Assembly (NCBI RefSeq): GCF_943181415.1 | Contig: NZ_CALPBZ010000002.1 | Coordinates: forward strand, 124,001-188,000 | Source of the DNA: Microbacterium sp. Marseille-Q6648 | Lineage (GTDB): Bacteria > Actinomycetota > Actinomycetes > Actinomycetales > Microbacteriaceae | Direction of reading: 5' to 3' | Length of the DNA: 64,000 nt | Shown: piece after piece, positions 1-64,000 of the stretch | Numbering within the stretch: the stretch's first letter is position 1 | Layout: each line of letters begins with the position of its first letter | Program-made: the position numbers and the translations under genes | The notes under the pieces: model-generated | Databases searched by the model: none | Seen by the model: the letters and a program-made list of their open reading frames with translations, nothing else | What the model was told of the DNA's origin: nothing

Positions 1-1479
1 TCCACCCTGCTGCGCCTCATCGCCGGCGACCTCACCCCGACCTCGGGGCACGTCGCACACACCGGCGAGGTCGCCTGGCTGCCGCAGCAGGTGACGCTGG
101 ACGTCGATCGCACCGTCGCCGATCTGCTCGGCGTCGGTACGGCCCTGCGCGCGCTCCGGCGCATCGAAGCCGGCGACCCCGACCCGCACAACTTCGACGA
201 GGTCGGCACCGACTGGGACGTCCAGGCACGCGCCGAGGCAGCATTGGCCGACGCCGGCCTCGCCCCCGACATGCTCGACCGCCGCGCGGGAGAGCTCTCG
301 GGCGGCGAGGTCGTCCTCGCCGCGATCACCGGGATCCGCTTGCGCGGGGCGCCCATCACCCTGCTGGACGAACCGACCAACAACCTCGATCGAGACGCGC
401 GGACCCGGCTGTACGACCTCGTCACCCGCTGGCGCGGGGCCCTCGTCGTCGTCAGCCACGACGTCGCGCTGCTCGACCTGATGGACGAGACCGCCGAGCT
501 CTACGGCGGCGGGCTGTCGGTGTTCGGCGGTCCGTACTCGCCGTGGCGCGCCTGGCTCGAAACCGAGCAGGATGCCGCACGGCAGGCCGAGCGCGCGGCG
601 GCGCAGGTGGTGCGTCGCGAGAAGCGCGAACGCATCGAGGCCGAGACCAAGCTCGCCCGCCGGGCCGCGTACGGCCGGAAGGCGCAGCTCGACAAGCGCG
701 TCCCGCCGATCGTCGCCGGCGGTCTCAAGCGCGCGGCCGAGGTGTCGGCGGGCAGGATGCGCACCGAGAAGAGTCAGCGCGAGGCGTCGGCGCGGTCTGT
801 CCTGGATGCCGCGGAGCGCCGTGTCCGTGAGGACGACGCCGTGCGGATCGACCTGCCCGACCCCGGCGTCCCCGCCGCGCGGCGGCTGGCGACGCTGACG
901 GACGGCGAGCGCACACACCTCGTGCAGGGCCCGGAGCGGGTCGCCCTGGTGGGCCCGAACGGGGTCGGCAAGACGACACTGCTCGAGCACCTCGTCGGAG
1001 CGGGGCGGGCCGGCGAGACGGCATCCGTTGCGCACCGCGCCACGGCCCACACCGACCGCATCGGCTATCTTCCGCAGCGGATCGACGGGCTGGATGACGA
1101 GTCGTCCGTCCTCGAGATCGTGCGAGCCGCCGCACCGGGCGTCGGCGATGTGGCGCTGCGCAACCGCCTCGCCCGCTTCCTCATCCGCGGCGCGGCGGTG
1201 GAGCGGCCGGTGGCCACGTTGTCCGGGGGTGAGCGGTTCCGTGTGGCGCTGGCCCGGCTGCTGCTCTCCGACCCTCCGCCGCAGCTGCTGGTGCTCGACG
1301 AGCCGACCAACAATCTGGACCTCGACACGGTGGATCAGCTGGTCGCAGCACTGTCGGCCTATCGGGGTGCCGTGGTGGTGGTCAGCCATGACGATGTGTT
1401 CCTCTCGCGGATCGGCGTCGACCGGATGCTGCACCTGCAGCCCGACGGAACGCTGACCGCGGCCATCCTGACCACCTGA
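1..1479 (+). CDS. ABC-F family ATPase, 5' truncated by window edge
   Basis: Soluble twin-ATPase protein of the ABC-F type; relatives act on the ribosome, not in membranes. The frame is open from base 1, which falls inside the first Walker A motif (it starts at the Ser-Thr after the missing Gly-Lys), so the true start lies upstream. Visible are a first signature LSGGE with Walker [11 protein letters not shown] near base 370, an arginine- and lysine-rich linker (bases about 560-790), a second complete Walker [10 protein letters not shown] near 954, a second LSGGE near 1225 and a second [11 protein letters not shown] near 1290. There are no membrane segments. A GC-rich hairpin follows the stop. 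Whether it is an antibiotic-resistance or housekeeping member cannot be told. Confidence 0.93.
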
Positions 1480-1510
1480 GGCGCGTCCACCTGAGGCGGG
1501 TGGCCTCAGG

Positions 1511-1541
1511 ACGGGGGCGCGCCTCGGGTGCGCGCCCCCGT
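1511..1541. terminator. GC-rich hairpin after ABC-F gene
   Basis: A perfect 12-bp inverted repeat (ACGGGGGCGCGC and its complement) with a 7-nt loop lies 31 bases after the ABC-F stop. No T-run follows, which is common in high-GC actinobacteria. It probably ends ABC-F transcription before lhr. Confidence 0.6.
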
Positions 1542-1594
1542 GATCCGGCCGGCGGCTCCGCTGTCAATCCCGCCCCGCTGTCGGAGGCGGGGAC

Positions 1595-1600
1595 CAAGAT
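1595..1600 (+). promoter_or_regulatory. Candidate leaderless -10 of lhr
   Basis: CAAGAT lies 6 nt before the ATG at 1607, so transcription would begin at or next to the start codon. The GGAGGG between them abuts the ATG too closely to be a good ribosome binding site. No clear -35 is visible. Confidence 0.4.
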
Positions 1601-1606
1601 GGAGGG

Positions 1607-4600
1607 ATGAGTGCGCCTCAGACGAGCGGCGGCGGGCCGGATGCGACCCACGCCGTGCTCGAGCGCTTCGGACCGGCGACCCGGGACTGGTTCCGCGGCG
1701 CGTTCCCGCGTCCCACCGACGCGCAGGTCGGCGCCTGGGAGGCGATCTCGGCGGGCCGGAATGCGCTCGTGGTCGCCCCGACCGGATCGGGCAAGACCCT
1801 GTCGGCCTTCCTGTGGGCGATCGACCGCGTCTTCCGCGAGCCGTACGACACCGGCGGGTCTCGCGCCCGCCGCGGCGGCGACAGCGGCACGACCCCTCGC
1901 GCGGGCCGCACGCGGGTGCTCTACATCTCGCCGCTCAAGGCGCTGGGCGTCGACGTCGAGCGGAACCTGCGCTCCCCCCTCGTGGGCATCGGCCAGGCCG
2001 CGCGGCGGCTGGGGATCGACGTTCCCGACGTCACGGTCGGGGTGCGCTCGGGCGACACCACGTCGAGCGACCGCCGGAAGCTCGTGCAGACGCCGCCCGA
2101 CATCCTCATCACCACGCCCGAATCGCTCTACCTCATGCTCACCAGCCAGGCGGGTGAGACGCTGCGCGACGTCCATACCGTCATCGTCGACGAAGTCCAT
2201 GCCGTGGCGGCCACCAAACGGGGCGCGCACCTCGCTGTGAGCCTCGAGCGCCTCGACGCCCTGCGTCGCGCCCATGATCCCGCCGCGCCCGCCGCGCAGC
2301 GCATCGGGCTCTCGGCCACGGTGCGCCCGATCGACGAGGTGGCGCGCTTCCTGGGCGGCGCGGCGCCGGTCGAGATCGTGGCCCCGCGCGCGACCAAGGC
2401 CTTCGACATGCGGGTGATCGTGCCGATCGAAGACATGCTCAACCCTCCGCCGCCGCCCGGCAGCGCCCCGGCGCCGGGGCCTCGCGACGGTGCCGATCGC
2501 GACGGTGCCGATCGGGATGCCGCCGACACGGCGCCGGCCATCGACGAGGACTGGTTCGCCGACCGCGACGGCACCGGCCGCACCGCAGGGCCCGACGGCG
2601 CCGGCTACGACGGCGGGGCCGAGGCGACGGGGTCGGTGTGGCCGCACGTGGAGGAGGCGATCGTCGACCGCATCCTCGCTCACCGGTCGACCATCGTCTT
2701 CTGCAACTCGCGCCGCCTGGCCGAGCGCCTGACCGGACGCCTCAACGAGATCTACGAAGAGCGACTGGGCATCCCCGCTCCCGCCGACGCCGCGCCGCCC
2801 GCGGCGATGATGGCGCAGGCCGGATCCAGCGCGGGCGCGGCTCCGGTGCTGGCCAAGGCCCACCACGGATCGGTGTCGAAGGAGCAGCGCGCGCAGGTCG
2901 AGGAGGAGCTGAAGTCCGGCATCCTGCGCTGCGTCGTCGCCACGAGCAGCCTCGAACTGGGCATCGACATGGGAGCGGTCGACCTCGTGATCCAGGTCGA
3001 AGCCCCGCCCAGCGCCGCATCGGGCCTGCAGCGCATCGGCCGCGCCGGACACCAGGTCGGAGAAGTCAGCCGCGCGGCGCTGTTCCCCAAGCACCGCAGC
3101 GACGTCCTGCACACCGCGATCGTGACGGAGCGGATGCTGGCCGGTCGTATCGAGGCGATCGCGATCCCGCAGAACCCCCTCGACATCCTGGCGCAGCAGA
3201 CGGTGGCCGCCTGCGCGCTCGGGCCCATCGACGTCGAAGGATGGTACGAGACGCTCAAGCGGAGCGCCCCGTTCCGCTCGCTCCCGCGGTCGGCGTACGA
3301 GGCCACACTCGACCTCATCGCCGGACGCTTCCCGTCCGACGAGTTCGCCGAGCTGCGCCCGCGGGTCGTCTGGGACCGCGACGCGGGCACCCTCACCGGT
3401 CGCCCGGGATCGCAGCGGATCGCGGTCACCAGCGGCGGGACGATCCCCGACCGCGGGCTGTTCGGCGTCTTCGTCGCGGGCGAGTCGCAGAACGCCCGCG
3501 TCGGGGAGCTCGACGAAGAGATGGTGTACGAATCGCGGGTGAACGACGTGTTCACCCTCGGCACGACCAGCTGGCGGATCGTCGAGATCACGCACGACCG
3601 CGTCAACGTGGTGCCCGCGTTCGGCCAGCCCGGCAAGCTGCCGTTCTGGCACGGCGACGGCATCGGCCGCCCCGCAGAGCTCGGCGAGGCGCTCGGCCGC
3701 TTCTCACGGGAGGTCTCGGCCGCCGACCCGGCGAAGGCCCATGAGCGGCTCGAAGAGGCGGGCCTGGACGAACGCGCCATCGGCAACCTCATGTCCTACC
3801 TCGCCGAACAGCGCGAAGCAACCGGAACGCTGCCCACCGACCGCTCCCTCACCGTCGAGCGCAGCCGCGACGAGGTCGGCGACTGGCGCGTCATCCTGCA
3901 CTCGCCCTTCGGCATGCAGGTCCACGCCCCCTGGGCGCTCGCCGTCAACGCCCGCATCCGCGAGCGGCTGGGCGTCGAGGGCTCCGCCGTCGCCAGCGAC
4001 GACGGCATCATCGCGCGCATCCCCGACGCGACCGCCGAACCGCCCGGAGCCGAGCTGTTCGTCTTCGACCCCGACGAGCTCGAGCAGATCGTCACCGAAG
4101 AGGTCGGCGGTTCGGCGCTGTTCGCGTCGCGGTTCCGGGAGTGCGCGGCCCGCGCCCTGCTGCTGCCGCGACGCAACCCCGGCCGCCGCAGTCCGCTGTG
4201 GCAGCAGCGACAGCGCTCGGCCCAGCTGCTCGAAGTCGCCCGGCGCCATCCGACGTTCCCGATCATCCTCGAGACCCTCCGCGAGGTCCTGCAGGACGTG
4301 TACGACGTGCCGGCGCTGCTGGGCATCGTGCGCGGCATCGGCGAGCGCCGCATCCGCCTGGTCGAGACCACCACGACGCAGCCCTCGCCGTTCGCCCGCG
4401 ACCTGCTGTTCGGCTACGTCGGCGCGTTCATGTACGAGGGCGACTCGCCGCTGGCCGAACGCCGGGCGGCCGCGCTGTCGGTGGATCCCGCGCTGCTGAG
4501 CGAGCTGCTCGGCAAGATCGAGATGCGCGAGCTCCTCGACCCCGACGTGATCGCGCAGTTCGAGCGCGAGGCGCAGCGACTCGACCCCGACCGGCGAGTG

Positions 4601-6463
4601 CGGGGCGCCGAGGGAGTGGCGGACCTGCTGCGCCTGCTCGGCCCCCTCGACGCCGCCGAGGTGGCGCTGCGGCTGCGACCCGCCGCCGACGTCGACGACG
4701 AAGCCGACGCGCCGATGCCGGCCACCGAGGCCGAGGCGGCCGCACTCCTGGACGCCCTCATCACCGCCCGCCGGGCCATCCCCGTCACCCTCGCCGGGCA
4801 CGCGCGGGTGGCCGCCATCGAAGACGCCGGCCGCCTGCGCGACGCCCTCGGCGCCGCCCTTCCCGTCGGCATCCCGAACGCCTTCCTCGAACCCCTGGCC
4901 GACCCGCTCGGCGATCTGGTCGCCCGGCACGCGCGCACCCACGGTCCGTTCCGGACGGATGCCGTCGCCGAACGCCTCGGCATCGGCATCGCCGTGGCGC
5001 GCCTGACCCTGCAGCGCCTCGAGGCCCAGGGGCGGCTGGCCAGCGGCTACTTCCTCCCCGCGGCCGGCGCGGGCGCGGACGACCAGACGGAGTGGTGCGA
5101 CGCCGAGGTGCTCCGCCGACTGCGGATGCGCTCGCTGGCGGCGATCAGGGGAAGCGTCGAACCGGTCCCGCAGGATGCGTTCGCGCGGTTCTTGCCCACG
5201 TGGCAGCACGTGACGCGTCCGCTCGAGGGGGTCGACGGGGTGGCGGCCGTCATCGAGCAGCTCGCGGGGGTGCCGCTTCCGGCCAGCGCCTGGGAGTCGC
5301 TGATCCTGCCCTCCCGCGTCGCCGACTACACGGCGGGCATGCTGGACGAGCTCACGTCGACCGGCGAGGTCGTCTGGACCGGGCACGGCGCTCTTCCCGG
5401 ACGCGACGGCTGGGTGGCCCTGCACCCGGCCGACGGCCTCACCCTCACCCTCCCCGAGCCGGAGGACGACGTCGCCTCCGACTCCCTCGACGCCCGCGTG
5501 CTCGCCGCGCTCGACGGTGGCGGGGCCTACTTCGCCGGGCAGCTGAAGAGCCTCGCCGATGCGGAGAACGAGCAGTCCGTGGTCGAGGCGCTGTGGCGGC
5601 TGACCTGGGCGGGCCGGGTGACCAACGACACGTTCGCGCCGGTGCGGACCCTGCTCGCGGGTGGCAAGACCGCGCACCGCACCGCTCGCCGAGCTCCTCG
5701 CGCCCGCATGTACCGTGGCGCCGCCGTCCGCACGGTCGCAGCCGCGACGCCGGCGCGGCCGTCGGCCGTCGGCGGCCGCTGGTCGCTGCTGCCCGCCCCC
5801 GAGGCCGACCCGGTCCTGCGGGCGACGGCCACGGCGAGCCTGCTCCTGGACCGCTACGGCGTGGTCACGCGCGGGTCGGTGCAGGCGGAGGCGGTGCCCG
5901 GGGGCTTCGCGCAGACCTACCGCATCCTCGCGGGCTTCGAGGATGCCGGGCACTGCCGTCGCGGGTACGTCATCGAGAAGCTGGGAGCTGCCCAGTTCGC
6001 CGCGTCCGCCACGATCGACCGCATCCGCGAGTTCGCCTCGGCGGGCGACCCGCCTCCGAAGCGCGCCGTCACCCTCGCCGCGACCGATCCCGCCAATCCG
6101 TACGGCGCCGCGCTGGTATGGCCCGCCCTGGAAGGGGTCGGCCACCGCCCCGGGCGCAAGGCCGGCGGGCTGGTGGTGCTCGTCGACGGCTTCCTGACGC
6201 TGTACCTCGAGCGCGGCGGGAAGTCGGCGCTCGTCTTCACCGACGACGACGCCGCCCTGGCGGCTGCCGCGCGCGACCTGGTCGCCACCGCCCGCACCCG
6301 ACGGCTGGACACCCTCACGATCGAGCAGGTGAACGGCGAGTTCGTCTACGGGACGGGCATCGGCCGAGCGCTGCGGGATGCCGGGTTCGTCGAGTCGCCG
6401 CGTGGCCTGACCCTCCGCCGGCTCACCGCCGGCGACGCCGCGCGAGAGGCCGCCCGTGCCTGA
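1607..6463 (+). CDS. lhr: Lhr-type ATP-dependent DNA helicase
   Basis: Large superfamily 2 helicase (1618 aa) acting in DNA repair. The first RecA-like domain has Walker A APTGSGKT (Lys63) and a DEVH box (Asp195-His198). After a Pro/Asp/Gly-rich insert (residues about 285-340) comes the second domain, with the arginine motif QRIGRAGH near residue 473. The remaining 1100 or so residues form the long Lhr-specific C-terminal region. The length matches full bacterial Lhr proteins rather than the short archaeal form. The stop overlaps the start of the next gene, a Nei-type glycosylase, by 8 bp, so the two are translationally coupled and probably share a base-damage repair task. The ATG at 1607 is chosen for its -10 spacing. 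Confidence 0.95.
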   Translation: MSAPQTSGGGPDATHAVLERFGPATRDWFRGAFPRPTDAQVGAWEAISAGRNALVVAPTGSGKTLSAFLWAIDRVFREPYDTGGSRARRGGDSGTTPRAGRTRVLYISPLKALGVDVERNLRSPLVGIGQAARRLGIDVPDVTVGVRSGDTTSSDRRKLVQTPPDILITTPESLYLMLTSQAGETLRDVHTVIVDEVHAVAATKRGAHLAVSLERLDALRRAHDPAAPAAQRIGLSATVRPIDEVARFLGGAAPVEIVAPRATKAFDMRVIVPIEDMLNPPPPPGSAPAPGPRDGADRDGADRDAADTAPAIDEDWFADRDGTGRTAGPDGAGYDGGAEATGSVWPHVEEAIVDRILAHRSTIVFCNSRRLAERLTGRLNEIYEERLGIPAPADAAPPAAMMAQAGSSAGAAPVLAKAHHGSVSKEQRAQVEEELKSGILRCVVATSSLELGIDMGAVDLVIQVEAPPSAASGLQRIGRAGHQVGEVSRAALFPKHRSDVLHTAIVTERMLAGRIEAIAIPQNPLDILAQQTVAACALGPIDVEGWYETLKRSAPFRSLPRSAYEATLDLIAGRFPSDEFAELRPRVVWDRDAGTLTGRPGSQRIAVTSGGTIPDRGLFGVFVAGESQNARVGELDEEMVYESRVNDVFTLGTTSWRIVEITHDRVNVVPAFGQPGKLPFWHGDGIGRPAELGEALGRFSREVSAADPAKAHERLEEAGLDERAIGNLMSYLAEQREATGTLPTDRSLTVERSRDEVGDWRVILHSPFGMQVHAPWALAVNARIRERLGVEGSAVASDDGIIARIPDATAEPPGAELFVFDPDELEQIVTEEVGGSALFASRFRECAARALLLPRRNPGRRSPLWQQRQRSAQLLEVARRHPTFPIILETLREVLQDVYDVPALLGIVRGIGERRIRLVETTTTQPSPFARDLLFGYVGAFMYEGDSPLAERRAAALSVDPALLSELLGKIEMRELLDPDVIAQFEREAQRLDPDRRVRGAEGVADLLRLLGPLDAAEVALRLRPAADVDDEADAPMPATEAEAAALLDALITARRAIPVTLAGHARVAAIEDAGRLRDALGAALPVGIPNAFLEPLADPLGDLVARHARTHGPFRTDAVAERLGIGIAVARLTLQRLEAQGRLASGYFLPAAGAGADDQTEWCDAEVLRRLRMRSLAAIRGSVEPVPQDAFARFLPTWQHVTRPLEGVDGVAAVIEQLAGVPLPASAWESLILPSRVADYTAGMLDELTSTGEVVWTGHGALPGRDGWVALHPADGLTLTLPEPEDDVASDSLDARVLAALDGGGAYFAGQLKSLADAENEQSVVEALWRLTWAGRVTNDTFAPVRTLLAGGKTAHRTARRAPRARMYRGAAVRTVAAATPARPSAVGGRWSLLPAPEADPVLRATATASLLLDRYGVVTRGSVQAEAVPGGFAQTYRILAGFEDAGHCRRGYVIEKLGAAQFAASATIDRIREFASAGDPPPKRAVTLAATDPANPYGAALVWPALEGVGHRPGRKAGGLVVLVDGFLTLYLERGGKSALVFTDDDAALAAAARDLVATARTRRLDTLTIEQVNGEFVYGTGIGRALRDAGFVESPRGLTLRRLTAGDAAREAARA

Positions 6464-7256
6464 GGGCGACACCGTCTACCGCGCCGCTCATCGGCTCGAC
6501 GCGGCGCTCGCGGGCGGCGTCGTCACGCGCTTCGAGTTGCGGGTGCCGCAGGCGGCGACGGTCGACCTCACCGGCGAGATCGTGCACGGGGTCGTGCCGC
6601 GGGGCAAGCACCTGCTCCACCGCATCGGCGACGTCACCCTCCACTCGCACCTGAAGATGGAGGGCCGCTGGGACGTGTACCGCCCGGGCGACCGCTGGCG
6701 CCGACCCGCCTACACCGCGCGCGCGGTCGTGACCGCGCGCGTCCCCGACGGCACGGAGTGGGAGACCGTGGGATTCGACCTCGCCGACATCTCGGTCGTC
6801 CCCACGCGCGAAGAGGATCGACTCGTCGGGCACCTCGGTCCCGACCCGCTCGCCGACGACTGGGATCCGGGCGAAGCGGCACGCCGCCTGGGGTCCGACC
6901 ACCGGGCCGTCCACGTCGCCCTCCTCGATCAGCGCAACGTGGCGGGTTTCGGGAACGAGTACGCCAACGAGATCCTCTTCGTGCGCGGCATCCTGCCCGA
7001 TGTCCCGGCCGACGAGACCGACACGGCGGCGATCATCGATCTCGGCGCGCGCATGATCCGAGCGAACCGCGACCGCAGCGGACGCACCTTCACCGGCGAC
7101 GCCCGTCCGGGCCGTTCCACGTGGGTCTACGGCCGCGAGAATCGCGCCTGCCGCCGCTGCGGCACACGGATCCGCAGCGGCTCGCTGGGGGCCGACCCCA
7201 CGCGCGAGCGCAACGTCTTCTGGTGCCCGACGTGCCAGAAGGCGCCCGCGACCTGA
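6456..7256 (+). CDS. nei: Nei/Fpg-family DNA glycosylase (endonuclease VIII type)
   Basis: Base-excision repair glycosylase/AP lyase of 266 aa that removes oxidised bases. The GTG start at 6456 gives MPEGDT, so after Met removal the catalytic proline and following glutamate are in place; PEGD instead of Fpg's PELPEV favours the Nei branch. The C-terminus has a zinc finger of the Fpg/Nei kind: CRRC near residue 230 and CPTC near 259, with an arginine-rich loop between. It overlaps the end of lhr by 8 bp, which is strong evidence for one transcript. Sub-type (Nei1 or Nei2) cannot be assigned from sequence alone. Confidence 0.92.
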   Translation: MPEGDTVYRAAHRLDAALAGGVVTRFELRVPQAATVDLTGEIVHGVVPRGKHLLHRIGDVTLHSHLKMEGRWDVYRPGDRWRRPAYTARAVVTARVPDGTEWETVGFDLADISVVPTREEDRLVGHLGPDPLADDWDPGEAARRLGSDHRAVHVALLDQRNVAGFGNEYANEILFVRGILPDVPADETDTAAIIDLGARMIRANRDRSGRTFTGDARPGRSTWVYGRENRACRRCGTRIRSGSLGADPTRERNVFWCPTCQKAPAT

Positions 7257-7261
7257 CGCGG

Positions 7262-7398
7262 CGGACGATCTGTCGCATGCGCCCTTCCCCGCACGGGATC
7301 GTGCCCGGATGCCGGTGAGGAAACGCCACGTTTTCCATACCGTTACACAACTCCGGACGATCTGTCGGGCGGCGACCGGCCCGTCCGCGGATCGTCCG
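7262..7398. repeat. Repeated CGGACGATC motif upstream of Pot-type operon
   Basis: CGGACGATCTGTCG occurs twice as an exact 14-bp direct repeat (7262-7275 and 7354-7367, 92 bp apart). Its first nine bases recur inverted at 7390-7398. All copies lie upstream of the candidate promoter at 7416-7443, the usual place for activator sites. The PucR regulator encoded at 14894-16558 is a possible binder; this is inference. Confidence 0.6.
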
Positions 7399-7415
7399 GT
7401 TCGCGCGCGCGACCA

Positions 7416-7443
7416 TTGCACCGCCGGGGACCGCGTGTATTGA
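7416..7443 (+). promoter_or_regulatory. Candidate promoter of Pot-type operon
   Basis: A -35 TTGCAC (7416-7421) and a -10 TATTGA (7438-7443) are separated by 16 bp. A second direct repeat, ATTSCACCGCCGGG (S = G or C), appears at 7415-7428 over the -35 and at 7455-7468 just after the -10, 40 bp apart, suggesting an operator pair. The leader is about 55 nt with AGGAGG before the GTG at 7505. Confidence 0.5.
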
Positions 7444-7504
7444 ATGACGACAACATTCCACCGCCGGGCGGCGAGGCCCGACGCGATCAGGAGGGCCTCA
7501 CGAG

Positions 7505-8665
7505 GTGACGACGGCGACCGAGACGGACACGGTGACGGGATCCGTCACGACCGAGGGCCGCGGGTCGGTCCACCTCGAGGGGATCACCAAACGCTACGGC
7601 GACGCGGTGGCCGTCGACGACCTGTCGCTGTCGATCCAGCCCGGCGAGTTCATCTCCTTCCTCGGCCCCTCCGGCTGCGGCAAGACCACGACGCTGCGCA
7701 TGATCGCCGGCTTCGAGCACCCCGATGCCGGCGACATCCGCATCTCTGGAGCGTCGGTGCTGAACGTTCCGCCGTACCGCCGCGACGTCAACACCGTCTT
7801 CCAGGCGTACGCCCTCTTCCCGCATCTTTCGGTCGCCGAGAACGTCGCCTACGGCCTCCAGCAGCGGCGCACGCTCAAGTCCGAGGTTCGCGATCGCGTG
7901 TCCGAAGCGCTGGACCTCGTGCAGATGCGCAGCTTCGGCGATCGCAAGGCGACGCAGCTGTCGGGCGGCCAGCAGCAGCGGGTCGCCCTGGCGCGCGCGC
8001 TCGTCAACCGTCCTGCCGTGCTTCTGCTCGACGAGCCGCTGGGCGCACTCGACCGTCAGCTGCGCGAAGAGATGCAGCTCGAGCTGAAGCTCCTGCAGGC
8101 GCGACTGGGAATCACCTTCGTCTTCGTCACACACGATCAGGGCGAGGCGCTCTCGATGAGCGACCGCATCGCCATCATGCGCGCCGGTCGCATCGAACAG
8201 CTGGCCGACGCCGACACCGTCTACGCCCGGCCCGCGTCCGCGTACGTCGCCGCGTTCGTGGGGCAGCAGAACTTCTTCCGCGGCGACGTCGTCGAATCCG
8301 GCGCGGCGGTGGCGTCACCCCACGCTCTCGTGCGCGGGAGGGCGACCACTCTCCGCGGCTCGCGCGGCGAGGCCGCCGTCCGCCCGGAGTTCATCCGCAT
8401 CGAGAGGGATGCCGCAGCCACCGCCGGCGAGGCCAACGTCGCCCGCGGCGAACTCATCGGCGTCTCGCACCTCGGCGACACCATGCAGTACCTGGTGCAG
8501 CTCGGCGGCGATCAGAGTCTGATCGTCCGCCGCCCGACCCCCGACGCACCGAGCCTGCGCGTGGGCGACGCCGTCGCCTGCACGTGGTCGGCGCAGAACG
8601 TCCTTCTGTTCCCCCTCGACGACGCCGCCGAAGAGGGCGGCTACATCGCCCCGCCCACCCGCTGA
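7505..8665 (+). CDS. ABC transporter ATP-binding protein, PotA type
   Basis: Cytoplasmic ATPase (386 aa) of a polyamine or related cation importer. Walker A GPSGCGKTT is near residue 56, signature LSGGQQQR near 155, Walker B LLLDEPLGALD near 176 and the switch histidine in VTHDQ near 209. A C-terminal TOBE-like region follows (residues about 255-380), as in PotA/CUT2-like importers. The start is GTG 7505, with AGGAGG about 10 nt upstream. It is the first gene of a run that continues with the binding protein and two permeases. Homology gives the class; the substrate (putrescine, spermidine or another amine) is inferred from the operon. Confidence 0.92.
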   Translation: MTTATETDTVTGSVTTEGRGSVHLEGITKRYGDAVAVDDLSLSIQPGEFISFLGPSGCGKTTTLRMIAGFEHPDAGDIRISGASVLNVPPYRRDVNTVFQAYALFPHLSVAENVAYGLQQRRTLKSEVRDRVSEALDLVQMRSFGDRKATQLSGGQQQRVALARALVNRPAVLLLDEPLGALDRQLREEMQLELKLLQARLGITFVFVTHDQGEALSMSDRIAIMRAGRIEQLADADTVYARPASAYVAAFVGQQNFFRGDVVESGAAVASPHALVRGRATTLRGSRGEAAVRPEFIRIERDAAATAGEANVARGELIGVSHLGDTMQYLVQLGGDQSLIVRRPTPDAPSLRVGDAVACTWSAQNVLLFPLDDAAEEGGYIAPPTR

Positions 8666-8706
8666 CCGCCTCGCCGCCAGGCTCCGACCCGACCCAGGAG
8701 ACCACG

Positions 8707-9891
8707 ATGACCGACTCCCGTAACCCCCTGCGCATCCTCGCCCCCGAAGGCGCCGCACAGGTGATCGCACGCGAGGTCTCGCGCCGGCGCTTCCTGAGCA
8801 TCGCGGCCATGACCGGCGGGGCCGCCTTCCTCGCCGCGTGCAGCAGCGGCGGCGGCACCACGCCGCAGCCGCAGGCCACCGGCGGCTCCCTCGAGAACAG
8901 CCTCTCGGTGTACACGTGGGGCGACTACGACTCGCCCGAGGTGGTCGAGTCGTTCACCTCGGAGCTGGGTCCGCGCGTGACGCTGGACTCCTACTCGTCG
9001 AACGAGGAGCTGATCGCGAAGCTGATCGCCGCCAAGGGCACCTCGGGCTACGACATCGTCGTGCCCACCGGTGTCTTCATCCCGCAGATGATCGAGAACG
9101 GCCTGCTCCTCCCGTTCACCAAAGACCTGCTGCCGAACATGTCGAACATGGATCCGGCCTACCTCGGTCGCGCGTGGGACCCCGAGAACGAGTACTCCGT
9201 CTGCAAGGCGTGGGGCACGACCGGCTTCGTCTACGACAAGAACGTGATCACCCGCGAGCTGACCACGTGGGCGGACTTCTTCGACGCCGCGCAGAACGAA
9301 GCGAGCGGCAAGACGTCGATGTCCGACGACCCCGCCGGCATCCTCGGCGCCTACTTCTGGGCGAACGACATGGACTGGAACACCGAGGACCCCGCCGAGC
9401 TCGACGCGTGCGCCGACTTCCTGGTCAACACGATCGCCCCGCACATCTCGGCGTTCGACTCCTACGCCGGCAGCAACGCCATCCCCCAGGGGACCCACGC
9501 GCTCATGCAGTCGTGGAACGGCGACGCGCGTCTCGGACTCATGGAGTCCAGCGAGCCGGAACGCTGGCAGTGGGTGCTGCCCGGTCCCATCACGGAGCTG
9601 TGGATGGACAACTGGGCCATCGCCGAAGGCGCGCCGCACCCGGAGGCGGCCCACGCGTTCATCGACTGGTCGATGACCCCCGACAACCTGCTGCTCAACC
9701 TCGACTACATCGGCTACAACGTCGGCGGCAAGGACATGGAGCAGGCAGCCGAAGACGCGGGTCTGGAGATGCTCGACCTGATGTTCTTCACGCCCGAGCA
9801 GCTGTCGTCCATGAAGGAGCAGGTCCTCAACGACTCCCAGTCCCGCCGCGTCGAGATCTGGAACGAGATGAAGGCCGCCGCTGGTGCGTAG
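8707..9891 (+). CDS. PotD-type substrate-binding lipoprotein with Tat signal
   Basis: Extracellular solute-binding protein of 394 aa. The N-terminus has a twin-arginine motif (SRRRFLS, residues about 24-30) and then a hydrophobic stretch ending in the lipobox LAAC, so it should be exported folded by Tat and lipid-anchored. The mature part shows the TWGDY and YDIVVPTG motifs seen in spermidine/putrescine-binding proteins. The ATG at 8707 follows CAGGAG by 7 nt; the same frame stays open upstream but lies inside the ATPase gene. The stop overlaps the next GTG by 8 bp, so the binding protein and permease are coupled. Confidence 0.93.
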   Translation: MTDSRNPLRILAPEGAAQVIAREVSRRRFLSIAAMTGGAAFLAACSSGGGTTPQPQATGGSLENSLSVYTWGDYDSPEVVESFTSELGPRVTLDSYSSNEELIAKLIAAKGTSGYDIVVPTGVFIPQMIENGLLLPFTKDLLPNMSNMDPAYLGRAWDPENEYSVCKAWGTTGFVYDKNVITRELTTWADFFDAAQNEASGKTSMSDDPAGILGAYFWANDMDWNTEDPAELDACADFLVNTIAPHISAFDSYAGSNAIPQGTHALMQSWNGDARLGLMESSEPERWQWVLPGPITELWMDNWAIAEGAPHPEAAHAFIDWSMTPDNLLLNLDYIGYNVGGKDMEQAAEDAGLEMLDLMFFTPEQLSSMKEQVLNDSQSRRVEIWNEMKAAAGA

Positions 9892-10831
9892 ACGCCCCAC
9901 CGGCGCCGCGCTCGCGATCCCGGCGTGGGTGTGGCTCCTGCTCTTCTTCGTCGCGCCCGTGCTGATGGTGGTGTGGTTCAGCTTCGGCTACAAGCCCGGC
10001 ATCTTCGGCACGCACGCGAACGACATCCTGTCGTTCGACCGCTACGTCGAGGCGATGTCGCCGACCTTCTTCTCGACCTTCCAGAACACCCTGTGGGTCG
10101 GGGTGATCGGCACCATCCTCTGCTTCCTCATCGGCGCACCGGTGGCCTACTGGATGGCCTTCAAAGTGAAGCCCGAGCGGCGCGGCATCCTCATCGCCCT
10201 CGTCCTCGTGCCGTTCTGGACGAACTTCCTGGTGCGAACGATCGGGTGGCAGGTGATCCTGTCGCCCGAGGGCGCCGTGTCGGAGTTCCTCCAGGCCATC
10301 GGCCTGATCGGCGGCCCCCTCGACATCCTCTACTCCCGCACCGCGGTGCTGATCGGCGTGGTGTACAACTACCTGCCGCTCATGATCCTCCCGCTCTTCG
10401 TCGCCTTCGACCGCGTGGGCCCGGCCCTGCGCGAGGCTTCGAAGGATCTGGGTGCGGGGACGGTCGCCACCTTCTTCCGGGTGACCCTGCCGCTGTCGCA
10501 GCCCGGCATCATCGCCGGCGTGCTGCTGGTGTTCATCCCGCTGATGGGCGACTACATCACCGCGACCGTGTTGGGCGGCGCGAAGGGCAACATGGTGGGC
10601 CAACTTGTGGCGAGCCAGTTCCAGACGGCGCAGAACTGGGCCCTCGGCTCGGCGATGGCGGTCGTGCTGATGCTCGTCATCACCCTCACGATCGCCGTCG
10701 CGGGCCTCATCGTGTGGCTCGTGTCGCTTCCCTTCCGCAGGCGCAACCGACTCGTCCTCGGCCCCGCCGCCGCGCCCGCAGGCGCCGTCCCCGCCCCTGC
10801 CGTGAAGACCCCCGCCGAGGTGAACTCGTGA
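9884..10831 (+). CDS. ABC transporter permease, PotB type
   Basis: Inner-membrane permease of 315 aa with about six hydrophobic segments, the first at residues 9-30 directly after a short basic N-terminus. The EAA-like loop appears as LREASKDLGAGTVATFFRVTLP near residue 185, where the ATPase docks. It starts at GTG 9884 inside the end of the binding-protein gene and itself overlaps the next permease by 4 bp (GTGA). The C-terminal tail (about 35 residues) is rich in Ala and Pro and looks unstructured. It pairs with the PotC-type permease to form the channel. Confidence 0.92.
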   Translation: MRRRPTGAALAIPAWVWLLLFFVAPVLMVVWFSFGYKPGIFGTHANDILSFDRYVEAMSPTFFSTFQNTLWVGVIGTILCFLIGAPVAYWMAFKVKPERRGILIALVLVPFWTNFLVRTIGWQVILSPEGAVSEFLQAIGLIGGPLDILYSRTAVLIGVVYNYLPLMILPLFVAFDRVGPALREASKDLGAGTVATFFRVTLPLSQPGIIAGVLLVFIPLMGDYITATVLGGAKGNMVGQLVASQFQTAQNWALGSAMAVVLMLVITLTIAVAGLIVWLVSLPFRRRNRLVLGPAAAPAGAVPAPAVKTPAEVNS

Positions 10832-11739
10832 GCGAGACCAAGACCGAGACCATCCTCCGCCGCGAGGGGGCCACCGGCCCCAACCGCCGCAGTCGACTGG
10901 TGCGCAGGCCCTGGACGGACGTCGCCCTGAATGTCTGGGGCGTTATGGTGATGCTCTTCCTGTTCGCGCCGATCATCGTCATCGTCATCTACTCGTTCAA
11001 CACCGGACGCCTCCTGGTCGCGTGGGACGGCTTCGGCATCGACGCGTTCCTGACCATCCTCGAAAAGCCCGCCATCCAGAGCGCGGTGCGAGTGTCGCTG
11101 ATCACCGCCTTCATCGCCGCGATCATCGCGACCGCCCTCGGAACCCTCGCGGGCATCGCAATGGCCCGCTACCCGGGGAAGTGGACGTGGTGGTTCCTCG
11201 GCCTGCTGCTGTTCGTCTCGGTCACCCCCGAGATCGTCGACGCCGTCGCGCTGCTCCCGTGGATGGTCTTCCTCGGGCAGGACGTCGGGCTGTCGATGTT
11301 CAATGACGGCATCGTGCGTCTGTCGGTGGGCTCGTCGCTGTTCGCGACCGCGGTCGTCTCGTACATCGTCCGCGCGCGTCTGGTCGGCCAGGACGCCAAT
11401 CTCGAAGAGGCCTCGAACGACCTCTACGCCCCTCCCCTGGCCACATTCCGGCGCATCACGCTGCCGCTGGCGATGCCCGCGGTCCTGGCGGGGTTCCTGC
11501 TGGCGTTCACCCTCAGCCTCGACAACACGATCATCGCCGCGTTCGTGCAGGTGTCGGGAACGACGCCCTGGCCGGTGTACGTCCTCAGCGCGCTGCGTTC
11601 GGGACTCCGGCCCGAGATCGCGGCGGTGTCGACCATCATGCTGCTGCTGACCCTCGTCGCCCTGGCCCTCGTCGCGCTGGTGCTCAAGCGCGCCGGCGAC
11701 AACGCCACGCAGATCGCCCGGACGATGACCGGGGGCTGA
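10828..11739 (+). CDS. ABC transporter permease, PotC type
   Basis: Second permease of the importer, 303 aa with six predicted membrane segments starting near residue 38. The EAA loop reads LEEASNDLYAPPLATFRRITLP near residue 191. The GTG at 10828 overlaps the TGA of the previous permease (GTGA), giving tight coupling; an earlier in-frame start would lie deep inside that gene and is not credible. The N-terminal 30 residues are charged and cytoplasmic. Only 3 bp separate its stop from the amidohydrolase start, which ties transport to catabolism. Confidence 0.92.
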   Translation: MSETKTETILRREGATGPNRRSRLVRRPWTDVALNVWGVMVMLFLFAPIIVIVIYSFNTGRLLVAWDGFGIDAFLTILEKPAIQSAVRVSLITAFIAAIIATALGTLAGIAMARYPGKWTWWFLGLLLFVSVTPEIVDAVALLPWMVFLGQDVGLSMFNDGIVRLSVGSSLFATAVVSYIVRARLVGQDANLEEASNDLYAPPLATFRRITLPLAMPAVLAGFLLAFTLSLDNTIIAAFVQVSGTTPWPVYVLSALRSGLRPEIAAVSTIMLLLTLVALALVALVLKRAGDNATQIARTMTGG

Positions 11740-11742
11740 GCG

Positions 11743-13395
11743 ATGTCGTACGCCGATCTCGTGTTCACCGGAGGCCCGGTCTTCACGGCCGACACCGTTC
11801 GCTCGCGGGCGACCACGGTCGCGGTGACGGGCGGCCGGATCGTCGCCGTCGGCGGCGACGACGTGCGGGACCTCGTCGGCCCGTCCACCGAGGTGGTGGA
11901 CCTCGCGGGGCGCATGCTCATCCCCGGCTTCCAGGACGCGCACGTCCACCCGGTGTGGGGCGGACTCGACATGCTGCGCTGCGACCTGGCCGGGTTCCAC
12001 ACGGCGCCCGAGTACATCGACGCGATCGGCCGGTATGCGGCATCCCATGCACAGGACCCGTGGATCCTGGGCGGCGGCTGGCAGATGTCGGCCTTCCCGG
12101 GCGGCACACCGACGGCGGCGCTGCTCGACACGGTCCTGGCCGATCGTCCGGCGTTCTTCCCCAACCGCGACGGCCACGGCGCGTGGGTGAACTCCGCGGC
12201 GCTCCGCCTGGCGGGGATCGACCGCGACACCCCCGACCCCGCGGACGGGCGCATCGAGCGCGACGCCGACGGCAACCCGTCGGGCACGCTGCATGAGGGG
12301 GCGATGGCGCTGGTGAACCGCCTCCTCCCCGAGGAGCCGCTCGAACGCCTGACCGAGGCGCTGCTGGTCGGGCAGCGCCACCTGCACTCCTTCGGGATCA
12401 CGGCGTGGCAGGACGCCATCGTCGGCAGCTACGGGGATGCCGGCGATCCCGGCCCCGCGTACCTGAAGGCCGCCTCGGAGGGCACCCTGACCGCGCGCGT
12501 CGTCGGCGCGATCTGGTGGGATCGCGCCCGCGGCATCGAGCAGATCCCGTCGCTGCGGGAGCGTCGCGAGCGATACCGCGGCGGACGCTTCGCCGCCACC
12601 AGCGTGAAGGTGATGCAGGACGGCGTGGCCGAGAACTTCACCGCCGCGATGCTCGAGCCCTATCACGACGGGCACCACCACCCGACCGACAACTCCGGCA
12701 TCTCGTTCGTCGATCCGGCGGTCCTGAACGAGGCCGTCCCGCTGCTGGACGCCGAGGGCTTCCAGGTCCACTTCCACGCCATCGGCGACCGCGCCGTGCG
12801 CGAGTGCCTCGACGCCGTCGAGGCCGCCATCGCCCGCAACGGCCGCCGCGACAACCGGCACCACATCGCGCACATCCAGGTGGTGCACCCCGACGACATC
12901 CCGCGGTTCCGCGCGCTGGGCGTGGCGGCGAACATGCAGTCGCTGTGGGCCACGCTCGAGCCGCAGATGGTCGACCTCACCCTGCCGTTCCTGGGGCCCC
13001 GCCGCAGCGCCTGGCAGTACCCGTTCGGCGATCTGCTGCGCTCCGGCGCCGTGCTCGCGGCCGGGAGCGACTGGTCGGTGTCGTCACCCGACCCGCTCGC
13101 GGCCATCCACGTCGCGGTCAACCGCACGGCGGCGCCGGGCGAAGAGGGCGGCGACGAGCCGTTCCTCCCCGAACAGGCGATCGACCTCGCCACATCGCTC
13201 ACCGCGTACACGGCCGGGTCGGCATGGGTGAACCACCTGGACGAGGTCACCGGCACGATCCGCGCGGGCGCGTACGCGGACCTCGCCGTCCTCGACCGCG
13301 ACCCGTTCGCCGCCCCGGCGGACGAGATCGGCGCGACCCGCGTGCTGCAGACCTTCGTCGAAGGCGAGCGGGTGCACGCGGCCGCCGAAGCCTAG
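11743..13395 (+). CDS. YtcJ-type amidohydrolase
   Basis: Metal-dependent hydrolase (550 aa) of the amidohydrolase-3 family, which cleaves amide or imine bonds in a TIM barrel. The metal-binding HxH lies in QDAHVHP near residue 67; further metal histidines are in FHAIGDRAV and HIAHIQ (residues about 345 and 370), and the conserved aspartate is in AAGSDWSV near 445. No signal peptide, so cytoplasmic. It starts 3 bp after the permease stop. The natural substrate of YtcJ proteins is mostly unknown; here the operon suggests an amide of an imported amine. Prediction of the fold is firm, of the substrate weak. Confidence 0.88.
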   Translation: MSYADLVFTGGPVFTADTVRSRATTVAVTGGRIVAVGGDDVRDLVGPSTEVVDLAGRMLIPGFQDAHVHPVWGGLDMLRCDLAGFHTAPEYIDAIGRYAASHAQDPWILGGGWQMSAFPGGTPTAALLDTVLADRPAFFPNRDGHGAWVNSAALRLAGIDRDTPDPADGRIERDADGNPSGTLHEGAMALVNRLLPEEPLERLTEALLVGQRHLHSFGITAWQDAIVGSYGDAGDPGPAYLKAASEGTLTARVVGAIWWDRARGIEQIPSLRERRERYRGGRFAATSVKVMQDGVAENFTAAMLEPYHDGHHHPTDNSGISFVDPAVLNEAVPLLDAEGFQVHFHAIGDRAVRECLDAVEAAIARNGRRDNRHHIAHIQVVHPDDIPRFRALGVAANMQSLWATLEPQMVDLTLPFLGPRRSAWQYPFGDLLRSGAVLAAGSDWSVSSPDPLAAIHVAVNRTAAPGEEGGDEPFLPEQAIDLATSLTAYTAGSAWVNHLDEVTGTIRAGAYADLAVLDRDPFAAPADEIGATRVLQTFVEGERVHAAAEA

Positions 13396-13464
13396 CCCCG
13401 AGCCGCACCCCCCGACGCCTTCGCCACCCCACGACCGACCACACACACCAGGGAAGTGATAGCC

Positions 13465-14883
13465 GTGGGCACCACGGTCTTCGAACGCCACCCCGCCTCC
13501 TCCGCCGCCGTCGCGCACAGCCTGCAGGACTCTCGTCAAAGCGTCTTCTGGCTGGCCGACCTCGTGCCGACGAGGCCGGCGCTGGTCGGCGAGCACACCG
13601 CTGACCTCGTCGTCGTGGGCGCCGGGTACACCGGCCTGTGGACGGCGCTGCATGCTCTGCGACGCGACCCCGCCGCGAACGTCGTGATCGTCGAGGCGCG
13701 CACCGTCGGGTGGGCGGCGTCGGGCCGCAACGGCGGCTTCTGCGAGGCGAGCCTCACCCACGGTCACGAGAACGGAGTGCGCCGGTGGCCGGAGGAGATC
13801 GCACAGCTCGAGCGCCTCGGCCAGGACAACCTCGACGCCTTCGAGGCGGACCTGGCCGCGTGGGGCGTGGACGCGCAGTTCGAGCGCGTCGGCGCACTGG
13901 ACGTGGCCACCGAACCGCACCAGCTCGCCTGGCTGCACGAAGAGCGCGACGCCCACCGCGCCGACACGGTGTTCCTCGACGAGGCGGCGGTCCGGGCATC
14001 CGTCGCTTCGCCGACGTACCTGGGCGCGGTGTGGCACACCCGCAGCAACGCCCTGGTGCACCCGGCCCGGCTCGCGGCGGGGCTGGCGCGCGCGGCGGAG
14101 GAGCGCGGCACCGTGATCTTCGAGGAAGCGCCGGTGCGGGCCCTCGAGAACGCGGGGGCCGGCGTGCGCGTCGTCACCGCCGACGGCGCCGTCACCGCGC
14201 CCCGCGCGGTGCTCGCCACGAACGTGTTCCCGTCGCTTCTCCGGCGCAACGTCCTCATGACGGTCCCCGTCTACGACTACGTGCTGATGACCGAGCCGCT
14301 GAGCGCGCAGCAGTGGGATGCCGTGGGCTGGCGCGACCGCCAGGGCATCGGAGACATGGCCAACCAGTTCCACTACTACCGCCCGACGAGCGACGGGCGG
14401 ATCCTCTTCGGCGGCTACGACGCGATCTACCACTACGGCCGCCGCGTGCGCGCCGAGTACGAAGACCGTCCGGAGTCGTTCCGCCGGCTGGCGAGTCACT
14501 TCTTCACCACCTTCCCGCAACTGGAGGGCCTGCGCTTCACCCACCGGTGGGCGGGCGCGATCGACACGTCCACGCAGTTCTGCGCCTTCTTCGGCACCGC
14601 ACGCGCCGGCCGGGTCGCCTACGCCGCGGGCTTCACGGGTCTCGGCGTCGGCGCCGCGCGCTTCGCCGGCGACGTCATGCTCGACCTCCTCGACGGAGCT
14701 CCGACCGAGCGCACCGAGCTCGAGATGGTGCGCCGCCGCCCGCTTCCCTTCCCGCCCGAGCCCGCGGCCGCCCTCGGCATCAACGCGACGCGGTGGTCCC
14801 TCGATCGTGCCGACCACCACGCGGGCCGGCGGAACCTCCTGCTGAGAGGCCTGGACGCCGTCGGGCTCGGGTTCGATTCGTAG
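13465..14883 (+). CDS. FAD-dependent amine oxidoreductase (DAO family)
   Basis: Flavoprotein of 472 aa resembling gamma-glutamylputrescine oxidase and related D-amino-acid-oxidase-fold enzymes. The Rossmann dinucleotide motif VVGAGYTGLW lies near residue 49, followed by the SGRNGGF motif near 88, typical of this group. The GTG at 13465 is preferred because AGGGAAG sits 8 nt upstream; an in-frame GTG at 13456 overlaps that site. It is the last gene of the uptake operon and ends 10 bp from the convergent PucR gene. Its likely role is oxidative deamination of the imported amine or of its product; this is inferred from context. Confidence 0.87.
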   Translation: MGTTVFERHPASSAAVAHSLQDSRQSVFWLADLVPTRPALVGEHTADLVVVGAGYTGLWTALHALRRDPAANVVIVEARTVGWAASGRNGGFCEASLTHGHENGVRRWPEEIAQLERLGQDNLDAFEADLAAWGVDAQFERVGALDVATEPHQLAWLHEERDAHRADTVFLDEAAVRASVASPTYLGAVWHTRSNALVHPARLAAGLARAAEERGTVIFEEAPVRALENAGAGVRVVTADGAVTAPRAVLATNVFPSLLRRNVLMTVPVYDYVLMTEPLSAQQWDAVGWRDRQGIGDMANQFHYYRPTSDGRILFGGYDAIYHYGRRVRAEYEDRPESFRRLASHFFTTFPQLEGLRFTHRWAGAIDTSTQFCAFFGTARAGRVAYAAGFTGLGVGAARFAGDVMLDLLDGAPTERTELEMVRRRPLPFPPEPAAALGINATRWSLDRADHHAGRRNLLLRGLDAVGLGFDS

Positions 14884-14893
14884 CCGGTCCGGG

Positions 14894-16558
14894 TCAGCGG
14901 CCGGCGCTGCGTCGGACGAGCAGTGCGAGGTGCAGCGCCGTCTGCGTCTCGCCGTCGTCGAGGTCGACGCCGAGAAGCTGCTCGATGAGGGCGATGCGCT
15001 GGTAGAACACCGAGCGCGATAGATGAGACGCCGATGCCGCCGCCGTGCGGTTGCCCGGGTGGGCGAGCATGGCTTCGAGGACGTCGAGCAGATCGCCGCC
15101 GCGGGCGAGGTCGTGGACGATGAGGGGCGACAGCATCCGCTCGCCGTGGTCGAGGACCCGGTGGTCGTCGCGGAGCGCCGTGACCAGCTGCACCAGCGGA
15201 CGGTTCTCGGCGCGACGCAGCTGCGGGCCGCGGCCGGTGCGGCGACGGCGCCCACGGGCGAGGTCGACGGCCTCGTGCAGCGAGATCAGCGCGGTGTCGA
15301 TGTCTTCTGCGGCACGGCCGACCGACACCACGACGCGCTCGGCGTCGGCCGCGGGGTCGATGGCCGCGCGAGCGAACGCAAGGGCCGCCGCATCGTCGAA
15401 GACGGCGTCGGCGGGCACCGACAGCAGCAGCGCGGACGCCGGAGTGACGACGGCGTCGGGCGCCGATCCGGTCAGCACCCGCGCGCGCAGTGCGCGGCCG
15501 GCAGCCTCGGCACCCTCCGCGCTGACGGGTGCGCCGGCGACGACGACCCCGTAGAGCCTCGCCCCGCGCACCGGCAGGCCCGCGGCCTCCAGCCGTGCGG
15601 CGGCGCCGCCCGCACCCGCGAAGCGTCCGGCCAACAGGCCGTCCACGAGGCGGCGTCGGCCGATGCGACCCCACTCATCGAGATCACCGTCGGCGAGGCG
15701 CCCGACGGCGAGCGCGATGGCGCCCTGCTCGAGCACCGCCGTGCGACCGGCGGCATGCTCGGGCCCGGGCAGGGCCAGAAGGTGCCCCCAGCGGATGCCG
15801 CGCGCCTCGACGGCGATGACCAGCCAGTCCTCGTCTCCGGCCGGCAGCGCACGTTCGCGCCGGTGCTCGGCGCGCCGGTGCGCGGAGCGCGAGCGCAGCT
15901 CCCAGTCGGTGAACAGCTCGTCCTCGAGGGAGAGGGGCACCTCGGCGGCGACCACCTCGTGCGCGAGGTTCTCCAGAACGACCGGCGCGCCCAGCGTCTG
16001 CGCGAGCTGATGCACGATGAAGTCGGCGGGCGAGCCGCGCAGGGCGAGGGCGGTGAAGCGCTCGCGAACCTCGTCGCGAGCGCGCAGGGCATCGGTCTGG
16101 CCGGTGATGATACGTCGGTGGACGGCCTCGGTGATGTTCACGAACTTCAGCTCGCGATGCAGGATGACCAGCGCGAGATCCCGCTCGCGGGCCGCCTCGA
16201 TCACCACCGCCGGTGTGTACTGGTAGTGGGTGCCGAGTTCGAGGATGACCCCCGACAGCCCCGCGTCCGCGAGCTCGTACATGAAGGCGCGCAGCTCGTC
16301 GGTGTCGACCGGCCATGATTTTCCGGTGGACAGCAGCAGCTCGCCACCGTAGAGGAGCTTGCCGACACCGGCGTTGTCGGAGACGTGCAGCCACCGCACG
16401 CGGGCGTCCAGCGCGGCCCCGCCCACGACCACCTCCGGCACACCCTGCGCCACGGCGTCCAGAGCGATGACCTCGCGCACCGTCGGCAGCGTTTCGGTGG
16501 CCGTCCTCGGGCTCGGACGTTCCGTCTGACTTGCCCGATCCTGTCGATGTTCGAACAC
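14894..16558 (-). CDS. PucR-family transcriptional regulator
   Basis: Regulator of 554 aa. The N-terminal PucR domain begins around residue 20 (TVREVIALDAVAQGVPEVV) and includes the LLYGGELLLSTG segment; a central GGDEF-like region follows. The C-terminal helix-turn-helix of the PucR kind (residues about 490-550) has LSRSVFYQRI as recognition region. Members usually activate purine, amine or amino-acid catabolic genes. The chosen GTG at 16558 has AGAGG 8 nt upstream; longer in-frame starts lack such a site. The gene faces the amine operon and is its most likely controller. Its own promoter region holds a perfect palindrome. Confidence 0.88.
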   Translation of the reverse strand: MFEHRQDRASQTERPSPRTATETLPTVREVIALDAVAQGVPEVVVGGAALDARVRWLHVSDNAGVGKLLYGGELLLSTGKSWPVDTDELRAFMYELADAGLSGVILELGTHYQYTPAVVIEAARERDLALVILHRELKFVNITEAVHRRIITGQTDALRARDEVRERFTALALRGSPADFIVHQLAQTLGAPVVLENLAHEVVAAEVPLSLEDELFTDWELRSRSAHRRAEHRRERALPAGDEDWLVIAVEARGIRWGHLLALPGPEHAAGRTAVLEQGAIALAVGRLADGDLDEWGRIGRRRLVDGLLAGRFAGAGGAAARLEAAGLPVRGARLYGVVVAGAPVSAEGAEAAGRALRARVLTGSAPDAVVTPASALLLSVPADAVFDDAAALAFARAAIDPAADAERVVVSVGRAAEDIDTALISLHEAVDLARGRRRRTGRGPQLRRAENRPLVQLVTALRDDHRVLDHGERMLSPLIVHDLARGGDLLDVLEAMLAHPGNRTAAASASHLSRSVFYQRIALIEQLLGVDLDDGETQTALHLALLVRRSAGR

Positions 16559-16598
16559 GGCGGGCACCTCTTCCGGCTTGCGAGTTCGGGTCGTCGCC

Positions 16599-16633
16599 AG
16601 CCTATCCGACGGTCCGGTCGAAGTGTCCGGACA
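16599..16633 (-). promoter_or_regulatory. pucR promoter with TGTCCGGACA palindrome
   Basis: On the minus strand a -10 TAGGCT (16599-16604) lies about 40 nt before the GTG. A perfect 10-bp palindrome TGTCCGGACA sits at 16624-16633, in the -35 region, where a bound protein would affect RNA polymerase. It could serve autoregulation. Confidence 0.4.
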
Positions 16634-16785
16634 ACCACCGTGCCGAACCGATCCAATCCGTCCATACCTCGTCGACGAAGAAGTGGCAAGACCGTGCATC
16701 CAAACGGGTGGATGCGGGGGAATGAATCTGTACAACGCCGAGTTCTACCTTTACTCGGCACCACCCGGCGCCGGAGGAGGAGATC

Positions 16786-17193
16786 GTGGGCAAGAACTAC
16801 GTCGACATCGAGAACGACCGGGGCGAAACGCTGCGATACCGCAAGCACGCGAACGGCCGCGGATTGATCGCGCACGGGGCCAAGGTGCACGCCAGCGCCG
16901 TGGTCGAAGCCGGCGCGTACATCGAGCCGGGCGTGCAGGTCGCCGCGGGCGCCCGCGTGGGTCGCGGTGCGTGGATCGAGTCGGATGCCGTGATCGGGCC
17001 GGAGGCGGACATCGCGCCGCACGCCCACATCGGACCCAAGGCCGCGATCGGCGCCGGCGCGAAGATCGGCGTCCGCACGCAGATCGGCTCCGGAGCCCGT
17101 GTGGCCGGCGGCGCGCTCATCGGCGACGACGAGACGATCGGCGACGGCGAGCGCGTCGCGACCGACCGTCGCGGGCTTCGACTGGCCGCCTGA
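16786..17193 (+). CDS. Hexapeptide-repeat left-handed beta-helix protein
   Basis: Small protein of 135 aa. After about 28 leading residues it is built of hexapeptide repeats with small or aliphatic residues at every sixth place (AKVHASAVVEAGAYIEPG, then ARVGRG, AVIGPE, AHIGPK, AAIGAG, AKIGVR, TQIGSG). This is the left-handed beta-helix fold of bacterial transferases. No catalytic extension of an acyltransferase is evident, so it may be structural or a small trimeric enzyme. GTG 16786 has GGAGGAGG 5 nt upstream. It stands alone, divergent from pucR. Function unknown. Confidence 0.8.
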   Translation: MGKNYVDIENDRGETLRYRKHANGRGLIAHGAKVHASAVVEAGAYIEPGVQVAAGARVGRGAWIESDAVIGPEADIAPHAHIGPKAAIGAGAKIGVRTQIGSGARVAGGALIGDDETIGDGERVATDRRGLRLAA

Positions 17194-17227
17194 AGGCGTC
17201 AGCCGCACCGACGTCCGACGATCCGGC

Positions 17228-17233
17228 TAGCGT
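17228..17233 (+). promoter_or_regulatory. Leaderless -10 of thermonuclease gene
   Basis: TAGCGT lies 7 nt before the GTG at 17241 with no ribosome binding site between, as expected for leaderless transcription. Confidence 0.45.
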
Positions 17234-17240
17234 TCCGGAT

Positions 17241-17873
17241 GTGAAACGACCCCTGGCACCGACGATCACCCTCGTGATCGCCGCGATGCTGGGGGTCGCT
17301 GTCTTGGTGGGCGCTGTCGTGGTGGGCGCTGTCTTGGTGGGCGCTGTCGCGATGGGCGCGCTGGCAGGGGGAATCGAGCGCACCGACCCGGCCTCACCGT
17401 CTCCTGATCGACCACCCGCTACGGCCGGGATCCCCCCGCCGCCTGCGGGCGCGATCCGGCTGTCCGTCGAGGATGTCGTCGACGGCGACACGCTGCGGGC
17501 GCGCGCGCTGGACCCCGGCATCCTGGAGGTGGGAGCCTCGACGCGTGTGCGCCTGATCGGGATCGACACGCCTGAGGTGCATCCCGAGCTGCAGTGCGGG
17601 GGACGAGAGGCGGCCGAACGACTGGCCGCGCTGCTTCCCGAGGGCTCGACCGTGTGGGCGGCACCTGACGCCGAACTGCGCGACCGCTACGACCGCGCGC
17701 TGCTGTACGTGTGGGCAGAGGACGGCGGGTTCGTCAATCACGCACTCGTCGCCGACGGCCTGGCCACCACGATGGTGATCGCCCCGAACGACGCCCACGC
17801 GCCGCTCCTCGCCCGCGCCGAGCAGGACGCACGAGAGGCGGGCGTGGGATCATGGGCCTCCTGCGGCTGGTGA
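17241..17873 (+). CDS. Thermonuclease-like (SNase) protein with repeat membrane anchor
   Basis: Protein of 210 aa with a staphylococcal-nuclease domain. Residues 8-45 form a hydrophobic segment (uncleaved signal or anchor), followed by a Pro/Ser/Thr-rich linker to about residue 75. The SNase domain has VVDGDTLRAR and IGIDTPEV with the metal aspartates, an RYDRALLYV motif with the active-site arginine, and a final GVGSWASC. It probably degrades nucleic acids outside the cell. The membrane segment is encoded by four 15-bp tandem repeats, an odd feature. It converges on the DUF1304 gene across a short hairpin. Confidence 0.85.
   Translation: MKRPLAPTITLVIAAMLGVAVLVGAVVVGAVLVGAVAMGALAGGIERTDPASPSPDRPPATAGIPPPPAGAIRLSVEDVVDGDTLRARALDPGILEVGASTRVRLIGIDTPEVHPELQCGGREAAERLAALLPEGSTVWAAPDAELRDRYDRALLYVWAEDGGFVNHALVADGLATTMVIAPNDAHAPLLARAEQDAREAGVGSWASCGW
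17298..17357 (+). repeat. Four 15-bp tandem repeats in thermonuclease anchor
   Basis: Units GCTGTCTTGGTGGGC, GCTGTCGTGGTGGGC, GCTGTCTTGGTGGGC and GCTGTCGCGATGGGC follow without gaps. Each encodes a pentapeptide AVxxG with hydrophobic middle residues. Units 1 and 3 are identical. Slippage would change anchor length by five residues without shifting the frame. Confidence 0.85.
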
Positions 17874-17875
17874 CC

Positions 17876-17895
17876 GTCGGGTCGCGGACCCCGAC
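17876..17895. terminator. Bidirectional hairpin between convergent genes
   Basis: GTCGGG and CCCGAC pair across an 8-nt loop in the 29-bp gap between the thermonuclease and DUF1304 stops. It may end both transcripts. Confidence 0.45.
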
Positions 17896-17902
17896 TGCGG
17901 GG

Positions 17903-18301
17903 CTACGCGAAGAGCATCAGGACGAATCCGACCAGCGGCAGCGTGCCCTGCAGGAGCGCCGCGCGAAGATAGGCGCGTCCCGTCGTGGTCAGGACGAGCG
18001 CCGCGGCGGCCATCGATCCGAGTGAGAACAGCACGAGGGTCCGGCCGGCGACCTCGGCCGCCGTGCCGGACGCGCCCGCCCAGAACAGCACGATCCCGAT
18101 GACCGCGCCGATCGCGAGGAAGAGGTTGTAGAAGCCCTGGTTGTATGCCATCGGGCGCACGGTGTCGGCAGCAGCCTGGTCTTTGACGCCGAAGCGCCGC
18201 CAGATCGCGGGCCGGCTCCACTGCACGCTCTCCATGACGAAGATGTAGACGTGAAGCAGCGCGGCCAGCGCGGCGACGACCGTGGCGATGATCGCGATCA
18301 T
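17903..18301 (-). CDS. DUF1304 membrane protein
   Basis: Integral membrane protein of 132 aa with four hydrophobic segments (residues about 4-24, 55-75, 85-103 and 113-131). The conserved DUF1304 features are visible: the first helix with LHVYIFVMESVQW, then FGVK and the YNQGFYNLFLA motif. No function is known for the family. The gene is divergent from the LysR-type protein at 18337; only 35 bp separate the two ATGs, and both have -10 boxes inside that gap. Confidence 0.88.
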   Translation of the reverse strand: MIAIIATVVAALAALLHVYIFVMESVQWSRPAIWRRFGVKDQAAADTVRPMAYNQGFYNLFLAIGAVIGIVLFWAGASGTAAEVAGRTLVLFSLGSMAAAALVLTTTGRAYLRAALLQGTLPLVGFVLMLFA

Positions 18302-18308
18302 GAGGCGA

Positions 18309-18329
18309 ACGATACGCCCGGGCTACGCT
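18309..18329. promoter_or_regulatory. Back-to-back leaderless promoters
   Basis: On the minus strand TATCGT (18309-18314) lies 7 nt before the DUF1304 ATG at 18301. On the plus strand TACGCT (18324-18329) lies 7 nt before the ATG at 18337. The two -10 boxes are 9 bp apart, so polymerases serving them would exclude each other. Confidence 0.5.
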
Positions 18330-18336
18330 GAACGAC

Positions 18337-19096
18337 ATGGCGAAACGCGGCGGTGCCCCCCGCAGACCCCCACGACCGGGGCGTCCGGGCGGCGCGGGGC
18401 GCACGGCCGGTCGCGGCTCGACCCCGAAGACCGGGGCCTCGAAGCCCTCCCGTCCTCGCTCGCGCACGGCACCCGATGCGCCAGCGCCGTCATCGCCCCT
18501 TCCCCCGGCCCTTCCGCCTGGGCGCCATCCCCGGCGCCACCCCCGGCAAGTGGATCGACGTGTGGCAGGAGCGGATGCCGGGCGTCGATCTGGTCCTCGA
18601 ACCTCTCGCGGTGGCGGAACAGCTGCACGCGCTCGCGGAACGGACGGTCGACGCGGCCCTGGTGCGCCTGCCCCTGGAGGCGGATGACGTCCACGTCATC
18701 CGCCTCTACGACGAGATGCCGGTCGTGGTCGCCGCCGCCGAGTCTCACCTCACCGCGGCGGACGAGCTCTCCCTCGCCGACCTGGCGGGCGAGATCGTGC
18801 TGACCCCGCGCGACGACGTCCTCGGCGTGATCGTCCCCGGCGCCGTCCCACCCGCCTTCGGCGTCCCGGCCGACACCGCCGAGGCCATCGCGACCGTCGC
18901 CGCCGGCGTCGGGGTCGTCATCGTGCCGATGTCGCTCGCACGCCTGCACCGCCGCAAGGACGTCGAATACCGTCCCCTGGCGGACGGCCCGGTCTCGACG
19001 GTGGCCTTGGCCTGGCCTGTCCATGACCCGTCGCCCTTCGTCGAGACATTCATCGGCATCGTGCGGGGACGCACGGCCAACTCCTCGCGCGACTGA
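18337..19096 (+). CDS. LysR-type substrate-binding-domain protein, apparent frameshift
   Basis: The ATG at 18337 opens a basic, Pro/Gly-rich N-terminus (MAKRGGAPRRP), but this frame loses sense near base 18500. The rest of the protein, from FRLGAIPGATPGKW to GRTANSSRD, lies one frame further on. It looks like a LysR substrate-binding domain without its DNA-binding half, a type I recall from Microbacteriaceae beginning with the same N-terminus. Removing one base near the C-run at about 18500-18504 would join the two parts. Alternatively translation could start at ATG 18476 in the second frame. It is either a sequencing error or a recent mutation. Ligand unknown. Confidence 0.7.
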
Positions 19097-19121
19097 CCGC
19101 AACCCGCCCGCACGAAGAAGA

Positions 19122-19155
19122 GGGATGTCGCCGACCTGGGTCTCTGCGACATCCC
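19122..19155. terminator. 10-bp hairpin between convergent genes
   Basis: GGGATGTCGC and GCGACATCCC form a perfect 10-bp stem with a 14-nt loop, 25 bases after the LysR-type stop and before the facing TPR-CHAT gene. It could end transcription from either side, or be the first stem of the structured element that follows. Confidence 0.55.
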
Positions 19156-19156
19156 C

Positions 19157-19256
19157 CGGAACGACCCGCGACGACCGCGCGTTCTTCGCACCCCCAGCGG
19201 TCGTCGGTGCCCCCAGTGCCCGGGGACCCCACCTCCGAGCTGCGTGGGTCGTTCCG
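19157..19256 (+). ncRNA. Candidate structured RNA with C-rich loops
   Basis: An outer 11-bp stem, CGGAACGACCC (19157-19167) with GGGTCGTTCCG (19246-19256), encloses a 10-bp stem CGACGACCGC (19169-19178) with GCGGTCGTCG (19197-19206). The inner loop holds CCCCC, and a second CCCCC run follows in the remaining multiloop. Two perfect nested stems in 100 bases are unlikely by chance. Unpaired C runs on the plus strand recall the actinobacterial 6C RNA class, but I cannot confirm a match. It might instead be a complex terminator or the target of a regulator. No clear promoter is visible. Confidence 0.4.
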
Positions 19257-19283
19257 AAGTGAAGGAGCCCCGTACCGGCGCCC

Positions 19284-19293
19284 TGATACATCG
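19284..19293 (+). repeat. TGATACATCG copy, left of CHAT/S8 unit
   Basis: TGATACATCG, preceded by CCC, lies 25 bases beyond the TPR-CHAT stop. The same 10-mer preceded by CCG occurs at 24434-24443, upstream of the sigma gene, in the same orientation. The pair frames the four-gene unit. Confidence 0.5.
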
Positions 19294-19318
19294 ACCGCGG
19301 AGAAGTTCTTCCGGTTCG

Positions 19319-21784
19319 TCAGAACCCCGCCCCGTGGGACTGGAAGGGCGCGATGATGCCGGTTCGAGCGGATGCCGCGGCGAGCGCTTCGGCGGGCGCG
19401 AGACCCGCGGCGAGCTCCGCGTGCATCGCCCCCAGCAGCTCGCACGCAGCGTCGTCGGCGACGACGACCGGGGCGGCCACCACGCAGCGGGTGCCCGCGT
19501 GGAGCCAGACGCGCGTCATGCCGATCGCCTCCTCGCCCCATCTCACCGACGAACGGCCGACTTCGCACGCCGACAGCACGACCGTGTCCGGCACGGTCGG
19601 GATGCGGTCGATGTCGTAGCCGAAGAGGGCGCCGTCGGCCAGCTCGAGGCCCGAGAACAGCGGGTTGTCCACCGCGTGCCGGCCGTGGGCCGCGATGTGC
19701 AGGACGTCCACCTCGCCGGCGAGGCGGGTCACCGCGTCGACCCGGGCGTCGGCGTCGTCGAGCACCGTCGCCGCCGGCCACGACCGCGCGGCCCGCTCGA
19801 TCTCCTCCCGCCCGCGTGATACCCGCGGTCCGACGGCGAACCCCGCGCGGGCGGCGGCGGCGGTGCCCGCCCGCAGCGCCACCCACCTCGTCGCCGAGAC
19901 GGCGAGGGTGAACACGCGGCCGCGCAGGGCCGGCAGCATCCCCCACGGCATGCCGTTGAGCACCCCGGGAGCGGTGATGACGAGCCGGCGCGCGTCGGTT
20001 CCCGCGAGCGCCGGCTCGACCAGGGCGCGAGAGAGGGTCTGCAGCCGGGCGTCGAGGGAGTCCTGCACGACACGGGCGAGGGGACCGGTGCGCACGGCGG
20101 CGCTGACGTCCAGGTCCGCCCGCAGCCCCGCCGAGGCGGAGCGCACGAGCGGCCAGTGGGGGATGTCGTGCACCTGCGCGCCCCGCGCGGTGACGACGAC
20201 GCATGCGACGCGCTCGGCGCTCCAGACGTAGCTGAGCACCGCGGTGTCGTCGTCGAGGGCGGCCGCGACGGCATCCATCGAGGCATGCTCCTCGACGCCT
20301 CCTCCCCCGGTGTCGCTCCACTGCCGGCGTCGCAGGCGGTCGTGCAGCTCGACCGCCCGGGGGCTCGCGAGCCAGTCCGCGTCGCCGGCGTCGGCGCGCA
20401 GGGCACGCAGCTCCGCCAGGTCGGCCGCGGCGGCCGAGTCCGGCGAGGGACGCACGGGCACCACCCGCTGACTGAAGTGACGGGCCCGCTCGGACCATTC
20501 GAAGAGCACCTCGGGGCGCCCGGCGCGCAGCGCCGAGGACAGCCCCGCCATCATGAGCGGCCGCCCGTGCATGACCACGGCGCTCTGCAGGTCGAGGCTG
20601 GCTGCGCTGACCTGCCACCGGGCCAGCTCGTCGAGCCCCTCGGCTGCGCGGCGCCGCGCCGGGGCCTCGCGTCCGGTCGCGAGGGCATCCCGCACCCGCA
20701 CGCGATGGGCGAGGAGCCGTACGTCGATCGGCGCGTCGCGGGGAAGCCGGGGCGCGCGGGCGGGCAGCACACCGCGCAGGCGCCCTGCCAGCTCCACGGC
20801 GATCGCATCGGCGGCGAAGCCGCGCGCGCGCAGGGACGCCGCCACCTGGACGATCTCGTCGGCGGGCGGCAGTCGCCGTGCCGTGGGCGCCGGGAGTCCG
20901 TCGCGGTCGACGACGCCGTCGGCGAGCTGCGCGCGCACCCGGACGCCGTCCGCGCGCGCGGCCCACGCCTCGCTGTCGACCGTGCGGAACCGGCGTGCGG
21001 CGGCGGCCGCGGTCCGCGCCGCGGCCGCGGGGTCGTGGGCGAGGAGGGAGCGGGCCAGGTGCAGCTCGGCCTCGCCGCGCGCCTGCTGCATGCGGTGGGC
21101 GCCGAAAACGCGCGCCACGCGCTCCAGAGCGCGCTCGGCCTCGGTGGTGAGCCCGGCATCGCGCAGCACCTCGGCGCGGTCGAGATCGCAGATGGCGACG
21201 TTGACGGCCGAGGCGTGCTCCATGACACCGCGCGCCTCGGCCATCGCCTCGAGAGCACGCACGAGGTCGCCCTCGAGCAGCGACACGTAGCCGGCGTTGT
21301 GGACCGCCATCGCCCGCTCGACCTCGTCGCCCGCGGCGGCGTAATCGGCGGCTGCGCGCTCGAGATCGGCGCGGGCGGCGGCGAAGTGGCCGGCCTGCAT
21401 GTGCGCGACGCTGCGGTTGATGAGCATGGGCGTGCGGTGCTCGCGGTCGTCGCCGATGCGCGCGATCCCCCGGTCGAACCGGGCGACGGCGGCGGCGAGG
21501 TCGCCGCGCTCGAGGGCGAGCAGCCCGAGCTGTCCTTCGAGCATCGCCGATGTGGCCGGCGACAGCCCCCGGTGCCGGAGGGCCTGCAGACACATCTGCT
21601 CCGCTGTCGCGGGGTCCCCCTGCCGGATGACGAGCGCGGCGAGCGATCCGGTGATGCGCGCGCTCAGGTCCGCGTCGGACGACCGGTCGGCCGCGAGCTG
21701 CAGGAGCCGGCGCGCGGCCGCGTTCCGGCCGGCGTTCAGATGGCCCCGTCCGCGCTTGTACAGCTCCGTCGCCGAAAGCGTCAT
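19319..21784 (-). CDS. TPR-CHAT caspase-like protease
   Basis: Cytoplasmic protein of 821 aa. Residues about 5-330 are helical TPR-like repeats (for example ARRLLQLAADRSS, AVARFDRGIARIG, AHNAGYVSLLEGD-type helices). A helical middle leads to a C-terminal CHAT domain (about 500-815), a caspase/separase-related cysteine protease fold. The catalytic pair is present: His700 in IAAHGRH and Cys740 in LSACEVG. No signal peptide. It is the last gene of a four-gene minus-strand unit, 21 bp after the subtilisin. TPR-CHAT proteins elsewhere are activated by a partner and cut specific proteins; a target here is not known. TGAGGGG just before the ATG may be its ribosome site. Confidence 0.9.
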   Translation of the reverse strand: MTLSATELYKRGRGHLNAGRNAAARRLLQLAADRSSDADLSARITGSLAALVIRQGDPATAEQMCLQALRHRGLSPATSAMLEGQLGLLALERGDLAAAVARFDRGIARIGDDREHRTPMLINRSVAHMQAGHFAAARADLERAAADYAAAGDEVERAMAVHNAGYVSLLEGDLVRALEAMAEARGVMEHASAVNVAICDLDRAEVLRDAGLTTEAERALERVARVFGAHRMQQARGEAELHLARSLLAHDPAAAARTAAAAARRFRTVDSEAWAARADGVRVRAQLADGVVDRDGLPAPTARRLPPADEIVQVAASLRARGFAADAIAVELAGRLRGVLPARAPRLPRDAPIDVRLLAHRVRVRDALATGREAPARRRAAEGLDELARWQVSAASLDLQSAVVMHGRPLMMAGLSSALRAGRPEVLFEWSERARHFSQRVVPVRPSPDSAAAADLAELRALRADAGDADWLASPRAVELHDRLRRRQWSDTGGGGVEEHASMDAVAAALDDDTAVLSYVWSAERVACVVVTARGAQVHDIPHWPLVRSASAGLRADLDVSAAVRTGPLARVVQDSLDARLQTLSRALVEPALAGTDARRLVITAPGVLNGMPWGMLPALRGRVFTLAVSATRWVALRAGTAAAARAGFAVGPRVSRGREEIERAARSWPAATVLDDADARVDAVTRLAGEVDVLHIAAHGRHAVDNPLFSGLELADGALFGYDIDRIPTVPDTVVLSACEVGRSSVRWGEEAIGMTRVWLHAGTRCVVAAPVVVADDAACELLGAMHAELAAGLAPAEALAAASARTGIIAPFQSHGAGF

Positions 21785-21805
21785 CCCCTCAGCATGGCCC
21801 GCCGC

Positions 21806-23275
21806 TCACTCCTGACGCGAGTGGTCCGCCTGCGCGAGGTCCTCTCGCACGCGCGACACCGCCTCGTCCCACACGAGGCCTTCGCCGCGCATCCGCGCGA
21901 TCCTCCCCGCGACCACGGGCGCCGCGAACGACGTGCCGCTCCACACCGCGAAGCCCCCGCCGAAATCGTCGGCGTCCAGAGTCTCGCGACGACGGTGGAA
22001 CCGGTCGTCCCGCATCCCGGCCTGCACGCTCCCCTCGAACGACACCGGCACGGTCGAGACGAGCGATACGCCCGGCGCGTAGACATCCACCCAGTCGCCG
22101 ACGTTCGAGAACATCGCCACCGATGTGCCCGAGGGGTTGAGCGCCCCCACCGCCAGGTGTCCCGGATCATCGGGAGCCAGCGAAGCCGGCGCCGCCGGAC
22201 GATCGGTGGCCTCGTTGCCCGCCGAGCAGACGACGACGCACTCCGTCCCCCGGATCCTCTCGAGCAGCCGCCCGATCTCCGACAGCGTCTGCGCCTCGCC
22301 GGGGGTCTCGTGGAAGAAGCCGAACGACAGGTTGAGCACCGCGACCGGAGTCTTCGCCATGAACTGCAGGAGGCGCCCGAGGGCGGCGATCACTTCGCTT
22401 TCGAGGATGATGCCCTCGCCGTCTGCGATGCGGATCGGGAGGATGCGCGCGTCGGGGCACTCCTGCCGGATGAGACCGGCGATGAACGTGCCGTGGCCGG
22501 CCGCATCGTCGAGGAGTCCGTCCAGCGGCTGACCGAGCGTGGGATGCCGCTCGGGGTCGGTGGCGGGGTCATCCAGCCCGATCGGCTCGCCCCCGTCGAG
22601 GTACGGAGGCACCAGGACGTCGCCGCGGAACCACGGATGGGTGCCGCACCCGGTGTCGAGGATCGCCACCACCGGACGATCCTTCGCCGACGACCTGCGG
22701 GGCTCGGGTCCCACGTAGGTCACCGGCTGCCTCCCGCCGAACCCGAGGGCGGCATAGCTGTCGATGCCCACTCCGGCGGCGTTGGCCTTGAAGGGGTTCG
22801 CCTTGAACGGGTTCGCCTTGAACGGGTTCGCTTTGAACGGATTCGCCTTGAACGGGTTCGCTTTGAACGGATTCGCCTTGAACGGGTTGAGGCCCATCGA
22901 GTCCGTGCTGATCACGTGGTTCAGGCTCACACCGTCGCCGTTGAGCCGCGCCTGGCGCAGGATCTGCCACGCGTCCGGCGTCGTGGCCGGCCGCGTGCGG
23001 TCGGGGGCGGTGGTGATCCTCACCCGCACCGACTGCGCCGCCCCCGTCGTCCGCTCGCTCCACTCCGGCAGAGGGTCCGAGAGCCCCGGGAACTCCAGCT
23101 GCCAGCCGGCCGCCCTCGCGAGCTCTTCGATGTCGCCGAGGTCGTTCACGGTGCGTCGCTCGGTGTCCACGAGAAGCTCGTCGGCGACGTAAAGGGTGGG
23201 GAAGACCGTCCCCTTCGGCTCCCCCGCCGGATCGAGCTCCGCGATCCGCAGTGTCTCGCTGTCCTGCCAGCCCAT
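21806..23275 (-). CDS. S8 subtilisin-like protease with NPFKA repeats
   Basis: Serine protease of 489 aa with a complete triad: Asp207 (AILDTGCGTHP), His261 (GHGTF) and Ser449 (SGTSFAAP). Residues 1-129 form an N-terminal domain with no signal peptide or membrane segment, so unlike most subtilases it should stay in the cytoplasm. Residues 130-164 are seven exact NPFKA repeats joining that domain to the protease. AAGAGGGG lies upstream of the ATG at 23275. The gene sits between the small protein (34 bp) and TPR-CHAT (21 bp). The linker could be a site where another protease, such as CHAT, releases the enzyme; this is a hypothesis. Confidence 0.92.
   Translation of the reverse strand: MGWQDSETLRIAELDPAGEPKGTVFPTLYVADELLVDTERRTVNDLGDIEELARAAGWQLEFPGLSDPLPEWSERTTGAAQSVRVRITTAPDRTRPATTPDAWQILRQARLNGDGVSLNHVISTDSMGLNPFKANPFKANPFKANPFKANPFKANPFKANPFKANAAGVGIDSYAALGFGGRQPVTYVGPEPRRSSAKDRPVVAILDTGCGTHPWFRGDVLVPPYLDGGEPIGLDDPATDPERHPTLGQPLDGLLDDAAGHGTFIAGLIRQECPDARILPIRIADGEGIILESEVIAALGRLLQFMAKTPVAVLNLSFGFFHETPGEAQTLSEIGRLLERIRGTECVVVCSAGNEATDRPAAPASLAPDDPGHLAVGALNPSGTSVAMFSNVGDWVDVYAPGVSLVSTVPVSFEGSVQAGMRDDRFHRRRETLDADDFGGGFAVWSGTSFAAPVVAGRIARMRGEGLVWDEAVSRVREDLAQADHSRQE
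22784..22888 (-). repeat. Seven 15-bp repeats encoding NPFKA
   Basis: Seven head-to-tail units of 15 bp each encode Asn-Pro-Phe-Lys-Ala. They differ only at synonymous sites (AAC/AAT, CCC/CCG, AAG/AAA, GCG/GCC), so the peptide is conserved while the DNA has drifted. This implies selection on the peptide. Confidence 0.95.
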
Positions 23276-23309
23276 GCGATTCCCCTCTTCTGGCGATCCG
23301 TCTCGCCGG

Positions 23310-23780
23310 TCACACCTCGAACTGCGGCGTCTGGAAGTCCTTCAGCTCGCCGCCGGCGTCGCGGACGACGATCCGCAGCCGCGAGACGCCGGGCGGAACA
23401 TCCTCGAAGGCGAACCGGCCGTGCTCACTCGGATCGGCCGACCATTCGCGTTCTCCCTGCACGACCCGCACGGCGAGGGCCTCGGCGTCGGACCAGCCGT
23501 CGATACGGCGTCCCCCGCCCTCGGTCGCCGTCACGTGCAGCAGCACGGTGGTCTGCCCGTCGCTGAACTGCAGCGTGGCCGTATCGGTCTCACCGCGGAC
23601 GGCGGCGAGCGCCGACCCTTCGACGAGGGTGAGCAGCGCGTACTCGCGCGACAGATCCTCCACGGCGACAGCAGCGACCATCCGGTCGACCAGATCGGCC
23701 GGTACCGGATCGACCCGCTCCCACACCGCGCGCAGCCGTGCGAACAGGGCCGCGTCGGCGGCGGAGTCTTCATCCACCAT
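23310..23780 (-). CDS. Small protein of unknown function in CHAT/S8 unit
   Basis: 156-aa protein I do not recognise. The first half is acidic and helical (LFARLRAVWERVDPVPADLVDRM), the second half is beta-rich and ends in FEDVPPGVSRLRIVVRD, a pattern seen in carboxypeptidase-regulatory-like or prealbumin-like folds. No signal peptide or membrane segment. The ATG at 23780 has GGAGGGAGGA upstream and overlaps the sigma-factor end by 11 bp, so the two are coupled. A gene in this place, next to a sigma factor, is often its inhibitor; that would make it a candidate anti-sigma or adaptor, but no known anti-sigma motif is visible. Confidence 0.75.
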   Translation of the reverse strand: MVDEDSAADAALFARLRAVWERVDPVPADLVDRMVAAVAVEDLSREYALLTLVEGSALAAVRGETDTATLQFSDGQTTVLLHVTATEGGGRRIDGWSDAEALAVRVVQGEREWSADPSEHGRFAFEDVPPGVSRLRIVVRDAGGELKDFQTPQFEV

Positions 23781-24387
23781 GGTCGTCCTCCCTCCACCCG
23801 GCACCGGCCAGAGCGGTGCGGAGCTTTCCCAGACAGCGCTGCCTCGTCGGGCCGATGGAGCCCACCGGCATCGACAGGTCCGCGGCGATGCGGGCGTAAT
23901 CGGGGCGTTCCTCGAACGCGACGATGCGCAGCAGCCGCCGGCAGCGGTCGTCGAGCGTCCCCACCGCATCCCACAGCCGACGGGTCTCGTCGTCGTGGGC
24001 GGCGGTCTGCTCGGCGGATTCGTGGACGGGAAGGTGCGGTTCGAGGGTCGCCGTCTCGGCGGGGTCGGCGCGGCGCTGCAGCTTGCCGACGCGCCATGCC
24101 TCGCGCCTCGCGCACATGGTCAGCCACCCCGACACCGCCTGGGCGTCCACGATCGACGCGTGGCGACGAACGAGCGTCAGCCACGTCGTCTGCACGACGT
24201 CTTGGGCGAGGGCGTGGTCGAGGCCGTAGGAGCGCACGACGTGCCACAGCGGCGGAGTCATCAGCCGCACCAGGTCATCCATGGCGCGCGCGTCGCCCTC
24301 GCGCCAGCGCACGAACAGCGCGGCCGCTCGCTCCCAGCGCGGCGGCTCGGCTCCTTCGACGGGCGCGTCGGGTTGCGCATGCGTCAT
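23770..24387 (-). CDS. ECF-like RNA polymerase sigma factor
   Basis: 205-aa sigma-70-family protein. Region 2 spans about residues 25-95 (AMDDLVRLMTPPLWHVVRSY, then AQDVVQTTWLTLVRR and WLTMCARREAWR). Region 4 (about 145-200) contains the helix-turn-helix YARIAADLSMPVGSIGPTRQRCLGKLR. No anti-sigma-like extension. It is the first gene of the unit, so it could drive its own operon. ATG 24387 is preferred because a CACAAT hexamer lies 7 nt upstream; an ATG three codons earlier (24396) is possible. It diverges from the amidotransferase at 24527. Confidence 0.9.
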   Translation of the reverse strand: MTHAQPDAPVEGAEPPRWERAAALFVRWREGDARAMDDLVRLMTPPLWHVVRSYGLDHALAQDVVQTTWLTLVRRHASIVDAQAVSGWLTMCARREAWRVGKLQRRADPAETATLEPHLPVHESAEQTAAHDDETRRLWDAVGTLDDRCRRLLRIVAFEERPDYARIAADLSMPVGSIGPTRQRCLGKLRTALAGAGWREDDHGG

Positions 24388-24394
24388 GACGCCC

Positions 24395-24400
24395 ATTGTG
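24395..24400 (-). promoter_or_regulatory. Candidate leaderless -10 of sigma gene
   Basis: CACAAT on the minus strand lies 7 nt before the ATG at 24387. The first base departs from the usual T. TGTATC a little further upstream is an alternative. Confidence 0.3.
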
Positions 24401-24433
24401 TCCACACCGATACAGAGTGCGATAGGGGGCCCG

Positions 24434-24443
24434 TGATACATCG
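24434..24443 (+). repeat. TGATACATCG copy, right of CHAT/S8 unit
   Basis: Second direct copy of the flanking 10-mer (12 of 13 bases match when the preceding three are included). It lies 38 bases beyond the outer sigma ATG candidate. Confidence 0.5.
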
Positions 24444-24513
24444 CGCGGCCGCCGTTCGCGGCATCCGATGACGAACGACGTCGGCCGCCGCCGGCACGTC
24501 GCCGGGCGCGGCC

Positions 24514-24519
24514 TAGAAT
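24514..24519 (+). promoter_or_regulatory. Leaderless -10 of amidotransferase gene
   Basis: TAGAAT lies 7 nt before the ATG at 24527, with no ribosome binding site between. Confidence 0.5.
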
Positions 24520-24526
24520 CTTCGGC

Positions 24527-25288
24527 ATGACGACCGCTCCGCTGCTCTACGTCTGCGCGCGGCCGCAGCAGGACGCCGCGCACGCCGAGTACGAGTCCTT
24601 CCGTCAGGCGATGGGGCTGGCGACGTCGCAGCTGGACCGCCTCGACCTGGTGCGCGAGCCGCTCCCCGGGGACGTTCTCGATCGCCACAGCGGCATCGTC
24701 GTGGGCGGGAGCCCCTTCAACGTCACGGATCCGGAATCGACCAAGACCGACGCTCAGCGCGGAGTCGAAGCGGGGCTCGAGCGGATCGCCGCCGGCATCG
24801 CCTCGGGAGACGGACCCGCGGCGATGTTCACGTGCTTCGGAATCGGCGTGGTGACCCGGATGCTGGGGGGCGAAGTCAGCCGCGCCTTCCCCGAAGACAC
24901 CGGTCCGGTGACCGTGGCCCTCACGTCCGCGGGAACCCGCGACCCCCTCTTCGGCGAGCTCGCGCCGCGCTTCAAGGCGCTCACCGCGCACAAGGAGGGG
25001 ACGGGAGTCCTGCCTCCGGGCGCGGTGCAGCTGGCCTCCGGCAGCGGGTGCCCGGTCCAGGCGTACCGGATCGGCGACCGCCTGTACACCACGCAGTTCC
25101 ACCCCGAGCCGACGCCCGAGGCGTTCGTGGCGCGCATGACGGTGTACCGCAACGACGGCTACTTCGACGCCTCGGCGTTCGACGAGGTCGCGGACCGCGT
25201 GCGCGCGGCACCCGTCAACGAGCCGCAGGAGCTCCTACGGCGGTTCGCGCGCCGATTCGGCCCTTCCCCGAGCGACCTTCCCGCGTAG
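24527..25288 (+). CDS. Class I glutamine amidotransferase-like protein
   Basis: 253-aa protein with a class I (triad) amidotransferase fold. The nucleophile is Cys103 in MFTCFGIGV; the usual elbow is GxCxG, and here Phe-Gly-Ile-Gly follows the Cys. His192 and Glu194 lie in QFHPEP. The protein probably hydrolyses glutamine or a related amide and stands without a synthase partner, as in GMP-synthase-like stand-alone proteins. Cytoplasmic. Its 3' end overlaps the convergent TspO-like gene by 74 bp. The partner substrate is unknown. Confidence 0.85.
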   Translation: MTTAPLLYVCARPQQDAAHAEYESFRQAMGLATSQLDRLDLVREPLPGDVLDRHSGIVVGGSPFNVTDPESTKTDAQRGVEAGLERIAAGIASGDGPAAMFTCFGIGVVTRMLGGEVSRAFPEDTGPVTVALTSAGTRDPLFGELAPRFKALTAHKEGTGVLPPGAVQLASGSGCPVQAYRIGDRLYTTQFHPEPTPEAFVARMTVYRNDGYFDASAFDEVADRVRAAPVNEPQELLRRFARRFGPSPSDLPA

Positions 25289-26060
25289 ACCGCAGCCAGA
25301 AGACCACGCCGGCGACGAGGATCACCAGGGCCACCACGATGGCGGTGGCTCCGATCACGGCGCTCGGCGGCTCGTCGGCCAATCGGCCGACGGCCAGCCA
25401 CGACAGGCCCCACGTCAGCGCCAGCGTGGGCGCCAGCCGTCCCGACACTGCAGCGATGGAGACTCCGATCACCGCGACGACGGCGAGCACCGCGACGCCC
25501 CACAGGTCGGCGGCGTCCGCCCACGACGGATCGCCGATCTGCGTCAGCCACGCAGTGGTGTTCGCCACCGTGGCCAGCGTCACCCACCCGAGGTGCAGAC
25601 CGGTCACGCCGTCGATGAGGATGCGTCCCACCCAGCCGCGCGGGGGCGCCACGACGACCGCCCGGCGGAAGGTCAGGGCGAGCGCGATCAGCAGCACGAC
25701 GATCATCAGCACGGTCAGCGGCAGCGTCAGGAACTGCGCCGTCACCAGCCACAGGCCGTTGAGCACCATGGTCGCCGCGATCCACGGGCCGAGCGCCCGC
25801 TGACGCTCATCCGTGCGCTGCCCGGGCAGCGCCTGCCACACGGTATAGGCGATCAGTCCGAGGTAGATGACCGACCAGATCGAGAACGCCTGCGTCGCCG
25901 GAGCGAGGTACGACCCGTCGGCGTCGAGGGCTCCGTCCTGCAGATCCTGCACGGGAGTGCCCCCGAACAGGCCCGTTCCGACCATTGCGGCGATGAGCAT
26001 GAAGCACGCCGCCGCGATGACACCGATCTGGCGGACGACGTCACGCGGTTCACCGTTCAT
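25215..26060 (-). CDS. TspO/MBR-like (tryptophan-rich sensory) membrane protein
   Basis: Membrane protein of 281 aa with seven or eight hydrophobic segments. The AFSIWSVIYLGLIAYTVWQALP stretch near residue 62 and the later Trp-rich helices (LNGLWLVTAQF, HLGWVTLATVAN, LTWGLSWLAVG) resemble the tryptophan-rich sensory proteins of actinobacteria, which are longer than classical TspO. The role may be binding of porphyrin-like ligands or simply unknown. ATG 26060 has a -10 TAGGTT 7 nt upstream. The last 25 codons overlap the facing amidotransferase gene. Confidence 0.65.
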   Translation of the reverse strand: MNGEPRDVVRQIGVIAAACFMLIAAMVGTGLFGGTPVQDLQDGALDADGSYLAPATQAFSIWSVIYLGLIAYTVWQALPGQRTDERQRALGPWIAATMVLNGLWLVTAQFLTLPLTVLMIVVLLIALALTFRRAVVVAPPRGWVGRILIDGVTGLHLGWVTLATVANTTAWLTQIGDPSWADAADLWGVAVLAVVAVIGVSIAAVSGRLAPTLALTWGLSWLAVGRLADEPPSAVIGATAIVVALVILVAGVVFWLRSTREGRSGKGRIGARTAVGAPAAR

Positions 26061-26067
26061 GATGACG

Positions 26068-26073
26068 AACCTA
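26068..26073 (-). promoter_or_regulatory. Leaderless -10 of TspO-like gene
   Basis: TAGGTT on the minus strand lies 7 nt before the ATG at 26060. Confidence 0.45.
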
Positions 26074-26154
26074 CGACCGTCGCGGTGCACCTGCACCCGC
26101 TTGACACGGCGTCATCGAACTGGCAACGGATTCAGGATGCCCCGGGCGACGGAT

Positions 26155-26646
26155 TCAGGACGCGCCGGGCGGCGGATTCCGCAGCAGCTCGATGCGCTCG
26201 GCGAGGTACCCGTCGAGGGGACGATAGCCTCCCGCGGCACTCCAGCGGACCGACGGCACACCGCCCACCGAGGCGAGCGGCCCCGACGCGCCACCGTCGG
26301 CGAGGACCTCGGGATCCAGCATCCGCCACCCGACGTGCACGACCGCGCCTTCGTCGAACCCGCCCCGGTGCGCCGCCGCGGCCCGTTCCGCGCGGTCGCG
26401 CTGGGACTGCGCGGCGTATCCGCGCCGCGCCTCTCGCCGGGCACGCACGATCTCGCCGGTGGCGAGCACCGCGTCGTCGGTGAGAAGCAGCACACCGAGA
26501 TGCCAAGCGGTCCCGGCCGGGACGATGCGGGACGCCCTGGCGATGCCGAGGACGCGCCGCGGCGTGACGACGCGGCCGAGGGCCTCACGCGGGGCGCCGG
26601 CCAGCTCTGCACGTGCGGCGTCGAAGAGGGCCGCGGTCGTCGTCAC
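26155..26646 (-). CDS. Conserved hypothetical protein
   Basis: 163-aa soluble protein without a domain I can name with confidence; similar short proteins occur in Microbacteriaceae, to my recollection. It is rich in Ala and Arg, with a central GTAWHLGVLLLTDDAVLATGEIVRARREARRGY segment near residues 45-78 and a conserved-looking VPSVRWSAAGGYRPLDGYL near 129. No signal peptide or membrane helix. The GTG start at 26646 follows GGTGGAGGG. A TAGCCT hexamer about 60 nt upstream may be the -10. Confidence 0.65.
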   Translation of the reverse strand: MTTTAALFDAARAELAGAPREALGRVVTPRRVLGIARASRIVPAGTAWHLGVLLLTDDAVLATGEIVRARREARRGYAAQSQRDRAERAAAAHRGGFDEGAVVHVGWRMLDPEVLADGGASGPLASVGGVPSVRWSAAGGYRPLDGYLAERIELLRNPPPGAS

Positions 26647-26754
26647 ACGCCCTCCACCGCGGGCGCGGGCGCGGGCGCTGTCGCGGGTGCGGTCGGGTTC
26701 ACCCGCTCAGGCTAGCGCCGGTCTCCGTGGCGGGAGGTCGCGGGCAGGTCGAAC

Positions 26755-26812
26755 GCGAGCCGTCATGTGTGTCGGATGCCGCACCCCGAACCCGACAGAA
26801 CTGACGGCTCAC
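26755..26812 (+). repeat. 58-bp palindromic repeat, copy 1
   Basis: The element starts GCGAGCCGTCA and ends TGACGGCTCAC, so its ends form a 9-bp stem (GAGCCGTCA with TGACGGCTC) around about 36 nt. A near-identical copy (55 of 58 bases) begins 103 bp downstream. Confidence 0.85.
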
Positions 26813-26857
26813 AGACCGCCGCACCGCCCGCAGGGCCGGGCGGGCGCGAACTCGAGC

Positions 26858-26915
26858 GCGAGCCGTCACGCGTGTCGGATGCCGCGCCCCGAACCCGACA
26901 GAACTGACGGCTCAC
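26858..26915 (+). repeat. 58-bp palindromic repeat, copy 2
   Basis: Second copy. It differs from copy 1 at three places, all C/T or A/G changes. A third left end, GCGAGCCGTCAG, occurs at 26967-26978 across the stop of the alarmone synthetase gene. The 328-bp gap between genes (26647-26974) is mostly these elements; I see no gene in it. Confidence 0.85.
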
Positions 26916-26974
26916 GGAACCACGAGCTGCGGAGCCCGCGCCCCGACCCGCGCCCCGCCCCGCCACGCGAGCCG

Positions 26975-27685
26975 TCAGAGTTCGACGACCTGGCCGTTCC
27001 CACGCGGAGCGGGGCCGCGGATCGCGCGGTGCAGCCGCAGCATCCGCTCGTCGAGTTCGGCCGCGGTGTCGGCGGCGTCTTTCAGGCTGGCCAGCAGCTC
27101 GGGCGGAACCCTCGTGTCGAACTTGTAGTAGATCTTGTGCTCGAGGCTCGCCCAGAAGTCCATCGCGATCGTCCGGAACTGCACCTCGACGGGCACGGCG
27201 ATCCGGCCGGTCGACAGGAACACCGGGACCTCGAGGATGGCGTGCAGGCTCTTGTACCCGTTGGCCTTGGGCTCGGCGATGTAGTCCTTCACCTCGAGCA
27301 CGCGGACGTCGTCCTGCTCGGTGAGGAGGTCGAAGAGGCGGTACACGTCCGTGGTGAAGCTGCAGGTGAGGCGCACCCCGGCGATGTCGGTGATGTGCCG
27401 GCGGATCGACGCGAAGTCGGGCTCGACCCCTTTGCGCTGCACCTTGTCGATCAGGCTGTCGGTGGACTTCAGCCTGCTCGTGACGTGCTCGATCGGGTTG
27501 TAGTCGTGGGTGAGGAGGAACTCGTCGCGCAGGATCGCGATCTTCGTCTCGATCTCCTGCATGCCGAAGCGGTACTCGAGCAGGAACCGCTGCATGTCGT
27601 CCCGCATCGTCCGCAGCTGCGAGGCCGAGAGGGTGATCGAATCGTCGCTGCTCGCCGCGTGCGCCAGGGGCGCGGAGGTCGCCAT
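26975..27685 (-). CDS. Small alarmone synthetase (RelA/SpoT domain)
   Basis: 236-aa cytoplasmic protein consisting almost only of a RelA/SpoT synthetase domain, which transfers pyrophosphate from ATP to GDP or GTP to make (p)ppGpp. Visible are RLKSTDSLIDKVQRKG near residue 72, DIAGVRLTC near 102, EPKANGYKSLHAILEVP near 138 and VEVQFRT near 166, the usual substrate-binding segments. There is no hydrolase or TGS/ACT regulatory domain, so it is a stand-alone enzyme. ATG 27685 has a -10 TAACGT 7 nt upstream and no ribosome site; GTG 27694 is an alternative. Confidence 0.9.
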   Translation of the reverse strand: MATSAPLAHAASSDDSITLSASQLRTMRDDMQRFLLEYRFGMQEIETKIAILRDEFLLTHDYNPIEHVTSRLKSTDSLIDKVQRKGVEPDFASIRRHITDIAGVRLTCSFTTDVYRLFDLLTEQDDVRVLEVKDYIAEPKANGYKSLHAILEVPVFLSTGRIAVPVEVQFRTIAMDFWASLEHKIYYKFDTRVPPELLASLKDAADTAAELDERMLRLHRAIRGPAPRGNGQVVEL

Positions 27686-27692
27686 GCCCGGC

Positions 27693-27698
27693 ACGTTA
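27693..27698 (-). promoter_or_regulatory. Leaderless -10 of alarmone synthetase gene
   Basis: TAACGT on the minus strand lies 7 nt before the ATG at 27685. Confidence 0.45.
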
Positions 27699-27730
27699 CG
27701 GAACGCGGCTACGAGAGCCCTGAGAACCGG

Positions 27731-28612
27731 TCACTCCTCGGGGACGTTGCGCTGTGCCGCGTCGGCCTGACGACGGGCCTCTCCTGCACGGGATGCCGCG
27801 GCCGACGCCCGCCGGTCGAGATCGGCCAGCTTCTGCCGGGCGGACTCGGCGTCCGCCTCGACGCGGTCCAGGTCGCGCCGCAGCTCGGCCGCGCGTTCGT
27901 CGAGGTGATCGACGCGCTCCTGGGCGCTCGCGCGGGCGGCGCCGGCACGAGCGGCTTCGCGCTCGGCCTCACTCGCCGCACGGTCGGCCTCGCGTGCGGC
28001 CTTCTCCGCCGCCCGGCGCGCGCGACGCTGCGCGAGGTCGTCCCGCGGCGGCGGCGCCACGATCCCCGGAACCGAGCCGCCCACGGCCGCGTCGAGGTCG
28101 GCGGGCTCGAACGCCCCCGCCTCGAGTGGGGCCACCAACCGCCCGGTCATCACCGCGGCCGCCGCGCCGGCATCCATGACCGCGGCGTTGATGGTCTTGG
28201 CTATCGCATCCTTCGTCGCGGCGCTCACGGCGACCCCCTGCGACGCGGCCAGGTCGGCTGCGCGCGCGGCGAGGGCGCCCACGAGAGCGCGCCGTTGGCC
28301 GCCAAGACGCGACAGCTCGGCGGCATCGAGGTCGTCCTGCGCTTCGCGGAGCGCGGCCGACAGCTCCAACGCCTCGCCGAGCTGACCGTCGCGGGCGAGC
28401 AGGTTGACCGCGAATGCCGCCGCCACGGGTTTGCGGAGTGCGGCGATCCGCTTCGACAGAGGCGGGCGGGATGCCGCGGCGCGCGCATTCCGTGCCCCGG
28501 TGAACTCCGCGGGCGGCAGCCCGTAGAGGTCGTCGGCGACGGCGTCGAGGTCGGCGCCGTCGGGGTCGGCTTCGGCGGCGGCAGCTCCATCACCGTCGGT
28601 CGGTTGCGGCAT
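27731..28612 (-). CDS. Conserved coiled-coil hypothetical protein
   Basis: 293-aa Ala/Arg-rich soluble protein. The N-terminal half includes DLYGLPPAEFTGARNARA (near residue 28), KPVAAAFAVNLLARDGQL and LREAQDDLDAAELSRLGGQRRALV, a pattern shared by actinobacterial proteins of unknown function. From about residue 195 the sequence is a long charged coiled coil (AEKAAREADRAASEAEREAAR and the following heptads). No membrane segment. The ATG at 28612 is 27 codons shorter in sense than any competing frame and follows TGGGCGG. A role in binding DNA or in scaffolding is possible but not shown. Confidence 0.75.
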   Translation of the reverse strand: MPQPTDGDGAAAAEADPDGADLDAVADDLYGLPPAEFTGARNARAAASRPPLSKRIAALRKPVAAAFAVNLLARDGQLGEALELSAALREAQDDLDAAELSRLGGQRRALVGALAARAADLAASQGVAVSAATKDAIAKTINAAVMDAGAAAAVMTGRLVAPLEAGAFEPADLDAAVGGSVPGIVAPPPRDDLAQRRARRAAEKAAREADRAASEAEREAARAGAARASAQERVDHLDERAAELRRDLDRVEADAESARQKLADLDRRASAAASRAGEARRQADAAQRNVPEE

Positions 28613-28716
28613 CCGCCCATTCTGCCGCCCCGACCCGGCCGAGCGGCAGACCCGCACCGCCGGCGCCCCTCGTCGCCGCCGCTGCGGGACGTGAGGCGCC
28701 GGCGCCGTCGTCACGG

Positions 28717-29922
28717 TCAGTGCAGGCGGTAGAAGCGCCACAGCCCGAACTCGGGGACCACGACCTCGACATCGGTCCAGCCGGCTTCGCGCGCGTACGA
28801 GCGCAGCGTGCTCGGGCGCATGACCGTGCCGGTGCCGACGCTGGGCGGGTGGCTCAGTCCGTCGGGCAGGCACACGAACAGGCTGAACCCGTAGAGCAGA
28901 CGTTCCAGCTCGTCGGCGTCAGGGCTGAACTGCTCCGCCGTCGCTTCGTCCATGACGATGACCGGACCGCCCGGGATCACCGCGGCGCGGGCCGCGGCGA
29001 GGACCGTGACCGGGTGCGGCATGTCGTGGAGGCACTCGAACGCGAACACGGCGTCGAAGGGCCCGTGGTCGGCCAGACGCGCGGCGTCCTCGAGGTGGAA
29101 GGTCACCCGGTCGGCGACACCGGCGGCGCGGGCGTTCTCACGGGCGAGGCGCACGGACGGCTCGTCGATGTCGAACCCCTCCACGCGGAGCTGCGGGTGG
29201 GCGTGGGCGAGCTCGATCGACGACCAGCCGGCGCCCGCGCCGACGTCGGCGATGCGGGCACCGGGTCGTGAGAGCACGTCGTGGACACCGGGCACATCGG
29301 CCAGGACGCCCGGCATCCGCTCGAACCAGGGCCGGTTCATCTCGGCCTGCGCTTCTCGGGCGTGCACGCCGAGCCGCTCCCAGCTCACGCCGCCGCCGGT
29401 GCGGTAGGCGTCGATGATCTCGGGCATGCGTTCGCCCGAGGCGGCGAGCATACGCGCGAGGGGCTCGAGGAACGACAGGCTCGCGCCGTCGGCCAGCACC
29501 TCCGCCGTGGCGCGATCGAGACGGAAGCGCCGGCCGGACCCGATCTCGTCGGCATGGTCCTCGGCACCGCTGTCGCCGGTACTGCTCTCACCGGCACCGC
29601 TCTCGTCGCTGCCGTCGGATGCGACGCCGAGCAGACCGCTCGCCGCCTGCTGCTCGAGCCACTCCCGCGCATAGCGGGGACTGGATGCCGTGACGGCGGC
29701 GAGCTCGTCGGCGGTGAGCCCCTGCGCGCCGGACGCGGCGAGCGCCCGGTACCAGCCGAGCTGCGAGCCGACGTGGATGGACATGAGGTCGATCCATCCC
29801 AGCGCGGCCGACATGATCCGCTCGGCGACCGCATCGACGGATGGCGTCTCGTCGAGTGGCGCAGGGTCGAGTGGAGTCGCGTCGGCGGCCTGGGCGTCGG
29901 TGGTGATGGTGAGGGTTGACAT
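28717..29922 (-). CDS. SAM-dependent methyltransferase with winged-helix N-domain
   Basis: 401-aa soluble enzyme. Residues about 30-115 form a winged-helix/dimerisation domain (TADELAAVTASSPRYAREWLEQQAASGLL), and residues about 215-350 a class I methyltransferase fold with motif I DVGAGAGWSSIELA and acidic motif EGFDIDEPS. The layout recalls mycobacterial Rv2258c-like proteins. An acidic Ser/Gly/Asp stretch (residues about 120-145) interrupts the N-domain and is unusual. ATG 29922 has AAGGAGA upstream. It lies just downstream of a LuxR regulator on the same strand, separated by 134 bp with an inverted repeat. Methyl acceptor unknown. Confidence 0.88.
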   Translation of the reverse strand: MSTLTITTDAQAADATPLDPAPLDETPSVDAVAERIMSAALGWIDLMSIHVGSQLGWYRALAASGAQGLTADELAAVTASSPRYAREWLEQQAASGLLGVASDGSDESGAGESSTGDSGAEDHADEIGSGRRFRLDRATAEVLADGASLSFLEPLARMLAASGERMPEIIDAYRTGGGVSWERLGVHAREAQAEMNRPWFERMPGVLADVPGVHDVLSRPGARIADVGAGAGWSSIELAHAHPQLRVEGFDIDEPSVRLARENARAAGVADRVTFHLEDAARLADHGPFDAVFAFECLHDMPHPVTVLAAARAAVIPGGPVIVMDEATAEQFSPDADELERLLYGFSLFVCLPDGLSHPPSVGTGTVMRPSTLRSYAREAGWTDVEVVVPEFGLWRFYRLH

Positions 29923-29997
29923 GGGTTCTCCTTGGGTCGAAGCGACGGTGTCGCCGTCTTCGACGTTAGGAATCGCCGCCCCTCGACCGCGTCCGAC

Positions 29998-30032
29998 GAA
30001 TCGTGCATCTTGCGGCGGTTTCTGCATGATTC
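29998..30032. promoter_or_regulatory. Inverted repeat upstream of methyltransferase
   Basis: GAATCGTGCA and TGCATGATTC (9 of 10 complementary positions) are separated by 15 nt, between the LuxR gene and the methyltransferase. A minus-strand TAACGT (about 29965-29970) could be the -10, about 30 nt away. The position fits an activator site for the neighbouring LuxR protein. Confidence 0.4.
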
Positions 30033-30056
30033 GGTGCAGGAACGACGAGACGACCG

Positions 30057-31685
30057 TCAGCGGATGCCGCCCCCGGCGGCCTGCTCGTGCCACCACGCCG
30101 CCGCGGCCGTGCGCGAAGAGACGCCCAGCTTGAGGTACACGTTGGCGAGGTGCCGCCCGACCGTCTTCTCGCTGATGAACAGCCGGTCCGCCATGGCCCG
30201 GTTCGACAGGCCCTGCGCGACGAGCGCGAGGATCTCGTTCTCGCGCGCCGTGAGAGGGCCGGCGGGTTCAGCGGCAGGGGGCAGCACGACCTCGATCGGG
30301 TGGGCGCCGAGACCGCCGAGGATGGCGGCCGCCTCGGCCCGCACCTGAGCGGCCGAGTGGGGCTCGCCGAGGGCATCGTGCGCGGCGGCGATCCAGGCCA
30401 GCACGTGCGCCTGCTCCCACCGCTGGCCCAGCCTGCGGAAGCGGTCGAGAGCGGAGTGCAGCGCCGCCGACGCCGCCTCTGGGTCGGCGCGGTGGAGTGC
30501 GCACATGCCGCGCGCGTGGTCGGTCCACGCCCGGAATCCGTCGGTGCCGTAGACGCGAGCCGCGTCATCGAGCTCGGTGAGGAACGACGAAGCCGCGGCG
30601 GAGTCCGCCCGCGCCAGCGCGATGCGGACGCCGGCGCGCAGCATCCGGACCCTGCCGAGCCGATCGCGGGCGGCCAGCGCCGCGGTGAGCACCGCCCATG
30701 CGCGGTCGGGGCGGCCGGAATCGAGTTCGAGCAGCGCCTCGCCCGGTGCCGGGTCGACGCCCGACGCGCGGGACAGCGCGAAGGCCTCGCGCGCGCCGTC
30801 CGCGTCGCCGCGGAGGCGTCGCAGCTCGCCGAGCTGATACCAGCCGGCGCCCGCGACCCACGCGTCGCTCGCCTCGAGCTGCGCCGACGTGCGGGCCAGC
30901 TCCTTCTCCGCACCCGGCCAGTCACCGGCCGCCGAGCGCAGCTCCAGCCGGTGCACCCGGCAGACCCCGGCATAGACGGCATCCGACCCGTACTGGGTCG
31001 ACCACGCCTCCGTCGCGCGGGTCCAGTCGGCCATGCGCCGGTAGTCGGCCAGCTCGTGACAGGCGTGGATGGTCGTGCACAGCACATCGCCCGCCCAGGC
31101 CGGCTCGACCTCGCCCGAGACGACGCACAGCATGGCCTCGTCCAACTGCGCGAAACCTTCCGCGGTGTCGCCCGCACGTACCGCGTGCATGCCCGAGACC
31201 ACGGCCGACAGCGCGCCCACGGCGGGATCGTCGAGTTCTCGGGCCAGTTCGGCCATGCGGGCCACGCCCCGCGCGGACCACTGGTCGCCGGTCTCGTCGA
31301 AGCCCATGCTCGTCTCGAGATAGGCGAGGTAGGCGTGCGGTGACCTGTCGGGGAGGGCTTCCAGAAGTCGGCGGGCGCGGCCGAGCCAGGCCCGGCCCAC
31401 GGTGAGGTCGGCCCGTGTGATGCGCAGGAGCGCGATCAGCAGCGCGGTGCGCGCGGCATCCTCGTCGGCACCCTCGACACGGAAGCGCCGGAAGGCCTCA
31501 TCGAGGCGCTCGAGGCACTCGCCGGCTTCGCCGAGCCACCAATGGCAGGCGGCGAGGTCGCGGAGGTCGCGCCCGTCCAACGGGGCCGACACCGCGGCGC
31601 GATCGAACGCGTCGCGCGCGCGCTGCCACTCGTGCGACCGATAGGCCGCACGCGCCTGCCCCAGAACGGCGCTGTCGTCCGTCAT
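30057..31685 (-). CDS. LuxR-family regulator with helical repeat sensor region
   Basis: 542-aa regulator. Residues 1-460 are helical TPR-like repeats (for example AYRSHEWQRARDAFDRAAV at the start and ACHWWLGEAGECLERLDEAF). The C-terminal 65 residues are a LuxR helix-turn-helix: TARENEILALVAQGLSNRAMADRLFISEKTVGRHLANVYLKLGV. There is no N-terminal NTP-binding loop, so it is not a full LAL/MalT protein, but resembles ones lacking the ATPase. The methyltransferase downstream is the most likely target. ATG 31685 has -10 TAGCAT 6 nt upstream. Confidence 0.9.
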   Translation of the reverse strand: MTDDSAVLGQARAAYRSHEWQRARDAFDRAAVSAPLDGRDLRDLAACHWWLGEAGECLERLDEAFRRFRVEGADEDAARTALLIALLRITRADLTVGRAWLGRARRLLEALPDRSPHAYLAYLETSMGFDETGDQWSARGVARMAELARELDDPAVGALSAVVSGMHAVRAGDTAEGFAQLDEAMLCVVSGEVEPAWAGDVLCTTIHACHELADYRRMADWTRATEAWSTQYGSDAVYAGVCRVHRLELRSAAGDWPGAEKELARTSAQLEASDAWVAGAGWYQLGELRRLRGDADGAREAFALSRASGVDPAPGEALLELDSGRPDRAWAVLTAALAARDRLGRVRMLRAGVRIALARADSAAASSFLTELDDAARVYGTDGFRAWTDHARGMCALHRADPEAASAALHSALDRFRRLGQRWEQAHVLAWIAAAHDALGEPHSAAQVRAEAAAILGGLGAHPIEVVLPPAAEPAGPLTARENEILALVAQGLSNRAMADRLFISEKTVGRHLANVYLKLGVSSRTAAAAWWHEQAAGGGIR

Positions 31686-31691
31686 GCGGGC

Positions 31692-31697
31692 ATGCTA
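31692..31697 (-). promoter_or_regulatory. Leaderless -10 of LuxR gene
   Basis: TAGCAT on the minus strand lies 6 nt before the ATG at 31685. Confidence 0.45.
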
Positions 31698-31750
31698 CCG
31701 CGGGGGTCGGGTGGTGCGGGGGTCGGTCGCGGAGGCTCCGGCGGGGGCGG

Positions 31751-33055
31751 TCAGTCGTCCGCGACGGCCGCGGCCTGGCGGGCGGCGCCGAGTGCCACGT
31801 ACTCGCCCGGCTCCGGCACCTCGACCTCCAGTCCCAGCACCTGCGGCGCGATCGCGCGCACCGCCTCGGACTGCGCGCCGCCGCCGATGAGCAGAGCCCG
31901 CTCGAGCGGCACGCCCAGACCGCGGAGGGCGGCCAGGCCCGCGCCGAGACCCGACAGCATCCCCTCGACCGCGGCACGCGCGAGGTTCTCGCGCGTGGTC
32001 GAGGCCAGGGTCATCCCGGTGAGCGAGGCCGTGGCATCCGGCAGGTTCGGGGTGCGCTCGCCCTCGAAGTAGGGCACGAGCGCGAGCCCGCCGGCGCCCG
32101 GCTCGGCGGCCAGGGCCAGCCGGCTGAGCTCGGCGTGGTCGACGCCCAGCAGGCGCGCCACGGCGTCCAGCACGCGGGCGGCGTTGAGCGTGGCCACCAG
32201 CGGGAGGAAGCGGCCGGTGCAATCAGCGAACCCCGCGACGGTCCCGGTCGGGTCGATCGTGCGCTGCTCGCTGACGGCGAAGACGGTGCCGCTCGTTCCG
32301 ATCGACACCACGACGTCGCCGGGTCCGGCGCCGAGGCCCAGGGCGGCTCCGGCGTTGTCGCCCGCGCCGCCGCCCACGCGGCGTCCGTCGGCGTCGGTCA
32401 CCGACTCCGCGGGGCCCAGCACGCGCGGCAGCACCGCGTCGTGCCCGAGGGCCGCGGCGAGGAGCTCGCGGTCATAGCCACCGGACTCGGGATTCCAGTA
32501 GCCGGTGCCCGAAGCATCCGATCGATCGGTGATGAGCTCATCGAGCACCGGACCGCGCGGGGATTCGCCCGCCGGACCGAAGCCCCGCAGCCGCCAGGTG
32601 AGCCAGTCGTGGGGCAGCGCGACGGCCGCGACCCGCGCGGCGCTGTCGGGCTCGTGGTCGCGCAGCCAGCGGAGCTTGGTGATCGTGAAGGACGCCACCG
32701 GCACCAGACCGGTGCGATCGGCGAGCGTGCCGGCGCCGAACTCCGAGATCAGATCGGATGCCGCACCCGCCGACCGCGTGTCGTTCCACAGCAGCGCGGG
32801 ACGGATGACCCGGCCGTCGGCGTCGAGGACGACCATGCCGTGCTGCTGACCCCCGATCGCCCACGCTCGCACGTCGTCGAGGCCACCGGCATCCTGGATC
32901 GCGGCTTCGAGCGCCGTCCACCACGCCGCCGGATCGACCTCGGTGCCCGCGGGGTGCGTCGCGCGTCCCTGCCGCACGATGGCCCCCGTCGCTGTGTCCA
33001 CGACGACGACCTTGCACGACTGCGTCGACGAGTCGACTCCCATCACCAGCGTCAT
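31751..33055 (-). CDS. xylB: Xylulokinase
   Basis: 434-aa FGGY-family sugar kinase that phosphorylates D-xylulose to xylulose 5-phosphate in the cytoplasm. The first ATPase core has [16 protein letters not shown] at the start and the [11 protein letters not shown] motif near residue 69. The second has [14 protein letters not shown] and [10 protein letters not shown] near 250, and IGGGAQS near 380. The conserved catalytic Asp sits in [12 protein letters not shown] 33055 has AGGAG 5 nt upstream; GTG 33061 is a weaker start. It follows xylA on the same strand, with a large hairpin in the gap. Together they bring xylose into the pentose phosphate pathway. Confidence 0.95.
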
Positions 33056-33102
33056 CGCCACTCCTGTGTCGTCGGTTCTCGGTTCCTTGCCGCGGTTCCT
33101 GG

Positions 33103-33175
33103 CCGCGAGAGTACATCCGCGCGACGAGAGGGTGGGGGTGCCCCGTCCTCTCGTCCGCCAGATGTACTCTCGCGG
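33103..33175. repeat. 73-bp composite hairpin between xylA and xylB
   Basis: An outer 15-bp perfect stem, CCGCGAGAGTACATC (33103-33117) with GATGTACTCTCGCGG (33161-33175), encloses a 9-bp stem, GACGAGAGG (33123-33131) with CCTCTCGTC (33147-33155). They are separated by a 5-nt internal loop on each side. It fills most of the 130-bp gap and could be a terminator, a processing site or a small palindromic element. Confidence 0.85.
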
Positions 33176-33185
33176 TCCGGGTCGG

Positions 33186-34382
33186 TCAGCCGCGGGCGCC
33201 CATGAGGTGCTCGGTGGCCAGCTGCTGCAGGCGCACGAAGCCGAAGCCCTTGCCGCCCAGGTAGACCGACGGGTCGAAGTCCTCGTAGGCGCTGCGGTCG
33301 GCGAGCAGGTCGTCGTAGGACTCCCCTTCGCCGAGCGTCGGCTGCGACAGCTCGAACACCTTGGCCGCCTCGAGCGCCTCCTGCACCTCGGGGTCGGCGC
33401 GGAAGGCCGCCGCGCGCTCCTTCAGCAGCAGGTAGGTGCGCATGTTGGCCGCGGCGGAGTCCCACACGCCCGTCTCGTCCTCGGTGCGCGAGGGCTTGTA
33501 GTCGAAGTGACGGGGACCGTCATAGGCCGGGCCGCCGTTCGGGCCGCCGTTCTCGAGCAGGTCGACCAGGGCGAAGGCGTTGTGCAGGTCGCCGTGACCG
33601 AACACGAGGTCCTGGTCGTACTTGATGCCGCGCTGGCCGTTGAGGTCGATGTGGAAGAGCTTGCCGTGGTACAGCGCCTGCGCGATGCCCGCGGCGAAGT
33701 TCAGTCCCGCCATCTGCTCGTGGCCGACCTCGGGGTTCAGGCCCACCAGTTCGGGGCGCTCGAGCGAGTCGATGAAGGCGAGGGCGTGACCGACCGTGGG
33801 CAGCAGGATGTCGCCGCGCGGCTCGTTCGGCTTCGGCTCGATCGCGAAGCGCATGTCGTAGCCCTTGTCGGTCACGTAATCGCCCAGCAGGTTGACCGCC
33901 TCGCGGTAGCGCTCGAGCGCCTGGCGGACGTCCTTGGCGGCGTCGTACTCCGCGCCCTCGCGCCCGCCCCACATGACGAAGGTCGTCGCGCCGAGCTCAG
34001 CGGCCAGGTCGATGTTGCGCAGAACCTTGCGCAGCGCGAAGCGTCGCACGTCGCGGTCGTTCGAGGTGAACCCGCCGTCCTTGAACACGGGGGCCGAGAA
34101 CAGGTTCGTCGTGACCATCGGCGCCTTGAGGCCGGTCGACTCGAGCGCGCCCTTCAGGCGGTCGATCTGGGTCTGCCGCTCGGCGTCGGTCGAGCCGAAC
34201 GCGAACAGGTCGTCGTCGTGGAAGGTCAGGCCGTACGCGCCGAGCTCCGCGAGCTTCTCGACCGCGTGCACGACGTCGAGCGGGTGACGCGTCGGGCCGC
34301 CGAACGGGTCGGTTCCGTTGTAGCCGATGGTCCAGAGGCCGAACGTGAACTTGTCGGCGGGAGTGGGGGTCGGGGTGGGCAT
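33186..34382 (-). CDS. xylA: Xylose isomerase
   Basis: 398-aa class I xylose isomerase converting D-xylose to D-xylulose. Key segments are [13 protein letters not shown] near residue 51 (catalytic His), [15 protein letters not shown] near 137, [17 protein letters not shown] near 180 (metal Glu), [14 protein letters not shown] near 215 and [16 protein letters not shown] near 242 (metal Asp). The length is that of the actinobacterial enzymes. ATG 34382 has AAGGAG upstream. It is first of the xylA-xylB pair; GH3 lies 76 bp upstream on the same strand, with its own operator-like site between. Confidence 0.97.
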
Positions 34383-34400
34383 GGCGCTCCTTCGCGGGTT

Positions 34401-34422
34401 TTGTTGCTGGAAACAACCTATA
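34401..34422 (-). promoter_or_regulatory. xylA -10 and TTGTT-N6-AACAA operator
   Basis: On the minus strand TATAGG (34417-34422) is a likely -10. Just downstream lies a 16-bp palindrome TTGTT-N6-AACAA (34401-34416), where a repressor would block transcription. The half-sites resemble ROK/XylR-type operators; no ROK gene lies in this window. Confidence 0.5.
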
Positions 34423-34428
34423 GCATTC

Positions 34429-34453
34429 CGGATGCTGCGTCCACCGGCATCCG
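34429..34453. repeat. 25-bp hairpin element, copy 1
   Basis: CGGATGCTGCGTCCACCGGCATCCG forms a stem of CGGATGC with GCATCCG. It lies directly after the GH3 stop and may end that transcript. A copy with two changes lies at 50124-50148. Confidence 0.6.
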
Positions 34454-34458
34454 GCGAT

Positions 34459-36813
34459 TCAGACCGCAACCACATCGACCTCGGCGGTGAGGTGGCGGCG
34501 GTGGTCCACGATGCGGGTGGGACCGACGAGGCGGACCGTCTGCGCCGAGACGAGATCGCCGCTGGAGCGGCCTGCCGACAGCACCAGCTCGCCCGCCTCG
34601 ACCACACGGTCGCCCGAGGCTGCGGTGTAGACGGCGAGGTCGGCGTGGACCGCGAACTCGACGTCCGCCGACGCACCCGCCGCCAGCGGCACACGGGCGT
34701 ACGCGATGAGCTTCTGCACCGGGCGCGCGACCGACGCGACGGGGTCGTGCAGATAGAGCTGCACCACCTCGACGCCGGCGCGAGACCCGGAGTTGGCCAC
34801 CCGCAGCCGAGCGCGTACGATGCCGTCGGTGTCGATCTCGTCACGGTCGACGCGCAGGTCCGACCACGTGAAGCTCGTGTAGCTCAGCCCGTGGCCGAAC
34901 GGGAACGCCGGCGTGGGGTCGATGCTCGAGACGTCCGATCGCTGCGCGAGACGGGCCGCGAGGTAGGTCGAGGGCTGGGTGCCCGGCGTCGCCGGGACGC
35001 TCACCGGCAGTCGCCCGCTCGGGTTGACGCGTCCGCTCAGGACACCGGCGATCGCACCCGCGCCCTCTTCGCCGGCGAAGAACGCCTCGACGATCCCCGC
35101 GGCCTCGTCGCTCGCGCGGCCGAGAGCGTACGGGCGTCCGGCCAGCATCACCGCGACGGCCGGTGTTCCGGCATCGAGCACGGCGTCGATCAGCTGCTGC
35201 TGGGCTCCGGGCAGCGCCAGGGTCTCGATGTCGCAGCCCTCGCCGCTGGTGCCGCGTCCGAACAGTCCCGCGCGGTCGCCCAGCGCCAGGATCACCACGT
35301 CTGCGGCCGCTGCGATGCGGACGGCCTCCTCGATCCCCGAGGTCTCTCCGCCGTCGACGGTCGTCCCGGCGCTGTGCGCGATGCGCGCGTCCGGAAACTC
35401 CGCGCGGACGGCCTCGAGGAGCGTCGGGATCCGGATGCCCATCTCGACCCCAGGATGCTGCGTGACCACGTGCGTGGGGAACGAGTAGCAGCCGAGCATC
35501 GCGTAGGGGTCATCGGCGTTCGGGCCGATGACGGCGATCGACGCCGGCCGGTCGAGCGGCAGTGTGCCGTCGTTGCGGAGGAGCACGACGGCGGCCTCGG
35601 CGAGCTCGGCCGCGAGGGCGCGGTTGCCCGGGGGGTCGAGGTCGATCGTCCCGCGCAGCGCCTCGGGATCGGCGAGGTCGGCGCCCGCGAGCGCCGGCGG
35701 CACCGGCGACCAGTCCGGATCTAGCAGACCGAGCTCGGCCTTCTGCCGCAGCACGCGGCGCAGCGCCGTGTCGATGAGGTCGAGCGGGAGGATCCCCTCC
35801 TCGACCGCGCGCCGCAGGGGCTCGCCGAAGGTCTTCACCGTGGGCAGCTCCACGTCGATGCCCGCTCGCAGCGCCGCGCCGGCGGCTTCGGCCCAGGTCC
35901 CGGCCACCCCGTGCAGCAGCTTCAGGAAGGCGACCGAGAAGTAATCGGCGACGACGGTGCCCTCGAACCCCCACTGCTCCCGCAGGAGCCCGGTCAGCAG
36001 GGCGCGGTCGGCGGCGACCGGCACGCCGTCGACATCGCTGTACGAGTTCATGACGCTGCGGACGCCGGCCTCTCGGACGGCCATCTCGAACGGCGGCAGC
36101 AGCACGTCCTGCAGCTCTCGCCGCCCCACCGACACGGGAGCGAGGTTGCGGCCGCCCTTGGACGCCGAGTAGCCGACGAAGTGCTTGAGGGTGGCCACGA
36201 CGCCGGCCGACTCCACCCCGCGCACGTACGCCGTGGCGATGGTCGCCACGAGGTGCGGATCCTCGCCGATCGTCTCTTCGACGCGTCCCCAGCGCGCGTC
36301 GCGCACCACGTCCAGGACCGGGGCGAGTCCCTGGTGCACGCCCACCGAGCGCATGTCGTCGCCGATGCGGCGGGCCATGCGCTCCACGAGCCCGGGGTCG
36401 AACGTGGCGCCCCACGACAGCGGCACCGGGTAGGCCGTCGCACCCCACGCGGCGAAGCCGGCAAGGCACTCCTCGTGCGCGAGTGCGGGTATCCCCCAGC
36501 GCGAGGTGGCGCGGATGCGCTCCTGGGTGCGCATGAGCGACACCGCCCCCAGCGCGGCGTCCACCGGCCGGGTCCCGAAGGGGCGGGTCAGCTGCCCCAG
36601 TCCGAGCGGCAGCAGCTGATCGAGATCGACGACCTCTTCGACGTCGTGCTGGTGCGGGGCGACATCGCCGCCCTCGTCCGACGCGCCGACCCACACCCCG
36701 TAGAGCTGCGCCAGCTTCTCCTCGAGGGTGAGCACCGACACCAGTCGCTCGACCGGGTCATCGCCGTCGGAGAGGGCGGGGTCTGCGCTCCATTGCGCGG
36801 TCGAAACTTTCAT
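34459..36813 (-). CDS. GH3 beta-xylosidase/beta-glucosidase
   Basis: 784-aa glycoside hydrolase of family 3. The TIM barrel holds Asp290 in [10 protein letters not shown] as nucleophile, and [18 protein letters not shown] near residue 220 binds substrate. The alpha/beta sandwich has [18 protein letters not shown] near 430 and [15 protein letters not shown] near 530. The C-terminal fibronectin-III-like domain ([16 protein letters not shown] to the end) completes the standard layout. No signal peptide, so it acts on imported oligosaccharides. Xylosidase is favoured over glucosidase by the xylAB neighbours but is not proved. AAAGGTGA precedes ATG 36813. Its promoter carries a LacI-type operator. 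Confidence 0.92.
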
Positions 36814-36888
36814 TGATCACCTTTGATGGTTCGACGGTCCAAGGGCGCTGATCCGCGGCAAACGATTGATTCACCGCCGGAAAACGCC

Positions 36889-36929
36889 TACGTTAACGTT
36901 TACATTACAGGCGACAGTTTCGAAAGCAA
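36889..36929 (-). promoter_or_regulatory. GH3 promoter with LacI-type operator
   Basis: On the minus strand -35 TTGCTT (36924-36929) and -10 TAATGT (36902-36907) are 16 bp apart. TGTAAACGTTAACG overlaps the -10 and the start region; it matches the LacI-type consensus TGTAAACGTTTACA at 12 of 14 places and includes the perfect palindrome ACGTTAACGT (36890-36899). The LacI encoded just upstream is the likely binder. Confidence 0.6.
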
Positions 36930-36955
36930 GGGTGCGGATGCCGGTGACGACGACG

Positions 36956-37960
36956 TCAGATCGCGGCGGTGCGCGCGCCCGTCGAGCCGCGGTGAACGAG
37001 CGTCGGCACGATGAGGCGGCGCACCTCGGCGTGGGCGTCGGCGCGGTCGACGCGGGCCAGGAGAAGGTCCACCGCCGAGCCGCCCATGTCGCGCAGGTCG
37101 ACGCCCACGCTCGTCAGACCGGGGGTCGAGAGCTCGGCGACGTAGGTGTTGTCGAAGCCGATCACGCTGATGTCGCCCGGCACCCCGACCCCGAGTTCCG
37201 CCCACCCGGCCAGCAGCCCGAGGGCGACGACGTCGTTGTAGGCGATGACGCCGGTCGCGCCGTCCTCGCGCACCGCCGCAGCGGCGCGGCGACCGCCCGC
37301 CGACGTCGGCTCGGTGCCGTTGAGCTCCACGAGCACAGTGTCCTCCGCCTCGGCGACCGCCTCCCGGATGCCCGCGAGGCGGCGCCCCTGCGACCACGAC
37401 CGGTCGGGTCCGCCGACGTACAGCAGACGGCGGTGCCCGAGCCCGCGAAGATGGTCCACGGCCGCGCGCACGCCGGCTTGCTCGTCGATGGTGACCGAAG
37501 GGGTGAGCGGGGCCCGCTCGCCCAGGTCCCGGTTGATCAGCACGGAGGGCACGGCCTGCACAACGGCGAGCAGCGCGTCGTCCTCAAGGCGCGACGATGC
37601 CAGGATCACACCGTCGACCTGCGAGCGGAGGGCGGTGAGCTCCTCGGCCTCGACGTCCGCCTGCTCGGCGGTGTCGACGACCACCAGTCCGTACCCCTGG
37701 GCGCGCGCGGCGGCCTGCGCGCCCTTCGTGAGCGCCGCGAAGTAGGGGTTCTCGATGTCGGGGACCACGAGGGCGACGACACCCGTCCGCCCGCGACGAA
37801 GACTCCGTGCGGCGCGGTTGGGGCGGTAGCCGAGGGCGTCGATGGCCGCCTGCACCCGCTCGCGTGTCTCGGCCGACACCACCTGCGGTTCCCGCAGCGT
37901 CCGCGAGACCGTGGCGATCGACACGCCCGACAGCCGGGCGACGTCGTGGACGGTCACCAT
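36956..37960 (-). CDS. LacI-family repressor (xylan locus)
   Basis: 334-aa regulator. The N-terminal helix-turn-helix VTVHDVARLSGVSIATVSRTL is followed by the hinge helix GYRPNRAARSLR and a periplasmic-binding-protein-like sensor domain (residues about 60-330, with VVALVVPDIENPYF and IAYNDVVALG). It is divergent from manD (105 bp between starts) and upstream of GH3, so it sits between its probable targets. The LacI-type palindrome before GH3 supports control of that gene. Ligand probably a xylan-derived sugar acid or oligosaccharide; inferred. Confidence 0.92.
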   Translation of the reverse strand: MVTVHDVARLSGVSIATVSRTLREPQVVSAETRERVQAAIDALGYRPNRAARSLRRGRTGVVALVVPDIENPYFAALTKGAQAAARAQGYGLVVVDTAEQADVEAEELTALRSQVDGVILASSRLEDDALLAVVQAVPSVLINRDLGERAPLTPSVTIDEQAGVRAAVDHLRGLGHRRLLYVGGPDRSWSQGRRLAGIREAVAEAEDTVLVELNGTEPTSAGGRRAAAAVREDGATGVIAYNDVVALGLLAGWAELGVGVPGDISVIGFDNTYVAELSTPGLTSVGVDLRDMGGSAVDLLLARVDRADAHAEVRRLIVPTLVHRGSTGARTAAI

Positions 37961-38064
37961 GCGCGACCACCTCGCTCGAGCGGAATCGGCCCGTCCACCG
38001 CGCGAAGCGGGACGACGCCGTCAGGACCCTCTGATCCTAACGTCCCCCTCGTGAGGAGACCGCG

Positions 38065-39297
38065 ATGACCGCCACCATCCGCAGCGCCGAGGTGCTCGTC
38101 TCGAGTCCGTCGCGCAACTTCGTGACCCTGCGCCTGACCACCGAGGACGGCGTGGTCGGGCTGGGAGACGCCACCCTGAACGGCCGTGAACTCGCCGTGG
38201 CCTCCTACCTGCGAGACCATGTGGCGCCCCTGCTCATCGGGCGGGACGCGCACCGCATCGAGGACACCTGGCAGCTCCTCTACCGCTCGGCGTACTGGCG
38301 GCGCGGTCCCGTGACGATGACGGCGATCGCCGCCGTCGACATGGCGCTGTGGGACATCAAGGGCCGCCTGACCGGACTGCCCGTCTACCAGCTGCTCGGC
38401 GGCGCCTCGCGCACCGGCGCCCTCGTCTACGCGCACGCCTCGGGCGCGGACCTCGAGGACCTCGGCGACTCCGTCCGGGCGCGGCTGGCGGAGGGATACC
38501 GTGCGATCCGGCTCCAGGTGGCGGTGCCCGGCATGGGCTCGGGTTACGGCATCTCGTCGGGCCGCAGCACCGGCGGTCGGTACGCGTACGAGCCCGCGAA
38601 GCGGGCCGGACTCGCCGTCGAGGAGGGGTGGGACTCCGCGCGGTATCTGCGCTACATGCCCCGCATGTTCGAGTGGGCGCGCGCGGAGTTCGGCCCCGAC
38701 ATCGCACTGCTGCACGACGCCCATCACCGCCTCACCCCCATGCAGGCCGCGCGCTTGGCACGCGATCTCGAGCCGTTCGACCTGTTCTGGCTCGAGGACT
38801 GCACGCCGGCCGAGAATCCCGAGGCGCTGCGCCTCGTACGACAGCACTCGGTGACACCGCTCGCGATCGGCGAGGTCATGAACTCGATCTGGGACTTCGC
38901 GCCCCTTATCCAAGAGCAGCTGATCGACTTCGTCCGGGCCAGCGTGACCCACACCGGGGGCATCACCCACCTGCGGCGCGTGTTCGACCTCGCGGCGCTC
39001 CATCAGATCCGCTCCGGCAGCCACGGACCGACCGACATCTCGCCCGTGGGCATGTCGGCGGCCCTCCACCTGGATCTGGCGATCCACAACTTCGGCATCC
39101 AGGAGTACATGGCGCACCAGCCCCTCGCGCACGAGGTGTTCCGGACGTCGTGGACGTACCAGGACGGAATGATGCACCCCGGCGACGAGCCGGGACTCGG
39201 CGTCGACTACGACGACGACGCTGCCGCGCGATTCCCCTACGAGGCCGCCTACCTTCCGGCGGCGCGCTTGATCGACGGGACGGTGCACGATTGGTGA
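38065..39297 (+). CDS. manD: D-mannonate dehydratase ManD (enolase superfamily)
   Basis: 410-aa enolase-superfamily enzyme. Members of the ManD/RspA group dehydrate D-mannonate to 2-keto-3-deoxygluconate. The metal ligands are in [11 protein letters not shown] near residue 211, FWLEDCTP near 237 and [12 protein letters not shown] near 264. ManD motifs include [26 protein letters not shown]-like sequence near 76-96 and the [14 protein letters not shown] segment near 165. GAGGAG lies before ATG 38065. It is coupled to the GH67 gene 14 bp downstream, so glucuronate released from xylan side chains may be its precursor source. Low-activity dual-specific ManD homologues exist, so the exact substrate needs assay. 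Confidence 0.85.
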
Positions 39298-39311
39298 TCG
39301 GAGAACATGAC

Positions 39312-41285
39312 ATGACGAATGAGCACGCGATGTGGCTGCCCGACGAGGTCTCTCGGGCCGTGCGGGGAAGGAGCATCGCCGTCATCGGCGACGGGATGCT
39401 GCTGGACACGGTGCGGGCCGAGGCGGAACGGGCGGGGATGACGACCGCGCGGCCCGGCGACCGGGCGGACCTGACGATCGTCCCCGCCGCGCAGGCCGGG
39501 ACGGCCTGGGAGGAGCCTCTCGACCTCGACGGTCTCGGGCCCGAGGGCTTCGTCCACACTCAGCGCGACGGCCGCGCGGTCGTCGTCTACGGCGGAGCGT
39601 CCGGGGCGCTGTACGGATGGTTCGACCACCTTCGCCGTTCGCTGCACGAGTCCGGCGACGGCACCGATCGCTGCGAGCCGCGGCATCCGCTTCGCATGCT
39701 CGACCACTGGGACAACGTCTCGATCCATCCCGTGATGGGCCAGGTCGAACGCGGCTACGCCGGCGGGTCGATCTTCTACGAGGACGGGCGCGTCCGCGCC
39801 GACCTGTCACGCGTGGCGCGCTACGCGCGGCTGCTCGCGTCGGTCGGAATCAACCGCGTGGCGATCAACAACGTCAACGTCGGGCGTCGCGAGGCGCTGC
39901 TGCTCACCGAGGATCTGGGCGAGGTCGTCCGCATCGCCGACCTGTTCCGGCCGTGGGGCATCCGCACGCACCTCGCGGTGAGCTTCGCCGCACCGCTCAC
40001 GATCGGGGGCCTCGACACCGCCGATCCCCTCGACGAGGACGTGGCGTCCTGGTGGGAGGATGCCGCGACCGCCGTGTACGCCCGGATCCCCGACTTCGGG
40101 GGCTTCCTCGTCAAGGCGGACTCCGAAGGGCAGCCGGGCCCCTACGCCTACGGCCGCGACCACGCCGACGGGGCGAACATGCTCGCGCGTGCCCTGGCCC
40201 CGCACGGCGGTCTGGTCCACTGGCGCGCGTTCGTCTACAACCACCGCCAGGACTGGCGCGACCGTTCCACCGACCGCGCGCGCGCCGCGTTCGACACCTT
40301 CGCCCCGCTCGACGGCCGGTTCGACGACAACGTCGTGCTGCAGGTGAAGTTCGGGCCGGTGGACTTCCAGACCCGCGAGCCCGTCTCCCCCGTGATCCCC
40401 GCGATGGCGCACACGAAGGTCGCGCTCGAGCTGCAGGTGACCCAGGAGTACACCGGCCAGCAGCGCCACGCGGTGTACCTGGCGCCGCAGTGGCGCGAGG
40501 TCCTCGACTTCGCCCCGTTCGGTCCGGACGCAGCTCCCCTCTCTGACATCGTGCAGGGCGGCATGGCGGCCGTGTCGAACGTCGGCGACGACGCGTTCTG
40601 GACGGGGCATCCGCTCGCGCAGGCCAACCTGTACGCGTACGGGCGGCTGACGTGGGATCCCGCGCTCGATCCCAGGGCGATCCTCGACGAGTGGATCGCG
40701 CTGACGTTCGGCGATGACGAGGCCGCGCGCCGCGGCATCCGCTCGATCCTCGATGATTCGTGGCGGACGTACGAGTCCTACACCGCACCGCTCGGGGTCG
40801 GATTCATGGTCAGCCCGCTGCGCGGGCACTACGGTCCCGACGTCGACGGCTACGAGTACTCGCCGTGGGGCACCTACCACTTCGCCGACCGCGACGGGGT
40901 GGGCGTCGACCGCACCGTGGCGACGGGGACCGGGTACGCCGGCCAGTACCCCGAGCCGTGGGCGCGCACGTACGAGTCGCTCGAGACGGTTCCGGACGAG
41001 CTCGTGCTGTTCTTCCACCACGTGCCGTACGGGCATCGGCTGCACAGCGGCGCGACCGTCATCCAGCACATCTACGACACCCATTTCGCGGGCGTGGAGC
41101 GCGTGGACGAGATGGCCGCGACGTGGGACGACCTGCGGGGACACGTCCCCGATGACGTCCACGACCGCGTCCGGGAGCGCTTCGTCGAACAGCGACGGTC
41201 GGCGCGCGAGTGGCGCGACCAGATCAACACGTACTTCTTCCGCAAGTCGGGGGTCACCGACGAGCGCGGGCGCGAGATCTACTGA
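39312..41285 (+). CDS. aguA: GH67 alpha-glucuronidase
   Basis: 657-aa family 67 enzyme that removes (4-O-methyl)glucuronic acid from the non-reducing end of xylo-oligosaccharides. Conserved segments include HPLRMLDHWDN near residue 125, FLVKADSEGQPGPYAYGRDHADGANMLA near 265 (acid residue) and VLQVKFGPVDFQTREPV near 343, followed by LELQVTQEYTGQQRH near 378, which carries the remaining active-site carboxylates. No signal peptide: it works on imported aldouronates. GGAGA lies 8 nt before ATG 39312. It ends 7 bp inside the facing YesL-like gene. The LplABC importer nearby is its likely supplier. Confidence 0.93.
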   Translation: MTNEHAMWLPDEVSRAVRGRSIAVIGDGMLLDTVRAEAERAGMTTARPGDRADLTIVPAAQAGTAWEEPLDLDGLGPEGFVHTQRDGRAVVVYGGASGALYGWFDHLRRSLHESGDGTDRCEPRHPLRMLDHWDNVSIHPVMGQVERGYAGGSIFYEDGRVRADLSRVARYARLLASVGINRVAINNVNVGRREALLLTEDLGEVVRIADLFRPWGIRTHLAVSFAAPLTIGGLDTADPLDEDVASWWEDAATAVYARIPDFGGFLVKADSEGQPGPYAYGRDHADGANMLARALAPHGGLVHWRAFVYNHRQDWRDRSTDRARAAFDTFAPLDGRFDDNVVLQVKFGPVDFQTREPVSPVIPAMAHTKVALELQVTQEYTGQQRHAVYLAPQWREVLDFAPFGPDAAPLSDIVQGGMAAVSNVGDDAFWTGHPLAQANLYAYGRLTWDPALDPRAILDEWIALTFGDDEAARRGIRSILDDSWRTYESYTAPLGVGFMVSPLRGHYGPDVDGYEYSPWGTYHFADRDGVGVDRTVATGTGYAGQYPEPWARTYESLETVPDELVLFFHHVPYGHRLHSGATVIQHIYDTHFAGVERVDEMAATWDDLRGHVPDDVHDRVRERFVEQRRSAREWRDQINTYFFRKSGVTDERGREIY

Positions 41286-42061
41286 TCGGATGCCGCGACG
41301 AAGCGCGCGGTGACGTCGGCGATCATCGGCCGCGCGCTCACGAGGGCGAAGGCGGCGAAGAGCACCGCGAGTGCGGCGAGGACGACATCGGAGGTGAACG
41401 CCACGACCGCGGTCGCGAGCACGAGGAACGACAGCGCCGCGAGCGTGACGAGGGGCTTCGCGGCGAGATAGTAGAGCGCGAGCCGCGCGGTGTCGCGGGC
41501 GCGGAAGCGGAACAGCGACGCGATGATCAGCGCGTTCCAGCTCCACAGCGCACCGACCACGAGGAACACCACCGCGGCTCCGCGGAAGAATCCGTCGACG
41601 CCGGCGGACGGACCGAACGCCAGGGTCAGACCGAGGATCGTCGCCCCCGCGAGCGCCGGCACCCACACCTGCAGCACATCGACGAGGTTGCGCGCCCACG
41701 CGCGCCAGAACCGCGGCCACGGCGACAGGTCGTCGGCGCGATGGCGGACCTCGATGGTCGACAAGGCGGCGGAGTAGGCGGGGCCCAGCGGGACCAGGCA
41801 CAGCGCGTACAGCGGAATGTTCCCCGGCGAGCGGTCGAGGAGCAGGATGCCGATCAGGCCCGGCGACGCGGCCACCAGGAAGGCGCCCTCGACGACGAGG
41901 AACCAGTAGAACGCCGCCGTGACCCGGCCGAGCGGTCCGCGTCGGGGGTCGGCTGCGCCGGGGGGACCGCTCATGCCCTCCATCCTGCCCGGTCCGCCGG
42001 CCTCGCTCGGTCCGGTGCGCCGGCGCCCGGCGTCGGAGCCCGGTTCAGCCGCCTCGCTCAT
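41279..42061 (-). CDS. YesL-like DUF624 membrane protein
   Basis: 260-aa membrane protein with five or six hydrophobic segments from about residue 50 to 250. The LVVEGAFLVAASPGLIGILLL start of the membrane region and LVPLGPAYSAALSTIEVRHR resemble DUF624/YesL proteins, which are often found with carbohydrate importers and hydrolases. The ATG at 42061 overlaps the TGA of the GH42 gene (ATGA), so it is translated from the same message; inner ATGs at about residues 27 and 30 are alternatives. Function unknown. It is the last gene of the importer operon. Confidence 0.8.
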   Translation of the reverse strand: MSEAAEPGSDAGRRRTGPSEAGGPGRMEGMSGPPGAADPRRGPLGRVTAAFYWFLVVEGAFLVAASPGLIGILLLDRSPGNIPLYALCLVPLGPAYSAALSTIEVRHRADDLSPWPRFWRAWARNLVDVLQVWVPALAGATILGLTLAFGPSAGVDGFFRGAAVVFLVVGALWSWNALIIASLFRFRARDTARLALYYLAAKPLVTLAALSFLVLATAVVAFTSDVVLAALAVLFAAFALVSARPMIADVTARFVAASDQ

Positions 42062-44085
42062 CGCGTCGCGATCACCACCACGCCGGCGGGCGCGATCTCG
42101 ACCTGCTCCCCTTCCGCGACGTACCGTCCGGAGAGGATGTCGGTCCCCTCCCACGGCGCGGCGACCGTCGCGGTCTCGGCGGCGTGGTTGAGGAGGAACT
42201 CGTAGCGGCGCCCGTCGATCGCGCGGGTGGTGTGCTCGAGGTCGCGGACGTCGGCGAACGGACCCACGAGGCCCTGCTCGGCCAGCGCCTGCCGGATCAC
42301 CCAGTCCACGCCGTCCTGGTCGAGGCACGTCGCCACGTACCACGCGCTGCCCTCGCCGAAACCGTGCCGCGTGACGGCGGGGGTGCCGGCGTAGAAGTCC
42401 TCGGTGTAGACCCCGATCGTCTCGGCGCCCTGCGGCTGCACGACGTCGAAGACATGACGCGCGGCCGAACGCACCTCCTCGGAGCCGTCGCGGGTCAGCA
42501 CCACGGTGTTGGCGGTCTCGGGCGGAAGCGAGTCCGTCTCGTCGACGCGGACGCCGGTCAGCGCCCCCAGGGGTCCGGGGACGTCCATGAGGAAGGCGTT
42601 GTCGTCCTCGTCGACGCGGCCGGACATGACGGTGGTGACGACCGTGCCGCCGCGGCGGGCGACGTCTTCGAGCCGCGTGGCGATGTCGCCCTTGAGCATG
42701 TGCAGGAACGGGGCGACCACGACGTCGTAACCGCTGAGGTCGGCGGTCACCGGAACCACGTCGAGCACGGCACCGGCCTGCCAGAGCGCCTCGTGGTAGG
42801 CCACCAGCTGCTTCTCGTAGCCCACCGCGCGGCTGTGCCCGTCGGTGATCTCGAGCGCCCACCAGCTGTCCCAGTCGAACAGCACCGCCACGCGCGCGGG
42901 CGTGCGCGCACCCAGGAGCACGTCGCCGACCCGTTCCAGTTCGGCGCCGAGCTCGGCGATCTCGGCGAACGCGCGCGTGTCGGTGCGGCCCGCATGGTTG
43001 AGGATCGCGCCGTGGTACTTCTCCGACGCGCCCTTGCTGTGGCGCATCTGGAAGAACAGCACCGAATCCGATCCGTGCGCGATCGCCTGCCACGACCACA
43101 GGCGCATGATGCCGGGACGCTTCACCGGGTTGTAGTCGCGGGTGGCGGTCATCGTGGGGGTCTGCTCCATGAGCCAGAACGGCTGACCGCCCTTGAGGCC
43201 GCGCATGAGGGCGTGGCTGAGCGCCATGCGCGAGACCGGCGAGCCGTCGGTCGGATAGTTGTCCCACGACGCGAAGTCGAGGTGCTCGGCCCAGCGGTGG
43301 TAGTCGAGGTGGCGGTAGATCGCCATCATGTTCGTCGTCACCGGCAGGTCGGACGACTCCCGGATGGCGTCCTTCTCCTCGCGGAACGTGCGCAGGATGT
43401 TGTCGGTGTTGAACCGGGCGTAGTCCAGGGTGATGCCCTGGAACGCGGTGTGGTTGGGACCGCGCCAGTGCTCCGACAGCATGTTGGGCGGCACGATCTG
43501 CGCCCACTCGGTGAAGCGGTGCGACCAGAATGTCGTGTTCCACGCCTCGTTGAGACGGTCGAGGGAGCCGTAGCGCTCCTGAAGCCAGGTGCGGAATTCC
43601 TCCGCGCACAGGTCGCAGTAGCAGACCCCGCCGTACTCGTTGTTGATGTGCCACGCGATCACCGACGGGTGGTCGCCGTACCGCCCCGCGATGCGCCGGG
43701 CCATCTCGGTCGCGAGCCGTCGGTAGGCGGGTGAGCTCGCGCACGCGTTGTGCCGCACGCCGAACAGGTGGCGGCGCCCCTCGAAGTCCGTGCGGCAGAC
43801 ATCCGGATGCCGGTGGGCGAGCCACGGGGGGACCGCCGCCGTTCCCGTGGCCAGACACACCTTCCGGCCCTCGCGCTCGGCTCGATCGAGGATGCGGTCG
43901 AGCACCGTGAAGTCGTACGTGTCCTCATCGGGCTGCGTGAGCGACCAGGTGAACACCCCCACGGTGAGCAGGTCGATGTGCGCCAGATCGAAGGCGCGGT
44001 AGTCCTCGTCCCACACCGCCTCGTCCCACTGCTCGGGGTTGTAGTCGCCGCCGTAGGGGATGCGGTCGGTCACGGGGAGGGTCAT
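42058..44085 (-). CDS. GH42 beta-galactosidase-like hydrolase
   Basis: 675-aa family 42 enzyme. The acid/base Glu150 is in HINNEYGG and the nucleophile Glu307 in WLMEQTPT. The N-terminal barrel starts at YGGDYNPEQW; a trimerisation domain follows (residues about 390-600) and a small C-terminal beta domain ends at VVVIATR. Cysteines in YCDLC near 155 suggest the zinc site of many GH42 enzymes. GH42 proteins cleave beta-galactosides or alpha-L-arabinopyranosides; in a xylan locus side-chain removal is plausible. No signal peptide. It lies between the importer's binding protein (116 bp) and the YesL-like gene. Confidence 0.92.
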   Translation of the reverse strand: MTLPVTDRIPYGGDYNPEQWDEAVWDEDYRAFDLAHIDLLTVGVFTWSLTQPDEDTYDFTVLDRILDRAEREGRKVCLATGTAAVPPWLAHRHPDVCRTDFEGRRHLFGVRHNACASSPAYRRLATEMARRIAGRYGDHPSVIAWHINNEYGGVCYCDLCAEEFRTWLQERYGSLDRLNEAWNTTFWSHRFTEWAQIVPPNMLSEHWRGPNHTAFQGITLDYARFNTDNILRTFREEKDAIRESSDLPVTTNMMAIYRHLDYHRWAEHLDFASWDNYPTDGSPVSRMALSHALMRGLKGGQPFWLMEQTPTMTATRDYNPVKRPGIMRLWSWQAIAHGSDSVLFFQMRHSKGASEKYHGAILNHAGRTDTRAFAEIAELGAELERVGDVLLGARTPARVAVLFDWDSWWALEITDGHSRAVGYEKQLVAYHEALWQAGAVLDVVPVTADLSGYDVVVAPFLHMLKGDIATRLEDVARRGGTVVTTVMSGRVDEDDNAFLMDVPGPLGALTGVRVDETDSLPPETANTVVLTRDGSEEVRSAARHVFDVVQPQGAETIGVYTEDFYAGTPAVTRHGFGEGSAWYVATCLDQDGVDWVIRQALAEQGLVGPFADVRDLEHTTRAIDGRRYEFLLNHAAETATVAAPWEGTDILSGRYVAEGEQVEIAPAGVVVIATR

Positions 44086-44201
44086 GGGGGCGGTGCTCCG
44101 ATCTCGTGCGGGTCTTCAGGATGCCGCAGCGGCCGCTCCGGCATCCTGTCGGGGAACAGCAGGATGCGGTCCGCCCCCGAGGGAGCGGACCGCATCGCGG
44201 A

Positions 44202-45887
44202 TCAGCCGTTCTCTTCTGCGTACCGCTGCTGCGCCTGGTTGACGATGTCGAGGTACTGCGGCAGGTTCATGCCCTCGAGCTCGGCCACGTAGGCGTCCCA
44301 TTCGTCCAGCGACCGCTGGCCGAGGATGAACGCGGCGGTGTTCTGGTAGACGTGGTCCTTCAGCGCGGACTGGTAGAGCGACACCTGCTCGCGGTCGATC
44401 TCGCTCAGCGGCGCCGGCGGCGGCGGGTCGAGGACGGTCTTGCTCTCCATCGCGTCGAGGAACTCCAGCGTCTCCTCGCGGAGCATCGACCGGTCCAGGA
44501 TCAGCGACGAGCCGTGCGCGAGAGTCCACACTCCGTTGGAGAAGCCGTAATCGGCCTGGAGGTTCTCGGGCGCGTCGGGGTTCAGTCCCATCGCGGTGAT
44601 GTTCTCGTTCAGCGTGTAGGAATCGCCGTCCTTGGTGTAGGTCTCGCCCTCGACGCCCCACTTGGCGAACTCCAGGCCCTCGTCGGAGTAGTACAGCCAG
44701 TCGAGGAACTGCAGCAGTGCGAGGAAGTTCTCGGACTCGGTGACCTCGGACGACAGCATGAAGCCGCTGATGAGGCGCTGGCCGGACTGGAAGTTGTCAC
44801 CGGCCGGACCCGCCGGAACCCGGATCATCGCCATCTCGGCGTCGGTGCCGAGCTCTTCCACCGTGGTGCGGTAGCGGACGATCTCCTGGTCATTGGTGCC
44901 GATCGACATCGCCGAGCCCGATGCGAACTTCTGCACGGCCTGATCGTCGTCCTGTGTCAGCGACTCGGGGTCGAGCAGCCCCTCCTCCACGAGCGAGGCG
45001 TAGAACTCGACCAGGTCACGGTACTCGTCGGTGGCGCCGGTGTAGACGAACTCGCTGCCGTCCCACGTCAGTCCCTCGCCGAAGCCCCAGCCGGCAGACG
45101 TGCCGAAGTTGGGAGAGACGAAGGCGAGCGTCCCCTCGATCGGTCCGTTGGCCGACCAGCGGTCGGTCATCGGGTAGGCGTCGGGGTAGGCCTCCTTGAC
45201 GGTGCGCAGCTGATCGCGCAGCTCGTCGAACGTGGCGGGCTCGAGCGAGAGCCCCAGCTCCTCCCAGATGTCGCTGCGCACGGCGAAGGAGTATTCCGGA
45301 CGCGGCTGCTCGCGGAAGCCGGGGAAGACGTAGTACTTCCCGTCCTCCTGTCGCAGCTGGTCGAGGTCCTCTTCGAGGTCCCACTTCTCGACCTTGTCCA
45401 TGTAGTTGGGCATGTACTGGACGAAGTCGCTCGCCGGCAGGATCGCGCCGCCCGAGACGAACGAGACCTCCTGCCCGGGGTAGGTCACCGAGATGATGTC
45501 GGGTGCGTCACCCGCGCCGATCACGAGCGACTTGCGCTGGTCCCATTCGGCCAGCGGGGCGCTGACGAAGTCGAACGAGACGTTCTGGTTCTCGGCGAGC
45601 TGCTCGAGGATGAGCCAGTCCTCGTCGAGCGGATAGTTGGGGTGATCGCGGTAGAAGAGGCCGAACTCGACCGGCTCCGTCGCCTGGAAGGTGTCGCCGA
45701 CGCCGTAGTCCGACATCGCCGCGACATCCTTGCCGGTGAAGTCGAACTCGCCGCCCTCTGCGACGTCGTCTCCGCCGGATGCGCTGCATCCCGACAGGAT
45801 GAGCGCGCCGAGGGCGACCGCCGTGGTGGCCAGGATCGCGCCCCGCCGAGCGCGCCGTCGCGCGGGCGAGTGTCCTTGCTGTGACAT
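44202..45887 (-). CDS. LplA-type oligosaccharide-binding lipoprotein
   Basis: 561-aa solute-binding protein of the large LplA/YtcQ kind. The N-terminus has arginines, a hydrophobic segment and a lipobox LSGC (Cys34), so it is a Sec lipoprotein. The length and the PEYSFAVRSDIWEELGL segment near residue 166 are typical. It should hand oligosaccharides to the two permeases encoded upstream. AAAGGAAA precedes ATG 45887. In Paenibacillus related LplA-type systems import aldouronates; with alpha-glucuronidase next door the same cargo is plausible. No ATPase gene is present, so a shared MsmK/MsiK-type ATPase elsewhere is needed. Confidence 0.92.
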   Translation of the reverse strand: MSQQGHSPARRRARRGAILATTAVALGALILSGCSASGGDDVAEGGEFDFTGKDVAAMSDYGVGDTFQATEPVEFGLFYRDHPNYPLDEDWLILEQLAENQNVSFDFVSAPLAEWDQRKSLVIGAGDAPDIISVTYPGQEVSFVSGGAILPASDFVQYMPNYMDKVEKWDLEEDLDQLRQEDGKYYVFPGFREQPRPEYSFAVRSDIWEELGLSLEPATFDELRDQLRTVKEAYPDAYPMTDRWSANGPIEGTLAFVSPNFGTSAGWGFGEGLTWDGSEFVYTGATDEYRDLVEFYASLVEEGLLDPESLTQDDDQAVQKFASGSAMSIGTNDQEIVRYRTTVEELGTDAEMAMIRVPAGPAGDNFQSGQRLISGFMLSSEVTESENFLALLQFLDWLYYSDEGLEFAKWGVEGETYTKDGDSYTLNENITAMGLNPDAPENLQADYGFSNGVWTLAHGSSLILDRSMLREETLEFLDAMESKTVLDPPPPAPLSEIDREQVSLYQSALKDHVYQNTAAFILGQRSLDEWDAYVAELEGMNLPQYLDIVNQAQQRYAEENG

Positions 45888-45939
45888 GGTGTTTCCTTTC
45901 GTGGGGTTGACGACGTCGTCGCTCACCGGTTGGCAGCGC

Positions 45940-46896
45940 TCACTGCTTGACCGAGCCGAGCATGACGCCCGAGACGAAGTACTTCTGGATGAACGGGTAG
46001 AGGCAGACGATCGGCAGCACCGTGAGGAGCATGGTGACGGCCTTCACGTTCGACGCCACCTGAGAGGCCTCGCCGGATCCGCCCGCCCCGAGTGCCTCGG
46101 TGCCCATGGTGGCCGCCAGCAGATTCCGCAGGTATACGGTCACCGGGTACATATCGGCATCGTCGAGGTAGAGGAATGCCGTGAACCAGGAGTTCCAGAA
46201 CGAGACCGCGTAGAAGAGCACCATGGTCGCGATCACCGCCTTGCTCAGCGGCAGCACGATCCGCCAGAGGATGCCGTAGGTGTTCAGTCCGTCGATCGCG
46301 GCGGCCTCCTCGAGGTCTTCGGGGAAGTTCTCGAAGAACGCCTTCATGACGAGGAGGTTGAACACGCTGATGGCGTTGGGGATGACGATGGCCCAGATGG
46401 TGTTCTTGAAGCCGAGGGTGTTGATCAGGATGTAGTTCGGGATCAGACCGCCGTTGAAGAACATCGTGAAGACGGCGACGCCGATGAAGAACGCCCGCCC
46501 CTTCAGATGCTTCTTCGACAGGGCGTACGCGAAGGTCGTCGTCAGGACCATCGCGATGGCGGTGGCCACGACGGTGTAGATCACCGTGTTGCCGTAGTTG
46601 CGCCAGAACATCGCGTCGCCCATGACGTATCCGAACGTCGTGACGTTGAACCCCTTCGGGATCAGGTTCACCTGGCCGGAGTTGATGTACGCCTCGGAGC
46701 TGAACGCCTGTGCGACCACGTTGAGGAACGGGTAGAGCGTGACGAAGCAGATCGCGACGATCAGGGCGGCGTTGATGTAGCGGAAGACGGTGTAGCTGCG
46801 CGAGTCCTTGATGCCGCCCTGGGTCTGAGGGCGGAACAGGCGCTCGGACATCCGGCGCGGAACGGTGCGCAGGCTCGAGGTCGCATCGGTGGTCAC
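45940..46896 (-). CDS. Carbohydrate ABC permease, LplC/YtcP type
   Basis: 318-aa permease with six membrane segments, the first at residues about 40-60. The EAA loop lies in LEEAAAIDGLNTYGILWRIVLP near residue 195. The C-terminus ends in KYFVSGVMLGSVKQ, a signature of the YtcP-like group. GTG 46896 overlaps the TGA of the first permease (GTGA). It works as a pair with that permease and the LplA-type binding protein. Confidence 0.93.
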   Translation of the reverse strand: MTTDATSSLRTVPRRMSERLFRPQTQGGIKDSRSYTVFRYINAALIVAICFVTLYPFLNVVAQAFSSEAYINSGQVNLIPKGFNVTTFGYVMGDAMFWRNYGNTVIYTVVATAIAMVLTTTFAYALSKKHLKGRAFFIGVAVFTMFFNGGLIPNYILINTLGFKNTIWAIVIPNAISVFNLLVMKAFFENFPEDLEEAAAIDGLNTYGILWRIVLPLSKAVIATMVLFYAVSFWNSWFTAFLYLDDADMYPVTVYLRNLLAATMGTEALGAGGSGEASQVASNVKAVTMLLTVLPIVCLYPFIQKYFVSGVMLGSVKQ

Positions 46897-47903
46897 CACA
46901 GGCTCGTCCCCACGGTTCGGCGCGAAATGGCATTCGCGGACAGGATCAAGGTCAGGCCGATCAGCGCTTCGAACAGGCCGATGGCGGTGGCGTACGAGAA
47001 GTTGCTCGAGATGATGCCGACCCGGTACAGGTAGGTCGAGATGACGTCCGCCGTCGGGAACAGCAGGGGGTTGTACAGCAGCAGCACCTTCTCGAAGCCG
47101 ACGGCCATGAAGGTCCCGATGTTCAGGATCAAGAGAACGACCATCGTGGGCCGGATGCCCGGCAGCGTGACGTGCCAGATCTGCCGCCATCGGCTGGCAC
47201 CGTCGATGCGGGCCGCCTCATACAGCTGCGGGTCGATCGTGGTCAGCGCGGCCAGGTAGAGGATCGTGCCCCACCCGACGGTCTGCCAGATCTCGGAGCT
47301 GACATAGATCGTCCGGAACCACTCCGGCAGCTGCATGAACGGGATCGCCTCGCCGCCGAAGAACTCGATCCCCTGGTTGATGGAACCGCGAAGCGCCGTC
47401 AGCTGGAGGACCATGCCGGCCACGATCACGATCGACATGAAGTGCGGCAGGTACGAGATGGACTGCGCGATCCGCTTGAACCGCCGCGAGCGCAGCTCGT
47501 TGAACATCAGCGCCAGGATGATCGGGAGCGGGAAGACGATGAGCAGGGTCAGCCCGCCGAGCATCGCGGTGTTCCAGAACGCGCGCCAGAATGTGGGGTC
47601 GTTGATGAAGAGCTCGATGTAGCGGAACCCGACCCACTCGTCGCCGAACATGCTGCCGCCGGGACGGAAGCGTCGGAACGCGATGATGTTCCCGGCCATC
47701 GGCACGTAGCGGAAGATGAGGAGGAAGACGAGCGGCAGGATGAGCAGCGTATAGAGCCGCCAGTCGCGGGTCAGCGCCTTGCGCCACGTGGTGGTGTTCC
47801 GGGAGCGCGGCGGCTTCTGCCGGCGGCCCTCGGCCTTCGTGTCGTCCTTCTCGGATCGAAGCTCGACGGCTTCGGCCTCGACGACGCTGTTGTTGATCGA
47901 CAT
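46893..47903 (-). CDS. Carbohydrate ABC permease, LplB/YteP type
   Basis: 336-aa permease with six membrane segments. The N-terminal 35 residues are charged and cytoplasmic; the first helix reads LYTLLILPLVFLLIFRYVPMAG. The EAA loop is in LYEAARIDGASRWRQIWHVTLP near residue 230. AAGGAAG precedes ATG 47903. It is the first gene of the importer-GH42-YesL operon and follows a strong promoter with a LacI-type operator. Confidence 0.93.
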   Translation of the reverse strand: MSINNSVVEAEAVELRSEKDDTKAEGRRQKPPRSRNTTTWRKALTRDWRLYTLLILPLVFLLIFRYVPMAGNIIAFRRFRPGGSMFGDEWVGFRYIELFINDPTFWRAFWNTAMLGGLTLLIVFPLPIILALMFNELRSRRFKRIAQSISYLPHFMSIVIVAGMVLQLTALRGSINQGIEFFGGEAIPFMQLPEWFRTIYVSSEIWQTVGWGTILYLAALTTIDPQLYEAARIDGASRWRQIWHVTLPGIRPTMVVLLILNIGTFMAVGFEKVLLLYNPLLFPTADVISTYLYRVGIISSNFSYATAIGLFEALIGLTLILSANAISRRTVGTSLW

Positions 47904-47974
47904 CCGCTTCCTTGCGCTTGTCCGAGCTCTCCGACCCGGGTCGAAAGTTTCGGCATCACCTGCGATACGAGTCG

Positions 47975-48011
47975 AACTTAACCCGCACCACGACGAATGT
48001 CAACGTTTTCA
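47975..48011 (-). promoter_or_regulatory. Importer-operon promoter with LacI-type operator
   Basis: On the minus strand -35 TTGACA (47998-48003) and -10 TAAGTT (47975-47980) are exactly 17 bp apart, the best promoter match seen in this window. TGTCAACGTTTTCA (47998-48011, plus strand) overlaps the -35 and matches TGTAAACGTTTACA at 12 of 14 positions. Binding there would block the importer operon and may also affect the divergent esterase gene. Confidence 0.65.
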
Positions 48012-48085
48012 TTGTATTGTTATCGACAGGGAAGCCACCGTGCGAAGCTGCCGTGAAATCGCTTCTCAGAGGGGTGGATGGTGCG

Positions 48086-49090
48086 ATGGCGCGCTTCGAC
48101 ATGGCGGAGCCCGATCTCCGCAAGTATCGGCCGGAGGTTCCCCGGCCCGACGATTTCGAGGCCTTCTGGACCTCGTCGATCAGCGAGGCTCGCGCGGTCG
48201 ATCGACCTGCGGAGCGGCATCCTTTCGACGCGGGCCTCGCGCTCGTCGATGTCGCGGACGTCACCTTCCCGGGCTTCGCAGGCGACCCGGTGCGCGCCTG
48301 GCTGGTGATGCCCCGCCACCGCCCTGATCCGCTGCCCGCGGTCGTCGAGTTCGTCGGCTACGGCCGTGGCCGAGGGCTCCCCCACGAGCGCCTGCACTGG
48401 CCGGCGGCGGGCTTCGCGCAGCTCATCGTCGACACCCGCGGCCAGGGCAGCACGTGGGGGGCGGGCGGCGAAACCCCCGATCCGCACGGTTCGGGACCGG
48501 CAGCGGCCGGCTTCCTCACCCGCGGCATCCTCGACCCCGAGACGTACTACTACCGACGCGTCTTCGTCGACGCCGTGCGGGCCGTCGACGCCGTGCGGGG
48601 ATTCGACGACGTCGACCCCGCCCGCGTGGCGGTCACCGGCAACAGCCAGGGCGGCGCCATCGCCATCGCCGCGGCAGGACTCAGCGGCGGCCTGGTGGGG
48701 GCGCTGCCGACCGCGCCGATCCTGTGCGATCTGCCGCGCGCCGTCGGCCTCACGGATGCCGATCCCCACGCCGAGATCACGCGATACCTCTCGGTGCATC
48801 GCACGCGCACCGCACAGGTCATGCAGACGCTGTCGTACTTCGACGGCGTCAACTTCGCGCGTCGGGCCGGCTCCCCCGCCCTGTTCGGCTCGGGACACAT
48901 GGACACGATCTCGCCGCCGTCGACCGTCTACGCGGCGGCGAACTGGTGGCGAGGGGGCGCCGAGGTGGTGGCCTATCCGTGGAACGGCCACGAGGGCGGC
49001 GAGGGCGCGCACTGGGTCGCGCAGGCCGCGTGGCTGCGCCGCGCCCTCTCGGCCGCCCCCGCCGCGGCGGACTCTAGGATCAACGCATGA
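48086..49090 (+). CDS. Acetyl xylan esterase/cephalosporin-C deacetylase family
   Basis: 334-aa alpha/beta hydrolase of the AXE1 family, which removes acetyl groups from xylo-oligosaccharides. The triad is visible: Ser187 in GNSQGG, Asp273 in SGHMDTISPP and His302 in WNGHEGG. The Arg-Gly-Gln segment VDTRGQGSTWG near residue 117 gives the oxyanion-hole glutamine. No signal peptide, so it acts on imported sugars. ATG 48086 is preferred; an in-frame GTG at 48074 is possible. It diverges from the importer operon and overlaps the second LacI gene by 4 bp. Confidence 0.93.
   Translation: MARFDMAEPDLRKYRPEVPRPDDFEAFWTSSISEARAVDRPAERHPFDAGLALVDVADVTFPGFAGDPVRAWLVMPRHRPDPLPAVVEFVGYGRGRGLPHERLHWPAAGFAQLIVDTRGQGSTWGAGGETPDPHGSGPAAAGFLTRGILDPETYYYRRVFVDAVRAVDAVRGFDDVDPARVAVTGNSQGGAIAIAAAGLSGGLVGALPTAPILCDLPRAVGLTDADPHAEITRYLSVHRTRTAQVMQTLSYFDGVNFARRAGSPALFGSGHMDTISPPSTVYAAANWWRGGAEVVAYPWNGHEGGEGAHWVAQAAWLRRALSAAPAAADSRINA
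49075..49080 (+). promoter_or_regulatory. Internal leaderless -10 for second lacI
   Basis: TAGGAT lies inside the esterase gene, 6 nt before the lacI ATG at 49087. The regulator may thus be made independently of the esterase message. Confidence 0.45.
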
Positions 49091-50091
49091 CCGACACGCA
49101 GCGCGTGACGCTCGCCGAGATCGCCGCCGAAGCGGGCGTGTCTCTGGCCACGATGTCGAAGGTGCTCAACGGCCGGTCGGACGTCGCTCCGGCCACCCGA
49201 ACCCGCCTCGAGGAGCATCTCGCGCGCCACGGCTACACGCGGCGTGCGGGCGCGCAGCGCAGCGACTACATCGAGCTGGTGTTCCACGAGCTCGAGTCCA
49301 GCTGGTCGATGGAGGTCATCGAAGGCGTCGAGGAGGTCGCGCACGCCGCCGGACTGTCAGTGGTCCTCACCGTGAGCGGCGACCGTCACGCTCCGTCGGC
49401 GGACTGGATCGACGGCGTGCTGCGCCGGCGTCCGCTCGGCGTCGTGCTGGTGTTCTCGGACATCGCTCCGCACCGCCGCGAGAAGCTCCGCTCGCGCGGC
49501 ATCCCCTTCGTCATCGTCGATCCCGCCGGCGATCCGGCGCCCGACGTGCCGTCGGTCGGCTCGGCCAACTGGTCGGGCGGACTCATGGCCACGCGCCACC
49601 TCATCGAGCTCGGGCACCGGCGCATCGCCGCGATCTCGGGACCGGAGGACATGATGTGCTCGCTGGCGAGGCTGGACGGCTACCGTTCGGCGATGAACGC
49701 CGCGGGCATCCCGATCGACCCCGCGCTCGTGCGGTTCGGCGACTTCCACCCCGCCGGCGGCGAGGCGATCGCCCGCGAGCTGCTGTCGCTCCCCGAGCGG
49801 CCGACCGCGATCTTCGCCGGCAGCGACCTGCAGTCGCTCGGCGTCATCTCCGCCGCCTCGGCCGCGGGACTGCAGGTGCCGCGCGACCTGTCGATCGTCG
49901 GCTACGACGACATCCCGCTCTCGCAATGGCTCTCGCCGCAGCTGACGACGGTGCACCAGCCGCTGCGGCGCATGGGCGAAGAGGCGACGCGCCTGGCCCT
50001 GCGGCTCGCCGACGGCGCCCCGGTCGAGACGCTGCGGATGGACCTGGCCACCCACCTCGTGGTGCGCGAGAGCACGGCCCCGCCCGCCTGA
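49087..50091 (+). CDS. LacI-family repressor (esterase/importer side)
   Basis: 334-aa regulator with helix-turn-helix VTLAEIAAEAGVSLATMSKVLNG, hinge helix near residue 45 and a sensor domain. The domain carries the usual RHLIELGHRRIAAISG near 175, IFAGSDLQSLGV near 240 and IVGYDDIPLSQWLSPQLTTV near 268. The ATG overlaps the esterase TGA (ATGA). It likely controls the esterase and the divergent importer operon through the operator at 47998-48011. A hairpin follows its stop. Confidence 0.93.
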   Translation: MTDTQRVTLAEIAAEAGVSLATMSKVLNGRSDVAPATRTRLEEHLARHGYTRRAGAQRSDYIELVFHELESSWSMEVIEGVEEVAHAAGLSVVLTVSGDRHAPSADWIDGVLRRRPLGVVLVFSDIAPHRREKLRSRGIPFVIVDPAGDPAPDVPSVGSANWSGGLMATRHLIELGHRRIAAISGPEDMMCSLARLDGYRSAMNAAGIPIDPALVRFGDFHPAGGEAIARELLSLPERPTAIFAGSDLQSLGVISAASAAGLQVPRDLSIVGYDDIPLSQWLSPQLTTVHQPLRRMGEEATRLALRLADGAPVETLRMDLATHLVVRESTAPPA

Positions 50092-50123
50092 GCGGGGCAC
50101 GCGACCCGTCGGCGTCCGCTCCG

Positions 50124-50148
50124 CGGATGCCGCGCCCACCGGCATCCG
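50124..50148. terminator. 25-bp hairpin element, copy 2, after lacI
   Basis: CGGATGCCG and CGGCATCCG pair over a 7-nt loop, 33 bases after the LacI stop. The element matches 34429-34453 at 23 of 25 bases, so it is a repeated hairpin placed after genes. Confidence 0.6.
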
Positions 50149-50184
50149 GGATGTCAAGCCCGCCCTCGGCTCCCGCGGGGGCGA

Positions 50185-50190
50185 CAGGAT
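50185..50190 (+). promoter_or_regulatory. Candidate leaderless -10 of photolyase gene
   Basis: CAGGAT lies 7 nt before the ATG at 50198; the upstream ATG at 50189 lies within this box, which argues against it as the start. Confidence 0.4.
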
Positions 50191-50197
50191 GGAGGGC

Positions 50198-51559
50198 ATG
50201 ACGAGCCCCTCGATCGTGTGGTTCCGCGACGACCTGCGACTGGCGGATCACCCCGCGCTGCGGGCGGCCCTGGACCGCGGCGAACCCGTCGTGTGCCTGT
50301 ACGTGCTGGACGAGGAGTCCGACGGCGTCCGACCCCTCGGCGGCGCCGCCCGCTGGTGGCTGCACCACAGTCTCGCCTCGCTCGGCGAGCGGCTCGCCGA
50401 GCGAGGCGCGGCCCTCCTCCTCCGGCGCGGGCCGGCCGCCGAGGTCGTGCCGGCCGTCGTGGCCGAGACGGACGCCGGGGCCGTGTTCTGGAACCGCCGG
50501 TACAGCCTGCCCGAGCGTGACATCGATGCCGGGATCAAGTCCGATCTGCGCGACGCCGGCGTCGAGGTGGCGTCGTTCGCGGCATCCCTGCTCTTCGAGC
50601 CCTGGACGGTGCGGACCGGCGCCGACAAGCCGTACTCGGTGTTCACCCCCTTCTGGAAAGCGTGCCGCGACCTGCCTGCGCCCCGCGCGCCGCTGCCGGA
50701 GCCGCGCGACATCTCCGGACCGCGCTCGCAACCCGACGGCGACGACCTCGAGGACTGGGGCCTGCTGCCGACGACGCCGGACTGGGCGGGCGGGCTGCGC
50801 GAGACGTGGGAGCCCGGCGAGCCCGCCGCGCGCCGGCGGCTGCGCGCGTTCCTCGACGACGACCTCGCTGACTACGACCGCTCGCGCGACGAGCCGGCGG
50901 CCGGCGTGACGTCGGGACTGTCGCCGCGGCTGCGGTGGGGCGAGCTGAGCCCGTACCAGGTGTGGCACGAGACGATCCACTCCGCCGCGGCGGACGGTCA
51001 TCCCGGGCCGACGCAGCGGTTCCTGTCCGAGCTCGGCTGGCGCGAGTTCGCCTGGCACACCCTCTTCCACTTCCCCGACCTCGCGACCCGCAACTGGCGC
51101 TCCCAGTTCGACGCCTTCGCCTGGCCCCGCCTGACGCCCTCGCACCTCGAGGCATGGCAGAAGGGGCGGACCGGCGTTCCGCTCGTGGACGCCGGAATGC
51201 GGGAGCTGTGGCACACCGGTGTCATGCACAACCGGGTGCGCATGGTGACCGCGTCGTATCTGGTGAAGAACCTGCTGATCGACTGGCGGCGCGGCGAAGA
51301 GTGGTTCTGGGACACCCTGGTGGACGCGGATGCCGCCTCCAACCCCTTCAACTGGCAGTGGGTCGCGGGGTCGGGAGCCGACGCCGCCCCGTACTTCCGC
51401 GTGTTCAACCCCGAGCTGCAGGCCGAGAAGTTCGACAAGCACGGCGAGTACGTGCGGCAGTGGGCCCCGGACAGCGCGGGTCTGGAGCAGCTGGTCGACC
51501 TCAAGCGGTCCCGCCAGGCCGCCCTCGACGCCTACGAGGCGGTGAAGCGGGCCCGGTAG
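50198..51559 (+). CDS. Deoxyribodipyrimidine photolyase/cryptochrome
   Basis: 453-aa flavoprotein of the photolyase family that repairs UV-induced pyrimidine dimers with light. The N-terminal antenna domain starts SIVWFRDDLRLADHPAL; the C-terminal FAD domain includes TSGLSPRLRWGELSP near residue 235, FLSELGWREFAWHTLF near 270, the W/GxPLVDAGMRELWHTGVMHNRVRMV stretch near 325 and NPFNWQWVAGSGADAAPYFRVFNP near 380. The tryptophan pattern fits class I CPD photolyases. Start chosen at ATG 50198 rather than 50189 from the -10 spacing. Confidence 0.93.
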   Translation: MTSPSIVWFRDDLRLADHPALRAALDRGEPVVCLYVLDEESDGVRPLGGAARWWLHHSLASLGERLAERGAALLLRRGPAAEVVPAVVAETDAGAVFWNRRYSLPERDIDAGIKSDLRDAGVEVASFAASLLFEPWTVRTGADKPYSVFTPFWKACRDLPAPRAPLPEPRDISGPRSQPDGDDLEDWGLLPTTPDWAGGLRETWEPGEPAARRRLRAFLDDDLADYDRSRDEPAAGVTSGLSPRLRWGELSPYQVWHETIHSAAADGHPGPTQRFLSELGWREFAWHTLFHFPDLATRNWRSQFDAFAWPRLTPSHLEAWQKGRTGVPLVDAGMRELWHTGVMHNRVRMVTASYLVKNLLIDWRRGEEWFWDTLVDADAASNPFNWQWVAGSGADAAPYFRVFNPELQAEKFDKHGEYVRQWAPDSAGLEQLVDLKRSRQAALDAYEAVKRAR

Positions 51560-51578
51560 GACCGGGTGCCGGCGCAGC

Positions 51579-51676
51579 ATCCGGATTCTGCCGTCGGCGC
51601 CGCATCCGGATTCCGGAGTCCCCGGTCGGGCCGGATCCGGATTCCGGAGCCCGCGGTCGCGGCCGCATCCGGATTC
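51579..51676 (+). repeat. Four ATCCGGATTC repeats after photolyase
   Basis: The 10-mer ATCCGGATTC occurs at 51579, 51604, 51635 and 51667 (25, 31 and 32 bp apart), embedded in imperfect units rich in CCGGAGYCC. They fill the gap after the photolyase stop. No gene is visible here. Confidence 0.8.
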
Positions 51677-51695
51677 CGGTGTCTCGCCGGCTCGA

Positions 51696-51811
51696 GAGGA
51701 TCACAACTCCTGCAGCCAGCGGCCCTGAGCCGCGGGCTGCAATCCTGGATCCGCGGGATTCCGCGGCGGGGGCAGGCCCGGGCGCGGGGAGGTGCAGGAG
51801 TTATGATCCTC
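51696..51811. promoter_or_regulatory. 19-bp inverted repeat spanning monooxygenase start
   Basis: The left arm (51696-51714, GAGGATCACAACTCCTGCA) and the right arm (51793-51811) complement each other at 18 of 19 places, 78 bp apart. The right arm contains both the AGGAG ribosome site and the ATG at 51803, so in RNA the start of translation would be sequestered. Confidence 0.7.
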
Positions 51812-52834
51812 GACCTCGTGCCGGTGCGCACCGGCCAGTCCAGCGCACAGGCGATCGCGTCGTCGCTGGACCTGGTCGCCGCCGCCGACCGTCTGGGGTT
51901 CCGCCGGTACTGGTTCGCCGAGCACCACAACATGCCCGCGGTGGCCTCGACCACGCCGCCGGTGCTGGTCGCGGCCGCCGCCGCCCGCACCCCGCGCATC
52001 CGCGTCGGGTCGGGCGGGGTCATGCTCCCCAACCACAGCCCTCTGGTGGTGGCCGAGCAGTTCGCCGCCCTCGAGGCCCTCGCGCCGGGACGCGTCGACC
52101 TCGGTCTCGGCCGCGCTCCCGGCAGCGACCCGGTCATCACCCAGCTGCTGCGCCAGTCCGGAACGACGAGCGACGTCGAGCGGTTCCCCGACCATGTCCG
52201 CGACATCCTGTCGCTGGTCTCGCCCGAGGGCGCGACCGTGCGCTACACCTCCGGCGGAACGTACGACGTCCGCGCGACGCCGGCCGCATCGGGGGTGCCG
52301 GAGGTGTGGCTCCTCGGATCCAGCGACTACTCCGCGCAGCTGGCCGCCTCGCTGTCGTTGCCGTACGTGTTCGCGAATCACTTCTCGGGTCAGGGCCTCG
52401 AGCGCGCGCTCGAGCTGTACCGGACGCAGTTCCAGCCGAGCGAGTCCCTCCCCCGGCCGCGTACGTTCCTCACCGTGAATGCCGTCGCCGCGCCCACTCG
52501 CGAAGAAGCCGAGGCCCGGTCGCTGCCGAATCAGCGCATGATGGCGAGACTGCGCATGAACCGGCCGCTCGTGCCGTCCGAGACCGTGGAGCACGTGCTC
52601 GCCACCGCGGACGAGTTCGACGGTCTCGGCACGCAGATCATGGCCGCCGCGCGGGCAACGTGGTTCGTCGGCACGGGCGACGAGGTCGCCGCCGAGCTCA
52701 CCGCCTTCGCCGCCCGCCATGGTGTCGACGAGGTCATGATCTCGCCGATCGCGGGCGCCTACGAGGGCGAGCCGATGGATGCCGCCCCCGGCCGCACCCG
52801 CACGCTCGAGCTCCTCGCGGCGGCACTCGCCTGA
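51803..52834 (+). CDS. LLM-class flavin-dependent oxidoreductase
   Basis: 343-aa luciferase-like (LLM) protein with a TIM-barrel; reactions in this class use reduced flavin and oxygen. Typical motifs are RYWFAEHHNMPAVASTTPPVLVAAAAARTPRIRVGSG-like sequence between residues 35 and 70, LEALAPGRVDLGLGRAPGSDP near 90 and the SSDYSAQLAASLSLPYVFANHF stretch near 174. It matches the MsnO8-like branch. Substrate unknown. ATG 51803 has AGGAG close upstream. It is isolated, between repeats on both sides. Confidence 0.88.
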   Translation: MILDLVPVRTGQSSAQAIASSLDLVAAADRLGFRRYWFAEHHNMPAVASTTPPVLVAAAAARTPRIRVGSGGVMLPNHSPLVVAEQFAALEALAPGRVDLGLGRAPGSDPVITQLLRQSGTTSDVERFPDHVRDILSLVSPEGATVRYTSGGTYDVRATPAASGVPEVWLLGSSDYSAQLAASLSLPYVFANHFSGQGLERALELYRTQFQPSESLPRPRTFLTVNAVAAPTREEAEARSLPNQRMMARLRMNRPLVPSETVEHVLATADEFDGLGTQIMAAARATWFVGTGDEVAAELTAFAARHGVDEVMISPIAGAYEGEPMDAAPGRTRTLELLAAALA

Positions 52835-52858
52835 GCCGCGCTCAGATCTCGGGCGCCC

Positions 52859-52925
52859 GGCCGCGGGTCTCGGACTCGGGCCGGCCGCGGGTCTCGGACT
52901 CCGCCTGGCCGCGGGTCTCGGACTC
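52859..52925 (+). repeat. Three 19-bp tandem copies, 24-bp period
   Basis: GGCCGCGGGTCTCGGACTC occurs exactly at 52859, 52883 and 52907. The last copy's GGTCTCGG (52914-52921) also pairs with CCGAGACC at 52943-52950, giving a hairpin between the convergent monooxygenase and prephenate dehydratase genes, which may serve as a terminator. Confidence 0.85.
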
Positions 52926-52960
52926 CGGCCGCCGGTCGCGGACCGAGACCTCTGCCCGGC

Positions 52961-53920
52961 TCAGACCTCGGGCTCGCCGCTGATGAGTCCGCGCAGCCAG
53001 TCGCGGGCCTCGACGAACACGTCGTCGGCGTACCGTTCGGGGTAGTGCACGACGGCGCGGTCGGCCCGCGGGTACGACCCCAGGAAGATCACCTTCGGGC
53101 TGAAGCGGCGAAGTCCCAGCAGCGCATCGGCCATGCGCTCGTTCTCGATGTGCCCGTCGGCGTCGATGACGAACCGGTAGCGGCCCAGCTCGTCGCCGAT
53201 CGGGCGGGACGCCAGCAGCGACAGGTTGATGCCGCGGGTGGCGAACTGCTCGAGCATCTCCAGCAGGGCACCCGGGTGGTCATCGGGCAGCTCGACGATG
53301 AGCGAGGTCTTGTCGGCCCCGGTGGGCGGCGGCGGCGTGACGGGCCGGCTCACCAGCACGAACCGGGTCACCGCGTTGGGGTTGTCGCCGATGCCCGAGG
53401 CGAGCAGTTCGAGCTCATGGTGGTCGAGGATGCCCGGGGCCGCGATGGCGGCATCCGCATCGCTCGTGCCGTCGAGGAGTCCCATCGCGCTGGCGACGTT
53501 GCTCGCGGCGGGGATGTGCGCGTGCGCGGGGAGGGTGCGCGTGAGCCACTGCAGGCACTGCGCGTAGGCCACCGGGTGCCCCGCGACCAGCGAGACGTCG
53601 GCGAGCGTGGTGCCGGGGCGGCCCACCAGGACGAAGTCGACGGGGACGAGGTACTCCCCCACGATGCGCAGACCCGGCATCGTGGCCAGGGCGTCCTGCG
53701 CGGTCGAGACACCGCCGTCGACGGAGTTCTCGATGGCGATGACGGCGGCGTGCGCGCGTCCTTCGACGACGTCGGCGAGGGCCTCGCCGACGTTGCGGAC
53801 CGACCGCCACTGCTGGCCGCGCGCCTCGGGAACCTGCGCCAGAGCCGCCTCGGTGAAGGTGCCCGCCGGACCCAGATAGCTGTACGTGCGTCGGGTCGTC
53901 GCGGGGGGCACGTCTGTCAC
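52961..53920 (-). CDS. pheA: Prephenate dehydratase
   Basis: 319-aa enzyme converting prephenate to phenylpyruvate in phenylalanine synthesis. The catalytic domain opens with [13 protein letters not shown] near residue 15 and contains [21 protein letters not shown] near 59 and [21 protein letters not shown] near 148. A C-terminal ACT domain ([36 protein letters not shown]-like region, residues about 205-285) binds phenylalanine for feedback control. GTG 53920 has -10 TAGGCT 7 nt upstream. Divergent from pgm, 82 bp between starts. Confidence 0.95.
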
Positions 53921-53927
53921 GCGGTCC

Positions 53928-53933
53928 AGCCTA
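53928..53933 (-). promoter_or_regulatory. Leaderless -10 of pheA
   Basis: TAGGCT on the minus strand lies 7 nt before the GTG at 53920. Confidence 0.5.
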
Positions 53934-53990
53934 AACGGTGCAGTTGCCGCCATCCGCGTCACAGTGGGCGCGGATCGGCGCGATCCGGGG

Positions 53991-53996
53991 CAGACT
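53991..53996 (+). promoter_or_regulatory. Leaderless -10 of pgm
   Basis: CAGACT lies 6 nt before the ATG at 54003, with no ribosome binding site between. Confidence 0.4.
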
Positions 53997-54002
53997 GGTG
54001 CC

Positions 54003-55646
54003 ATGAGTCGCGCAGGACAGCCCGCCGAAGCCTCGGACCTCATCGACATCGATGAGCTGATCTCCGCCTACTACGACCGCAGACCCGATCCGTCGGTTCC
54101 CGAGCAGCGGGTGGCCTTCGGCACGAGCGGCCACCGCGGCTCGTCGCTGTCGACGAGCTTCAACGAGACGCACATCCTCGCCACGACGCAAGCGATCGTC
54201 GACTACCGGCGCGAGCAGGGCATCACGGGGCCGCTGTTCCTCGGCCGCGACACACACGGCCTGTCGCTGCCGGCCGAGCGCACCGCCATCGAGGTGCTGG
54301 TCGCCGGCGGCGTCGACGTCCGCGTCGACGCGCGCGACTCGTGGGTGCCCACTCCCGCGCTCAGTCACGCGATCCTGGCCTACAACAAGGGCCGGGATGC
54401 CGATGATGCCGGTCGCGCCGACGGCATCGTCGTGACGCCCAGCCACAACCCGCCGCGCGACGGCGGATTCAAGTACAACCCGCCGCACGGCGGACCGGCC
54501 GACACCGACGCGACCGGCTGGATCGCCGACCGCGCCAACGCGCTCATCGCCGCGGGGCTCGAGGGCGTCGCCCGCACCCTCTACAAGGACATCGACGCCG
54601 ACGCGCTCGGCCAGTACGACTTCCGCGAGGCGTACGTCCGCGACCTCGAGAACATCATCGACGTCGACGCGATCCGCGCCGCGGGCGTGCGCATCGGCGC
54701 CGACCCGCTCGGCGGGGCCTCGGTGGATTACTGGGCGCTCATCGGCGAGATGTACGACCTCGATCTGACGGTGGTCAACCCCGAGGTCGATCCGACGTGG
54801 CGGTTCATGACGCTGGACTGGGACGAGAAGATCCGCATGGACCCGTCATCGCCGTCGGCGATGGCCTCGCTCGTCGCGCAGCGCGAGGGATACGACATCC
54901 TCACCGGTAACGACGCCGACGCCGACCGGCACGGGATCGTCACCCCCGACGCCGGGCTGATGAACCCGAACCACTACCTCGCCGTCGCGATCGACTACCT
55001 CTACTCGCATCGCGAGGGATGGCCGCAGGACGCCGCGGTCGGCAAGACGCTGGTGAGCTCGATGATCATCGACCGGGTCGTGGCCTCTCTCGGCCGGACG
55101 CTGCTGGAAGTGCCTGTCGGCTTCAAGTGGTTCGTCCCCGGGCTGCTCGACGGATCGGTCGCCTTCGGCGGCGAGGAGTCCGCGGGAGCCTCGTTCCTGC
55201 GCAAGGACGGCACCGTCTGGACGACCGACAAAGACGGCATCCTGCTCTGCCTCCTGGCAGCCGAGATCCTCGCCGTCACCGGCAAGACGCCGTCGCAGCG
55301 GTACGGCGAGCTCGAGGCCGAGTACGGCGCGTCGGCCTACCAGCGCGTGGACGCCCCGGCATCCCCCGCGCAGAAGGCGGCGCTCGGAAAGCTCTCGCCC
55401 GAAGCCGTGACGGCGACCGAGCTCGCCGGCGAGCCCATCGTCGCCAAGCTGTCGCACGCACCCGGCAACGGCGCGGCTATCGGCGGGCTGAAGGTCGTCA
55501 CCGAGCACGCGTGGTTCGCCGCGCGCCCCTCCGGCACCGAGGACGTCTACAAGCTCTACGCCGAGTCGCTGCGCGGCCCCGAGCACCTCGCGCAGGTGCA
55601 GGAGGAGGCGCGCGCCGTCGTCTCGGCGGCCCTCGGCGACGCCTGA
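54003..55646 (+). CDS. pgm: Phosphoglucomutase (alpha-D-glucose specific)
   Basis: 547-aa phosphohexomutase interconverting glucose 1- and 6-phosphate, linking glycolysis to polysaccharide synthesis. The phospho-serine is Ser147 in VTPSHNPP; the metal loop is [12 protein letters not shown] near residue 300; sugar binding is at [15 protein letters not shown] near 388, and phosphate binding at [15 protein letters not shown] near 505. [11 protein letters not shown] near 38 is the N-terminal signature. Cytoplasmic. An earlier in-frame start would overlap pheA's promoter. Confidence 0.96.
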
Positions 55647-55694
55647 CGTTGTCCGCGGCGCTGGCCCGGACCGGGGCGGTCAGCAGGGGCGCGG

Positions 55695-56809
55695 CTACGG
55701 GGCCGGGGCGGGGCCGGTGGACTCGCGCCAGATGACGCGGTGCACGGGGGCGCCGGCGGTGGCAGGGGGTTCGTCGCCGCGGACAGCCGCGATCAGACGG
55801 GCCACGGCGTCGGCGCCGATCCTCTCGTAGTCGGCGTCGACGGTCGTCAGCGCCGGTGAGAGCAGGGCACCCACGACGTGGTCGTCCCACCCGGTGATGC
55901 TGAGGTCGTCCGGAACGCGCCAGCCCCGCTCCGAAGCCGCCCGGATCGCCGCCGCCGCGACGACGTCATTGGCGGCGACGACAGCCGTAGCCCGCGGCGC
56001 GCGGGGCGACAGCCGCGCCAGGGCCTCGATGGCCTCCCGTCCGGATGCCGGGGTCCAATCCCCCTCGTGGACGAGAACGACCTCGAGACCGAGCCGCTCG
56101 ACGGTCTGCACGAACACCTCGCGCCGGGAGCGCGCGGAGGCGTACGACAGGCGGCCGGTGACATGGGCGAAGCGCCGGTGGCCGAGCTCCGCCAGCCGCG
56201 TCACCAGCTGCTCCACCGGAGCGCCGTCGGCGAGTCCCCCGATCGTGCGCATGCGGTCGTCGTAGTCGGCCGAGGCGAAGATCTGGGTGCCCGCGTACGC
56301 GCCGAGCAGGTCGGCCGGAAGCGGGGTGAAGGCCAGGATGCCCTCGACCTGCCCCGAGGCGGCGAGCTCGCGGGCGCGGTCGGCGCGGGCGTCCTGGCCA
56401 CCCTCGACGCTCAGCACCTCGACCGTGAACCCCGCCTCGTGCGCGGCGCGCACGGCTGCGCCGATGAGGCGTCCGGGGTTCCAGTCCGCCGCACCCGGCA
56501 GCAGGATGGCGAGGCGCCCGGAGCGGCGGGTGCGCATGGAGCGGGCGATGAGGTTCGGCCGGTAGTCGAGCTGCTCGATGGCGGCGGCGATGGCGGCGAC
56601 GGTCGCGGGCTTCAGCCCGCCGTTGTGCCGCAGGTACCGCGACACGGTCTGGTGGGAGACACCGGCGACCCGGGCGACGTCGCGGAGGGTCGCGGCCCGC
56701 GCCCCCGACCCAGCCGCCCCGGCCCGACCGCCCCGGACCCCGCCGCGCCCGATCCCGCCGCGCCAGAACCGTTCACGCCGACACCCGTCGCGTCGGATCC
56801 GCTCGCCAT
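55695..56809 (-). pseudogene. LacI-family regulator with apparent 1-bp frameshift
   Basis: The sensor domain and most of the helix-turn-helix (TLRDVARVAGVSHQTVSRYL) lie in one frame ending at 55695, but that frame has no ATG, GTG or TTG upstream of the helix-turn-helix. A start ATG at 56809 opens MASGSDATGVGVNGSGAAGS in another frame, and its GSGAAG repeat pattern continues in the first frame as AAGSGARAATLRDV. Adding one base to the four-C run at 56717-56720 joins them exactly. So a full LacI gene of about 372 codons is interrupted by one missing base, either a sequencing error or a mutation. It is divergent from the Gfo/Idh/MocA operon and presumably its regulator. Confidence 0.75.
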
Positions 56810-56832
56810 GGCCCTCCGCCTTCCGCAGCGGC

Positions 56833-56887
56833 TTGACCCGGGCCGAGCCGCGCGACTACCGTAGCAGACAGAAAGTGAACGATCACT
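56833..56887 (+). promoter_or_regulatory. Gfo-operon promoter and LacI-type operator
   Basis: -35 TTGACC (56833-56838) and -10 TACCGT (56857-56862) are 18 bp apart. AGTGAACGATCACT (56874-56887) follows, a 14-bp palindrome with only the two A positions flanking the central CG unmatched. It lies where a LacI repressor from the divergent gene would stop transcription. Confidence 0.55.
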
Positions 56888-56908
56888 AAATCGAGGAGTC
56901 CCTCCCCC

Positions 56909-58030
56909 ATGCCTTCCACCCACCTCCGCGCCGCCGTCGTCGGCACCGGCGGCATCGCCCGCGGCATCCACCTGCCGGCCCTGGCCGGTCTCGCCGACGA
57001 GATCGACATCGTCGCCGTGGTCGACATCGACGCCGCCCGTGCCCGTGAGGTCGCCGACGAGTTCGGCGTGCCCGACGTCTACACCGACGTCGACGCGATG
57101 CTGGCGGCATCCCGGCCCGACCTGGTCGTCGTCGCCACACCGCCCGGCGCGCATAAGGACGCCACGATCGCCGCACTCGATGCCGGTGCGTGGGTGTGGT
57201 GCGAGAAGCCGCCAGCGCTGTCGCTGGCCGACTACGACGAGATGGCCGCCCACGAGGGCGACGCCGGCCCGTACGCGTCGTACGTCTTCCAGCACCGATT
57301 CGGCTCAGCCGCCCGGCGCCTGCGCCGCCACGTCGAGGAAGACACCCTCGGCGCCATGCGCGTGGCCCAGTGCCACACGCTGTGGTACCGCAACGACGCC
57401 TACTTCGAGGTGCCGTGGCGCGCCAAGTGGGCCACCGAAGGCGGCGGCCCCACGATGGGTCACGGCATCCACCAGATGGACCTGGCCCTGTCGATCCTCG
57501 GCGACTGGAGCGAAGTGACCGCCATGATGGGCACGCTCGCCCGCCGCACCGAGACCGAGGACGTCTCGGCCGCCATCGTGCGGATGGCCTCGGGCGCGAT
57601 GTGCGTCATGACCAACAGCCTGCTCTCGCCGCGCGAGTCCAGCCTGCTGCGCTTCGACTTCGACGACGCCACCGTCGAACTCGAGCACGTGTACGGCTAC
57701 GACAACTCCCACTGGCGCTGGACGTCCGCCGACCACGTCGACCCCGCGGCCGCGGCCGACTGGCAGCCCGACACCGACGAGGCCAGCTCGCACGCCGCAC
57801 AGCTGCGCGTGCTCGTGGACGCCTTCCGTCGCGGTGAGCGTCCGCCCGCGAGCGGGGCCGACGGCCGCCGCAGCCTGGAGCTCATCGCCGGCATGTACAA
57901 GTCGGCGATCCTCGGCCGACCGGTGCGCCGCGACGAACTGACGGCCGACGACCCGTTCGCCCAGGCGATGCACGGGGGTGATCCGGATGCCGCGACCCGC
58001 GCCTTCCGGAAGGGGGCGGTCCTTGTCTGA
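56909..58030 (+). CDS. Gfo/Idh/MocA-family oxidoreductase
   Basis: 373-aa NAD(P)-dependent dehydrogenase of the glucose-fructose oxidoreductase type. The Rossmann motif VVGTGGIARGIHLPAL is near residue 10; the catalytic-motif lysine is in WCEKPPALSLADY near 97; GHGIHQMDLALSILGDW near 184 lines the active site. Substrate is likely a sugar or sugar acid, unknown. First of three coupled genes with the PmoA-like and cupin proteins. The AGGAG is 12 nt before ATG 56909. Confidence 0.92.
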   Translation: MPSTHLRAAVVGTGGIARGIHLPALAGLADEIDIVAVVDIDAARAREVADEFGVPDVYTDVDAMLAASRPDLVVVATPPGAHKDATIAALDAGAWVWCEKPPALSLADYDEMAAHEGDAGPYASYVFQHRFGSAARRLRRHVEEDTLGAMRVAQCHTLWYRNDAYFEVPWRAKWATEGGGPTMGHGIHQMDLALSILGDWSEVTAMMGTLARRTETEDVSAAIVRMASGAMCVMTNSLLSPRESSLLRFDFDDATVELEHVYGYDNSHWRWTSADHVDPAAAADWQPDTDEASSHAAQLRVLVDAFRRGERPPASGADGRRSLELIAGMYKSAILGRPVRRDELTADDPFAQAMHGGDPDAATRAFRKGAVLV

Positions 58031-58952
58031 GTCCACCGCACCCGACTTCACCCTGCGGATCGGCGACACCGACGCGATCGTCACGGCCGCCGGCACCGAT
58101 ATCGCCCGCTACGCCTTCGACCCGGGCGGGGCGGATTCGGAGGGGCCCAAGCCCTTCCTCCACCCGCTGCGGACGCTCGCCGGAGCCCCGCTGACGGCCT
58201 TCCGCCCGTGGGACCACCGGTGGCACAAGGGCCTGCAGATGACGTGGACGCACGTGTCCGGCCAGAACTTCTGGGGCGGACCCACGTTCCGCCGCGACGA
58301 GGGGTACCGGCAGCTCGACAACGTCGGCCGCATGCGCCACGAGCGCTTCACGAGCGTGGCCGAGTCCGGCACCCAGGTGGGCTTCACCGAGGAGCTCACC
58401 TGGATCACGCAGGCGGGCCAGGAGTGGCTGCGCGAGACCCGCACGCACCGCTTCCACGGCCTCGACCTCTCGCGGGGCTTCTGGCAGCTCGACTTCAGCA
58501 CGACGCTGCGGAACATCTCGGGTCGCGACCTCGAACTCGGCAGCCCCACGACCGAGGGACGCCCCGCGGCCGGGTACACCGGCTTCGTGATCCGGATGCC
58601 GCGCGCGTGGACGGGCGGTCGCGTGCTGTCCCCCCAGGGCGAAGGCGCGGAGGCGCTGATGGGCACCGAGGCGGAGTGGGTGGCGTTCTCGGGCGAGCAC
58701 GACGAGTTCGACGGCGGCGGCACGATCCTCGCCTTCGCGGGGGCGTCGACCGGTGCGCCGGCCATCAAGTGGTTCGTCCGCAGCGAGCCGTTCCCGGTCC
58801 TCAGCCCCTCACCGTCCTTCGACGAGGTGATCGCGCTCGCCCCCGACGCCGAGGTCTCGCTCGCCCACCGCCACGTGTTCGGCGACCGGGTGTGGACGCC
58901 GGACGAGGTGCGGGACCGCGCTGCCGGACTCGCCCCCGCGGCTACGCCGTGA
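58023..58952 (+). CDS. PmoA-like (DUF6807) protein
   Basis: 309-aa beta-rich soluble protein of the group annotated PmoA family or DUF6807, which occurs in sugar-catabolic clusters and is not a methane monooxygenase subunit. Typical motifs are FLHPLRTLAGAPLT near residue 42 and RPWDHRWHKGLQMTW near 60, with histidines that may bind a metal, and AAGYTGFVIRMPRAW near 180. The start is TTG 58023, overlapping the previous stop by 8 bp, with GGAAGGGGG upstream; no ATG or GTG gives a complete N-terminus. Function unknown. Confidence 0.8.
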   Translation: MSESTAPDFTLRIGDTDAIVTAAGTDIARYAFDPGGADSEGPKPFLHPLRTLAGAPLTAFRPWDHRWHKGLQMTWTHVSGQNFWGGPTFRRDEGYRQLDNVGRMRHERFTSVAESGTQVGFTEELTWITQAGQEWLRETRTHRFHGLDLSRGFWQLDFSTTLRNISGRDLELGSPTTEGRPAAGYTGFVIRMPRAWTGGRVLSPQGEGAEALMGTEAEWVAFSGEHDEFDGGGTILAFAGASTGAPAIKWFVRSEPFPVLSPSPSFDEVIALAPDAEVSLAHRHVFGDRVWTPDEVRDRAAGLAPAATP

Positions 58953-59686
58953 CCACTCCCCTCTTCCCCGGCGGCGTGGCCGTCAGCGGGCTGAAGGTCT
59001 ACGACTGGGAGGCCGCCGACGGGCGGTGCGGCGGATCGCCGCACCTGCACACCGCCTCGAGCGAGGGGTACATCGTCACCGGCGGCAGCGGGGAGGTCCA
59101 CACCGTCTCGAGCGCCGGGCGCGGCATCCATCCCCTCGCCCCGGGCGAGATCGTGTGGTTCTCGCCCGGCACCGTGCATCGCTTGGTCAACCACGGCGAT
59201 CTGGAGCTGGTCGTGGTGATGCAGAACGCCGGCCTGCCCGAGGCGGGCGACGCCGTCCTGACCTTCCCCGCCGCGGTTCTCGACGACCCCGTCGCGTACG
59301 CGACGGCAGCCGCGCTGCCCGAGGGCGACGACGTGACCCGCGCCGAGGCGGCCCGCGCGCGACGCGACCTGGCGATGCGCGGCTACCTGCAGCTGCTCGA
59401 CGACCTCGAGGCGCGCGGCGACGCGGCACTGGCCGACCTGCACGCCCGCGCGGCACGCCTGGTGCAGCCCAAGGCGGCGCACTGGCAGCGCCTGTGGCGC
59501 GAGACGGTCGGCGCCGAGACGGACCGCACCCGCGATCAGCTGGAGCGGCTGGCCGAGGGGATGCCGGGGCTCCTCGCCGAGGCGTCCGTCGCCCGCGGCG
59601 AGCGCACCCCGGGGCCCCGCGGGTTCGGCATGTGCGGGCGCCTGCAGACATGGCGATGGCCCGAGTCCTCAGCCGAAGGGGACTGA
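58949..59686 (+). CDS. Cupin-domain protein
   Basis: 245-aa protein. Residues about 10-95 form a cupin barrel with metal ligands in GSPHLHTASSEGYIVTGG (His-x-His and Glu) and the last His in SPGTVHRLVN. Residues 115-240 are helical (MRGYLQLLDDLEARGDAALADLHARAARL), which is not usual for a simple cupin. GTG 58949 overlaps the TGA of the PmoA-like gene (GTGA). Likely a sugar-binding or isomerising enzyme in the same pathway. Its stop codon lies inside a terminator hairpin. Confidence 0.85.
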   Translation: MTTPLFPGGVAVSGLKVYDWEAADGRCGGSPHLHTASSEGYIVTGGSGEVHTVSSAGRGIHPLAPGEIVWFSPGTVHRLVNHGDLELVVVMQNAGLPEAGDAVLTFPAAVLDDPVAYATAAALPEGDDVTRAEAARARRDLAMRGYLQLLDDLEARGDAALADLHARAARLVQPKAAHWQRLWRETVGAETDRTRDQLERLAEGMPGLLAEASVARGERTPGPRGFGMCGRLQTWRWPESSAEGD

Positions 59687-59693
59687 GGACTCG
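59662..59693. terminator. Hairpin overlapping cupin stop codon
   Basis: CGAGTCCTCAG and CTGAGGACTCG form a perfect 11-bp stem with a 10-nt loop. The TGA at 59684-59686 lies in the right arm. It sits between convergent genes and may terminate both. Confidence 0.65.
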
Positions 59694-59711
59694 AGCCGAT
59701 CGGCCGGAGCG

Positions 59712-61052
59712 TTACTCGGCGACGGGGATGGATGCCGCCTGGAACGCCTCGATGGTGGACTGCTCACCCGACTCGAGCGCCTCGGGGATCGTGCTGCTGC
59801 CCGAGACCGCGGCCTTGAAGCCGTCCGAGACGTCGGCGTAGGTCTGCGTCATGGTCGGACCCCACACGAAGTCGGGGCTGACCTGGGTCGCCGCCTCGGC
59901 GAAGACGTCGTAGATGGCCTGGCCGCCGTAGAACTCGACGCCCTCCTTCAGCACCGGCAGCTCCAGTCCCGCCTCGGTGGCGGGGTAGATCTGGGCGGTG
60001 GTGTTCAGCGACGTGAGCGCCTCTTCGGACGTGTTGAGCCACAGGGCGAACTTCGCCGCCTCGTAGAGGTGATCGGTGCCCTTGAAGACCGCGATCGACG
60101 AGCCGCCCCAGTTGCCGGCCGCGTTGCCGCCGGCCTCCCACTGCGGGGCGAGCGCCACCGACCAGTTGCCCGACGTGTCGGGAGCACCGCTCAGGATCGA
60201 GTTCGCACCCCACACGGCGGAGTTCCAGGTCCAGACCTCACCGGAGTTGTAGGCGTTGTTCCACTCATCGGTCCATGCGGGGTACGTCGCGACCAGGTCA
60301 TCCTCGATGAGGCCCTGCCAGTACTCGGCGACCTCCATCGACGCGTCCGAGGTCAGGTCGACCGTCCACTGGTCCCCGTCGTTGGCGAACCACTGGCCGC
60401 CGGCCTGCCAGACGAAACCGGCGAACTGGTTGATGTCGGTCTGCGAGAAGTTGGTGATGTAGCCGCCCAGCTCGCGGATCTCCTCCGCCGCGGTGCGGTA
60501 CTCCTCCCACGTCGTCGGCACCTCGATGCCGTTCTCCTCGAAGAGGTCGGAACGGTAGAACAGGCCCATGGGACCCTGATCCTGGGGAACCCCGTAGACC
60601 TCGTCCTCGGTGCCGAGGGTGACCTGACCCCACGTCCAGTCGAGGAACTGGTCCTGGGCGGCGAGCACGTCCTCGCACGCCGCCAGGTTCTCCAGCCCGT
60701 CCTGCACACGGAAGTTCGGCAGGGCGTCGTACTCGATCTGACCGAGGTCGGGAGCGTTGCCCGCCTCGAGCTGGTTGAAGAAGTTCTGGTACGTGCCGGC
60801 GTTGCCCGACGGACCCGTCTGCACCTCGACCTGGATGTCGGGGTTCTCTTCGTTCCACATGGCCACGGCGTCCTCGATGCCGGGGATCCACGAGGTGAAG
60901 GTGAGCGTGACGTCCTCGCCGGACGGCTCGCAGGATGCCGCGTCGGCGCTTCCGCCGCCGTCGCCGCCGTTGCCTCCGGCGGCGCAGCCGGCGACGGTGA
61001 GGGCTGCGGTGGCGAGCAGGGCTGCAGTGACCGCTCTGGTGTTCTTTCGCAT
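59712..61052 (-). CDS. Sugar-binding lipoprotein (CUT1 importer)
   Basis: 446-aa extracellular solute-binding protein. The signal peptide ends in a lipobox VAGC (Cys23), then a Gly-rich linker precedes the mature domain (VTLTFTSWIPGIEDAVAMWNEENPDI near residue 48). Several Trp residues (WTWGQ, WFANDGDQW, WNSAVWG) are typical of sugar binding. AAGGAAG precedes ATG 61052. It is the last gene of the permease operon. No ATPase is encoded with it. Confidence 0.93.
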   Translation of the reverse strand: MRKNTRAVTAALLATAALTVAGCAAGGNGGDGGGSADAASCEPSGEDVTLTFTSWIPGIEDAVAMWNEENPDIQVEVQTGPSGNAGTYQNFFNQLEAGNAPDLGQIEYDALPNFRVQDGLENLAACEDVLAAQDQFLDWTWGQVTLGTEDEVYGVPQDQGPMGLFYRSDLFEENGIEVPTTWEEYRTAAEEIRELGGYITNFSQTDINQFAGFVWQAGGQWFANDGDQWTVDLTSDASMEVAEYWQGLIEDDLVATYPAWTDEWNNAYNSGEVWTWNSAVWGANSILSGAPDTSGNWSVALAPQWEAGGNAAGNWGGSSIAVFKGTDHLYEAAKFALWLNTSEEALTSLNTTAQIYPATEAGLELPVLKEGVEFYGGQAIYDVFAEAATQVSPDFVWGPTMTQTYADVSDGFKAAVSGSSTIPEALESGEQSTIEAFQAASIPVAE

Positions 61053-61099
61053 GTTCTCTTCCTTGGTGGGGGGTGGACCGTCCGCGGGTGCGGGCGGAG

Positions 61100-62023
61100 T
61101 CATTTGAGCGCGCCGGAGCCGAGGCCCGTGCGCCAGTACCGCTGCAGGAGCAGGAACGTGATGATCAGCGGGATGATCGAGATCAGCGACCCGATCAGCA
61201 CGTAGGTGCGCAGTTCGGGGAACTGGTTGATGGTGGAGTTCCAGGCGTACAGGCCGTAGGTCACCGGGAACAGCTCTTCACTGCGCAGCATGATGAGCGG
61301 CAGGAAGAAGTTGTTCCAGATCGAGACGAACTGGAACAGGAACACGGTGATGAGGGCGGGGAACATCAGCCGGATCGACACCGTGAAGAAGGTGCGCACC
61401 TCGCCCGCCCCGTCCAGGCGGCTGGCCTCGAGCAGCTCTTCGGGCACGGACGCTTCGGCGAACACGCGCGCGAGGTAGACCCCGAACGGGCTCACGACGC
61501 TGGGCAGGAACACCGACCAGAACGTGTTGGTGAGCTCGACCTGGCTGAACAGCAGGAACAGGGGCAGCGCCAGCGCGGTCGCCGGCACCAGCACGCCGCC
61601 GAGGACCACGTTGAAGATCGCCTCGCGTCCGCGGAAGCGGTACTTCGCCAGGGCGTACCCGCACATTCCGGCGAGGACGGTGGCGACGACCGCGCCGAGT
61701 CCGGCGTACCCGGCGCTGTTGATCAGCCACCGGACGTAGACGCCGTCGCGATAGCTGAACAGGCCTGCCAGGTTCTCGAACAGGTTGAACTCTGCGAACC
61801 AGAGCGGGTTGGTCGAGAAGAGGTCGCCTCGCGACTTCGTCGAGGCGACCAGGAGCCACCAGATCGGCGTGAGGAAGTACAGCGTGAAGACCGTCATCAC
61901 CAGGAATGCGGCGGTGCGGGGCACGACGCCCTCGCGGGGTCCTCGTGCCCGGTCGCCACGGCCACGGCCGCGGCCCGTCACGACGGCGCGGGTGTCGGCG
62001 TCGGGGCTGGTCAGGATGCTCAC
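61100..62023 (-). CDS. Carbohydrate ABC permease, UgpE/MalG type
   Basis: 307-aa permease with six membrane segments, the first at residues about 35-58 after a Gly/Arg-rich head. The EAA loop is in LLEASRLDGAGEVRTFFTVSIRL near residue 200. GTG 62023 overlaps the TGA of the previous permease (GTGA). Pairs with that permease. Confidence 0.93.
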   Translation of the reverse strand: MSILTSPDADTRAVVTGRGRGRGDRARGPREGVVPRTAAFLVMTVFTLYFLTPIWWLLVASTKSRGDLFSTNPLWFAEFNLFENLAGLFSYRDGVYVRWLINSAGYAGLGAVVATVLAGMCGYALAKYRFRGREAIFNVVLGGVLVPATALALPLFLLFSQVELTNTFWSVFLPSVVSPFGVYLARVFAEASVPEELLEASRLDGAGEVRTFFTVSIRLMFPALITVFLFQFVSIWNNFFLPLIMLRSEELFPVTYGLYAWNSTINQFPELRTYVLIGSLISIIPLIITFLLLQRYWRTGLGSGALK

Positions 62024-62946
62024 GATTGGGCCTTCCGTCGGGTGATCCGCAGGAATGTGAAGGACAGCACGAACGTCGCCAGCGCGAGGACCACCGACAT
62101 CGCCGCCGCCAGCGGCACGTTCGGGATCGAGCTGGTGGCGTAGATGGTCATGTTCGGCGTGTAGGTGCTCGTGACCGCGCCGCTGAAGGCGCGGAAGGTC
62201 TGCGGCTCGGCCAGCAGCTGCAGGGTTCCGATGATCGACAGCACCGCCGTCAGCACGAGCGACGGACGGACGAGGGGGATCTTGATCGACCAGGCGATGC
62301 GCAACTGCCCCGCCCCGTCCAGCCGGGCCGCCTCGTACAGCTCACCCGGGATGGCCAGCAGGGTGGAGTAGATGATGAGCATGTTGTAGCCGACGAACAC
62401 CCACGTGACGACGTTGGCGATCGACCACAGCACGAAGTCCGCCGACAGGAGGTCGACCTGCTGGGTGACCGCGGTGAAGGGCGACAGCCGCGGGCTGTAG
62501 AGGAACCCCCACATGATCGCGGCGATCACGCCCGGGACGGCGTACGGGACGAAGAAGGCCAGGCGGAAGAACTTCTTGCCGCGCAGGAGGGGCGAGTCCA
62601 GCAGCAGGGCGAACAACAGCGCCAGGGCCAGCATCACCGGGACCTGCACGACGCCGAACAGCAGCACGCGGCCGACGGACTCCCAGAAGACGTCGTTCTC
62701 GAAGACGCGGATGTACTGCGTCAGACCGCCGAAGACCTCACGGGCCTCACCGAAGGTGCCCTCGCGCTCGACGACGAGCATCGACTTCCAGATGGCGTAG
62801 CCGATGGGCACCAGGTAGAACGCCACGAAGAGGGCGGCGAAGGGGGCGACGAACACCGCGATCGCCCCGGCGTGGGGCGTGGGTCTGCGCCGCGGCTTCT
62901 CGCGGGTGCCGCGGGGTCCCGCGGTCACGATGGCCTCAGTTGCCAT
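62020..62946 (-). CDS. Carbohydrate ABC permease, UgpA/MalF type
   Basis: 308-aa permease with six membrane segments. The first is FVAPFAALFVAFYLVPIGYAIW near residue 32; the EAA loop is in LYEAARLDGAGQLRIAWSIKIPL near 210. GAGGAG lies 9 nt before ATG 62946. It overlaps the end of the GH42 gene by 11 bp, so the hydrolase and importer are one operon. Confidence 0.93.
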   Translation of the reverse strand: MATEAIVTAGPRGTREKPRRRPTPHAGAIAVFVAPFAALFVAFYLVPIGYAIWKSMLVVEREGTFGEAREVFGGLTQYIRVFENDVFWESVGRVLLFGVVQVPVMLALALLFALLLDSPLLRGKKFFRLAFFVPYAVPGVIAAIMWGFLYSPRLSPFTAVTQQVDLLSADFVLWSIANVVTWVFVGYNMLIIYSTLLAIPGELYEAARLDGAGQLRIAWSIKIPLVRPSLVLTAVLSIIGTLQLLAEPQTFRAFSGAVTSTYTPNMTIYATSSIPNVPLAAAMSVVLALATFVLSFTFLRITRRKAQS

Positions 62947-64000
62947 GGGTGGACTCCTCTCTGAGCACACGGACCGCTCCGGCGGGCACGGTGAGCGATC
63001 GCTCGACCACCGCTCCCGTCACGAGCTCCCGACCGTCGCCGGAGATGACGACCGGCTCGGCCGCGTGGTTGATGACGAAACGCCAGGTGGTGCGGGCGTC
63101 GGCGCTGCGACGTCGCACGATCTCCACCTGGGGCCCGGCGCCGGGCTCCGGCGTCACCCCGGCGGCGGTGGCGATCCGATCGATGAGCGCGCGGTAGCCG
63201 GCACGGTCGGGAAGGGTGGCCAGGTACCACGCGTCGCCGGATCCGTCGTCACCGCGACGCCGCGTGAGCGCGGGGCCGGTCCCGACGACGCCGCCGGCGA
63301 ACCGGTCGAGGACGTCGGCGTCGTGGGCCGTCACCCGCTCGGTCCACAGGGACGCCCCCGTGCCCGACTGCAGCGTGACGACCTCGTCCGCCGCGAGCGG
63401 GGCGAACTCCTCGACGCGGATCCCGAGCAGCTCGCGCCAGGCACCGGGATATCCGCCGGGCCGCACCCGGTCGTGCTCGTCGACGATGCCGCTGTAGAAG
63501 GTGACGAGCGTGTGTGCGCCGGTGCGGACGGCGTCGTCGAGGGCGCTCGCGGCGGTGTCGTCGACGAGGTGGAGCCCCGGCACCACCACGAGGCGGTAGC
63601 CCGACAGATCCGCCCCCGGTCGCACCACGTCCGCGGTGATGCCGGCATCGCGGAGCGCACCGTGGGCCGCGTGCACCTGGGTGAGATAGTCCACCGCGGT
63701 GGACGGGCGGTTCTCCGCGTCGAAGGCCCACCACGCCTCCCAGCTGAACAGCACGGCGACCTCGGCGGTGACGGTGCTGCCCTGGACGCCGTCGAGGGCG
63801 TGGACGATCCGGCCGAGCTCCTGCACCTCGCGCCAGGCACCGCTGTCGGTGCCGGCGTGGGGAACGAGCGCGGAGTGGAACTTCTCCGCCCCCTGCAGCG
63901 ACGCACGCCATTGGAAGAACGACACCCCGTCCGCTCCGCGCGCGACGTGCGTGAGGGTGTTGCGCAGCATCTCGCCCGGAGCCTTCGCGAGATTGACCGG
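62936..64000 (-). CDS. GH42 beta-galactosidase-like, C-terminal part
   Basis: The frame is open to the window edge and the start lies beyond it; 354 residues are visible. NLAKAPGEMLRNTLTHVARGADGVSFFQWRAS at the visible start and RPGADLSGYRLVVVPGLHL belong to the end of the GH42 barrel and its trimerisation domain. The catalytic glutamates are outside the window. It is a paralogue of the GH42 at 42058-44085 (both carry GADGVSFFQ/GSDSVLFFQ-like and FSWEAWWA/FDWDSWWA segments). It is first of the visible operon GH42, permease, permease, binding protein. Confidence 0.9.
   Translation of the reverse strand, partial: PVNLAKAPGEMLRNTLTHVARGADGVSFFQWRASLQGAEKFHSALVPHAGTDSGAWREVQELGRIVHALDGVQGSTVTAEVAVLFSWEAWWAFDAENRPSTAVDYLTQVHAAHGALRDAGITADVVRPGADLSGYRLVVVPGLHLVDDTAASALDDAVRTGAHTLVTFYSGIVDEHDRVRPGGYPGAWRELLGIRVEEFAPLAADEVVTLQSGTGASLWTERVTAHDADVLDRFAGGVVGTGPALTRRRGDDGSGDAWYLATLPDRAGYRALIDRIATAAGVTPEPGAGPQVEIVRRRSADARTTWRFVINHAAEPVVISGDGRELVTGAVVERSLTVPAGAVRVLREESTHGN

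Follow-up and report, generated by a model that had tools for sequence, protein, structure and literature searches.

In type III-E CRISPR systems Csx29 cleaves Csx30, an inhibitory binding partner of an ECF-like sigma factor, as described in passages of PMC10028731. For the sigma factor group ECF54, passages of PMC8999054 place carboxypeptidase-domain, subtilase and CHAT proteins beside the ECF sigma factor and propose proteolytic control without an anti-sigma factor, crediting the neighbourhood to Huang 2015 and Casas-Pastor 2021. A four-gene unit of Microbacterium sp. Marseille-Q6648, comprising a sigma factor (SIG), a small protein (SMALL), a subtilisin-family protease (S8) and a TPR-CHAT protease, fits this ECF54 neighbourhood, SIG being assigned to ECF54 by gene context only, and the set is therefore not undescribed, as a preliminary description of this DNA had supposed. 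S8 and CHAT of the published context are recognized by Pfam, and CarboxypepD_reg is recognized weakly and in SMALL homologues only. Judging from the sequences, we consider the chances evenly balanced that this unit works as an autoregulated sigma switch of the ECF54 type under proteolytic control, in which SIG would also drive an adjacent second unit.

The genes form a single compact operon on the minus strand of the window, the 64,000-nucleotide stretch that was analyzed. SIG, an ECF-type sigma factor of 205 aa (23770–24387, ATG at 24387), overlaps by 11 nt at its stop with the start of SMALL (156 aa, 23310–23780), which is separated by 34 nt from S8 (489 aa, 21806–23275) and S8 by 21 nt from the TPR-CHAT protease (821 aa, 19319–21784). 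Pfam E-values are 2e-7 for Sigma70_r2 in SIG, 6e-25 for Peptidase_S8 in S8 and 3e-26 for CHAT in the TPR-CHAT protease, on which TPR models score under the Pfam cut-offs; general ECF models of NCBIfam match SIG (sigma70-ECF, 3e-14), which was scanned against both collections as a longer reading from 24528. The N-termini of S8 and CHAT are not hydrophobic as judged by eye, and none of the four products shows, by eye, a membrane segment. The preliminary description, which had reported the compact four-gene arrangement, two proteases without signal peptides and their catalytic residues, is thus upheld on these points: all 18 aligned S8 proteins keep the triad D207, H261 and S449, and all 20 CHAT sequences keep H700; C740 is kept in 19 of the 20, the exception being L028, which the end of its stretch truncates. 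Across loci these catalytic positions show gaps and zero substitutions. In the early protein alignments the tails of the L030, L033, L035, L037, L038 and L040 proteins extend past the stop codon; the class-search profiles omit the overlong proteins of minus-strand loci and keep some others with faulty tails, and the L026 row of alignment A6 begins upstream of its start codon.

Ahead of the S8 catalytic domain lies a linker carrying a tandem NPFKA array of seven units (22781–22888, minus strand). Such repeats hold their position within S8 in 39 of 42 linkers though the repeat unit varies; of 54 loci, 12 did not fit the linker pattern, and two of these have no S8. The sequence LNPQPLPPK was found in one locus. 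The finding, from sequence comparison, that the NP-aromatic repeats change fast while keeping their position is new here, and makes them a concrete candidate docking or cleavage site.

Recurrence at the levels of genus, family and class indicates that the four-gene set is not due to chance. Among 67 loci retrieved via SMALL all four genes are present in 60, and the co-occurrence check across actinobacteria thereby supports a conserved unit. Of the first 20 loci, 9 have the unit flanked by the same GATase-like and LysR-type neighbors; in this comparison the query called TNase extends beyond a stop codon and does not represent a single gene. In L028 the additional genes that separate S8 from CHAT resemble, by eye, an unrelated insertion. 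Both the lack of S8 in L035 and the failure to find either protease in 5 of the 67 loci, one of these lying at a contig end, count against the switch. SMALL follows SIG directly on the same strand in 66 of the 66 loci having both, whereas S8 and CHAT vary between loci in position, orientation or presence. Constant adjacency is the usual pattern for sigma/anti-sigma pairs.

SMALL is a candidate anti-sigma factor predicted to fold into a beta sandwich of eight strands preceded by two helices at the N-terminus, and residues 66–156 of the predicted structure were compared with immunoglobulin-like beta sandwiches. Pfam yields nothing for it at E ≤ 0.1 and NCBIfam yields weak HscA/DnaK matches alone (best 3.5e-4, far below cut-off), so that neither collection matches it to a class I anti-sigma domain, which counts against the switch, as does the published ECF54 proposal, which dispenses with an anti-sigma factor. 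CarboxypepD_reg is weakly matched by 7 of 18 SMALL homologues and not by the window's copy; this similarity is probably the "carboxypeptidase" of the published ECF54 context. The absence of an anti-sigma family match, together with the predicted beta sandwich and the weak similarity to carboxypeptidase-regulatory domains, is compatible with a different role, in which S8 and CHAT would act on SIG itself and keep it low while SMALL serves as adaptor or substrate carrier. This extends to SMALL the ECF54 proposal in the passages of PMC8999054. It is a tentative possibility and somewhat improbable, against which stands the fixed adjacency of SIG and SMALL beside proteases that shift their place, orientation and presence.

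A promoter-like motif, TGTATCA-N16-CTCT (24414–24440, minus strand), lies ∼52 nt ahead of the SIG start codon and is a predicted promoter, suggesting autoregulation; a second, TGTATCA-N16-CTCC (19264–19290, minus strand), lies 28 nt past the CHAT stop codon. Another element, TGTGGACACAAT (24395–24406, minus strand), recognized by eye and similarly placed by eye in many relatives, ends 7 nt ahead of the SIG start codon and is a candidate leaderless -10 or operator. The 3.49-Mb genome holds three TGTATCA-N16-CTCY sites, one before SIG and one right after CHAT, and none of the reversed control. The third lies ahead of a 49-aa ORF that no Pfam model matches; a conserved third target was rejected, as in another species (L118) a third site of similar appearance is followed by a different gene. 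Within the genus the motif is present in 59 of 60 genomes with SMALL versus 8 of 59 without it (Fisher p 7e-24), while the reversed control shows no association with SMALL (p 0.71). The SMALL-bearing genomes contain 146 sites (2.4 per genome) versus 40 for the reversed control, and those without SMALL contain 9 versus 36. Of 72 named loci, 64 have the motif 4–73 nt beyond the CHAT stop codon; the named loci overlap the genus genomes, and results on the second site from the two sets are not independent. Because of this position and co-occurrence we infer that SIG would drive TGTATCA-N16-CTCY promoters, and the motif with its placement both before SIG and after CHAT, as read from the sequences, is new here. 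Several results count against the switch: no motif lies upstream of SIG in 15 of 78 named loci, only 9 of 19 class-level loci have the motif anywhere in the stretch, three g57 loci have the full unit and zero motif in the stretch, and at a tolerance of one mismatch at least two sites turn up in 6 of 100 shuffles of the window.

In Microbacterium the second motif copy precedes a predicted structured small RNA (19118–19259, minus strand) that has no Rfam match and is apparently new here. It matches model R1, built from the window RNA and 10 other sequences, over its full length, and is predicted to have a closing stem, inner UGGGG hairpins and a 3' terminator-like hairpin with the core GATGTCGC...GCGACATC (19124–19153, minus strand), which occurs nowhere else in the genome even when up to 3 mismatches are tolerated. 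None of the 4227 models of Rfam 15 matches at E ≤ 1 in window positions 18000–26000 or at E ≤ 0.1 in five RNA-bearing loci. A dispersed repeat was rejected given the single-copy 3' hairpin, and a coding gene was rejected given that no peptide is shared by unrelated loci (best similarity 0.53); an ORF of at least 30 codons with an SD-like site occurs in 22 of 50 non-redundant RNAs. The arms of the closing stem pair better with their own partners than with swapped ones, and 0 of 20000 permutations were as good (n = 27 and n = 50), counts that are uncorrected for shared ancestry. In the per-sequence test, whose swaps omit similar pairs, the own partner is best of all in 9 of 27; an earlier test, likewise without similar pairs, gave 8 of 34 with the 3' hairpin misplaced in several loci. 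Compensatory changes are found in 15 of 30 consensus pairs, although the RNAalifold covariation terms are small, about -1 kcal/mol, and the mean fold z-score of 34 RNAs is -2.1 versus -0.24 (sd 1.3) for random window stretches (n = 60), although 4 of the 34 lie at about 0 or above; both reservations count against the switch. R1 matches at E ≤ 0.01 occur in 27 genomes, three of them without SMALL (G003, G077, G102). In 10 genomes outside the model set R1 matches as well, and in 8 of these genomes the match begins 5–6 nt after an exact motif. In 199 family genomes R1 finds one match, the own genome, and misses a genome of the same genus in which the unit is present (G034), which also counts against.

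In the window the RNA is flanked by CHAT on one side and a convergent LysR-type gene on the other and has a GC-rich hairpin at its end, and at several loci weaker R1 matches occur on the opposite strand, all of which would suit a mere bidirectional terminator between convergent genes next to a chance promoter-like site. We think this quite unlikely, as such a terminator accounts poorly for a set of several helices in which the closing stem coevolves, for the enrichment of UGGGG[AG] (2.03 per 200 nt versus 0.07 in random stretches), for the constant offset between motif and RNA, for the tandem doubling of the RNA in L080 with a motif ahead of each copy, and for the similar sequence that by eye follows a motif kilobases from CHAT in L136.

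Outside Microbacterium protein genes occupy the place of the RNA: a 105-aa protein in L107 and L108, a 132–139-aa protein in L221 and L222, an LGFP-repeat protein in L225 and a polysaccharide flippase-type gene in L035. No paper in the open-licence literature searched was seen to report a structured RNA apparently driven by its neighboring sigma factor and replaced elsewhere by protein genes, and the exchange suggests a modular output. This variation by genus, along with the location of S8 and CHAT downstream of the predicted SIG promoter, would also agree with a scheme in which the proteases and the second transcript are all outputs, SIG switching on proteases and lineage-specific cargo in response to a signal from elsewhere. 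However, two proteases kept beside a sigma factor, one of them with TPRs, resemble an input as much as an output, and we regard that scheme as unlikely.

In the proteolysis-controlled switch that we favor, SMALL would be produced in step with SIG and in the resting cell would keep it inactive via its helical N-terminus. CHAT would become active when its TPR region senses a signal, and CHAT and S8, in series or jointly, would destroy SMALL or its grip on SIG, the NP-aromatic repeat linker of S8 possibly being a docking or activation site. Freed SIG would then transcribe its own operon and the neighboring second unit, ahead of both of which motif copies are observed; that unit would be the ∼140-nt structured RNA in Microbacterium and various protein genes in other genera. 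It is also conceivable, but improbable, that the RNA itself takes part in switching: transcribed under SIG, it would bind a target RNA or one of the unit's proteins (TPR-CHAT, SMALL or S8) through its repeated UGGGGA loops and thereby adjust the switch in a Craspase-like logic without CRISPR, regulatory proteins replacing it in other genera.

The preliminary description had drawn on type III-E and suggested a similar cascade without CRISPR, serving defense or stress. Its account of type III-E agrees with the passages of PMC10028731, and it is plausible that proteolysis is tied to a sigma factor in this unit. In keeping with a CRISPR-free setting, no CRISPR-like repeat array was found at positions 8000–36000 of the window, where direct repeats of at least 23 nt no more than 120 nt apart comprise only the S8 array and one two-copy family. 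Likewise, neither this search nor a PADLOC scan of eight neighbors showed Cas7-11/gRAMP and an array beside TPR-CHAT. Sequence kinship is not supported: of the 39 PDB sequences that the CHAT profile matches at E ≤ 0.01, which are TPR proteins, none is Csx29, and of the 4 that the SMALL profile matches at E ≤ 1 none is Csx30; a distant kinship may nevertheless exist. A Csx30-like SMALL, which the description had proposed to look for, was set aside on this profile result and on the predicted fold of two helices and a beta sandwich. In PADLOC-DB 2.0.0, S8 weakly matches subtilase (3e-9) and IetS (3e-6), CHAT weakly matches BovA (0.02), and SMALL and SIG match none at E ≤ 0.1; the eight neighbors yield a single match, of a RelA/SpoT-type protein to PDC-S33. 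Nothing points to defense, and that role was set aside given the weak matches, the lack of a repeat array and the fixed chromosomal neighbors. A CRISPR-free defense system of the Craspase type, as the description had inferred, is therefore very unlikely, with no Csx29 or Csx30 sequence match, little similarity to defense genes in the unit or its scanned neighbors, and the same flanks in 9 of 20 loci.

With IetS-type defense proteases the unit has the S8 domain in common, by a weak profile match; the IetS-type system has a partner ATPase. With type III-E Craspase/CASP (Csx29, Csx30 and CASP-sigma in the passages of PMC10028731) it shares a TPR-CHAT protein, a partner, an ECF-like sigma factor and the tie between proteolysis and transcription, but it lacks a nearby repeat array and a sequence match, has an additional S8 protease, and its SMALL has 156 aa versus 565 for Csx30. 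RseA/DegS and RsiW, as treated in the same passages, share the release of an ECF sigma factor by proteolysis of its partner; those anti-sigma factors are membrane-linked, whereas the four products here have no membrane segment by eye. The closest likeness is to ECF54, with which the unit shares the ECF sigma factor, the carboxypeptidase-domain, subtilase and CHAT proteins and the proposed proteolytic control, while the motif, the second site, the RNA, the variable second unit and the repeat linker are absent from the ECF54 passages of PMC8999054. Those passages give gene context and a proposal of proteolysis, to which a sharp candidate promoter adds a means of making the sigma factor, its targets and the switch testable.

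All four genes named in the preliminary description, encoding an ECF-type sigma factor (SIG), a 156-aa protein (SMALL), a subtilisin-family protease (S8) and a TPR-CHAT protease (CHAT), are present as described in the window (G000:C2:124001-188000 of the 3.49 Mb source genome). An 11-nt overlap joins SIG to SMALL, and gaps of 34 and 21 nt separate SMALL from S8 and S8 from CHAT. The catalytic residues assigned there to both proteases are correct and conserved among homologues, with D207, H261 and S449 kept in 57, 60 and 58 of 60 S8 sequences and H700 and C740 in 60 and 59 of 62 CHAT sequences, all exceptions being gaps. Judged from sequence, the operon, its conservation and its unsubstituted catalytic residues are firm. 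SMALL is detected in 26 of 58 relatives, 60/119 genomes of the genus, 9/199 of the family and 56/394 of the class (30/137 genera); its profile brought 80 named loci, 77 of them titled Microbacterium. The grouping of the four families holds in relatives, the full set occurring in 60 of 67 loci, nearly all of which were found via SMALL, in 17/20 first-fetched loci (tblastn), in 76/80 named loci and in 7/7 loci from other genera of the family. The order is SIG-SMALL-S8-CHAT in 48 of the 60 complete loci and S8-SIG-SMALL-CHAT in eight; two have a divergent CHAT ahead of S8-SIG-SMALL, one a divergent S8 ahead of CHAT-SIG-SMALL, and one a reversed S8 between SMALL and CHAT. Among the 67, locus L035 lacks S8, five have SIG-SMALL alone (one, L109, stops at a contig end), and L040 has CHAT and SIG with SMALL below the match threshold, a weak SMALL being seen in a separate profile search. 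SMALL directly follows SIG in 66/66 loci. The unit also occurs, with SMALL at 76% identity, on a contig (L164) whose title, Planococcus sp. APC 4015, may be wrong or whose assembly may be mixed. Elsewhere in the window, a 67-nt direct repeat (26749-26815 and 26852-26918; 93% alike, 103 nt apart) adjoins a RelA/SpoT-type gene whose product matches the PADLOC defence model PDC-S33 (1e-18).

The S8 linker pattern was recovered in 42 of 54 loci tried, and 39 of these linkers carry tandem arrays of at least three units, each built around NP[FYHL] and repeating every 5, 6 or 7 residues (NPFKA, NPFTG, TNPYGR, NPFGHKT, STNPYG, NPLTRG and NPYHSG are seen). The repeats are degenerate in L036, L039 and L099, and L038, overlooked by the pattern, has a GYGDGV repeat. 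DNA identity among units within one array is 0.70-0.92, and the unit varies between species. The 20 SIG sequences contain a single NP[FYHL] and the 19 SMALL sequences none; CHAT averages 0.68 per protein.

The preliminary description knew of no account of this set; the genes in fact fit the known ECF54 context. According to a 2022 review (PMC8999054), proteolytic control with no anti-sigma factor involved was proposed for that group, since carboxypeptidase, subtilase and CHAT proteins are conserved near its sigma genes. The unit is filed under ECF54 by gene context. The "carboxypeptidase" mentioned there is probably SMALL, because its predicted structure (mean pLDDT 82.6, pTM 0.58) has helices at residues 3-23 and 28-51 and a beta sandwich at 67-150, and 7/18 homologues match CarboxypepD_reg weakly (best 6e-4).

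Regions upstream of SIG share a promoter-like motif, TGTATCA, 16 nt and CTCY. The source genome has three exact sites, against none for the reversed control: one some 52 nt ahead of SIG, one 28 nt past the CHAT stop and one at C2:438667-438693 (L044). The last lies ~50 nt ahead of an ORF of 49 aa that has a good ribosome-binding site; an ORF of 377 aa comes next. Allowing one mismatch adds no site in the window, but at least two sites arise in 6/100 shuffles. The motif occurs in 59/60 genus genomes with SMALL (exception G117) versus 8/59 without, giving 146 and 9 sites, respectively, versus 40 and 36 for the reversed control; any single site can be chance, since that control yields 76 sites in the 119 genomes. 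Among named loci, the motif is upstream of SIG in 63/78 and lies 4-73 nt past the CHAT stop in 64/72; it is absent in five of the remaining eight and 122, 240 and 475 nt away in three. A further, overlapping set has it within 650 nt of the CHAT stop in 34/43, 27 of these at 16-29 nt, the nine misses including L028, whose stretch ends inside CHAT. Other family loci have it in 6/7 and class loci in 9/19, usually ahead of the unit's first gene; it is absent from 10/19 class loci, including the three g57 loci. By eye, TGTGGACACAAT (24395-24406, minus strand) adjoins the ECF-like motif, with 7 nt between its end and the SIG start codon, and reads TGTGNNCACA in many relatives; its role may be that of a leaderless -10 element or of an operator.

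In Microbacterium the sequence after the post-CHAT motif (window 19118..19259, minus strand) is predicted to fold into a closing stem, inner hairpins and a GC-rich 3' hairpin. Folding of 144 nt at this place in the window gives a z of -4.6. Eleven sequences give a consensus of 30 pairs, with compensatory changes at 15, and a second group, also of 11, gives 32 pairs, nine of them with such changes. The closing stem, with a poorly aligned 3' arm, escaped RNAalifold. In a swap test (n=27) each arm pairs best with its own partner on average: the stem scores -18.0 kcal/mol with its own partner versus -13.9 swapped, and a control segment -14.7 either way; a retest without choosing the 3' arm (50 non-redundant sequences from 98) gives -19.4 versus -16.8 permuted, and in each test 0/20000 permutations are as good. 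Across 64 loci, UGGGG[AG] averages 2.03 copies per 200 nt (absent from six) versus 0.07 in random stretches, and its Gs are unpaired more often than those of the remaining GGGG runs in these RNAs (0.56 vs 0.36; n=85, 117). Model R1, built from the window and 10 other sequences, matches 27/119 genus genomes at E<=0.01 and 21 at E<=1e-4, of which 20 have SMALL (exception G003). Ten of the 21 lie outside the training set, and in eight the match begins 5-6 nt past an exact motif; G085 and G110 have no exact motif ahead of it. R1 gives the second group low scores or none, and no Rfam family matches window 18000-26000 (E<=1) or five loci with the RNA (E<=0.1). Motif positions and structure signals are clear as sequence features, and coding capacity is unlikely. 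In L080 the RNA stands in two tandem copies (2589-2735 and 5633-5782), each behind its own motif.

In other genera such motif sites stand before protein genes. Immediately past CHAT lie a 105-aa protein in L107 and L108 (weak ORF126-like match below cut-off), a 61-aa ORF in L220 and an LGFP-repeat protein in L225; L221 and L222 have related proteins of 139 and 132 aa convergent to CHAT. L223 and L224 have divergent motif pairs, the second site of each ahead of a short opposite-strand ORF. Between motif and SIG they encode peptides (L223:9165-9305, 47 aa; L224:5794-5904, 37 aa) ending TQPITVIRLP and TQPITIIQPA, and these TQPIT[VI]I peptides look by eye like precursor peptides. L114 has a divergent motif ahead of its own S8 gene and another ahead of a papain-like gene (below Pfam cut-off), and L117, L122 and L124 have a site ahead of large ATPase regulators. 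Two Microbacterium genomes (L035/L132; L133) have sites in polysaccharide clusters adjoining the unit. These clusters contain glycosyltransferases, a sugar transferase and a flippase-type gene, and by eye some leaders share a GCATCCGGGCG hairpin. L134 (3257-3739 and 3927-5501) has, several kb upstream of the unit, a divergent motif pair between genes for a 161-aa protein containing LNPQPLPPK and for an S8 protease whose N-terminus is carboxypeptidase-regulatory-like.

In the proposed mechanism, the TPRs would act as sensor, SMALL would inhibit SIG and be cut by CHAT and S8, or CHAT and S8 would cut each other, the motif would serve as the SIG promoter, and the RNA would be transcribed. We give the whole chain an even chance, with more confidence in autoregulation and the RNA and less in the sequence in which cleavages would occur. 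Although the gene set itself is known, promoter, RNA and exchangeable second unit make a vague proposal testable. The comparison drawn in the preliminary description with Craspase, the type III-E CRISPR TPR-CHAT system (Csx29/Csx30), stands as one of logic; CHAT and SMALL profile searches bring no Csx29 or Csx30.
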